Source: Candidatus Aegiribacteria sp. (GTDB lineage: Bacteria > Fermentibacterota > Fermentibacteria > Fermentibacterales > JCC-6). Taken from it: a stretch of 37,970 bases of DNA. Both the position numbers and the translations under genes were made by a program. The stretch spans positions 1 through 37,970 of the forward strand of contig JAIOQY010000213.1 of the NCBI GenBank assembly GCA_021108435.1, read 5' to 3'. Positions 1-37,970 of the stretch are shown one piece after another. Position 1 is the first letter of the stretch, and every line of letters begins with the position of its first letter. The notes under the pieces were generated by a model. It saw only the letters and a program-made list of their open reading frames with translations. It did no database searches and was not told where the DNA came from.

Positions 1-2
1 CT

Positions 3-656
3 GTGATAGACAACGCAAGGGACGCGGTTCCCGGATCCTGGAGCTGGGGCCAGAGGCTTTTCTTCAATGAAGACGGCGAACGTGCCAGTTTTACAGGACA
101 GCGAATTTCAGATTTCAGGGCTGATCACGTAAGCAATGGAGGAGATCCTTCGGATATATCCGAGGAGAACAACCTCAATATGGTTCTGTTGATACAAATT
201 CCCCTGAAGCAGAGAAACCCTCAGAGTACATATTTCGATGATGTGTGCTGCGAATCTTCAATTGTAACTCTTGGTGGAGCAGGTGAATCCAACAGCCGCG
301 GATCAGACGTTGAAGCCGCTGTTATCGGACACGGTGAACTGGAAGGCCCCTTCACGGAAATAGATGATCTTGAGATCCGCAGGGATCCGCAATTCCCTAT
401 CAGAGTTACCGTACAGTTCTACAAGGCCACTTCCAACGGGATCGCTTCACAGAATGATCTCGATGAAATCGCTGAAGAGATCCAGAAGGTATACGATCAG
501 GGTTCGTATGTCGGCTCCCTTGTGGTTCCCGATCCTGGATCCTACAGACCCACCGACTGGGACAGGGCATCCGTACCAAGAAGACTGAACAGATACTGGA
601 ACCGGGTAAGAAACAATTACCTCGGATGGATAGGACGAAGAGACCTTATCAACTGA
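3..656 (+). CDS. Hypothetical protein, 5' end cut off by the window edge
   Basis: The frame is already open at the first complete codon and runs for 217 codons to a TGA, so this is the C-terminal part of a longer protein; the GTG at 3-5 is not convincing as a start. I do not recognise the family. The visible part is soluble and acidic (for example GGDPSDISEENN near residue 47), with no obvious membrane segment. It ends in a basic, aromatic tail rich in Arg, Tyr and Trp (RYWNRVRNNYLGWIGRR). Beta-rich, exported-protein-like composition is possible but no signal peptide can be seen because the N-terminus is missing. A large nested palindrome starts 13 bp after the stop and may act as its terminator. 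Confidence 0.6.
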   Translation: MIDNARDAVPGSWSWGQRLFFNEDGERASFTGQRISDFRADHVSNGGDPSDISEENNLNMVLLIQIPLKQRNPQSTYFDDVCCESSIVTLGGAGESNSRGSDVEAAVIGHGELEGPFTEIDDLEIRRDPQFPIRVTVQFYKATSNGIASQNDLDEIAEEIQKVYDQGSYVGSLVVPDPGSYRPTDWDRASVPRRLNRYWNRVRNNYLGWIGRRDLIN

Positions 657-669
657 ACAATGTGCAATT

Positions 670-771
670 GGGGGCCGGGCCTAACATTTAAACATTTACG
701 CACCGCCCCACGGGGACATGCAACTCTGCGTGTCCCCGCTTGAAAATGTTTAAATGTTAGGCCCGGCCCCC
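670..771. repeat. Nested REP-like palindrome (28-bp perfect inverted repeat around a second hairpin)
   Basis: Left arm 670-697 and right arm 744-771 are perfect 28-bp reverse complements (GGGGGCCGGGCCTAACATTT... and its complement). Inside lies a second hairpin: CGGGGACA at 711-718 pairs with TGTCCCCG at 731-738, extended inward by TGCA/TGCG pairing. The GGGGACA core recurs in the palindromes at 20782 and 24732. There is no open frame through it. It fills most of the 158-bp gap between the truncated gene and the methyltransferase. Confidence 0.85.
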
Positions 772-814
772 TCTGCGCCTTGGAAACCCTGCACCTTTCT
801 TCTAGATTATACGA

Positions 815-1597
815 ATGATGAAAAGAGCATCTGAGCGAAAGCACTGGGACGATTTCTGGAAAAGGGATCGGGACCTTGACGAGATCTACGATAACGATGG
901 ACGTATACCTGAAGAAATTCTCAAGCGGATGGACATCAGAGATGCCATTGTAATGGAGGTTGGTGCCGCAACTGCGAGGGACAGTGTTGTCCTCGCGGAA
1001 AACGGAGCCGTTTCTGTAGCGCTTGATTATTCCCACGAAGCCCTCAGACTAGCTCATCTGGCAGCTCAAAGGGCTGAAGCAACTCTTCTTCTCGTCTGCG
1101 GCGATGCTCTAGCATTGCCCTTTAAAGAGAATTCCATCGATCTTGTTTTTCATCAGGGTGTACTGGAGCATTTCCGCGATCCTGCGCTGCTCCTGAATGA
1201 AAACGCTAGAGTACTGAAAAGGAACGGTACTGTACTGGTCGATGTTCCTCAGACACTCCATGTCTATACGGTAATCAAGAAAACACTGATAGCTTTCAAT
1301 GCATGGTTCGCCGGGTGGGAGACCCAGTTCACTCCGCAAAGTCTCTCAAGACTGCTTGAGGAAGCAGGACTTGAACCCACCGGTGTCTACGGAAGATTCT
1401 TCTCGCCATCTCTCGCGTACAGGATATTCAGAGAGTTTCTCATGAAGGCGGGTATAAAACTTCCTTTAAGGCCTGTTCTAATTCCACCAGTTCACAGATT
1501 TCGAAGCAGAATCAGAAAGTACATTGAGAATTCCCCTCCCGGTCCGAACCTGGGTTACATAGTGGGTGTCTTCGCAACAAAGAAAGACAGCCGCTGA
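815..1597 (+). CDS. Class I SAM-dependent methyltransferase
   Basis: 260 residues with the Rossmann-fold methyltransferase pattern. Motif I is VMEVGAATARDSV near residue 46; an acidic end of strand 2 (ALDYSHEALRLA) follows; GDALALPFKENSIDLVFHQGVLEHF (residues about 98-122, written here in two parts: GDALALPF and DLVFHQGVLEHF) carries the motif II/III region of Methyltransf_11-type enzymes. The acceptor is not evident. The stop (TGA at 1595-1597) lies 1 bp before the ATG of the downstream glycosyltransferase, so the two are coupled and the methyl acceptor may be a glycan or lipid-linked sugar; that is inference. No good Shine-Dalgarno precedes the ATG at 815 or the next ATG at 818, so the start is less certain than the frame. 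Confidence 0.85.
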   Translation: MMKRASERKHWDDFWKRDRDLDEIYDNDGRIPEEILKRMDIRDAIVMEVGAATARDSVVLAENGAVSVALDYSHEALRLAHLAAQRAEATLLLVCGDALALPFKENSIDLVFHQGVLEHFRDPALLLNENARVLKRNGTVLVDVPQTLHVYTVIKKTLIAFNAWFAGWETQFTPQSLSRLLEEAGLEPTGVYGRFFSPSLAYRIFREFLMKAGIKLPLRPVLIPPVHRFRSRIRKYIENSPPGPNLGYIVGVFATKKDSR

Positions 1598-1598
1598 T

Positions 1599-2699
1599 AT
1601 GCGTCTGCTTGCGCTGAACTGGAGAGATCTCAGAAACCCTGAAACAGGGGGAGCGGAGATACATCTCCACGAGATTCTCAGGAGAGCAGTGCTAGAGGGT
1701 CATGAAGTTACCCAGATTTCCCAGGCTGTTCAGGGTCTACCTTCCGAAGAGATCATGGACGGTGTTCGTATACTCCGCCATGGAAGAAGAAATACTTTCA
1801 ACTTCACTCTCAGAAGATTCGCACTGTCCCTTGATATCGCGGATAATTATGACCTGGTGATTGAAGACCTCTGCAAGATCCCGTTCTACAGCCCGAAATG
1901 GTCCCCCGTTCCTGTCCTTACGATTGTACCTCACCTTTTCGGCACTACCGTTTACCGTGAAGTGGCCTTTCCGCTTGCCTTCTACATCAACTTCATGGAA
2001 TCATTCATTCCTAAGGTCTATCGCGAAAGCTCTTTCATAGCTATTTCAGATTCCACAAAAAATGATCTTGTCAGAAGAGGTATAGATTCCGGGAGAATCT
2101 CCGTCATTCCCTGCGGAATCGATACTGACTTCTACTCACCCGGTGAGCCTGCCCCGGAAGCTGGAAGATTCCTCTACGTGGGAAGACTAAAGAAATACAA
2201 AGGAGTACAGTTCATACTCACGGCTCTCGCGCTTCTCCGTGAGGATGGAAGAGACTACACTCTAACTGTTCTGGGTTCAGGGAATTATGAAAGTGAATTG
2301 AAAAAACTCACAAAGAGATTGAATCTTGACGATAAGGTAACTTTTGAAGGATTTGTATCGCAGGAGCGAAAGCTTCACTGGCTGAGAAAAGCCTGGGTTG
2401 CGGTATTCGCGTCGGAAAAGGAGGGCTGGGGACTGACTGTCATTGAAGCAAACGCCTGCGGTACACCGGTAATCGCGAGCGACAGCGACGGTCTCAGGGA
2501 CTCGGTCCGTAATGGAGAAACAGGACTGCTGGTTCCTCACGGTAACATAGAGAAACTTGCGGCAGCTATGGATAAACTTGCGGGAGACAGAGCCATGCGG
2601 GATAAGCTTTCGAAACAAGGGTTGGAATGGGCAGATGAATTCAACTGGAACAGCACTGCCAGCAGAGTAATCACAATTATGAAACAAATTAAAGAGTGA
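1599..2699 (+). CDS. GT4-family glycosyltransferase
   Basis: Retaining GT-B fold glycosyltransferase, 366 residues, likely cytoplasmic and building a surface glycan. The N-terminus MRLLALNWRDLRNPETGGAE has the family's GG loop; the C-terminal nucleotide-sugar domain starts at FLYVGRLKKYKGV and has the EX7E signature in SEKEGWGLTVIEANACGTPV. I chose the ATG at 1599 rather than the upstream in-frame GTG at 1566 because the family N-terminus begins exactly there and the 1566 start would overlap the methyltransferase. The donor and acceptor sugars cannot be read from sequence. Together with the coupled methyltransferase it forms a two-gene unit that converges on the metallophosphoesterase gene. 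Confidence 0.9.
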   Translation: MRLLALNWRDLRNPETGGAEIHLHEILRRAVLEGHEVTQISQAVQGLPSEEIMDGVRILRHGRRNTFNFTLRRFALSLDIADNYDLVIEDLCKIPFYSPKWSPVPVLTIVPHLFGTTVYREVAFPLAFYINFMESFIPKVYRESSFIAISDSTKNDLVRRGIDSGRISVIPCGIDTDFYSPGEPAPEAGRFLYVGRLKKYKGVQFILTALALLREDGRDYTLTVLGSGNYESELKKLTKRLNLDDKVTFEGFVSQERKLHWLRKAWVAVFASEKEGWGLTVIEANACGTPVIASDSDGLRDSVRNGETGLLVPHGNIEKLAAAMDKLAGDRAMRDKLSKQGLEWADEFNWNSTASRVITIMKQIKE

Positions 2700-2714
2700 C
2701 AGGCACTATTTAAT

Positions 2715-3425
2715 TCAGCGTCCTTCATACAGCCGCTTCCACAGGATTGCCGGAAGCATTTTGTTCCTTATTTTCTCCGCTGCTGAATCGATGTCATACT
2801 CTACTCTGCGGTGTTCCCAGGTTCGTTTCTCAGTATCTATAAGAAGGTAGGCTGCTCTGGTATCTCTATCTCTTGGTTGCCCGACACTTCCCGCATTCAC
2901 AAGTCGAATGTGAGAAAAATCCCCTTTCGCAGAATCCGTATAGTTTCCATCGGCCTTCCAGCAGCCTGGAAGGTGAGTATGCCCTATAAGTGAAATAGAA
3001 TCAGGTCTTGCGCTGACAGCGCTCATGGCCTGCCCGGGCTTGAGGACATATACCCAGCTCTCCGGGGCTGCGGGAAAGCTGTGACACAGGAAAAATTCAT
3101 CGAACTCAGCTGAATATGGAAGTGAAGAAAGCCATTTTATCTCTTCATCTGAAAGTACTGTTTTCGTCCATATCAGAGCTGATGCTCCCGGTCTGTTAAA
3201 ATTGTCCAGAGGGGTTCTTCCAACCACTCCAGCATCGTGATTCCCGGTTACGATAATATCACAGACATCTCGAACCTTCTTGATGCATCTGGACGGCTCA
3301 GCTCCGTATCCGACAATATCTCCAAGGCAGAATGTCGCGGATGCATTCAATCCCGGAGGGTCGGTCAGAACAGCTTCAAGCGCATCAAAGTTACTGTGTA
3401 TATCCGATATTATTCTTATAAGCAT
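2715..3425 (-). CDS. Calcineurin-like metallophosphoesterase
   Basis: 236 residues with the complete set of dimetal phosphoesterase motifs in order: DIHSN near residue 8, GDIVGYG near 35, GNHD near 61, a lone His in LCHSF near 113, and GHTH near 148. The GDxVGYG form is typical of the small bacterial phosphodiesterase/phosphatase group related to YfcE and PrpE. Substrate unknown. It is the last gene of the long minus-strand operon, 42 bp after nusB. A short inverted repeat (AGTG/CACT around 3455-3470) lies in that gap. The 3' end faces the glycosyltransferase gene with only 15 bp between the two stops. Confidence 0.88.
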   Translation of the reverse strand: MLIRIISDIHSNFDALEAVLTDPPGLNASATFCLGDIVGYGAEPSRCIKKVRDVCDIIVTGNHDAGVVGRTPLDNFNRPGASALIWTKTVLSDEEIKWLSSLPYSAEFDEFFLCHSFPAAPESWVYVLKPGQAMSAVSARPDSISLIGHTHLPGCWKADGNYTDSAKGDFSHIRLVNAGSVGQPRDRDTRAAYLLIDTEKRTWEHRRVEYDIDSAAEKIRNKMLPAILWKRLYEGR

Positions 3426-3467
3426 TTGATACCTCTTGGAGCTTGAAAGAATAAATAGTGGCTGTCA

Positions 3468-3890
3468 CTATATGAGGTTGTCGAGAACCCCGTTCACGAA
3501 ACTGGCGGCTTCTTCCGAATCAAATACCTTTGCCAGCTCAATGGCTTCATCTATTGCCACGGCAGCAGGAGTCGGAGGTTCGAAATAATCCATTTCACCA
3601 AGCGCCTGTTCCAGTATCAGCCGCGTCACGATATTCAGTCTGTCAAGTGTCCAGTTATCCATAGCTTCTTCGATTCTGGAATCGATCTCTTCCCTGTTAT
3701 TCTGAACTACTCTTCCCAGGTCAGTTACCCATACCCAGTCTTCGATCTCAAGAGGAACACCTATTCCCAATTCGGTATCCTTGAGAAAATCCCTCATGCT
3801 TTCCATGTTCTCAGGAAAAGGACTCTTATTAATGAACGCTGCAAACCTGGCCTGAAGAAGAGCTTTTCGGCCTCTGCTCCTTACACCCAT
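3468..3890 (-). CDS. nusB: Transcription antitermination factor NusB
   Basis: 140 residues, the usual NusB length. It starts with the basic helix (RSRGRKALLQARFAAF) and ends with the family signature in which a conserved region AVAIDEAIELAKVF is followed by EEAASFVNGVLDNLI. NusB binds boxA RNA with ribosomal protein S10 (NusE) in rRNA antitermination. The ATG at 3890 lies 6 bp after the ribH stop. The ribH-nusB order is common in bacteria, which supports both calls. Confidence 0.93.
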   Translation of the reverse strand: MGVRSRGRKALLQARFAAFINKSPFPENMESMRDFLKDTELGIGVPLEIEDWVWVTDLGRVVQNNREEIDSRIEEAMDNWTLDRLNIVTRLILEQALGEMDYFEPPTPAAVAIDEAIELAKVFDSEEAASFVNGVLDNLI

Positions 3891-3896
3891 ATTCTG

Positions 3897-4415
3897 TTAG
3901 TCCTGCTCCCCGTCCAGAGGAGGTTCTTCTTCATCGGACTCTTCAATATCGCTGATCAGATCGTAAAGACCGACCATTTCAAGAGCAGTCATCGCGGCAT
4001 CAAAACCCTTGTTGCCTGATTTGGTGCCGGCTCTGTCTATGGCCTGCTCAACTGTATCCGCTGTGATAACACCATAAATAACAGGAACATCCGACAGCAT
4101 GGCAGACTGAGCAACACCTTTTGCGCTCTCTGATGAAACGTACTCGAAATGAGGAGTATCACCGCGAATCACAGCACCCAGGCAGATTACACAGTCAAAC
4201 TCCCCCGTATCAGCCAATCGAACGGATACCGGTGGAATTTCCCATGCTCCCGGAACCCAGAAAACGTTGATATCATCGGTTTCGACTCCGTGTCGCTCAA
4301 GACAGTCCAGTGCGCCGTCAAGCAGTTTTTTTGTAATGAAACTGTTGAATCTGGATACAACTATGGCCGGTCTTATTGCATCACCATCCAGCTGACCTTC
4401 ATGAATCCATGCCAT
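3897..4415 (-). CDS. ribH: 6,7-dimethyl-8-ribityllumazine synthase
   Basis: Condenses 5-amino-6-ribitylaminouracil with 3,4-dihydroxy-2-butanone 4-phosphate, the penultimate step of riboflavin synthesis. Recognisable segments: [16 protein letters not shown] near residue 20, the substrate loop [23 protein letters not shown] with the catalytic His, and [16 protein letters not shown]. The last 15 or so residues form a strongly acidic tail ([15 protein letters not shown]) that is not part of the usual fold. Two adjacent ATGs exist (4418 and 4415); I prefer 4415 because AAGGAG then sits 6 nt upstream. The 5' end overlaps the end of ribBA by 17 bp. Confidence 0.95.
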
Positions 4416-5628
4416 CATCTACTCCTTCCAGTATATGCCCCAGTTTTTCTTTTTTAGTTCTCAGATAATGAACGTTCTCTTTAGTCGGGATAACTTCTAT
4501 CGGAACTCTTTCCGTGACTTCAAGACCGTATCCCCTCAATCCTACAATCTTTCTGGGATTGTTCGTCATCAATCGTATTGTCGAAAGCCCCAGTTCTGTG
4601 AGAATCTGAGCGCCTGTTCCGTAATCGCGAAGATCTGCTGGAAATCCAAGTTCCACGTTAGCTTCCACAGTATCAAGTCCGTGATCCTGCAGGTGGTAAG
4701 CCTTTATCTTGTTAGCAAGACCGATCCCACGCCCCTCCTGTGCCATGTAGAGAATCACTCCCGTTCCATTTTCCTCGATCTTTCGCATGGCAGCGTGCAG
4801 CTGACTGCCGCAGTCACATCTGCGAGAGGCGAACACATCTCCGGTAAGGCATTGTGAATGAACTCTGGCAAGAACATCCTTTTTGCCGGCCACATCACCC
4901 TTTACCAGGGCTACATGTATCTCCCCATCCGTTATACTCTCGAAGACATGCAGCTCAAAAGTTCCATAGTCAGTCGGCAATGTTGATCGGGCAACTTCTC
5001 TTACCAGTTTTTCTGTCTTCCTGCGATAGCGAACCAGTTCCTCAACAGATGTCAGAACAAGCCCGTGCTTTTCGGAAAACTCCAGCAGCTGAGGAAGCCT
5101 GGCCATCGAACCATCACGGTTCATCACTTCGCAGATCACTCCGGCAGACTTGAGTCCTGCAAGCCTGGCAAGATCCACCGCTGCCTCTGTATGGCCTGTT
5201 CTGGAGAGAACACCTCCGGATTTGGCTGCCAGCGGGAAGATATGGCCTGGTCTTGCAAGATCTGATGATTTCGAGGATGGATCTATCGCTACAGCGATAG
5301 TTCTGGCCCTGTCCTTAGCGGATATGCCCGTAGAAACACCCGAGGCAGCATCGATACTGACCATGAACGCAGTCTCGTGAAGAGAAGTGTTCCTTGGAAC
5401 CATCTCATGAATATCCAGCTTCTCCAGCATTGCAATTTCCATTGAAAGGCAGATAAGCCCTCTTCCCTCCATAGCCATGAAGTTCACCGCATCAGCGTCG
5501 CATTTTTCAGCAGCGATTATGAGGTCACCTTCATTCTCCCTGTTCTCGTCATCCACCACAACAACCATCTCTCCTCTGCGGATGGCTTCAATGGCTTCCT
5601 TCGCTTGTGCTATTCCGTTACTGTTCAA
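4399..5628 (-). CDS. ribBA: Bifunctional DHBP synthase / GTP cyclohydrolase II
   Basis: 409 residues with two fused enzymes supplying both precursors of riboflavin. Residues about 1-200 are 3,4-dihydroxy-2-butanone 4-phosphate synthase, with [12 protein letters not shown] and the [16 protein letters not shown] segment. Residues about 205-405 are GTP cyclohydrolase II, with the zinc-binding cysteines in [20 protein letters not shown] and the catalytic [11 protein letters not shown]. The start is a TTG at 5628 behind an AGGGA site; the frame overlaps the end of ribE by 11 bp. Length and domain order are normal for RibBA. Confidence 0.96.
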
Positions 5629-6229
5629 GATATTCCCTCAATCGTTCCGCATTTGATGCAATTGTCATTTGTCTCTGTATATACTTGCCAATAATATCGT
5701 ATTCCAGATTCACCTGTGTACCCGGCTTCCAGGTGCCGGCGGTTGTAACAGAAAGCGTTTCAGGAATAAGAACTGCTGAGAATCTTCCACTCGTAAGTGA
5801 TGCTACTGTAAGACTGATACCGCTTACCGCCACAGACCCTCTCTCTACCAGCAGCGAAGAAAAGAAGGAAGAGAACGAGAACCAGATTTCAGTACTATCT
5901 CCTGTTTTTTTTATTGAAAGAACTCGGGCGGTTTCATCTATATGACCGGTTACAATGTGCCCGTGAAGCCGCTCGGATAACTGCATAGGTCGCTCGATAT
6001 TCACTTCCGTCCCCGGAAAGTAACCGGAAATGATTGTTTTCATTCGAGTATGGGGGGAGAAATGAAACGTAAGTTTATCGTCATTTATATCTGTTACGGT
6101 AAGGCAGGAACCGTCCACAGCGATACTGTCCCCTTTTGAAACAGAACGTCCAATATCTGTCCGGACAACCAGTGTTTCCCTGGAAACCGAAACTACTCTG
6201 CCTCTAGCCTCAATCAGTCCCGTAAACAA
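5618..6229 (-). CDS. ribE: Riboflavin synthase, alpha-type
   Basis: Dismutates two ribityllumazine molecules to riboflavin. The two internally repeated barrels are visible: the first has [11 protein letters not shown], the second has [21 protein letters not shown] joins them. The start is set by the Shine-Dalgarno: GGAGG lies directly against a GTG at 6235, leaving no spacer, whereas the TTG at 6229 has a 6-nt spacer and restores the family's canonical N-terminus MFTGLIE. That gives 203 residues. The 5' end overlaps ribD by 20 bp, consistent with translational coupling. Confidence 0.95.
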
Positions 6230-7325
6230 CTTCACCCTCCAGATGTGTATCTGTTCCCAGCAGGCTTGATCTTACATTCTCAAGCTTTATCGAGTCAACC
6301 ATTGAGTCGATTCCAAGTTTCTCAAACGCTGGAAGTCCCTCTCCGCCAAGTATCATTGGCGCGGTAAACACACTCAGTGTATTCACAAGCCGCTTTCTGA
6401 GAAGCATTGATGCAAGCCCTCTGCCGCATTCACACAGAATCTCGCCAAATCCCTCGGAAGCCGTTCGTTCAAGGAGAAGTGTCAGGTCAAAACCGTAACC
6501 TGAGGAATCAGCCGGAAATTCCCAGATGTCAGCTCCGAACTCTCTCCGGAATTCCTGAATGTTACCGGAAACACTTTCAGGAACAGCAATTATAACTCTT
6601 CCGGGTTTTTCGAATATTTTTCTTGAATTCCCCAGGTCACCTGTTGCTGAGACTACGATCCGAGCTGGCTGCTCGCCAGTATATTCAAACCCCCGTGCTG
6701 TCAGTTCCGGGTTGTCGTCTCTGACAGTACCGGCGCCGGTCATTACCGCCTGAGCCGAAGCTCTCATCAAATGAACCTGTTTTCTGGATTCTTCACATGA
6801 CAGCCACCTGCTGCTGCCATCTTTCGCCGCTGTCCTGCCGTCTATGCTGAGAGCCATTTTCAGTGTAATCCAGCTTCTCGATGTCCTGAGATAATGCAGG
6901 TATACTCTGTTGAGTGATTCAGCTTCATCGAACAATACATTTGTTTCAACTTCAATACCGGCCGACTTCAGCTGCGTTATTCCTTTCCCTGATACATTCG
7001 GATGAGGATCACGCATGGCGATAACGACTTTTCTGATTTCAGCCCTGATTATCGAGTCGGTACAGGGACCTGTCCTGCCATAATGGCAGCATGGCTCAAG
7101 TGTAACCACAATAGTACCGGACGATGCTGCCGAACCTGCTTCAGAAAGAGCGGCAATCTCGGCATGCGGCGCTCCGCACCTTTCGTGGAATCCCTCCCCG
7201 ACGCTGTTCCCGTCGCTATCAAGAATAACCGCTCCCACCATCGGGTTGGGAAAGACCGCTTTCCTTCCAAGAGAAGCAAGTTCCAGGGCTCTTTTCATAG
7301 CCTGGATTTCCGGAAGGGAAGCCAT
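6210..7325 (-). CDS. ribD: Riboflavin biosynthesis deaminase/reductase RibD
   Basis: Bifunctional enzyme of 371 residues. The N-terminal deaminase has the zinc site in HAEIAAL and PCCHYGRTGPC; the following segment VVIAMRDPHPNVSGKGI is a family hallmark. The C-terminal half is the NADPH-dependent pyrimidine reductase, beginning at WITLKMALSIDGRTA, with GAGTVRDDNPELTAR and LCECGRGLASMLL. The ATG at 7325 overlaps the stop of the upstream lipoprotein gene by 1 bp. No FMN riboswitch can fit upstream, because coding sequence abuts the start. Confidence 0.96.
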   Translation of the reverse strand: MASLPEIQAMKRALELASLGRKAVFPNPMVGAVILDSDGNSVGEGFHERCGAPHAEIAALSEAGSAASSGTIVVTLEPCCHYGRTGPCTDSIIRAEIRKVVIAMRDPHPNVSGKGITQLKSAGIEVETNVLFDEAESLNRVYLHYLRTSRSWITLKMALSIDGRTAAKDGSSRWLSCEESRKQVHLMRASAQAVMTGAGTVRDDNPELTARGFEYTGEQPARIVVSATGDLGNSRKIFEKPGRVIIAVPESVSGNIQEFRREFGADIWEFPADSSGYGFDLTLLLERTASEGFGEILCECGRGLASMLLRKRLVNTLSVFTAPMILGGEGLPAFEKLGIDSMVDSIKLENVRSSLLGTDTHLEGEVVYGTD

Positions 7326-8770
7326 CAGGGGGTTTCCAGTTCCCTTACACTGAGCCTGCCGATCGCGGAATTGACAACATACTGAGACTCAAGATCACCT
7401 GTGGCCAGAATGATGTGTGTGGCATCAGCTGCGTACTGTCCGAAGGTCGGATCCATCTTCACCCATTCTCCCACCCATATCACAGGCCAGGCATGGTATC
7501 CGAACGATCCGTCGAGGTAAACGATTCCCGCACAAATTCTTGCGGGAAGGCCTGCGGCTCTTGCAAGAGCAACTGTCAGGATAGTGTGTTCGTTACAGTC
7601 ACCCCTGAGATTTTCCATCACGTCAACCGCTGATGGAAGGGAGATAGTCGGGCTGTTTTCCACTGCTCCATCAACAAAAGACGATATTCTTCTTGCAGCC
7701 TCCCAGGAATCCTCACAACCATCCGTGAGTATCAGAGCTTTTTCGATTATTAATGAATCATCGCTCTGTATCATGGCTTCTGGGAGAACATACTCCTCAA
7801 GTTCTTCAGGTATGGATGGAGGGTACGGAAGACTGTTATCCGGAAGTCCGGTCGAAACGGTTACAGTACATCCGGAAGCTGTCTGAACAGACGGTATGTC
7901 GAGCTGAAAATTAGTCCAGTCAATATCCCCTTCGAGAAGAAATACTCTCGTTCCGGTGCTTCTCGGGTTCGATATGTGTGTGGAGGAGACCGCGAAAACC
8001 TCGTAGAGATCCCTGGTGGCAACAACATCTCCACTCTGATCGGGAGGTACCCTTGTCATGTCCATTCCGAGGCCGGCTTCGTATTCTCTTACAATCTGTC
8101 CCCTGTAAACCCATACGCTGTTCCTTGTGCCCATCTGGGAAATTTCAAGCTTCGCCGCGTTCACGGTATCTCCAAGCAGAGATACATTCTCGAATTCAAC
8201 ACATAAGGCTTTCGCGCTCAGGATCATCCCGCTTGCAGGGTCGAATGACTGGAATGTTCTTTCCTGACCCACCTCCCATTCCATCGAAGCACAGGCCAGA
8301 TCGGCCAGAACGGGCAGATAGTCTTCGGGCACCACTGTGGAGTTCTCTATGATCCTTCCTGCGGTACCTATTTCAGTAAGAAGCAGCGAATCCCTGCGAA
8401 CGGCTGTAATGGAAATCTCTGCTGAGCCGTCCGACATGAGCATCTCCATATGTCCGAGATCGAATGTTCTATCGGTAACAGCAGTCATGCTCATCTCAAT
8501 ATCACGCGGGTTTCCCATCAGAATCATATTCCAGCTTATTGACTGCGTTATCAGGAGAGAATCGGTACCAAGTTCCTGAACATCAAGCTCCATATAACCG
8601 ACATCGTCACCCATTATGGATACTGCGAACTTCTGAAGACCGATATCCGACGAACCGCCGGACAACGTTGAGGAATCAGCATTATCCCCCCCCTGTTCTC
8701 CTCCGCAGCCGCTGGCGAGTACGGGAACAACAATCAACAGAATCAGAATTATTATTTTTCCGGGTTTCAT
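7325..8770 (-). CDS. Transglutaminase-like lipoprotein
   Basis: 481 residues. A lipoprotein signal peptide (MKPGKIIILILL... with lipobox LASGC at residues 19-23) is followed by a low-complexity linker rich in Gly, Asp and Ser. The middle is a long beta-rich region of unknown family. The C-terminal third is a transglutaminase/protease-like core: Cys in RGDCNEHTILTVALARAAG, His in FGYHAWPVIWV and Asp in KMDPTFGQ, the expected Cys-His-Asp order. It probably acts in the periplasm or outer membrane on protein or peptide substrates. Its place between the epimerase and ribD, with 4-bp and 1-bp overlaps, means co-expression with the rib genes, but no functional link to flavins is evident. Confidence 0.85.
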   Translation of the reverse strand: MKPGKIIILILLIVVPVLASGCGGEQGGDNADSSTLSGGSSDIGLQKFAVSIMGDDVGYMELDVQELGTDSLLITQSISWNMILMGNPRDIEMSMTAVTDRTFDLGHMEMLMSDGSAEISITAVRRDSLLLTEIGTAGRIIENSTVVPEDYLPVLADLACASMEWEVGQERTFQSFDPASGMILSAKALCVEFENVSLLGDTVNAAKLEISQMGTRNSVWVYRGQIVREYEAGLGMDMTRVPPDQSGDVVATRDLYEVFAVSSTHISNPRSTGTRVFLLEGDIDWTNFQLDIPSVQTASGCTVTVSTGLPDNSLPYPPSIPEELEEYVLPEAMIQSDDSLIIEKALILTDGCEDSWEAARRISSFVDGAVENSPTISLPSAVDVMENLRGDCNEHTILTVALARAAGLPARICAGIVYLDGSFGYHAWPVIWVGEWVKMDPTFGQYAADATHIILATGDLESQYVVNSAIGRLSVRELETP

Positions 8771-9831
8771 CTCGTTCCTCCGGTATAGTTTTCAATGGCT
8801 GCCGCGATCCTTTTTCCAGCCTTCCCGTCCCACATGGGAATGACAGGAGGAGAATCTGGTCGACTTGCGATCTGTTTTGCTGCAGCTTCAGGAATTAATG
8901 ATGTGTCGGGACAAAGCACATTCGTTCCAATCTCGAGAGTCACCGGTCGTTCTGTACTTGTTCTGACAGTTACACATGGAACACCAAGAACGCTTGTCTC
9001 CTCCTGAACACCACCCGAATCTGTAATGACAACCGTTGCGTCGACCTCACATCTGATAAAATCCAGATAAGACATGGGTTCAACTATAGATAATCTTTCC
9101 GGAATACCCAGATCCCATTCATCCATATTGCGGAGAGTACGTGGATGTGTTGGAAACAGAATCCTGAGTCCTTCAAGATTGCCGAGAGCATCCAGGACAG
9201 CACCAAGTCGCTCCGGATTATCAACGTTTGATGGACGATGCAGGGTAACCAGGGCATAAGGCTCGTCAGGCGGGGGTGATCCTGCTTCCAAAGCTACGGG
9301 AAGAAGTCTCAGCAGAGTATCGATCATGGGATTTCCAACTAGTTTAATCATTTCACTCTGTCTGCCTTCGGCCAGCAGGTTATCCCTGGCTTCAGTGGAG
9401 GTGATGAGAAGCAGATTCGCGATTTGATCTGTCAATACACGGTTGATTTCTTCTGGCATATGCCGGTCGAAACTTCTGAGCCCCGCCTCTACATGAATTA
9501 TGGGAACTCCATACCGCACCGCCACAAGAGCACATGCAAGTGTTGAATTAACATCACCGACCACGACAATTGCCCTGGGTCTTCGTTCAAGAAACACCTT
9601 CTCATACCTCTGCATGATTGTCGCTGTCTGTACGGTAATGCTCGCGGATCCGACTTCAAGGTTCACGTCAGGTCTTGGCAGGTCCAAATCATTGAAAAAG
9701 CTCTGTGACATTATATGATCGTAATGCTGACCTGTATGAATCAGTCTTATTTCAACAGCTGGATCAGTGTTTTTTATTATGGGATCAACCTTCATGAAAT
9801 TAGGTCGTGCCCCGCAGATTACATCAATCAT
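8767..9831 (-). CDS. wecB: UDP-N-acetylglucosamine 2-epimerase (non-hydrolysing)
   Basis: 354 residues. Interconverts UDP-GlcNAc and UDP-ManNAc for cell-surface polysaccharides. Family segments: GARPNFMKVDPII at the N-terminus, HTGQHYDHIMSQSFF, VVGDVNSTLACALVA, HVEAGLRSFDRHMPEEINR, and TDSGGVQEETSVLGVPCVTVR near the C-terminus. The ATG at 9831 is chosen over a longer upstream frame (to 9915) because GGGAGA lies 4 nt before it and the family starts there (MIDVICGARPNFMK). The stop overlaps the next gene by 4 bp (ATGA). The gene may serve the glycosyltransferases in this window; that is inference. Confidence 0.93.
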   Translation of the reverse strand: MIDVICGARPNFMKVDPIIKNTDPAVEIRLIHTGQHYDHIMSQSFFNDLDLPRPDVNLEVGSASITVQTATIMQRYEKVFLERRPRAIVVVGDVNSTLACALVAVRYGVPIIHVEAGLRSFDRHMPEEINRVLTDQIANLLLITSTEARDNLLAEGRQSEMIKLVGNPMIDTLLRLLPVALEAGSPPPDEPYALVTLHRPSNVDNPERLGAVLDALGNLEGLRILFPTHPRTLRNMDEWDLGIPERLSIVEPMSYLDFIRCEVDATVVITDSGGVQEETSVLGVPCVTVRTSTERPVTLEIGTNVLCPDTSLIPEAAAKQIASRPDSPPVIPMWDGKAGKRIAAAIENYTGGTR

Positions 9832-9865
9832 GTGATCTCCCGTGGAATAATCGAATATGTGTGAA

Positions 9866-10306
9866 TCAGATAGTATCCATTTTATCGGTTCTTCTGCCGT
9901 GCCGTCCGCCGTCAAACTCCTCTGAAAGAAAAACCTCTATAATTTCCCTGGCCAGGAAAGATGAAGTGATTCCTCCACCGAGAACAAGAACGTTCGCATT
10001 ATTGTGATGTCTTGCGTAATAAGCCATCCGTGGAAACAGGCATAGTGCTGCCCTGATTCCCCTGAATCTGTTCGCGGTCATGCTCATGCCCAATCCCGAA
10101 TTACAGATGAGAATGCCGAAGTCCGCACTGCCATCCAGTAAATTCCTGCATAGAGCAGAAGCAAAATCCGGATAATCAACAGAATCCGCCGAAAAAGGAC
10201 CAAGATCTTCTATATCAAGGTCCAGTCCCTTTTCATCTTTGAGCCATCCGACCGTCTCACACTTCAGCGGATATCCTGCGTGATCGCTGGCCAGAACTAT
10301 CTTCAC
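9866..10306 (-). CDS. rpiB: Ribose-5-phosphate isomerase B
   Basis: 146 residues of the RpiB/LacA-LacB family. Key segments are ASDHAGYPLK at the N-terminus, DYPDFA, the catalytic Cys in LICNSGLGMSMTANR, and HHNNANVLVLGGG. Converts ribulose 5-phosphate and ribose 5-phosphate in the pentose phosphate pathway; ribulose 5-phosphate is also the substrate of the RibB half of ribBA in the same operon, a possible metabolic reason for the linkage. Start is GTG at 10306, overlapping the ptb stop by 1 bp. A polar C-terminal tail (GGRHGRRTDK) extends past the core fold. Confidence 0.93.
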   Translation of the reverse strand: MKIVLASDHAGYPLKCETVGWLKDEKGLDLDIEDLGPFSADSVDYPDFASALCRNLLDGSADFGILICNSGLGMSMTANRFRGIRAALCLFPRMAYYARHHNNANVLVLGGGITSSFLAREIIEVFLSEEFDGGRHGRRTDKMDTI

Positions 10307-11232
10307 TATCTTCCGCCTCCTGCCTGATATCCAGCTACAACGCTGGACAGAACTATGGAGCAGAGCTTGGATTCAGCGGAATCAGCCCTTGATGTAAGTA
10401 CAACCGGGTTTGTTGCTCCCATAATCACCGCACCAAGCTCTCCGCCTGAGATGAAGATGAGTGCTTTGTAGAGAACATTGGCTGCTTCAATATCAGGTAG
10501 AAGCAATATATCGGCATCTCCCCCGACAGGACTATCAATCTTCTTGATCCTGCAAGCATCGGAAGATACGGCAAGATCCAGAGCAAGAGGACCGTCAAAA
10601 ATGATATCACCGAATTCACCCGTATCTGCCAGTTCCTGCATTCTTGCTGCTTCCATCGTGCATGGCATCTTTTCGTAAGGGACTTCCTTGGCACAGACGT
10701 AAGTTGATTTGGGATGATCGATTCCCAGAGCGTGAGCAACTGTAACCGCGTTTTTCAGCATGCCGATTTTCTGTTCGAAATCCGGCGCTATGTTCATGGC
10801 GGCATCAGTAATTATCAGAAGCTTGTCATAACCGGAAACATCAAACGCGGCTACATGACTCATAACTCCCGGGGCTCTTAAACCACGCTCCCTGTCAAGA
10901 ATCGCGCGAAGGAACGAACTTGAAGCCACCAGACCCTTCATAATGACATCGGCTCTACCGGACCGTACGATTTCAACTCCCTTTATGGAAGCAGTTTTGT
11001 CATCTTCAGCATGTATGATTTCAATGCCGTTCAGATCGAAATCAGCCTTTTCCGCAGCATCTCGAATTCCTTTTTCAGGACCGATAAGAACTGCCTCAAC
11101 CATGTCATCTTTAACAGCAGTACCAATTGCACTCATGGTTTCGACTTCATCAGCTCGCACAACGGCAACTCGTTTGGAAGGAAGTTCTCTGGCGATCTTT
11201 TTCAGTTCTTCGAGACTTCTTACAGGTTTCAT
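10306..11232 (-). CDS. ptb: Phosphate butyryltransferase / phosphate acyltransferase
   Basis: 308 residues of the phosphate acetyl/butyryltransferase family. Family segments: GRADVIMKGLVASSSFLRAIL, MSHVAAFDV, ITDAAMNIAPDFEQK, DGPLALDLAVS and GDADILLLPDIEAANVLYKAL. The reaction is acyl-CoA plus phosphate to acyl phosphate plus CoA. I take the ATG at 11232, preceded by AGGGAGA, instead of the longest frame, whose extra 40 residues look like leader sequence. The matching kinase (buk) lies 5 kb away on the other strand, so a butyrate-type substrate is likely, though the family also includes phosphotransacetylases. It is the first gene of the operon that carries the rib genes. Confidence 0.9.
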   Translation of the reverse strand: MKPVRSLEELKKIARELPSKRVAVVRADEVETMSAIGTAVKDDMVEAVLIGPEKGIRDAAEKADFDLNGIEIIHAEDDKTASIKGVEIVRSGRADVIMKGLVASSSFLRAILDRERGLRAPGVMSHVAAFDVSGYDKLLIITDAAMNIAPDFEQKIGMLKNAVTVAHALGIDHPKSTYVCAKEVPYEKMPCTMEAARMQELADTGEFGDIIFDGPLALDLAVSSDACRIKKIDSPVGGDADILLLPDIEAANVLYKALIFISGGELGAVIMGATNPVVLTSRADSAESKLCSIVLSSVVAGYQAGGGR

Positions 11233-11453
11233 GAATTCTCCCTGATATTTGTGAATATTCAAAACAAATTGGGCAATTTTCCAGTATACAATACGAATAT
11301 ACGCACTTCCAGAGGAATCCTGCAAGAAGTGTTGACAAATCGGCTGTTTCAAGAGAGATTAGGTGGCATTCTTCTGGATATCAATCAATGCGTACCAGTG
11401 TTCTACAATCCTGTTCATACAGAAAATACAACTCGCGAAAGGGGTGGTGACAA
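11233..11453. promoter_or_regulatory. Divergent promoter region between ptb operon and lat
   Basis: 221 bp with no open frame of its own. On the minus strand candidate -10 boxes TATATT (11296-11301) and TATACT (11283-11288) lie before ptb, with only poor -35 matches. On the plus strand a perfect TTGACA at 11332-11337 is followed after 17 bp by the weak -10 GAGATT. The lat Shine-Dalgarno is AAGGGGTGG just before 11454. I looked for an FMN (RFN) element here and saw none. Confidence 0.45.
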
Positions 11454-12773
11454 ATGAAATACATACCTGCGTCAAAAGTCAGGGCAACAATAGAGAACCA
11501 TATGCTGGCAGATGGTTTTGATATGGTTCTTGACCTTGAGAAAAGCAAGGGATGCATTATACATGATTCATATGGTGATAAGGATTATCTGGACCTGTTC
11601 AGTTTTTTTGCTTCAGCACCACTTGGCATGAACCATCCCGGGCTTTGCACCGAGGAATTCAGAAATCACATCGGTGATGTTGCCATCAATAAACCTTCCA
11701 ACTCGGATTTCTATACCGAAGAACTTGCGTCTTTTGTGGAAGCATTTGCAGATACCGTTATTCCTGACAGCCATCCGTATCTTTTCTTCATTTCAGGTGG
11801 TGCTCTTGCCGTTGAAAACGCCATGAAAGCGGCTTTTGACTGGAAGGTCCGCAAAAACCTGGAAGCAGGCAGAGGCGAACTGGGCTCGAAGGTTATTCAT
11901 TTCAGAAAAGCCTTCCATGGAAGAACAGGCTATACTCTTTCGATGACAAATACTGCCGATCCGAGAAAGTACATGTACTTTCCTCTGTTTGACTGGCCAA
12001 GAGTAGATCCACCGATGATAAAATTCCCTCTTGAGGATAATCTTGACGAAGTCATCGAAGCCGAGAAGAAATCACTTGAACAGATAGATGAAGCCATCAA
12101 GGAATACGGATACGATATCGCCTGTCTTGTCATTGAACCAATTCAGGGTGAGGGTGGAGATAATCATTTCAGACCCGAGTTTCTGCAGCAGCTTCGCGAA
12201 CGGGCGGATAAGCATGAATTCATGCTCATTTTCGATGAGATTCAAACTGGAATGGGGCTTACGGGTGAATGGTGGGCATGGCAGTCTCTGGGCGTAGAGC
12301 CCGATATCTTTTGTTTCGGTAAGAAATCACAGGTTTGCGGAATCGCCTGCAATAAACGTATTGATGAAGTAGAGAACAACGTATTTCACGAATCGAGCAG
12401 GATTAACTCCACCTGGGGCGGTAATCTCGTTGATATGGTCAGGTGTTCCCGTTACCTCGAAATCATGGTCGAGGAAGATACTCTGGAAAACGTCCGCAGC
12501 AGAAGCAAAACACTCCTCGATGGTCTTCACAATCTTGAGAAGATGTATCCTGGTAAAATATCGAATGTCCGTGGCCGGGGACTTATGTGCGCCTTTGATC
12601 TTGAAGACGAAGAAATCAGAAATAGAATGATCAAGGAGATAATGAAGAATGGAGCCATCATTCTTCCCTGCGGTCATACGAGTATAAGGTTCAGACCTCC
12701 TCTGAATATTTCGGACGACGAGCTTCTCAATGGAATCAGCATCATAGAAAAAGCTGCTGAAGTAGTTCTCTGA
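11454..12773 (+). CDS. lat: L-lysine 6-aminotransferase
   Basis: 439 residues, PLP-dependent class III aminotransferase. It matches the lysine epsilon-aminotransferase subgroup (as in actinobacterial Lat) through its whole length: FFASAPLGMNHPGL, NKPSNSDFYTEEL, FFISGGALAVENAMKAAFDW, HGRTGYTLSMTNT, EPIQGEGGDNHFRPEF, FDEIQTGMGLTGEWWA, FGKKSQVCG with the Schiff-base Lys (about residue 290), and STWGGNLVDMVR. It transfers the 6-amino group of lysine to 2-oxoglutarate, giving 2-aminoadipate semialdehyde. No dehydrogenase for that product is present in the window. The ATG follows AAGGGGTGGTGACAA. The class II aldolase gene follows after 18 bp, so the two are probably co-transcribed. Confidence 0.88.
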   Translation: MKYIPASKVRATIENHMLADGFDMVLDLEKSKGCIIHDSYGDKDYLDLFSFFASAPLGMNHPGLCTEEFRNHIGDVAINKPSNSDFYTEELASFVEAFADTVIPDSHPYLFFISGGALAVENAMKAAFDWKVRKNLEAGRGELGSKVIHFRKAFHGRTGYTLSMTNTADPRKYMYFPLFDWPRVDPPMIKFPLEDNLDEVIEAEKKSLEQIDEAIKEYGYDIACLVIEPIQGEGGDNHFRPEFLQQLRERADKHEFMLIFDEIQTGMGLTGEWWAWQSLGVEPDIFCFGKKSQVCGIACNKRIDEVENNVFHESSRINSTWGGNLVDMVRCSRYLEIMVEEDTLENVRSRSKTLLDGLHNLEKMYPGKISNVRGRGLMCAFDLEDEEIRNRMIKEIMKNGAIILPCGHTSIRFRPPLNISDDELLNGISIIEKAAEVVL

Positions 12774-12791
12774 ACGGAAGAACCTCTAAGC

Positions 12792-13640
12792 ATGATAATG
12801 AGAGACGGTATGGATATCATTCAGTCCACCAGAGAAGATATCGGTCGCATAGCAACACAGCTCGCCAGAACGGGTTGGGCCGAGGCCAATGCGGGAAATA
12901 TCTCCGTTCTACTTCCGGAGGGAGCAGACGATAAGATATGGGAAAACCAGGTTTTCTCCGATACTCTCCCGATACCTATGCCCGAATTGGCCGGAAGAAC
13001 TTTCCTGGTGACCTGCGCCTGGAGTCGATTCAGAACACTTCAGCAGAAACTCGACACGGAAATAGTCCCTGTCAGAGTCTCCTCTGATGGGCTGAGAATT
13101 ATCAGACTTGAGGGAAGCAGGAATCCCACAAGCGAGTTCAGTACCCATATTCTCGTTCTGGCGGGAGCGGTAAGCCGCGGCTGGACAACAGCCGCTCTCG
13201 TTCATACGCATTCGACACATATGCTGGCGCTGTCCTCCAGTGACCTGCCGGGAGAAATGCTCGAAGACGCCGTTAACAGATCTCATCCTGAGATATCTCT
13301 TCTCCTCGGACGCGGTGTACGTTTCCTTGATTATATGACTCCCGGCACATGGGAGCTGGGGGCGGAAACAGCAAAAGCCTTTGAGAACAGTGATTGCGTT
13401 ATCTGGAGAAAGCACGGTATTCTTGGTCTTGGGAGAGATATTGATTCTGCCTGCGACGCGGTTGAAGTTGTAGAGAAGGCAGCACGATTACTTCTCCTTG
13501 AGAAATCGGCCTTTGGAAAATTCGTAGGCCTGAAGAACCGCGAACTTGTGCCTAAAGATCCATTATCTCAAGAAGAGTCCGATGAGGAAATCAATGATAC
13601 GGATGGCGATTTACCGCCCGGTCCTCCGATTATCGATTAA
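12792..13640 (+). CDS. Class II aldolase, rhamnulose-1-phosphate aldolase-like
   Basis: 282 residues of the class II aldolase/adducin fold. It resembles RhaD in order and spacing: GWAEANAGNIS near residue 28, FLVTCAWSRFR, NPTSEFSTHIL, the zinc ligands in ALVHTHSTHMLAL, MTPGTWELGAETAKAF, and the third zinc His in WRKHGILGLG, then VVEKAARLLLLEK. The C-terminus adds an acidic, proline-rich tail (EESDEEINDTDGDLPPGPP). No other rhamnose genes are nearby, and it follows lat, so the natural substrate may not be rhamnulose 1-phosphate. ATGs at 12792, 12798 and 12810 are possible starts; the last has GAGAG upstream. Confidence 0.78.
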   Translation: MIMRDGMDIIQSTREDIGRIATQLARTGWAEANAGNISVLLPEGADDKIWENQVFSDTLPIPMPELAGRTFLVTCAWSRFRTLQQKLDTEIVPVRVSSDGLRIIRLEGSRNPTSEFSTHILVLAGAVSRGWTTAALVHTHSTHMLALSSSDLPGEMLEDAVNRSHPEISLLLGRGVRFLDYMTPGTWELGAETAKAFENSDCVIWRKHGILGLGRDIDSACDAVEVVEKAARLLLLEKSAFGKFVGLKNRELVPKDPLSQEESDEEINDTDGDLPPGPPIID

Positions 13641-13646
13641 GAGACA

Positions 13647-13731
13647 TAGGGTCAGGTCTTGCATTCAAGCATTTATTACTATATTTCGTTCCAGGAAGAA
13701 TATAAATGCTTGAATGCAAGACCTGACCCTA
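13647..13731. repeat. 30-bp perfect inverted repeat (REP-like element)
   Basis: Left arm 13647-13676 (TAGGGTCAGGTCTTGCATTC...) and right arm 13702-13731 are perfect 30-bp reverse complements around a 25-bp spacer that itself contains TTCC-A-GGAA. The outer 17 bp GGGTCAGGTCTTGCATT match the end of the RAYT element at 22330 (GGGTCAAACCTTGTATT) at 13 positions, so this looks like a non-autonomous relative. It lies 6 bp after the aldolase stop and could also work as a terminator. Confidence 0.88.
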
Positions 13732-13914
13732 CAATACTTGACAGAGGATTCCTGATTCTCAATTGTTCATTGGAGTATTAATTCAAAACAGGGGGTTTGA
13801 TCTGATCATTTTTTCTTTTCAGTTAGAGTGTACGAAATGTGCGAAATGTAAATTCAGTGGTTTTTCAAAAGGTGGAAACACTAACTGATCTGCATAAACT
13901 GAAAGGACAAAAAA
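13732..13914 (+). other. Intergenic region upstream of a lipoprotein gene
   Basis: About 180 bp without a gene. It contains a short tandem repeat CGAAATGTG CGAAATGTA near 13834-13851, a T-rich run near 13810, and the Shine-Dalgarno AAAGGAC just before 13915. I see no convincing promoter pair. Confidence 0.4.
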
Positions 13915-14463
13915 ATGAGAAGGTCGAAGTTCGCGGCAGCAGTCGTGATAAGCTCATTCATTCTATCAATATCCGCATGCTGGAATCCGTTTGATCCCGA
14001 AAAGGATCCGAATCCAGTTACAAACCAGTATTACGTTCCGGCAGACAGTGCCTGGAAAGTACTGGAGAACCTGGAGTATTCATACTCCAGCATGGATATT
14101 GATCGCTATATTGCATGCTTCAGAAGCGATTTTGAGTTTCATCTTCTTGAAATTGACTGGGCTGACTATACCGGTAATGGCACAATTGATGAGTTCTGGG
14201 GTCTGGCTCTTGAAGAGGAATATCATATTGCAATGTTCAACAATGTATCGTCAATCGAACTGACTCTTTCGGGAGATTCGGAATTCATCTGGACAGGTGA
14301 TCCGACAGGCATGTCCCTTGCCCTTCCGAGAACCTTCGATCTTAAGGTCTATACCTATGGGGTGAACGGATACTGTGCTTCCGGATCAGCTCTCTTCATC
14401 TGCAGAGAGGATGAAACAGGCGAGTGGTACATCTGGCAGTGGTGGGATCAGTCAAGCACCTAG
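13915..14463 (+). CDS. Small lipoprotein, NTF2-like fold suspected
   Basis: 182 residues. A signal peptide with basic start (MRRSKF) and lipobox SISAC (Cys22) is followed by WNPFDPEKDPNP, a typical exposed linker. The rest resembles NTF2/SnoaL-type cone proteins: an N-terminal helix with VLENLEYSYSSMDIDRYIACF followed by alternating strands ending in GEWYIWQWWDQ. The fold assignment is inference from pattern only. No catalytic residues are evident. The Shine-Dalgarno AAAGGAC is well placed. The gene stands alone on the plus strand and converges on aspS. Confidence 0.7.
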   Translation: MRRSKFAAAVVISSFILSISACWNPFDPEKDPNPVTNQYYVPADSAWKVLENLEYSYSSMDIDRYIACFRSDFEFHLLEIDWADYTGNGTIDEFWGLALEEEYHIAMFNNVSSIELTLSGDSEFIWTGDPTGMSLALPRTFDLKVYTYGVNGYCASGSALFICREDETGEWYIWQWWDQSST

Positions 14464-14474
14464 TTTCGCAAATT

Positions 14475-14497
14475 TCACCAGGTTTTGTGATTGGTGA
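14475..14497. terminator. Possible weak bidirectional hairpin between convergent genes
   Basis: TCACCA (14475-14480) pairs with TGGTGA (14492-14497) around an 11-nt loop, in the 34-bp gap between the convergent lipoprotein and aspS genes. There is no T-tract on the plus strand, so this is weak. Confidence 0.25.
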
Positions 14498-15898
14498 TCA
14501 GGGCGTTAAACGCTTCGCATCACGGGGAAACATCGTTGTAAGACGGATATTATCCACATCGAGAATCCTCGCTGCCATTCTTTCAAGGCCTATTGCAAGG
14601 CCACCATGTGGCGGGAGTCCGTACTTGTGCGCCTGCAGGTAGCTTTCGAAGTCATCCGGATCCAATCCGAATTTCCTCATTTTTTCAACCTGCATTTCGT
14701 ACTCGTGAATCCTTTGTCCTCCAGTTGTCACCTCGAGGCCTCTGAACAGCAGATCGAAGCTCAGCGTTGTACCAGGATTTTCAGGATCATCCATCGTGTA
14801 GAACGGCCTCTTCTCAGTGGGAAAGTGAGTTACAAGAAGGAATTCGGAACCCCATTCCTCCTGTGAATACCTGCAGAGTATTTTCTCTTCCTCCGGCTCG
14901 AGGTCAGGTTCTCCCATGCAGTCTTTCCCGCTGATCTCAGAGGTAATCCTGTGTGCTTCCTCCAGCGTAATGGATGGTATGTGCTCACCTACTTCGGGCA
15001 TCTTCGCACAAAGCATTTCAAGTTCGTACGCGGTGTTCTTCTTCACTGTATCAAGGCAGTGTCTCAGTACCGCTACCTCAAGGGCCATCACGTCTTCAAA
15101 TCCATCAATGAATCCCATCTCGAAATCGAGAGAGGTGTATTCGTTGATATGTCTGGAAGTCTGGTGAGGTTCAGCTCGGAAAACTGGTCCTACTTCGAAC
15201 ACCCGCTCAAAGATACCTACGCCCATCTGTTTGTAGAATTGTGGGGATTGCGCAAGAAATGCCGGTCGGCCGAAATAATCAACTTTGAATATATTTGCTC
15301 CTCCCTCCGCTCCGGCTGAGCAGATTTTCGGAGTACGTATCTCGGTAAATCCCATGCTTGAGAGGCTTTCCCTGAAACCGTGCGCAAATGATTCCGCAAT
15401 CTTGAGTCTGGCTCTTTCACCGGGGTGTCGCAGACTCAGAGGGCGAAGATCAAGATTGGTATCAATGTGCAGGTCGAGAAGTTTTTTGGACATGTCGACA
15501 GGTGGCTGAGCTTTCGGTGATGAAATTATTTTAATGGAATCAACGTGGATTTCGACAGATGCGGGATTAATTGAATTGTCCTTTATTCCGGCTTCCTTCA
15601 CTGTACCCTTTACTTCAACCGATTGCTCGACTTCAAGACTGTCGAGTATCTCTTCGTTTCCGTCATTCCCCATAACACATTGCAGCAATCCGTCATGGCG
15701 GCGCAGCACTATAAATGCGCCCCAGCCAAGGCGTCGGATTCGCTGAACTACGCCATGAATCGTTACTTTCTCCCCTGCTATGCTCTCAAGTGTCTCTGCT
15801 GAAAGCGGGTTTATCATTTCCTTATCACTTATACCGATCATGGAAAACCTTTCATTTTCTGGAAGCTCGAATTTCTCTTCAGAACAGCTAATATACAT
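14498..15898 (-). CDS. aspS: Aspartyl-tRNA synthetase, archaeal/eukaryotic type
   Basis: 466 residues, class IIb synthetase but of the shorter archaeal type, lacking the GAD insertion domain of ordinary bacterial AspRS (about 590 residues). The N-terminal OB fold holds GVVQRIRRLGWGAFIVLRR; motif 2 is EVGPVFRAEPHQTSRHINEY; motif 3 is GLPPHGGLAIGLERMAARIL, ending FPRDAKRLTP. Enzymes of this type are often non-discriminating, charging tRNA-Asn with Asp for amidation by GatCAB; the OB-fold position that is Trp in discriminating archaeal enzymes appears to be Gln here, which fits but does not prove that. Start: ATG at 15898 with AGGA 6 nt upstream, immediately after the stop of the upstream gene; an ATG at 15841 also has an AAAGG site. 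Confidence 0.92.
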   Translation of the reverse strand: MYISCSEEKFELPENERFSMIGISDKEMINPLSAETLESIAGEKVTIHGVVQRIRRLGWGAFIVLRRHDGLLQCVMGNDGNEEILDSLEVEQSVEVKGTVKEAGIKDNSINPASVEIHVDSIKIISSPKAQPPVDMSKKLLDLHIDTNLDLRPLSLRHPGERARLKIAESFAHGFRESLSSMGFTEIRTPKICSAGAEGGANIFKVDYFGRPAFLAQSPQFYKQMGVGIFERVFEVGPVFRAEPHQTSRHINEYTSLDFEMGFIDGFEDVMALEVAVLRHCLDTVKKNTAYELEMLCAKMPEVGEHIPSITLEEAHRITSEISGKDCMGEPDLEPEEEKILCRYSQEEWGSEFLLVTHFPTEKRPFYTMDDPENPGTTLSFDLLFRGLEVTTGGQRIHEYEMQVEKMRKFGLDPDDFESYLQAHKYGLPPHGGLAIGLERMAARILDVDNIRLTTMFPRDAKRLTP

Positions 15899-15900
15899 AT

Positions 15901-16296
15901 TCAATCCTGTTGCGATGAATTACTCTCGGGATCACTGTACAGATTGGGGTTAATTCCCACTGATCTGAAAACGCGAATCAATCTGTTGGGTGCGGAAATC
16001 AGGTGAGCCTGGAGTTCCCTGAAAACTATATCTGCGTCAATCACAAGATCCTCCGCTTCCTCTCCACCCGGTTTATCCATATCAACCATGCTGGAGAGTT
16101 TTTTTGCGTTCCTGAATATATCCCTCAGTTCCGGCTGGTACTTCATCCTGGAAAGCTCTCTAAGTTTATGGAGTTCTTTCAGATCACATTTCGCAAGAGC
16201 TTCTTCCTTCTGTAATCTGAAGCTCTCTCGAATGCGATTCATCTGTTTGATTAGAACCCTGAATTCTTCAGTTACCTGTATATTTGCATTTTTCAC
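15901..16296 (-). CDS. Hypothetical helical protein coupled to aspS
   Basis: 131 residues, not recognised. It is highly charged and almost certainly helical: EEFRVLIKQMNRIRESF, then KEEALAKCDLKELHKLREL, then a segment LVIDADIVFRELQAHL and a basic patch RLIRVFRSVG, with a polar C-terminus (SDPESNSSQQD). No membrane segment, signal or zinc motif. GTG start at 16296 with AGGAAAG 8 nt upstream. Its stop overlaps a TTG and lies 2 bp before the chosen aspS ATG, so the two are translated together. A role tied to translation is only a guess from position. Confidence 0.65.
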   Translation of the reverse strand: MKNANIQVTEEFRVLIKQMNRIRESFRLQKEEALAKCDLKELHKLRELSRMKYQPELRDIFRNAKKLSSMVDMDKPGGEEAEDLVIDADIVFRELQAHLISAPNRLIRVFRSVGINPNLYSDPESNSSQQD

Positions 16297-16300
16297 ATTC

Positions 16301-16329
16301 TTGGCTTTCCTGATAGAGTGAATTAGAAT
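16301..16329 (+). promoter_or_regulatory. Probable sigma70-type promoter of buk-mcm
   Basis: TTGGCT at 16301-16306 and TAGAAT at 16324-16329 are separated by exactly 17 bp (4/6 and 5/6 matches to consensus). The buk Shine-Dalgarno GGAGAAGA and ATG follow 30-40 bp downstream. Confidence 0.5.
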
Positions 16330-16367
16330 TCTCCTTGAAGTATATAAGAATAATCGATTGGAGAAGA

Positions 16368-17462
16368 ATGTCAGACACCTACCGAATACTAGCGATCAAT
16401 CCCGGCTCCACGTCTACGAAAATATCTGTATTTGAGAGCGAAAAGGAAGTATGGTCCACTAAATTAAGTCATTCCAGTGATGATCTGGCTGGATTCGACC
16501 ATATTTTCGAACAATATGATTTCAGAAAGGATGTTATTGAAAACGAGCTTGAGAAAGCCGATTACGACATTGCATCCTTCGATGCGATTGTTGGTCGGGG
16601 TGGAGTTCTTCATCCCATTGAGGGAGGAACATACGAAGTTGATGAAAAGCTCCTCGAAGACCTCCGCGAGGGAGTTCAGGGGGAGCATGTTTCCAATCTG
16701 GGAGCTCCAATAGCAAATGAACTTGCTCACGAAGCCCACTGTCCCGCGTTTATAGTCGATCCGGTTGTTGTAGATGAGATGGAACCTCTTGCAAGGTTCT
16801 CAGGTCATCCTGATCTTCCAAGAAGATCGATCTTCCATGCCCTGAATCAGAAAGCCGTTGCACGGAAGGCATCCGCGGATATTAAGAGATCATACGATAA
16901 GGTAAATCTTATAGTAGTCCATCTCGGTGGTGGAATCTCAGTGGGTGCTCATAAAGCCGGAAGGGTCATTGACGTCAATAACGCTCTTAATGGTGATGGT
17001 CCATTCACACCTGAAAGATCCGGAGGTTTGCCGGTAGGTGATCTTACAGCGCTTTGCTTCAGTGGAAAACGCACTCTGCCGGAAGTCAAAAAAATGATAA
17101 AGGGCGCTGGCGGTATTGTAGCTTATCTTGGTACAAACGATATGATGCTCGTCGAGGATAAAATCAGAGAAGGAGACAGGAAGTTCGCTCTGGTCTACGA
17201 AGCAATGGCGTATCAGGTAAGCAAAGAAATTGGAGCCATGGCAACTGTACTTGAGGGAAATGTTGATGCAATAGTCCTGACCGGTGGAATCGCTTATGAC
17301 AAGAATTTCGTGGAAATGATTCGAAACCATACGGGATTCATTGCAGAGATTCTGGTCTATCAGGGTGAGATGGAAATGGAAGCTCTTGCACTTGGAGGTT
17401 TGAGGGTACTTCGGAAAGAAGAGAACGCAAAAAAATACAACCCGCGGAGGAAAGCTCTCTAA
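16368..17462 (+). CDS. buk: Butyrate kinase
   Basis: 364 residues of the acetate/butyrate kinase (ASKHA) family, Buk subgroup. Segments: [14 protein letters not shown] (phosphate loop), [84 protein letters not shown] (in parts), [15 protein letters not shown] and [10 protein letters not shown]. Converts butyryl phosphate plus ADP to butyrate plus ATP; related enzymes also take isobutyrate. The ATG at 16368 is chosen over an upstream in-frame ATG (16335) because GGAGAAGA precedes it and the family N-terminus starts there. The TAA stop overlaps the ATG of the mutase gene by 1 bp. Confidence 0.95.
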
Positions 17463-19126
17463 TGAGTGATGCAGCATTCGAAAAGAGAAAGAAATTCTGG
17501 GAAGAGAATATCCTTGACCCTGTTCTGAATAAATTCCCTGAAAGAAAGGAAACTTTCGTTACCGGATCGGGAGAGCCGGTGGAACGCGTTTACTTCTCTG
17601 AAAAACCGGATGAGGAATATCTTAGAAAACAGGGCTTCCCCGGGCAGTATCCTTTCACGAGGGGAGTACAGCCCACAATGTACAGGGGCCGTTTCTGGAC
17701 AATGAGACAATATGCGGGGTTCGGAACGGCGGAAGAATCAAATAAACGATATCGCTACCTTCTTGAACAGGGGCAGACCGGGCTTTCAGTTGCGTTTGAT
17801 CTCCCAACTCAGATCGGATACGATTCAGACCATCCACTCTGTGAGGGTGAGATAGGTAAGGTCGGCGTCGCTATTGACAGCCTCTCTGATATGGAGATCC
17901 TTTTCAATCAGATCCCCCTTGATAGTGTATCAACCTCTATGACCATAAACGCTCCTGCTGCGGTTCTCCTTGCGATGTACATTACGGTTGCGGAAAAGCA
18001 GGGTGTCCAGGCTAAAATGCTTCGTGGCACAATTCAGAATGACATCCTGAAGGAGTACATGGCCCGTGGAACCTATATTTTCCCCCCAGAGCAATCCATG
18101 AGGCTCATAACTGACATCTTCTGCTACTGCAGTGACAATGTACCGAAATGGAACACAATAAGTATTTCAGGATATCACATTCGAGAAGCAGGGTGTACTG
18201 CTGCACAGGAAGTTGCATTCACTCTTGCCGACGGTATAGCATACGTTGAAGCAGCAATTGAAGCAGGGTTGAATGTCGATGATTTCGCGCCCAGACTCAG
18301 TTTTTTCTTCAACGCGCACAATGATCTGCTTGAGGAAGTAGCTAAATTCAGAGCTGCAAGGAGATTATGGGGACAAATCATGAAAGAGCGGTTCAAAGCA
18401 GAGAATCCGAAGAGCTTGATGCTCCGTTTTCACACTCAGACAGCTGGCTCCTCACTGACTGCTCAGCAACCGGATAACAATATCGTGAGGGTAGCAATTC
18501 AGACTCTTGCAGCAGTACTCGGCGGCACCCAGAGCCTGCACACGAACAGCAGAGACGAAGCCCTTTCTCTTCCAACCGAACAGGCGGTACGTATCGCTCT
18601 TAGAACACAGCAGATTGTGGCCAACGAATCCGGCATCGCTAATACGGTTGATCCGCTTGCGGGAAGCTATTTCGTTGAGAATCTCACAGATAAAATAGAA
18701 ACGGAAGCGCTGGAATATATCAGGAAAATCGATTCAATGGGTGGAATGGTCAACTCAATTGAGAGCGGATATCCTCAGAGAAAGATACAGGAATCAGCTT
18801 ACGAATATCAGCGTGATATTGAAAGAAAAGAAAGAGTAGTTGTCGGAGTTAACAGTTATAGAGTTCCGGAAGGACCGCCGGAAGGTCTGCTGAAGGTAGA
18901 CCCTTCCGTTGCTGAATCACAGATTTCAAAGCTTGACAATATAAGGAATAACAGGGATAACGGTGCTGTTGATACAAGTCTTGAAGTCCTTCAGAAAGCT
19001 GCAGACTCTACAGATAATTTGATGCCGTTCATACTTGACTCCGTACGCTGCTATGCAACTCTTGGTGAAATATGCAGGGTACTCAGGGATGAATTCGGCG
19101 AATACAGACCTGGTACAGTTTTGTAA
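17462..19126 (+). CDS. mcmA: Methylmalonyl-CoA mutase, catalytic (alpha) subunit without B12 domain
   Basis: 554 residues, the length of the stand-alone TIM-barrel subunit; there is no C-terminal DxHxxG cobalamin-binding domain, so a separate B12 subunit must be encoded elsewhere. Motifs: [72 protein letters not shown] and [14 protein letters not shown]. By alignment from memory to the Propionibacterium enzyme, the carboxylate-binding Tyr89 and Arg207 correspond to Tyr84 and Arg202 here and are both kept, which favours methylmalonyl-CoA over isobutyryl-CoA (Phe and Gln in that mutase). It likely interconverts succinyl-CoA and methylmalonyl-CoA. Translationally coupled to buk. Confidence 0.93.
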
Positions 19127-19180
19127 CCGAAAGCCACTCCATATGGGGTGGTCGAGTTTAGTGAGAAAGGAATATTCAAC

Positions 19181-20779
19181 TTGAAGTTTCATAGAATCTG
19201 TATTACATCTTCGGTGGTTCTAATATTTTTCTTTACCGCATGTTTCGGTCCTTCAGCAGATAATTCCACCTGGATTCTGACTGTCGGCGATGACACCGTA
19301 TCCGTTGGACAGCTCGGTGAATCATGGCTTGGAATGGATAGCCTTCAGAGGGAATCTTTCCTGTCAAAGGACAATACCATTGGAGAATTCATTGTAGCCT
19401 ACGGGAGACGAGTCATTCTTGAGAAGGAGCTTGAAGCAGAGGGATATCTGACTGATCCTCTCATTCTATCTTTCAAGGGTTCATGGTTAATGGTCGAAAC
19501 CGCTAAAGCCGCGAAGATAATGCTGGTTGCCAGGGAGGCTGATGAAGTTACCGAGTCCGATATTCAGTACTACGGCGAGCACCTGGGCAGGAATGTAGTG
19601 TATACGGTTAATCCTGGTTCTTACAATGAATACCACGTCGGTCCTGTACATCTCCCGAATCTGCAACGTGAATTTGCCATGCATCTTGATACTTTGGCAT
19701 TACATGAAATGGGAACCGACGAATCGGGGCTGCTTGTACGGCTCGACACATTGATAATGGTTGATTCCGTTCTTATTAAAAATGCGCTTTCAAATCCGGT
19801 CACAGTCAGTGATATGGCAATAAGAGATCTTTCTAATGCAAGATTCAACCGATGGGCACAGAGCATCAGCAGCCGAATCTACACTGATTACTCGGTCACT
19901 GTTGATACAGTTAAAGTTATTGATTTCACTCAGCATCTTATCGGCAATAATCCTGATATGTCTGATGATATCGTTATCGTTGAATCAGATTTCGGAGCCT
20001 GGACAGTAAAGAATCTTGAAGACGAGATTCTTTTTCTTGACACTCGCATTGATGTTCAGCCAGGATCTTCAGTCTGGATTGAAGATATGATTCAGGTCCT
20101 GCTGATGCAGTGCTATTTCTATGAATTCATGCAGGAGGAAGCTCCCGAAATAGTTGACTCCCTGCGCTTGGAATCTGAAACCTACCTGCTCAATTTCGCC
20201 TCCGAAAAGTACTATAATGACATGATAAGCTCAAATGTAACCGTAACTGAATCAGACATCATATACGAGTACGAGACTCTTGAAGAACCTGTCATGATCG
20301 AGGAGAAGCGTGTACTGCAGGCAGCCTATATTCCGGTTGAAAGAACAGATGATTTCCGGCAGGCGGTATATAGTGAAGAATTGGATGAATTCATCTCAGA
20401 GCTTGACGGCTTCGCATATCTGGTGCCTGATTCGACTAAACCCCAGATAACCAGACCTCTCAGACTTGGTGAAGTTCCAGGAGGTCACGGAGAAGAAGTC
20501 TTTTCACTAGATCCGTCCGATACTACAAGCTGGCTGGGTCCGGTCAGTGTATTCGCTGATGATGGGTCTGCTCTGCTCAGGCTTATAGAAGTAGTACCTC
20601 CAAGGGTTGCAACAATTGATGAAATCAAGCGAAGTCTGAAAAACATGGCTATGACCAGACTTCAGGAGCAGGCCACTGTTGATCTAATTCATGAACTTGA
20701 AGGAAAGTACATTCTTGTCATCAATGAAGACATCCTTGACAAACTACCCTCAGATCCTGGAATGTGGACAACTTTCTAG
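19181..20779 (+). CDS. SurA/PpiC-like peptidyl-prolyl isomerase lipoprotein
   Basis: 532 residues as started at the TTG at 19181, which has AAAGGA about 8 nt upstream and yields a clean lipoprotein signal (LKFHRICITSS... to FFFTAC). An upstream in-frame GTG (19148) is less likely. The mature part begins WILTVGDDTVSVGQLGESW, as in the N-terminal domain of SurA-type chaperones, and has helical stretches with REVILEKELEAEGYL-like spacing. The second half (VTVTESDI..., then EEKRVLQAAYIPVE, GEVPGGHGEEVF, GPVSVFADDGSALLRL) looks like a degenerate parvulin domain. It probably chaperones outer-membrane or secreted proteins in the periplasm. Isomerase activity is uncertain because the parvulin core is divergent. 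Confidence 0.72.
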   Translation: MKFHRICITSSVVLIFFFTACFGPSADNSTWILTVGDDTVSVGQLGESWLGMDSLQRESFLSKDNTIGEFIVAYGRRVILEKELEAEGYLTDPLILSFKGSWLMVETAKAAKIMLVAREADEVTESDIQYYGEHLGRNVVYTVNPGSYNEYHVGPVHLPNLQREFAMHLDTLALHEMGTDESGLLVRLDTLIMVDSVLIKNALSNPVTVSDMAIRDLSNARFNRWAQSISSRIYTDYSVTVDTVKVIDFTQHLIGNNPDMSDDIVIVESDFGAWTVKNLEDEILFLDTRIDVQPGSSVWIEDMIQVLLMQCYFYEFMQEEAPEIVDSLRLESETYLLNFASEKYYNDMISSNVTVTESDIIYEYETLEEPVMIEEKRVLQAAYIPVERTDDFRQAVYSEELDEFISELDGFAYLVPDSTKPQITRPLRLGEVPGGHGEEVFSLDPSDTTSWLGPVSVFADDGSALLRLIEVVPPRVATIDEIKRSLKNMAMTRLQEQATVDLIHELEGKYILVINEDILDKLPSDPGMWTTF

Positions 20780-20781
20780 AT

Positions 20782-20817
20782 CGGTCAGGGGACACGTTTT
20801 ATCGTGTCCCCTGACCG
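20782..20817. terminator. 15-bp perfect hairpin between convergent genes (terminator or REP-like)
   Basis: CGGTCAGGGGACACG (20782-20796) and CGTGTCCCCTGACCG (20803-20817) pair perfectly around TTTTAT. It lies 2 bp after the plus-strand stop and 1 bp before the minus-strand stop at 20819. There is no classical T-tract after the stem on either strand. It shares the GGGGACA core with the palindromes at 711 and 24732 and GGTCAGG with the repeat at 13647, so it may be a repeat element used as a bidirectional terminator. Confidence 0.7.
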
Positions 20818-20818
20818 G

Positions 20819-22315
20819 TTACTTTAAAATCACAACAGAAGCTGTTGCCGATTCTCCTTCAACTCCTACACGAACAATGTAGAAACCTGTTCCCAGGGAT
20901 GATACATCCAAAGCACAGGAGGTGTCTTCGATAAGTCCGGCAGCAACAAGTCTTCCGGAAGTATCGTAGAGTTCAACTGAACCATGTTCAGCCGGATATG
21001 AGATTACTACTTGCGAATAACAGGGGTTTCCATCAATGGTCAGTCCGGAAAGAGCATCAAGAACGATATCTTCCTCTTCAATACCCACCATATGCATAGA
21101 CGGCATGAGCGTGGGATCTCCAAGAAGGACCATTCCCAGATGCCATGACCTTTCAGATGGTGACAATCCGCCCTGAGTGATGTAATCCCACCAGTCAGCG
21201 TATGCTTCACCGATAGACGCGTCGTTCCCCATAGGGGAATAGAATGGTGAGAAATGGAGCATAGCACCGCTCTTGGTGCTTCCAACAGAAGCCAGACCGG
21301 ACGCAGTACAGAATGTATACACGGAGCCCATGCAATGAACAGTCGTGAACCTGGCATTAGAACAGGCAAACAGATTGTAGAAGTGGGCAAACGGGTTCGC
21401 TGGAACCAGTTCATTCCAGGTAGTGGTAGGACCTGGCTGCCAGTAGTGCGTGTCAGGTCCGGAATGAACGAATGGACTTATCCACACGTAAGTATAGGGA
21501 AGCCTGTTTTCGAGATAGTCAGTGCCATTAGTTGCGTTTGCCTCACTGACAAGAACGGTATTTGAATAGAGCTTACCCATGTCGGCAGCCCATTCATCCG
21601 CCCATGGGATCCAGTCATCGTCCACATAACACAAGGCAACTGGCAATACCGGATCGTTATTTGTTCTCCATTCATGGATTCGCTGGAGATAGGCATTTAG
21701 CAGGTCGACAGGATCACCGAGAGCAGAAAGGTTATCGACTTTAATTCTACCAACATAAATTTCAGGATCAAGACTTCCACCGATAGTGTCATACTTGCCA
21801 TCGTTACCGGGAACACCTTCAGACGGATACCCTATCCAGAGATCCTCCCATGTACCATCCAGATCCATAAAGAAGTAATCAGCTGGAAAGGATTCTCCAT
21901 ACCTCAAAAAATCATTATCCATCATGCACCATGCCACAGGTAGATTGCCGATGAGTATCGCACCCTTAAGATCGCTATTATTGTAGTTAAATTCGAGGTA
22001 ATCCTTGATATCCTCAGGTGAGGTATAGGGAATTTCAATCACCTCCGCAGTCAGTCCCTGGGAGGTGATGTCAGCAATCCACTGATCCAGCAGCCCGGTA
22101 TCAAGACTGTCTGTCAATCCCTCTTCGAAGATCATTACCAGATCAGCTCCATCAGTTCCCCTGATTATTCTTATACTGAATGGTTCATAATCAGGCTGAC
22201 TGTAAAGCCATTCTTCATACGTATCCGGAACGTAATTCGGGTCAGGATTAACTGTAAGCGGAATCTCATCGTAAATATCACCGAATAATGCCATTGCTAT
22301 CATAATCAGAATCAT
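20819..22315 (-). CDS. C25 (gingipain)-like cysteine peptidase with type IX sorting domain
   Basis: 498 residues. A short hydrophobic N-terminus (MILIMIAMALFG) is followed by a caspase-like C25 core: GAILIGNLPVAW, a metal/acidic region around GNDGKYDTIGG, PEIYVGRIKVDNL, a candidate catalytic His284 in VHSGPDTHYW and Cys318 in NLFACSNARF, then VGSTKSGAML and MVLLGDPTLMP. The last ~80 residues form a T9SS type A sorting domain (VELYDTSGRLVAAGLIED to FYIVRVG and a final SVVILK). It is likely secreted to the cell surface and may be a protease. The start is the ATG at 22315 with GGAGG 7 nt upstream, not the TTG at 22336, which falls inside the end of the neighbouring RAYT element. Confidence 0.82.
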   Translation of the reverse strand: MILIMIAMALFGDIYDEIPLTVNPDPNYVPDTYEEWLYSQPDYEPFSIRIIRGTDGADLVMIFEEGLTDSLDTGLLDQWIADITSQGLTAEVIEIPYTSPEDIKDYLEFNYNNSDLKGAILIGNLPVAWCMMDNDFLRYGESFPADYFFMDLDGTWEDLWIGYPSEGVPGNDGKYDTIGGSLDPEIYVGRIKVDNLSALGDPVDLLNAYLQRIHEWRTNNDPVLPVALCYVDDDWIPWADEWAADMGKLYSNTVLVSEANATNGTDYLENRLPYTYVWISPFVHSGPDTHYWQPGPTTTWNELVPANPFAHFYNLFACSNARFTTVHCMGSVYTFCTASGLASVGSTKSGAMLHFSPFYSPMGNDASIGEAYADWWDYITQGGLSPSERSWHLGMVLLGDPTLMPSMHMVGIEEEDIVLDALSGLTIDGNPCYSQVVISYPAEHGSVELYDTSGRLVAAGLIEDTSCALDVSSLGTGFYIVRVGVEGESATASVVILK

Positions 22316-22370
22316 AATACAACCTCCGGGGGTCAAACCTTGTATTTATACTTATTGCACTATTACTACA

Positions 22371-23237
22371 CTAATATTTACTATAATCACGCTCTTTCTT
22401 TACAATACGTGACACAGTTGCAAAGTTCAGTTCTAAGAAATCAGCTATCTCCTTCTGGCTGTATCCGTAGTCAATATAGGCCTTATATATAGCTTTGTCT
22501 CTTGCTTCTTTTACAGACCTCACGCCAATGACAAACAATTTCTCAATTGAAGGTCTATTCGAATATCGCTGACGCTTCGTAAATTCAGATTCATTTTTGG
22601 AATCACTCATTATATCTTCTAGAGACTCTACGAATTTGTCTTCACCGAGTATCAATCCTCCCCTAGTATCTTCAAGCGGAGAATCACCTGATATTCCATC
22701 AAGTACAAACTTCCTGAAATTTTCTCCGGCTGTCCCAGATGAACTTTCAAAATGCTTTTGCAGGGCCGCAGTCTTAATAAAGGGCATGCTTTCATCAATT
22801 CCAGCCATCTGCCTGTAGCTGCTCCAGAGATAATCTTCCGGCCTCTCAACAATTCCAGCTTTCACAGGATTAAGTACGATATATCTGCAAAGTTCCAGGA
22901 AGTAATTCTCACCATCAACAACTATCGCGTTGTACCTCCCCTGAAAAACATGTCCGACAAGATCATGATGCTTATTGAAGTACTGTGCGTATATACCGTT
23001 GAGGTTTTGCATTCCCTTAGACAGATTCATTTCGGGAGTCTCGATAAAAAGGTGGTAGTGAGTATCCATTAGACAGAGGGCATAACATTTCCACTTTAGC
23101 CGATTCAGTATTTTCTGTAATATTTCAGAAAACTTATATCTGTCATTATCATCAAGATAAATAGGCTGGCAACGGTTACCACGAACATATACGTGGTAGA
23201 GTGCTCCCGGAAACATAATACGTAATGGTCTTGTCAT
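22371..23237 (-). CDS. REP-associated tyrosine transposase (Y1_Tnp, IS200-like)
   Basis: 288 residues. The N-terminus MTRPLRIMFPGALYHVYVRG is the standard opening of this family. The HUH metal motif is in MDTHYHLFIE (about residue 69), followed by NLSKGMQNLNGIYAQYFN and a region GHVFQGRYNAIVVD that should hold or border the nucleophilic Tyr. The C-terminus has a helix-turn-helix (YGYSQKEIADFLELNFATVSRIVK). Such proteins cut and rejoin single-stranded palindromic DNA. The ATG at 23237 is preferred over a start at 23264 inside the terminal repeat. There is no Shine-Dalgarno; a promoter TTGTAT-16-TATAAT ends 6 bp before the ATG, suggesting a leaderless mRNA. Confidence 0.9.
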   Translation of the reverse strand: MTRPLRIMFPGALYHVYVRGNRCQPIYLDDNDRYKFSEILQKILNRLKWKCYALCLMDTHYHLFIETPEMNLSKGMQNLNGIYAQYFNKHHDLVGHVFQGRYNAIVVDGENYFLELCRYIVLNPVKAGIVERPEDYLWSSYRQMAGIDESMPFIKTAALQKHFESSSGTAGENFRKFVLDGISGDSPLEDTRGGLILGEDKFVESLEDIMSDSKNESEFTKRQRYSNRPSIEKLFVIGVRSVKEARDKAIYKAYIDYGYSQKEIADFLELNFATVSRIVKKERDYSKY

Positions 23238-23243
23238 GGAGAT

Positions 23244-23271
23244 ATTATAATGACAAAATGTCAAAATACAA
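23244..23271 (-). promoter_or_regulatory. Candidate promoter of the RAYT gene, -35 box inside the terminal repeat
   Basis: Minus strand TTGTAT (23266-23271, inside the inverted end) and perfect TATAAT (23244-23249) with a 16-bp spacer. The predicted transcription start falls at or next to the A of the ATG at 23237. Confidence 0.5.
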
Positions 23272-23282
23272 GGTTTGACCCT

Positions 23283-23909
23283 TTAGCGGAGGAATTGGCT
23301 GAGGTCGAGGTTTCGGATGGCGAAGTTCAATGCCGGATACAGGATTCTTGAAAGGGCTCCGAACCAGAGGAGGCCGAATACGATAAACAGGCCAAACCGT
23401 TCCAGCTTTCTATAACTGTACAGAGCCTGTCCGTGAAGAAATCTCGCTACAATTCTGCTGCCATCAAGAGGTGGTATCGGCAGGAGGTTGAAAACCATAA
23501 GTACAATATTCATCAGAGCAGCCATAGCCAGACTGTGCACAAGTATAGTCGGCATTATACCGGATGCGAGATGAAGCAGGGCTGTTAACGCAAGGGCAAT
23601 AGCAAAGTTGGTCGCAGGTCCTGCTATTGCAACCCACATCATTCCCTGTTTTGGATCTCGAAAATGCCTCGGATCAACTGGAACCGGTTTTGCCCATGCA
23701 AGCATTATCGGACTGTTGGTTATTAAAAACATTGCCGGAAGTAGAATGGTTCCAATAGGATCTATGTGAGGAACCGGGTTAAACGTAAGTCTGCCCATTC
23801 TATAGGCTGTGGGATCACCAAGCTTCAGGGCAACATATCCATGAGCTATTTCATGGCATACTACACTGAAGAAAACAAGGATAATTACGAATGGAGTTTC
23901 GATACCCAT
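23283..23909 (-). CDS. M50 family (site-2 protease type) membrane metallopeptidase
   Basis: 208 residues, about five to six membrane segments. The zinc motif is HEIAHG at residues 19-24 in the first helix, and the third ligand is in LLPIPPLDGSRI near residue 141; between them AGPATNFAIALALTALLHL is the usual M50 helix. This is the short, PDZ-less class (like YwhC/Rip-type proteins), expected to cut proteins within the membrane. ATG with GGAGAAG upstream; the start overlaps the stop of the YugP-type gene by 1 bp, so the two peptidases are co-translated. The stop lies 1 bp from the RAYT element. Confidence 0.92.
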   Translation of the reverse strand: MGIETPFVIILVFFSVVCHEIAHGYVALKLGDPTAYRMGRLTFNPVPHIDPIGTILLPAMFLITNSPIMLAWAKPVPVDPRHFRDPKQGMMWVAIAGPATNFAIALALTALLHLASGIMPTILVHSLAMAALMNIVLMVFNLLPIPPLDGSRIVARFLHGQALYSYRKLERFGLFIVFGLLWFGALSRILYPALNFAIRNLDLSQFLR

Positions 23910-24598
23910 TATCTTCTCCTGCCGGCAAGGAGCAGCCAGATCATCTGTCCCAGAGAAGCAAGTGCAGCGGCAACGTAAGTCATGGCGGCAGCGCCGAGAA
24001 CTTTTCGGACGCCCTGCAGTTCACCAGCAGTCATGCTGCCACTTTTCTCAAGGTAAACGACTGCTCTTCTACTTGCATCGAACTCAACTGGAAGAGTAAC
24101 CAGCTGAAACAGCAGCGCTGCGCCGTAAAGAGCAGCACCAACGTAATATAACGCAGTTATATGAAAGAACAGACCACCGATTATCAACGGAAACAGCATC
24201 TGGGATCCCAGATTGGCAACCGGTACCAGCTTCTGTCTGATCTGGAATGGGCCGTAACCCATTGCGTCCTGAACAGCGTGACCGGCTTCATGTGCGGCAA
24301 CTCCAACGGAAGCTATTGATGTTCCCCCGTATACATTCTGAGATAGTCTGAGAGTACTGTTGCGGGAATCGTAGTGATCCGTCAGATGTCCTGAAATTTC
24401 TTCAATACCAATATTCGCAAGACCATAGTTATCAAGTATCTGTCTCGCGACTGCAGCTCCGGAAAGCCCTCTGCCTGTGGAAACCTGACTGAACTTTCTA
24501 TATGTGCCGTTAACCTTTGATCTGGCTATCATACCTATGATCATGGCGGCAATGATGATCAGAAATCCTGCATTCATATCAACGAATCCTAGATACAT
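23909..24598 (-). CDS. YugP-type neutral zinc metallopeptidase
   Basis: 229 residues, membrane protein of the COG2738/YugP family. N-terminal membrane helix (LIIIAAMIIGMIARSK), then KVNGTYRKFSQV and GLSGAAVARQIL typical of the family, the zinc site in VAAHEAGHAVQDA near residue 103, and at least two further membrane segments (LFPLIIGGLFFHITALYYVGA region and the C-terminal MTYVAAALASLGQMIWLLL). The glutamate/histidine-rich core is intact. Substrate unknown. ATG at 24598; a second ATG 21 bp downstream has an AGGA at suitable distance. It heads a unit with the M50 peptidase. Confidence 0.9.
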   Translation of the reverse strand: MYLGFVDMNAGFLIIIAAMIIGMIARSKVNGTYRKFSQVSTGRGLSGAAVARQILDNYGLANIGIEEISGHLTDHYDSRNSTLRLSQNVYGGTSIASVGVAAHEAGHAVQDAMGYGPFQIRQKLVPVANLGSQMLFPLIIGGLFFHITALYYVGAALYGAALLFQLVTLPVEFDASRRAVVYLEKSGSMTAGELQGVRKVLGAAAMTYVAAALASLGQMIWLLLAGRRR

Positions 24599-24720
24599 TT
24601 CCCGTCCCCTGTCCCATCTTTGCGCGTACGTTCACCCAGAGAGCGCATGTCCGCAGCAAATCCGTTTGTTTTAATGAATATAAGCAAGATTCCCTTGATG
24701 CGGGGACACGCAGCAGAGCG
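24599..24720. other. Intergenic spacer with degenerate GGGGACA-type repeats
   Basis: 122 bp between the DUF2334 gene and the YugP gene. It holds GCGCATGTCCGCA (about 24643-24655) and TGCGGGGACACGC (about 24696-24708), an imperfect inverted pair related to the inner hairpin at 711-738, plus GTCCCCTGTCCC near 24604. No clear promoter is visible. Confidence 0.45.
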
Positions 24721-25473
24721 TCATGTTCTTTGGGGACACCCACCATAGAGTGGATGTCCCCTTGCTGTTCTTTTTTTGAGAAGCGTCTCAAGATGCTTTT
24801 CAATTTTACCTCTTGTGATTTCATTCTCGAAATCAGCGGGATGAATCGCAAACCTGACAGTCCGCGCTCCGCCAAGGACAACTCTGGATGATGTAACCCA
24901 GAGATCAGCCACCCATCTTTTCAGGTTGCCACCTCCGGCATAATTCACGACCGGTACTCTAAGATACGTATCACCAGTCAATGGATTCCATGTTCTCCAT
25001 CTGCTTTCGGCATATGTGAATCCGATTTCCGAAAGTGCTTTCAGCGTTCCCTTGCTGTATAGCCATGCCGGTGCAGTGAAACCTGTTATATCGGTTTTCA
25101 GTATTCTCTCAAGTTTGTTTTTTCCTTTTTTCAGTAATTCCGCAGCAGTCTCACAGTCAAGTCCCAGAAATTCTCCCTCTCCTCTCGTGAAGAGTGCTGA
25201 TCTGACTCGATCAATTGCTCTGTGACTGCCGATGCTGTCATAGTGATAATATCCATGTAGGATCATCTCTGTTCCCCCTGCAGAGAGATCTCTGAGCCAT
25301 TCACAGAATCCGGGGGAATCCTCAAGCGGCCATTCCCCCCAGAAATCGGGAACTACCAGCATGCTGTACCGTACCACTCCCAGCTCAACCAGCACATCGT
25401 GAATCCGCATAATGGTTTTCTCATGTCTGGGAGACACATCGTGCAGGCTGATATGAACGCTTTTAGCTCTCAT
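24721..25473 (-). CDS. DUF2334 polysaccharide-deacetylase-like protein
   Basis: 250 residues. N-terminus VHISLHDVSPRH has the Asp/His pair of the NodB-like fold; LHGYYHYDS near residue 72 carries further metal-type histidines; TGFTAPAWLYSKG near 140 is the family's catalytic-side segment. DUF2334 proteins are thought to act on polysaccharides. The final ~12 residues (ARGHPLYGGCPQRT) are encoded by the palindrome at 24732-24761, so the natural C-terminus may have been replaced when that element arrived. It lies 9 bp downstream of the GT4 gene in the same operon, which supports a glycan role. Confidence 0.82.
   Translation of the reverse strand: MRAKSVHISLHDVSPRHEKTIMRIHDVLVELGVVRYSMLVVPDFWGEWPLEDSPGFCEWLRDLSAGGTEMILHGYYHYDSIGSHRAIDRVRSALFTRGEGEFLGLDCETAAELLKKGKNKLERILKTDITGFTAPAWLYSKGTLKALSEIGFTYAESRWRTWNPLTGDTYLRVPVVNYAGGGNLKRWVADLWVTSSRVVLGGARTVRFAIHPADFENEITRGKIEKHLETLLKKRTARGHPLYGGCPQRT
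24732..24761. repeat. REP-like palindrome inside the 3' end of the DUF2334 gene
   Basis: GGGGACACCCAC (24732-24743) pairs with GTGGATGTCCCC (24750-24761) around a 6-nt loop, 12 pairs including one G-T. It shares GGGGACA with the elements at 711-738 and 20788. Its minus strand is translated as the last codons of the DUF2334 gene. Confidence 0.75.
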
Positions 25474-25482
25474 ATATCACCA

Positions 25483-26688
25483 TCAATCCTCCCACCATTT
25501 GTCAGGAGAGATCAGTCTGTCCGGATTTCCATCTCTGAAAGCACTGATGATTCTCTCGTAGAAAACTTCGATCCTTCGAAATACGGAATTCCAGTCATGT
25601 CCTGCGAGAGCAAATCTTCTGAGATAATCAGTTGCATCAGAATCGGACATTGCCGCAGCGGACACGATAGCATTTGCGAGGCTTTCCGGACTGTCTGACC
25701 GGTAAGGAGGTACAAATCCAAGAGACGCCGCCATATCACATGAAGCGCCTGAATCAGGGAACACCGGTGTTGTGCCGCAGGAGATTGCCTCAAGACCCGC
25801 CAGTCCGAACGTCTCTGACTGACCGAGTGACAGGTATACATCAGCTGAAGCCATTGCCTCAGCCACTGCGTCACGACCTGGAAGGTACGGCAGACGACGG
25901 ACTTCGGGATACTGCTTGATGAACTGGTTCAGCCTGCCTTCAGCAGGGCCATGTCCTCCAATAACAAGCTTTATTGAAGCCGGATCTCTGAACAGTGGAT
26001 ATGCCGCCATCAGCAGATCAAGACCTTTTTCACTGTGCAGCCTTGCGAGGTAAAGCACCAGTTTACTTCCGCTGTAGACCCCGAGAGCCCGACGAAATTC
26101 ATCAGAGCGTCTGGATGGAGAGAACTGATCTGTACTAACGCCAAGAGGAGTAAGAAAGAGTCTCTTCACTCCTGAGTCATGAAGCTTCTGAAGTATGCAC
26201 CTGCTGGCGGCAAAAACAGCTGTCATGCCGCCGTATGTTCTCCTTACATGATTCCTGGCCAGTTTGCTCAGCGACCTCGAAAGTACGGGAAACAATTTAC
26301 TCGCAAAAGGCTGAACATAGCTATCAGGATAATCCGTATGGTAAAACCCAACGGTTGGAACATCAGAGTTACCAAGTGCTTTCTTCGTGTGAATCGGAAG
26401 CAGATAGGGACTTCCAATCTCAACCAGATCAGGTTTAAAATCCCCAAAAGCAGACGTTAATCCCCCGCTGTCAATGATTAGGCGGTATCCTGAATCCAAT
26501 AGAGGAAGGGATTTCACTCTGTATACACTGGTATTCCCGTCTACAGTGCAATCGGTATTTCTACCCGGAATCACAAGAGCAATTGAGTGTTCGGGGCGGT
26601 TGGCGAAATACTCCATCTTCCTGTCGTGGTAGATCTTTATACCGCCGCCGGTCTCTGAATATGAACTGTTTGTGTCGCAGATTCGCAC
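25483..26688 (-). CDS. GT4-family glycosyltransferase (mannosyltransferase-like)
   Basis: 401 residues. N-terminal acceptor domain with SYSETGGGIKIYHDRKMEYF (glycine loop), DLVEIGSPYLLPIHT and VGFYHTDYPDSYV; C-terminal domain starting LVLYLARLHSEKGLDLL, GGHGPAEGRL, and the EX7E signature in SLGQSETFGLAGLEAISCG. The HTDYP segment resembles GDP-mannose-dependent alpha-mannosyltransferases such as MgtA, but the donor is not proven. GTG start at 26688 with AAGG 6 nt upstream. Lies between metG (19 bp) and the DUF2334 gene (9 bp), so it is in the metK operon. Confidence 0.88.
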   Translation of the reverse strand: MRICDTNSSYSETGGGIKIYHDRKMEYFANRPEHSIALVIPGRNTDCTVDGNTSVYRVKSLPLLDSGYRLIIDSGGLTSAFGDFKPDLVEIGSPYLLPIHTKKALGNSDVPTVGFYHTDYPDSYVQPFASKLFPVLSRSLSKLARNHVRRTYGGMTAVFAASRCILQKLHDSGVKRLFLTPLGVSTDQFSPSRRSDEFRRALGVYSGSKLVLYLARLHSEKGLDLLMAAYPLFRDPASIKLVIGGHGPAEGRLNQFIKQYPEVRRLPYLPGRDAVAEAMASADVYLSLGQSETFGLAGLEAISCGTTPVFPDSGASCDMAASLGFVPPYRSDSPESLANAIVSAAAMSDSDATDYLRRFALAGHDWNSVFRRIEVFYERIISAFRDGNPDRLISPDKWWED

Positions 26689-26707
26689 AGATAACCTTAT
26701 TTACATC

Positions 26708-28726
26708 TCAGCGGATGCTGTCACCCGGCATGGAATCGCTTCCCGGTTCAAGCAGGAATACCTTCCCTCCACCGTCGGATGCCAGAACCATACCGTTGCT
26801 TTTTACACCCCTGATTGAAACAGGCTGCAGATTGACCAGAACAATGACTTTTCTGTTAAGAAGCTCCTCTTTCGAATAGTATGGTTTCATTCCGGCAACA
26901 AGCTGACGGGTATGATCACCCATATCTGCAATCAGCCTGTACAATTTGTCAGCTCCTTCAATATCGTGAACTTCCGTTAAAAGCCCGACTCTCATATCAA
27001 GCTTCGCAAACTCGTCGTAAGAAATGCTTTCCTTGATCGAGACTCCAGGGGAGTTACTGTCATCGATACCGTCGTCAATTTCCCCTTTGATCATTACTTT
27101 CTCGAACCCTTTCTTCAGTTTATTCAAGAGAATCTCAGGAGTCCCGAGCTGATGCCCGGCCTGAAGATTTTCCCTGCCTGCGTCTTTCCAGAGCAAAGAA
27201 GTGTTTCCAAGCATTTCACCCGTTTTCTCAGAGGTGAAAGGTATGAACGGAGCAAGGAGAATCCTTAGTGAATCCGCGATCTGAAGACTGTAATAGATGG
27301 ATGTAGCACATGCCTGAGGATTACTTTTCGCTGTCTTCCAGGGCTGGGCCTGATCAAAATACCTGTTTCCCTCCCTGGCAAGATCCATGATCCTCGAACA
27401 CGCCGCCTTCAACTGGAAGTTCCTCAGCTGTTTTTCCGCTTCATCCCGTGTTCTGACAGCTGATGCCATAAGTTCCTCTTCAACACTCCCTGCCCGGGCA
27501 GGTTCAGGTACTTTTCCATCGAAATACAGGTGAGCGAATTTCATTGTCCTGTTTATGAAATTTCCGAAAACATCGGCAAGCTCGTTGTTCTTGGATCTAA
27601 ACTCACCCCATGTAAAATCAGCGTCACGGTTTTCAGGAGCATTAATCGCAAGCGTGTATCTGAGCGGGTCGGGAGGCAGGTGATCAAGGTAATCTTTAGT
27701 CCAGAGTGCCGTTCCCCGGCTTGTAGAGAATTTTTCTCCCTTGATGTTCAAATACTCGTTGGCGGGAATATTCCAGGGAAGGATAAAACCATCCAGGCCA
27801 TGAAGAACCGAGGGCTCGATTATAGCATGGAAAACGATATTGTCCTTGCCTATGAACTGAACAAGACGGCAATCAGGATTCTGCCAGTAATCTTTCCATC
27901 CGTCCGGATTCCCCTTATCAGCAAAGTACTCCATAGTGCTGCTGACATAACCCAGAAGCGCTTCGAACCAGACGTAGAGTACTTTTCCCTTAACTCCATC
28001 AAGGGGAACAGGCACACCCCAGTCGAGATCGCGGGTTATCGCTCTTTCCCGCAGGCCTTTCTTAAGCCATCCGCGACAGTAGTTCAGTACATTGTTCTTC
28101 CAGTCCCCGTGGTTCCCAAGCCAGATTTCCAGCCAGCCCTGGAATTGATCCAGTCTGAGGAACCATTGTCTTGTTTCTCTTGGAACCGGTGTGGCTCCGC
28201 ATATGGCGCAAACAGGATCCACCAGATCCAGAGCGTCAAGCCATGTGCCGCAGTCATCGCACTGATCTCCGCGAGCGTTCATGGAATCGCACTCGGGACA
28301 GGTGCCGTTTACGTATCTATCAGGAAGATAGCGTTTACATTTCTCACAGTAGAACTGCTCCATTGGTTTTTCGGTGATGTGTCCTTTTTCGAGAAGCTCC
28401 AGAAATACTCCCTGTGTAAAGCGGTAGTGTTCAGGTGTCTCCGTTCTAGAAAAATTATCAAAGGATATTCCCAATCTCTCGAAATCACTTTTGATCTCTT
28501 CGTGAAATATGTCAACCACTTCTCTGGGAGTTATACCCATCTGTTCGGCTTTCAGCGTTATCGGAACCCCGTGCTCGTCAGTGCCGCAAATGAAGATAAC
28601 GTCCTCTTCGCACATTCTCAGAAAACGAACATAAATATCCGCAGGCAGATATGCTCCGGCAATCTGGCCAAGGTGAGTGGGACCATTTGCGTAGGGTAAT
28701 GCGCTTGTTACGAGATATCGGGGCAT
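26708..28726 (-). CDS. metG: Methionyl-tRNA synthetase with C-terminal tRNA-binding domain
   Basis: 672 residues. Class I signatures: HLGQ (residues 18-21, HIGH equivalent) and KFSTS (332-336, KMSKS equivalent). Eight zinc-ligand cysteines at about 127, 130, 143, 146, 156, 159, 173 and 176 form two zinc knuckles, the four-CxxC class. The anticodon-binding helical domain follows to about residue 550. A C-terminal OB-fold EMAP/Trbp111-like domain begins at FAKLDMRVGLLTEV and contains LVAGMKPYYSKEEL and SNGMVLAS, giving dimerisation and tRNA binding. Start ATG 23 bp after ricT. Confidence 0.97.
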   Translation of the reverse strand: MPRYLVTSALPYANGPTHLGQIAGAYLPADIYVRFLRMCEEDVIFICGTDEHGVPITLKAEQMGITPREVVDIFHEEIKSDFERLGISFDNFSRTETPEHYRFTQGVFLELLEKGHITEKPMEQFYCEKCKRYLPDRYVNGTCPECDSMNARGDQCDDCGTWLDALDLVDPVCAICGATPVPRETRQWFLRLDQFQGWLEIWLGNHGDWKNNVLNYCRGWLKKGLRERAITRDLDWGVPVPLDGVKGKVLYVWFEALLGYVSSTMEYFADKGNPDGWKDYWQNPDCRLVQFIGKDNIVFHAIIEPSVLHGLDGFILPWNIPANEYLNIKGEKFSTSRGTALWTKDYLDHLPPDPLRYTLAINAPENRDADFTWGEFRSKNNELADVFGNFINRTMKFAHLYFDGKVPEPARAGSVEEELMASAVRTRDEAEKQLRNFQLKAACSRIMDLAREGNRYFDQAQPWKTAKSNPQACATSIYYSLQIADSLRILLAPFIPFTSEKTGEMLGNTSLLWKDAGRENLQAGHQLGTPEILLNKLKKGFEKVMIKGEIDDGIDDSNSPGVSIKESISYDEFAKLDMRVGLLTEVHDIEGADKLYRLIADMGDHTRQLVAGMKPYYSKEELLNRKVIVLVNLQPVSIRGVKSNGMVLASDGGGKVFLLEPGSDSMPGDSIR

Positions 28727-28749
28727 TTCTTCTCCATTTTCAAGGGGCT

Positions 28750-29670
28750 TCAGTCTCTGCCCGGTGTGTCGGAAGATCGTTTTTCAGAATCATATTCTTT
28801 TTTAAGAGGTTTTCTTTTTCTGTGGAACTTCTCTATGTCCATTGTTCTCTCTTCATCGTCATCCATTCGAAGCGTTACTGTTTCACTGAATATATCAACT
28901 GAAATAATCTCCCCTGTTCTTTTTCCTAATCTGGCTTTTGAACCGACCTGAGGGTACAATTTTCTCGCTTTTCGGTAAAAATCCGACTCAAAATGCAGGC
29001 AGCACTTCAGACGGCCGCAGACTCCGGAAACTTTCGAAGGATTGGGAGTCAGATCCTGTTCACGAACATCCCTCAGGGTGATGGATCTGAATTGTGAAAG
29101 GTAGGATGCACAGCAGAGCCTCTGGCCGCAGACTCCGCGACCATCTTTCTGCCTTGCGTCGTCTCTTACCCCGATCTGACGCATTTCAATCCTTGCGTGA
29201 AATTTGCTTGCAAGATCACGAACAAGCCCTCGGAAATCCATCCGCTCATCAGCGGTGAAATATATTCTGATTTTCCGTCTATCCAGTTGAACCTCGCAGC
29301 TTGAAAGCCGCATATCCTGCTTCCTTACTGCAATTCTTTCCTTGCAGAATCTCAGTACTTTATCCTCGAAATCCCTGTTCTGCTCATAATTCGCTATATC
29401 GGTGAAGGTAGCCTTTCTAATAAACTTTCCGGTTATTGAAGCAACAGGGTCCCTTGGATTGTACTTGGCTACAACTCTTCCGAGATCTTCTCCTCTATCA
29501 ACGGAAACTACTACCATTTCTCCTATCTCAACAGGGATTTCAGCCAGGTTAATGAACGTATCCAGGCGTTTGGAGCTGAACTGCAGTCTCAGGAGTTCGG
29601 TTGCTTCAAATCTGATAGATTCATAGTCATCAGTATGATTACCGTTGTTGCTGTTACCATTATTACTCAA
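28750..29670 (-). CDS. ricT: PSP1-domain protein RicT (YaaT)
   Basis: 306 residues. The PSP1 C-terminal domain lies at about residues 75-165 (RFCKERIAVRKQDMRL, SSCEVQLDRRKIRIYFTADER in parts). Two cysteine clusters, GVCGQRLCC (C181, C186, C187) and GVCGRLKCC (C218, C223, C224), are the iron-sulfur ligand motifs of RicT, part of the RicAFT complex that in Bacillus affects RNA processing. N-terminus is Asn/Gly-rich (NNGNSNNGN); C-terminus is a basic tail. The ATG overlaps the holB stop by 4 bp. The holB-ricT-metG order is the same as in many Firmicutes, a conserved neighbourhood. Confidence 0.93.
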   Translation of the reverse strand: MSNNGNSNNGNHTDDYESIRFEATELLRLQFSSKRLDTFINLAEIPVEIGEMVVVSVDRGEDLGRVVAKYNPRDPVASITGKFIRKATFTDIANYEQNRDFEDKVLRFCKERIAVRKQDMRLSSCEVQLDRRKIRIYFTADERMDFRGLVRDLASKFHARIEMRQIGVRDDARQKDGRGVCGQRLCCASYLSQFRSITLRDVREQDLTPNPSKVSGVCGRLKCCLHFESDFYRKARKLYPQVGSKARLGKRTGEIISVDIFSETVTLRMDDDEERTMDIEKFHRKRKPLKKEYDSEKRSSDTPGRD

Positions 29671-30755
29671 GATACCGAGTTCCTTCCTGTCGCTCTAACA
29701 ATTCTCCTTGCACCCAGAAATGCGGCTGTAAGTACCAGCCGTGGAATTCCATTTCCTCGAAGCCTGGTTTCAGCGGTCTGGAATACCGGGAGCAGGTTCT
29801 CAGCTTCTTCATCATTTATATCGATCCCGTCAAAGTACTTCTCAGTATGGGTAAGAGGTTTCATTTCCAAGGATCTGCGTCTAAGGTCAAGAAGTATCGA
29901 CTGCATTTCTATAGTGAATTCCAAAGTTCCCTCCCTGCCAAGATTCCGTGAAACCTCCGCAGCTATCAAAATTACCGGTGAGACCATGGTTTTGTCAACT
30001 ATTTGCCGCAGAATGCTCAGGGGATCGTAATTCGCGGTGAGGGAAACATCTCTACCTTCACGAATGAGGGCTACTCCAGGTCTTCCATCTGAAGCTACTG
30101 CTGTCTCTGCCGCCGTCTCTCTGCTCATTCCGCTCCTGTTCATGAGAATATCCACTATCAGATTCTCACTCAGTCTTCTGAACCTTATCAGATGAGCGCG
30201 CGATCTGATTGTGGGAAGAAGAGCAGACCAGGCGGAGCTTATCAGGATGATGACCGTGTCATCAGGTGGTTCCTCAAGGGTTTTAAGGAGCGAATTAGCG
30301 GCTTCAACTCCCATTCTGTCCGAGTCGACGATGATCTCAATATGGCCTTTATTCTCAAAGGATTTGTGGGATAGTCTTTTTCCCATTTCTCGAATCTGGT
30401 CAATTTTAATCCTGCTGTTTCCAGGAATCCGGAGCGGGCTTTTTTTATCATCTGCTCTTGCCTGAAAAAGGGATGCTAAGTCCTCCGGTTCTGTTTTCTC
30501 CAATTGCGGAATCGTTAATCTCACATCCGGATGCTGGAATCTGAATACTCTCATGCAGTCATTACATGTTCCGCAGTAACCTGAATCCGCGACGGAACAC
30601 ATCCATGAAGCAGCAAGTTCAAGAGCCGCTGTAAGCTTCCCAACTCCTTCAGGTCCGGCGAAAAGATAGGCATGAGCAAGCCTGTTCTTCATCATTGATC
30701 TTCCAAGAAGTTCAGAGGCCTGTTTCTGTCCTTGCACTATTCTGAAAATACTCAT
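29667..30755 (-). CDS. holB: DNA polymerase III subunit delta'
   Basis: 362 residues, AAA+ clamp-loader subunit. Walker A GPEGVGK at 34-40, zinc module C53-x7-C61-x2-C64-x2-C67, the Walker B/sensor region HIEIIVDSDRMGVEAANSLLKTLEEPP (quoted in part: DRMGVEAANSLLKTLEEPP), and SRAHLIRFRRLSE with the SRC-like motif changed to SRA. Unlike many delta' proteins the Walker A is intact. Stops 4 bp into ricT; starts 3 bp after the envC-like gene. Confidence 0.93.
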   Translation of the reverse strand: MSIFRIVQGQKQASELLGRSMMKNRLAHAYLFAGPEGVGKLTAALELAASWMCSVADSGYCGTCNDCMRVFRFQHPDVRLTIPQLEKTEPEDLASLFQARADDKKSPLRIPGNSRIKIDQIREMGKRLSHKSFENKGHIEIIVDSDRMGVEAANSLLKTLEEPPDDTVIILISSAWSALLPTIRSRAHLIRFRRLSENLIVDILMNRSGMSRETAAETAVASDGRPGVALIREGRDVSLTANYDPLSILRQIVDKTMVSPVILIAAEVSRNLGREGTLEFTIEMQSILLDLRRRSLEMKPLTHTEKYFDGIDINDEEAENLLPVFQTAETRLRGNGIPRLVLTAAFLGARRIVRATGRNSVS

Positions 30756-30758
30756 TTT

Positions 30759-31874
30759 CTATTCCAGGTACTCCTCCGGGTTTACCGGTACTCCACTTCT
30801 TCTAATCTCAAAATAGTATCCAGGTTGCCCACCGGGGACTGATCCTGTTTTCCCTATCTGAGATCCGGATAAAACTTCATCATTTGGATTTACCAGAATC
30901 TGTCCAAGATATCCGTACACCGTATGATATCCGTCCTGGTGATCAAGCACTATCATCTGTCCCATACTCAGGAATTCCCTGGCCCAGAGAACCACTCCTT
31001 CTGCTGATGAATACACCGGCTGGCCAGGAGGAGTGACAACTGTGATACCGTCACTGGTTGTCTGGGTTCCATACTCCTGATGAATCTGAATTCCAAATGC
31101 TCTAACAACCTGCCCACTTGCAGGCCAGCTGATACTTCCCTGGAAGGATTCCATGTAACTGTCGGATTCAGGTTCCAGAAAAGGAGTTCCGGAAGTCACT
31201 GGAGTTGACCGAACACTGAGCCGGGTTACGAATTCCGCCCTGCTGATTCTTCTATCTTCCAGAACTGCAAGCGATTCTTTCTCGGCTGCTATCCTTCCCA
31301 TCAACTGATTTCTTATCGAAGCCTGTCGGGCTTCCTCATCGTAGATTCCACCCTGCAATTCCTCCATCTGCTCTCTGAGCTGCTGAACCTCGACCAGAAG
31401 AACCTCCAGCGAGTCTCTGCAGCTCCCCAGTGAGTCCTGGCTTGTGGAGAGCATGAATACTTCATTCGCAGCTTTTGATGCAAGATAATCAATATAGGCC
31501 TGGCGGCGGAGCATTCTTGTGAATCCCCCTTCTATAAAGAAATATCCAATCCCTCCGAGATTCCTGTGAGAATAGAGGTAAAGCAGGTAAGAGGAAAGAT
31601 TTTCAACAAGTTCCCCGCGCAGGGAATCCTCAGATGTGAATACCCCTGAAACCCGGGAAAGCTGCTGGAGTATCCTCGATTCCTCAAGGGCCAGCTCATT
31701 GTAATAATCCCTTGAAATGGTAAGGTGCTCGTGTATGGCATCGAGTATTGTTGATATTGCCGCTTCTTCTTCTTCCAGTTGAGAAATATGAGCCTGGGTT
31801 TCGCGCAGACATGTATCAAGACTGTCAAGAGAGCCTGCGGTGATGATACAGGCAACAAATATCAGAACTGTCAC
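30759..31874 (-). CDS. envC: EnvC-like murein hydrolase activator (degenerate LytM/M23 domain)
   Basis: 371 residues. GTG start with GGAGG 5 nt upstream and a hydrophobic export signal (TVLIFVACIITAG). Residues ~20-210 are coiled coil (SQLEEEEAAISTIL, EVQQLREQMEELQGG). The C-terminal LytM domain runs from VRAFGIQIHQEYG to YYFEIRRSGVPVNPEEYL. The M23 zinc ligands are gone: the HxGID segment reads TSDGIT and the HLHFE segment reads YYFE. E. coli EnvC has the same loss and works as an activator of amidases under FtsEX, so a non-catalytic divisome role is likely. FtsEX and amidase genes are not in the window. Confidence 0.85.
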   Translation of the reverse strand: MTVLIFVACIITAGSLDSLDTCLRETQAHISQLEEEEAAISTILDAIHEHLTISRDYYNELALEESRILQQLSRVSGVFTSEDSLRGELVENLSSYLLYLYSHRNLGGIGYFFIEGGFTRMLRRQAYIDYLASKAANEVFMLSTSQDSLGSCRDSLEVLLVEVQQLREQMEELQGGIYDEEARQASIRNQLMGRIAAEKESLAVLEDRRISRAEFVTRLSVRSTPVTSGTPFLEPESDSYMESFQGSISWPASGQVVRAFGIQIHQEYGTQTTSDGITVVTPPGQPVYSSAEGVVLWAREFLSMGQMIVLDHQDGYHTVYGYLGQILVNPNDEVLSGSQIGKTGSVPGGQPGYYFEIRRSGVPVNPEEYLE

Positions 31875-31911
31875 CGGTTCCTCCCATCAACTCTGTGGAT
31901 AACCGTTTTTA

Positions 31912-33069
31912 CTAAAGAAGTCTGGATGCAATATCCTCAACCCGATCGGTCTTCTCCCATGAGAATGCTCCATCGTGTCCAGGTTCTCTACCAAAATGAC
32001 CAAAAGACGAAGTTTTGCTGAAAACAGGCTTTTTCAATCCAAGATATTCTATGATACCATACGGCTGCAGAGGAAAAATATCCCTTATTGCAGTCTCAAC
32101 CGCAGAGATATCGGAGATTTTTTCCGTTCCGAATGTCTCAACCATAACAGAGACCGGTTCTGCCTGGCCTATTGCGTAGGCAAGCTGTATCTCACACCTG
32201 TCAGCAATCCCGGCTTCAACAAGGTTTTTAGCGATGTAACGTGCCATATATGCTGCGGAGCGATCTACCTTTGTGGAATCCTTGCCTGAAAATGCTCCGC
32301 CTCCGTGACGCCCTGTGCCACCATATGTATCGACAATGATCTTCCTGCCGGTAAGGCCGGTATCACCGTGCGGCCCGCCTATGGCAAATCTGCCTGAGGG
32401 GTTGAAAAGGAGTTTACCTGTCCATTGAAGATGCGGTTTGCACAACTCAAGAACAGGGGACACTACTTTTTCGCGAATGTCTTCAATCATATCTTCGGTT
32501 CCCGCATCCGGAGCATGGTGTACCGAGAGTAGAATCTCATCAATGGATACAGGCCTGAAACTCTCATATTCAACAGTTACCTGGCTTTTTGCGTCAGGTC
32601 TCGCCCATTGCAGTTCTCCTGCCAGACGTATTTCCCTGAGTTTTTCAAGAAGCCTGTGAGCAAGCTGTATCGGGTAAGGCATATGCACTTCGGTCTCGCA
32701 GCAGGCAAATCCGAACATCAATCCCTGATCTCCGGCTCCCTTATTGTCTACAACACCATGATCAATATCCGGAGACTGAGAGTGTATCCGGATTTTGTAT
32801 GTATTTTCATCATAATGAAAACCAAGATCCGGTTGATCGTACCCAATGGATTTGATAGTATCTCTGGCGACTTTCTCATAATCAACCTGGGCATGGCTCT
32901 TCACTTCACCAGCCAGCAGGCAGAAATTGGTAGTCACCAGGGTTTCACAGGCCACATGAGCATTTGGATCAAAGGCAAGGTGCGCGTCAAGAACGGCATC
33001 TGATATCTGGTCACAGATTTTATCAGGATGACCCTCGGAAACGGATTCGCTGGTAAACAGTCTTCCCAT
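31912..33069 (-). CDS. metK: S-adenosylmethionine synthetase
   Basis: 385 residues. ATP + methionine to SAM. Starts GRLFTSESVSEGHPDK, then CDQISDAVLDA, the conserved GAGDQGLMFG, the phosphate-binding GGGAFSGKDSTKVDRSAAY and GRFAIGGPHGDTGLTGRK. ATG at 33069 with GGAAGGG about 9 nt upstream; a TTG at 33087 would put the start inside that site, so it is rejected. Its leader carries a SAM-II type riboswitch and a terminator, so SAM probably represses this gene and the genes co-transcribed behind it (envC-like, holB, ricT, metG, GT4, DUF2334). Confidence 0.97.
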   Translation of the reverse strand: MGRLFTSESVSEGHPDKICDQISDAVLDAHLAFDPNAHVACETLVTTNFCLLAGEVKSHAQVDYEKVARDTIKSIGYDQPDLGFHYDENTYKIRIHSQSPDIDHGVVDNKGAGDQGLMFGFACCETEVHMPYPIQLAHRLLEKLREIRLAGELQWARPDAKSQVTVEYESFRPVSIDEILLSVHHAPDAGTEDMIEDIREKVVSPVLELCKPHLQWTGKLLFNPSGRFAIGGPHGDTGLTGRKIIVDTYGGTGRHGGGAFSGKDSTKVDRSAAYMARYIAKNLVEAGIADRCEIQLAYAIGQAEPVSVMVETFGTEKISDISAVETAIRDIFPLQPYGIIEYLGLKKPVFSKTSSFGHFGREPGHDGAFSWEKTDRVEDIASRLL

Positions 33070-33100
33070 GACTATAAACCCTTCCAATCTGACAGCCGAA

Positions 33101-33125
33101 GAAAAATAGCCGCCTGCCGGCGGCT
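33101..33125 (-). terminator. Intrinsic terminator in the metK leader
   Basis: On the minus strand AGCCGCC-GGCA-GGCGGCT (33108-33125) is a perfect 7-bp GC-rich stem with 4-nt loop, followed by ATTTTTC. It lies 14 nt downstream of the SAM-II aptamer and about 30 nt before the metK ATG, the position of a transcription attenuator. Confidence 0.8.
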
Positions 33126-33138
33126 TGAGGTTGCTATC

Positions 33139-33192
33139 GGCTTTTTAGCACTTTTTTTAACGTGGTTGCAATAGACCTCAAATCATTCCACG
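33139..33192 (-). promoter_or_regulatory. SAM-II riboswitch aptamer upstream of metK
   Basis: Read on the minus strand, 54 nt. P1: CGTGG (33188-33192) pairs with CCACG (33161-33165). The P1 loop holds TGATTTGAGG and TATTGCAA; the 3' part holds GTGCTAAAAAGCC. These match the SAM-II consensus blocks (TGATTTA, TATTGCAA, GCTAAAAAG). The pseudoknot pair that is CC with GG in the well-studied SAM-II RNA appears here as GG (33176-33177) with CC (33139-33140), a compensatory change. The predicted transcription start (about 33193) abuts P1. The downstream gene is metK, a known SAM-II target. Judged from memory of the consensus; not computed. Confidence 0.82.
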
Positions 33193-33199
33193 AAGCTTA

Positions 33200-33227
33200 A
33201 TAATATGAGTTATCCCGATGAAGTCAA
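33200..33227 (-). promoter_or_regulatory. metK promoter
   Basis: Minus strand TTGACT (33222-33227) and TATTAT (33200-33205) with a 16-bp spacer, each 5/6 to the sigma70 consensus. The start site falls at about 33193, one base before the riboswitch P1 stem. Confidence 0.7.
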
Positions 33228-33231
33228 TCAT

Positions 33232-33372
33232 TCAAAGTCGCTGTAAGGAGTTGCTGTTCTTCTCTTCCACCTCCTCCTGCGCTTCTTCAGCAGAATCATC
33301 TATCTCTTCAAGGATATCCTGATTAAATCCCTTACCGACCTTCTTCGGATATCTCCCCGGTGCATTCTCCCT
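33232..33372 (-). other. Open 46-codon stretch directly after, and in frame with, the upstream lipoprotein stop
   Basis: After the TAA at 33375-33373 the same frame stays open for 46 codons to a TGA (33234-33232). The hypothetical product is protein-like: it begins RENAPGRYPKKVGKGFNQDI and ends with an acidic helix (EEIDDSAEEAQEEVEEKN) and LQRL. There is no start codon near its beginning. It could be a readthrough extension, a remnant of an older gene, or chance. It ends just before the metK promoter. Confidence 0.4.
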
Positions 33373-34590
33373 TTACGTTTCTTCTGCCAGTAGCGTATAG
33401 CTCCCGTTACCTCCACCGAAAACCTCGAGATAGTAAATTCCAGCTACCGCATCATCAGGAAGGCTGATCTCACAGGTAGCTCCAGGAGCCACTTCCCACT
33501 CGATCCGGATCTCATCCTGATCGGGATCAAAAAGCCCCACATTCAAGCCTGCTCCGTCCTCATCCGGAGTAACGAGGAAGGTCAGATTGTGCCCTTCATA
33601 AACTTCGATGCTGTACCAGTCCTCTTCGTCATAATCACCGATAATACCGCTCGCTGGCTGTCCGATTTCCAATGCGACGGCATGAACAGCTCTGTCTCCG
33701 GCATCATCACCGCTCCATGCATCATCCTGAGAAGCTGCAGTAACTGTTAAACTATATGTTCCGTTACCACCTTTGAAGATATTGATGTAATAGACTCCCC
33801 CCGACGAACTGTTCATTATCATTGACCTTGTTATCGTCACACCGGCGCAAACATCCCATTCCGTCCAGATTTCATTGACTTCAGTATCCAGGAATTCGAC
33901 ATTCGCGCCTTCAGAATCATATCCGGGAGTAAATGATATATCAAGAATGCTGCCGGAAGGAACCTCAAAGGAATACCAGTCAGATTCATCCAGATCACCT
34001 ATGATACCTCCCTCTGTCTCTCCCAAAGTGATCTCAAGTGCGTCTGGTGCCCTTCCACCGGCATCGGCACCTGAAATCCCGTCATTCTGCATTACCTTTG
34101 AAAGTTCAAGTGTATAACCACCGGGGCTTCCCTGGAATACATGAATGTAATAATCACCGGAGAATTCCGCTGGTGTCATGTAGCTGAATTCCTTGCAGAC
34201 AGGTGGCTTTACATCCCATTCTATCCATATTTCGTCCTGTTCACAATCAAGTACTTCAACATTGAAACCTTCAGCTTCGTTCGAAGGAGTGAATGATACG
34301 TTGAAAGTTTCTCCGCCAATAACGCTGAATACGTACCAGTCATCTGTTTCTTCCTGCTCGAGTACTCCTTCGGTAACACCTTCACTCAGCATAATAGCAT
34401 CAGCTGCGGTGTTATTCGCACCTTCCGGGGTCTCAGCAGTAGTTTCAGCGGATTCTCCCTGATCCTGAATTTCCCCTGCAGTATCCCCGGCGGTTTCACC
34501 CTGTTCCTCAGGCTCTCCCCCGCCACAGGCCATTACATGAAGTGCGGCCATTCCGCAGATAATTAACATTATACCTATAATGTTCTTCAT
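33373..34590 (-). CDS. Lipoprotein with three PPC-like repeats
   Basis: 405 residues. ATG at 34590 with GGAGTAGGAAA upstream (a longer frame to 34716 is not likely). Signal peptide and lipobox VMAC (Cys22), then an acidic Glu/Thr/Ala-rich linker. Three repeats of about 110 residues follow, each with a DWYSFEV-like strand (DDWYVFSV, SDWYSFEV, EDWYSIEV), a DE(I)W.EWDV strand with conserved pair of Trp, and a closing YYIHVFQG / YYINIFKG / YYLEVFGG strand before GSYTL. This is the pattern of pre-peptidase C-terminal (PPC) beta-sandwich domains. Likely exposed on the cell surface or in the periplasm; ligand unknown. Confidence 0.8.
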   Translation of the reverse strand: MKNIIGIMLIICGMAALHVMACGGGEPEEQGETAGDTAGEIQDQGESAETTAETPEGANNTAADAIMLSEGVTEGVLEQEETDDWYVFSVIGGETFNVSFTPSNEAEGFNVEVLDCEQDEIWIEWDVKPPVCKEFSYMTPAEFSGDYYIHVFQGSPGGYTLELSKVMQNDGISGADAGGRAPDALEITLGETEGGIIGDLDESDWYSFEVPSGSILDISFTPGYDSEGANVEFLDTEVNEIWTEWDVCAGVTITRSMIMNSSSGGVYYINIFKGGNGTYSLTVTAASQDDAWSGDDAGDRAVHAVALEIGQPASGIIGDYDEEDWYSIEVYEGHNLTFLVTPDEDGAGLNVGLFDPDQDEIRIEWEVAPGATCEISLPDDAVAGIYYLEVFGGGNGSYTLLAEET

Positions 34591-34788
34591 TTTCCTACTC
34601 CATTCAAGCGATATTCCTGTTTCGAATATCTGCATCATAAAAATACGCAAGTAAAATCCGGGAGACAACTGTCCGGTCTGGGAAACCGGACTCAGGGGGC
34701 TTGCACATGATATCAAAGCTTTTATGGCTTCAATGTCCAGATCGAGAAAATTACCTCAATCCTGAAAATCAGATGATGAGAACACGAA
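34591..34788 (-). other. Intergenic region between two lipoprotein genes
   Basis: 198 bp without a gene. GTCCGGT (34671-34677) and ACCGGAC (34685-34691) form a 7-bp hairpin with 7-nt loop but no T-tract follows on the minus strand, so a terminator is doubtful. No strong promoter pair seen. Confidence 0.35.
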
Positions 34789-35412
34789 TCAGTGAGTGTA
34801 TGTCCCCATAGCTTTTATGGCTCCGAAAGTTATCGGCTCCAGATTCAGTGAACCGGTCAGGAGTAAATGCGGGCATCCCAGCGAAGTGAATCCAGTTGAA
34901 CTGTCCCATCCGGCAGTGAGCGATCTGGCTACATCATCTTCCCAGTTGTAATTGAAAACAGCGCCGTGTCCGTCAGGCCATCCATATTCAATGATCAGGT
35001 TTCCTGATCCATCGTAGAAGAAAGGCGTTTCCAGATTGATGGAAAACCATGAATCAGGATCCGGCGCGTAGACAGTGAAGTTCTCCTCCCAGACAACCTC
35101 CGTCATGGTTCCGGGTCTGTAATTGTCAGCGAATACATTTCCAAGTTCATCGCCGTCACAGTACCCTATATATATTACAAGTGTATCAAGTGTAACTTCG
35201 GTTTCTCCCTGGAACGTTCGCTTTAGAGATATCGTTTCTATCTCGATGGCGTTTCCGAGCTCTTCTTCCAGATAAAGAGTCTGATATCTCATACTTACCG
35301 CACAATCGGCACAGAACGGCTCGTTCGCTGGATAATCGTCAATCCCTATATCTATATCCCCGCAGGCAGCCAATCCTGTGAGAATGAATAATACTGTTAC
35401 AGAATATTTCAT
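34789..35412 (-). CDS. Lipoprotein of unknown function
   Basis: 207 residues from the second of two adjacent ATGs (35412), which has GGA at 5-nt spacing; the first is at 35415. Signal peptide MKYSVTVLFILTGLAAC with a good lipobox. The mature protein is beta-rich and acidic, with a Cys pair in FCADCAVSMRYQ near residue 34 and aromatic segments (DSWFSINLETPFFYDGSG, NLIIEYGW). The ETPFFYDGSGNLIIEY segment resembles beta-sandwich strands seen in secreted FCB-group proteins. No catalytic residues or known family recognised. Lies 52 bp downstream of the sorted thioredoxin-like gene. Confidence 0.7.
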   Translation of the reverse strand: MKYSVTVLFILTGLAACGDIDIGIDDYPANEPFCADCAVSMRYQTLYLEEELGNAIEIETISLKRTFQGETEVTLDTLVIYIGYCDGDELGNVFADNYRPGTMTEVVWEENFTVYAPDPDSWFSINLETPFFYDGSGNLIIEYGWPDGHGAVFNYNWEDDVARSLTAGWDSSTGFTSLGCPHLLLTGSLNLEPITFGAIKAMGTYTH

Positions 35413-35464
35413 CATGTTCCTTCACTCGATGTCAGTAAAGCAAAAGGCGCAGACCAGGGTCAAT

Positions 35465-36469
35465 TTATCTCAGAATCACTATTCGATCTACTGTCACTGT
35501 ATTTCCGGAGTTAACTTCAGCGAAATACACTCCAGAAGCATTAAGACTGAAATCGGCGGATATCCCTTCCTTTATCGTTCCCGTGGCAACACATCTTCCC
35601 GAAGTATCATAAATACTGAGTTCCCCGCCGGATTCGGGAAGGTTAAAGGCATTTATCGTAAAATTCCCGGTGGATGGATTTGGATAAACGTCAAGTTGAA
35701 TATCACCGTCAGCAGCACCTGCTTCGCCTTCTTCAATTCCGACTACAGCACCGAGGTAGTCGAACCAGGCGTTATAAACCTCTTTCGATGATCCATGATT
35801 CTGAACAAAAACTGCCAGCTCTACATACTCGAAATCAAAAGTACCGGTGTCATAATCGACAATCAGATCTAAAGTATCCGGATAAGTGGGTCCGAAAACT
35901 ATCGATTCTCCTACCGGACCGAATAGCTCGTCTCTGAATGCCTGTTCAAAAACTGAATTCGACCAGTAACCGGCTCCTGGTATATTGCTCTCGATAAGAA
36001 CAGCGTTGCAGAAAATATCATCTCCTCCCAGATCCTGTTCCGCTATGAGCGTTATAATTATCGATCCGGCGCCACCTGAAGTTGAGTTTGCGACCTGTAT
36101 CTCCAGAAAACATGGAACCGCAATTCTATTATTGAATGCGTTGTTCAGACCTGATCCGCTGGTACTCGCTTTGATAACTCCATCAAATTGAAGCCACGGA
36201 ACGGAGTTAACACCGTACAGCTGTACTCTGTGCCACTGTTCATAGTTATTCTGATTGTATATCGGATCACCGTTGCCAGGCCACCAGACATGAGGTCTGA
36301 TTACGGCGAGATCATCCGGATGACTGTCTACAAAATTGTTTAATGTTTGCTCAAAACTCCAGCATGGCCCACACTGATAGTTCGTGAAATCTTCCAGTAG
36401 AACAACTCTGTCAGCACCAAACAGGAGAACTGAAAGTACCAGTAATATTATGATATATACAGAACGCAT
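35465..36469 (-). CDS. Omp28-like thioredoxin-fold protein with type IX sorting domain
   Basis: 334 residues. Start is ATG at 36469 with AAAGGA 6 nt upstream; signal peptide SVYIIILLVLSVLLFGA. The first domain begins VVLLEDFTNYQCGPCW, a thioredoxin-like strand with the redox motif CGPC at about 31-34, followed by YGVNSVPWLQFDG with the cis-Pro loop; this is the Omp28-type arrangement. A beta-sandwich middle follows. The last ~75 residues are a T9SS type A sorting domain: VYPNPSTGNFTINAF, LSIYDTSGRCVATG, GVYFAEV and VDRIVILR. Probably an exported thiol protein delivered to the surface. The gene has its own promoter at 36504-36531. Confidence 0.85.
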   Translation of the reverse strand: MRSVYIIILLVLSVLLFGADRVVLLEDFTNYQCGPCWSFEQTLNNFVDSHPDDLAVIRPHVWWPGNGDPIYNQNNYEQWHRVQLYGVNSVPWLQFDGVIKASTSGSGLNNAFNNRIAVPCFLEIQVANSTSGGAGSIIITLIAEQDLGGDDIFCNAVLIESNIPGAGYWSNSVFEQAFRDELFGPVGESIVFGPTYPDTLDLIVDYDTGTFDFEYVELAVFVQNHGSSKEVYNAWFDYLGAVVGIEEGEAGAADGDIQLDVYPNPSTGNFTINAFNLPESGGELSIYDTSGRCVATGTIKEGISADFSLNASGVYFAEVNSGNTVTVDRIVILR

Positions 36470-36503
36470 TGTTATTCCTTTCTGAAAATAGAAATTCATA
36501 TAA

Positions 36504-36531
36504 TCTATACTTGATTAGTAGGAATTGTCAA
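36504..36531 (-). promoter_or_regulatory. Promoter of the sorted thioredoxin-like gene
   Basis: Minus strand perfect TTGACA (36526-36531) and TATAGA (36504-36509) separated by 16 bp, 35 bp upstream of the ATG at 36469. Confidence 0.6.
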
Positions 36532-36573
36532 TCAACTATTACTTTATCTCCCATAGCCTGTTATTCAAAATCT

Positions 36574-36588
36574 AGTATAATTTATACT
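36574..36588. promoter_or_regulatory. 15-bp palindrome containing a TATAAT box
   Basis: AGTATAATTTATACT is a perfect palindrome about a central T in the 291-bp divergent region between the thioredoxin-like gene and the TPR gene. It includes a perfect TATAAT on the plus strand, with no good -35 match. A second possible plus-strand pair is TTGTGT-17-TATAGT near 36606-36634. It could be an operator. Confidence 0.3.
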
Positions 36589-36760
36589 TGTTGAAGTCAG
36601 CACTTGTGTGACATTACAGTGTAGCATATAGTGTCAGGAACTTTATGCTGGAACCTGATTGAATCAGTAGGTTCATCGGATTGAGAAGCATGTTGTTTCT
36701 TTCTTTATATCAGAAGTATTCGGTTGCGAATACGTTCAATCGAGCTTCTGGAGGTAGTTC

Positions 36761-37732
36761 TTGAAACAGAATCTAAAACTCATTACCAGACTTGTTCGAA
36801 AAGCAAAAAAAGAGCTTGATCACAACGATCGCAGGGAAGCTCTTGAGCTGATGAAGAAGGCAGTGAGCATCGATGATAATAACGGACTGGTTGTTCAGGT
36901 AATACAGGCGCTTGATCGAAAAGATACCTCGATGACAATCCTCGACGAACCGCTTGAAGATCAAGTCTTCGATGAATCGTTTGAGAATCCTGTCTTCGAT
37001 GAACCACTTGAGAATCCTGTCTTCGATGAACCACTTGAGAATCCTGTCTTCGATAAATCGTTTGAGAATCCTGTCTTCGATGAACCACTTGAGAATCCTG
37101 TCTTCGATGAACCACTTGAGGAACCTGTTCCTGATGAACCGGACGAATGGCCTCAAGCATTTATTGAACCAGTAGAAAGGAAGTTATCAATGCCAATAGG
37201 AGATCAGCTTATTAAACTGAATCAGCTTGTTAAACTATTCGAAGCTTCTGATAAAGCATTTGACGAGGGACACCAGGCAAAGGCCATTGCCTATCTTAAT
37301 AAAGCTCGAAAGATGGATCCGGATAACCCTGATATAGAAACAAAATTAGATTCCCTGAAATCAAGGATGAAAGCGGCGAACCTTATTTCCATCGCTCGAA
37401 AGAAACTGGCAGCGGGAAATATGTCGGAATCTATCCTTTTCGCTCAGCAGGCTTTTGAAATGATGCCCGATATTAATGGCCTGCAAGAACTCCTCGAAGA
37501 CCTTGAAAACGCTGATTCCAAAGTGGCTTCTCCTATGACAAATACAAATGATGGTGACAAAAGAACGGGAAGCAACAAACCCTACATCGCGAAGATTCGT
37601 CAACTTGTGCAGGATAATTCTCTTGAAGAAGCGGCCTCCATCGCACTGAGATCGTTCAGGGACAATCAGGATGATGAACTGCTGATGCAGTTTATCGAGA
37701 ACTTTAGAAAACTGGGACTTATTGAAGGATAA
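36761..37732 (+). CDS. TPR-like protein with acidic nonapeptide repeats
   Basis: 323 residues from a TTG behind a strong GGAGGT. Residues 1-55 are a helical pair resembling a tetratricopeptide repeat (RREALELMKKAVSIDDNN). Then come seven tandem 9-residue repeats of the type DEPLENPVF (two read DESFENPVF and DKSFENPVF). After a short linker, more TPR-like helices follow (AKAIAYLNKARKMDPDNPDIE, SESILFAQQAFEMMPD, SLEEAASIALRSFRDN). No signal peptide or membrane segment, so cytoplasmic. The family is not recognised; the acidic repeat is probably a flexible spacer or binding strip. Confidence 0.75.
   Translation: MKQNLKLITRLVRKAKKELDHNDRREALELMKKAVSIDDNNGLVVQVIQALDRKDTSMTILDEPLEDQVFDESFENPVFDEPLENPVFDEPLENPVFDKSFENPVFDEPLENPVFDEPLEEPVPDEPDEWPQAFIEPVERKLSMPIGDQLIKLNQLVKLFEASDKAFDEGHQAKAIAYLNKARKMDPDNPDIETKLDSLKSRMKAANLISIARKKLAAGNMSESILFAQQAFEMMPDINGLQELLEDLENADSKVASPMTNTNDGDKRTGSNKPYIAKIRQLVQDNSLEEAASIALRSFRDNQDDELLMQFIENFRKLGLIEG
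36944..37132 (+). repeat. Seven tandem 27-bp coding repeats
   Basis: Units start at 36944 and every 27 bp to 37106; the central ones (GATGAACCACTTGAGAATCC..., ending GTCTTC) are identical or nearly so. Units 2 and 5 share the variant TCGTTTGAG, suggesting duplication of an 81-bp block. Length 27 keeps the frame. The same periodicity opens two long false frames on the minus strand. Confidence 0.95.
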
Positions 37733-37737
37733 TAACG

Positions 37738-37914
37738 TCAGCCTGTGAAGAAATCAGGCACGCAGGTTAGTAGAATTCCCAGAACAAGTATTATAATCCC
37801 CGCGAGAAACGTTAAACCGGTAATAACAGGATGCAGTTTTTTCCCCAGCATTACAAATCCGGTAACGGCAAACAAAAATCCAGGTATCAGCAGAGCAAGA
37901 TAGGTATAATTCAA
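37738..37914 (-). CDS. 58-residue membrane protein
   Basis: TTG start at 37914 with a strong GGGAGG 7 nt upstream, ending at a TGA at 37738. The product (MNYTYLALLIPGFLFAVTGF then VMLGKKLHPVITG and a second hydrophobic run FLAGIIILVLGILL) has two membrane helices joined by a basic loop, ending TCVPDFFTG. The second half of the loop suggests a hairpin topology. No family recognised. It converges with the TPR gene, with only 5 bp between the stops. Coding nature is inferred from the ribosome site and clean hydrophobic pattern. Confidence 0.65.
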   Translation of the reverse strand: MNYTYLALLIPGFLFAVTGFVMLGKKLHPVITGLTFLAGIIILVLGILLTCVPDFFTG

Positions 37915-37970
37915 TAGTTATCCTCCCAATCAGACCTTGAGTTAGTTCGTCCGGGAATAATATCCGTTTC

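Follow-up and report, generated by a model that had tools for sequence, protein, structure and literature searches.

The window, that is, the whole 37,970-nucleotide stretch of DNA analysed here, carries metK, the gene for S-adenosylmethionine synthetase, on its minus strand (31912–33069, ATG start at 33069; TIGR01034, 523.8 bits against a cut-off of 309.4, with three Pfam domains). All features described below lie on this strand. A probable Shine-Dalgarno sequence of metK, GGAAGGG, was read at 33079–33085. Farther upstream lie a sigma-70-type promoter, the aptamer of a putative SAM-II riboswitch (33135–33197, 65 bases 5' of metK) and an intrinsic terminator hairpin (33108–33125). Also in the window, 35465–36499 on the minus strand encodes a secreted protein whose C-terminal sorting domain is of T9SS type A (TIGR04183), a pointer to the wider Bacteroidota/FCB group.

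The metK leader and its aptamer

The promoter consists of a -35 hexamer, TTGACT (33222–33227), and a -10 hexamer, TATTAT (33200–33205), separated by 16 bases. TTGAC is found at the same place in 13/13 leaders of the genus, and a TATYAT-like hexamer in nearly all of them. The 3' end of the promoter (33227–33200) is seven bases 5' of the aptamer's first helix, P1, and transcription is therefore predicted to start near 33193, next to P1. This agrees with the initial annotation, which had the start site abutting P1.

In the stretch read, 33400–32900, the blocks of the aptamer named by that annotation are all present, in SAM-II order. P1 pairs CGUGG (33188–33192) with CCACG (33161–33165), both strands being identified from the sequence and the alignment. 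The loop block TGATTT (33185–33180) contains the UUU of loop 1 (33180–33182), which corresponds to the triplex strand of the SAM pocket (PMC3764141). The 5' strand of the P2a pseudoknot, GGU (33175–33177), as supported by the covariation analysis, is followed by the loop block TATTGCAA (33173–33166), of which UAUUGC (33168–33173) makes up the P2b side of the pocket. The 3' block GTGCTAAAAAGCC (33151–33139) includes the GCUAAAAA block of P2b and the SAM pocket (33142–33149) and the P2a 3' strand, GCC (33139–33141). Within P2, GG at 33177–33176 pairs with CC at 33140–33139.

A cmscan search matched RF01726, the SAM-II long-loop family, to 33135–33197 with 46.4 bits against a cut-off of 44, over the full length of the model (positions 1–60 of 60). 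This was the only Rfam match above gathering in the full window and, in a whole-genome search, the sole SAM-II match in the 2.9 Mb genome (RF01726, E 1.2e-7). The initial annotation had named RF00521; a significant SAM-II match was indeed obtained, but RF00521 scored 35.4 bits at the metK leader, under its cut-off of 36. RF00521 was dropped on that score, and RF01726 is the better family for the element.

No SAM-I riboswitch was found in the window's own genome. In another genome of the phylum, G035, contig C72 bears three SAM-I matches (L150–L152; 65, 62 and 28 bits) besides that genome's SAM-II. The G+C content of C72 is 0.33–0.39 versus 0.42, and since it is poorer in G+C this contig may be a contaminant. 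If the SAM-I matches are real, both classes would occur in one genome, a combination unseen in any species by a 2007 survey.

Distribution and conservation in the phylum

Relatives were sampled as 42 genomes of the phylum, belonging to nine genera. Among named genomes, a metK scan gave no close relative, the best identities being 52–57%. RF01726 matched 35 of the 42 at E <= 0.001, in 9/9 genera and once per positive genome, and 19/42 genomes had a match above the curated cut-off. Comparison of coordinates in the 35 genomes placed every match directly 5' of metK. The element thus lies upstream of a methionine/SAM gene with a promoter close by, and this gene is metK in every case. Seven genomes were without the element: the search gave no metK in four (G009, G012, G017 and G020), the 5' end of metK was lost at a contig end in two (G002 and G023), and one (G024) had a broken metK fragment. 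Since metK was absent from the search, cut or broken in all seven, every intact metK 5' region seen bears the element.

Methionine synthase genes were also surveyed. MetE (PF01717) was found in none of the 42 phylum genomes. A MetH-type methyltransferase domain (PF02574) was present in 39/42, in no case with SAM-II. Methionine synthase looks as if it were split in the window's genus, where PF02965, the MetH activation domain, is partial and occupies its own frame near a 298-aa methyltransferase frame (G000 contigs C80 and C35).

The 35 leaders, 33 of them distinct, were aligned, with SAM-pocket positions taken from crystal structure 2QWY (PMC3764141). None of the 35 leaders departs from UUU in loop 1, from UAUUGC or from CUAAA, and the G before CUAAA is kept in 33/35 and is A in two. 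In metX numbering, the pocket nucleotides U10–U12, U20–C23 and G42–A47 are invariant, the equivalent of G42 being the position with A in two leaders.

Pairing is also maintained. In P1, 98.8% of cells are paired, and the outer pair (1-32) occurs as C-G (17 distinct rows), U-A (9) or U-G (5), with both sides changed in 9 leaders. In P2, 94.9% of cells are paired; pair 17-53 is G-C in 32 distinct rows and A-U in one, which is the single double change there, and pair 18-52 is U-G, C-G or U-A in 28/33. Because two of the three P2 pairs hardly vary, covariation inside the phylum backs the pseudoknot, taken alone, only thinly. When P1, P2 and the terminator are scored jointly, 92.9% of cells are paired with 28 double changes; the joint covariation score was matched by 0/500 shuffles, and pairing was far above that of any slid version. 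The P2 pairs had been described as swapped relative to the metX RNA. That description compares the element with one sequence; what stands is the retention of pairing between P2 strands that depart from both Rfam consensuses, together with the changes at 17-53 and 18-52 inside the phylum. The two refuting checks proposed with the initial annotation both came out in its favour, with a significant Rfam SAM-II match (RF01726) and with P1 and P2 conserved and covarying in the metK leaders of relatives. The metK leader element is almost certainly a SAM-II riboswitch, to judge from its sequence and that of its relatives.

Terminator, linker and possible control of metK

The initial annotation overlooked an intrinsic terminator between the aptamer and the gene, the arrangement looked for in a riboswitch that acts by attenuation. 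The hairpin, AGCCGCC-GGCA-GGCGGCU (33125–33108; -14.1 kcal/mol), has a stem that covaries across genera and is followed by a U-tract, AUUUUUC (33101–33107). A U-tract is present in 33/35 leaders and absent in genera g5 and g9. Native partners give the terminator arms far better pairing than do partners taken from other genera (pairing energy; 0/20000 genus permutations reach the native value).

Two further motifs flank these elements. UCGGCU (33094–33099) follows the U-tract, and hence is transcribed only once the point of termination has been passed; its complement, AGCCGA, is at the aptamer 3' end. UCGGC is found in 13/13 leaders of the genus and is also kept in g2, and the g9 counterpart of the TCGGCT/AGCCGA pair is AGTCGGAT/ATCCGACT. 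On the other side, an inverted repeat with a conserved GGAACCCTTTACCGGTTTC overlaps the promoter region in g3 leaders (L004, L019, L028 and others), about 20–45 bases 5' of P1; it is perhaps the terminator of the upstream gene or an operator.

Between the aptamer and the terminator, an ACCUC pyrimidine block is complementary to the GAGGU strand of the pseudoknot. The linker and this strand change together in several cases, within and between genera (GAGGT/ACCTC, GAGGCG/CGCCTC, GGGG/CCCC and GGGGTGT/ACGCCTC). The resulting candidate alternative helix, AT1, has a 5' strand, UUUGAGGU (33175–33182), that overlaps the P2a strand and the pocket, and a 3' strand, ACCUCAAG (33124–33131), which shares its final two bases with the start of the terminator stem. 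When AT1 strands were swapped between genera, 14/20000 permutations reached the native pairing. AT1 touches or enters the terminator stem in 25/35 leaders, with an overlap of one to four bases; among the 35 leaders, the helix was absent in genera g6 and g9. Its covariation in the alignment is weak (49/500 shuffles reach its score), and is understated because MAFFT shifts CCUC by one or two columns in five of the g3 leaders. Another pairing, AT2, between the P2 3' strand and the right arm of the terminator, is clear in a few leaders; it was rejected as the mechanism, 489/500 shuffles reaching its covariation.

These features suggest that the metK leader is probably an OFF switch acting by SAM-dependent transcription termination. 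The RNA would begin just 5' of P1. Abundant SAM would bind the pocket of UUU, UAUUGC and GCUAAAA and lock P2 (GGU with GCC). With the P2 strands held in the pseudoknot and unavailable elsewhere, the terminator at 33125–33108 would close fully and transcription would stop short of metK. At low SAM, the P2 5' strand UUUGAGGU would instead pair with ACCUCAAG, dismantling the aptamer; AT1 would take over the bases that close the terminator and polymerase would proceed into metK. We infer SAM binding, repression and the part of AT1 in preventing termination from the layout of the leader, and the chances that AT1 is the antiterminator appear evenly balanced. In equilibrium folds for the window's genus, the mean probability of the bottom three terminator pairs was 0.86 in the free RNA versus 0.94 with the aptamer strands held out, and in most leaders the SAM-free RNA still formed the terminator beside AT1. 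The small AT1 overlap, the weak AT1 covariation and the retention of the terminator in SAM-free folds leave attenuation likely and make the AT1 step less firm.

The same folds bear on a different reading, in which the SAM-II riboswitch is accompanied by a constitutive terminator and the effect of SAM is on translation or on the stability of the RNA, as reported for S. meliloti metA. The hairpin folds stably with or without the aptamer, two genera are without the U-tract, and the terminator of the S. meliloti metA SAM-II is predicted to be unresponsive to SAM (PMC9373788). In some genera, the CCUC linker could also pair with GAGG in the Shine-Dalgarno region. The window's Shine-Dalgarno sequence (33085–33079), however, is more than 50 bases past P2 and outside the pseudoknot, and G011 and G016 combine a GGGG P2 strand and a CCCC linker with a Shine-Dalgarno region that is still GAGAGG. 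We regard this reading as unlikely. Rather unlikely, too, is a variant of the termination model with an unusual expression platform. In it, the whole phylum would share an ancestral metK switch present in single copy, and the helix that the pseudoknot strand forms would border the terminator nearly without overlap, so that antitermination would come about by tethering or blocking the base of the hairpin and not by the usual strand exchange.

Relation to known SAM riboswitches

SAM-II was described in 2005 with a promoter just before P1 and, in many cases, a terminator between P2 and the gene (PMC1273637). The present leader shares both of these with SAM_alpha (RF00521), along with the same pocket and the OFF behaviour expected of it. 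It differs in scoring below the RF00521 cut-off and in its gene, the proteobacterial targets being metY, metA, metX, hom, metC and metW, with metK not among them (PMC4239095). The long-loop form, reported from Bacteroidetes and marine metagenomes (PMC2864571), is closer: P1, UUU, UAUUGCAA, the GCUAAA block and P2 occur in the RF01726 model in the same order and with the same spacing. The P2 of the model is of the ACUG/CAGU type, whereas here it is GGU/GCC, and here the gene is metK and the phylum is one that the published accounts consulted do not name.

The metX SAM-II of the Sargasso Sea (PDB 2QWY) has identical pocket nucleotides and a short P2a, as here (PMC3764141). It is translational, its P2 strand bearing the Shine-Dalgarno sequence, whereas in the metK leader P2 is free of a Shine-Dalgarno sequence and a terminator follows. 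Predicted termination has a studied case in S. meliloti metZ (PMC9373788). At the time of a 2007 survey, the way in which transcriptional SAM-II switches work had yet to be established by experiment (PMC2258182).

SAM-V, found before metY in marine bacteria, has a nearly identical pocket (PMC6061858), and ligand drift is known for SAM-I (PMC10853860). The element could be a pseudoknot of the related SAM-V class, or a relative of SAM-II whose ligand has changed, for instance to SAH. Here, though, the region gave no SAM-V match up to E = 1, the linker is a run of A in place of a P3 hairpin, and P2a holds no Shine-Dalgarno sequence. The uridines that sense the charged sulfur, U11 and U21 (metX numbering), are invariant, and the downstream gene is metK in every case, which makes either of these identities very improbable. 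A chance resemblance or a decayed, functionless relic, as might be read from an RF00521 score just under cut-off with nothing else found, can be set aside almost entirely, as nearly every pocket base is kept in 35 leaders from nine genera while the flanks diverge, and P1, P2 and the terminator covary.

The SAM/SAH, SAM-III and SAM-Chlorobi leaders of metK exert feedback on the same gene through different folds, and are set apart from the present element by their descriptions. Published lists of SAM-II name alpha-, beta- and gamma-Proteobacteria, Bacteroidetes and marine metagenomes, and the element plausibly widens this range, as the initial annotation had suggested. A literature search under the presumed lineage names found nothing linking the host lineage to riboswitches. 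The RNA and its layout are already known; new, at most, are the host lineage and metK as the sole target.

A small SAM sensor placed ahead of the sole metK of a little-studied phylum offers a lead on how SAM is controlled there. The 33 distinct leaders with their matched terminators would be useful material on the transcriptional operation of SAM-II. In the published work consulted, SAM-II acts on genes of methionine biosynthesis and not on metK, so a phylum with SAM-II before metK alone would present the class in direct product feedback.
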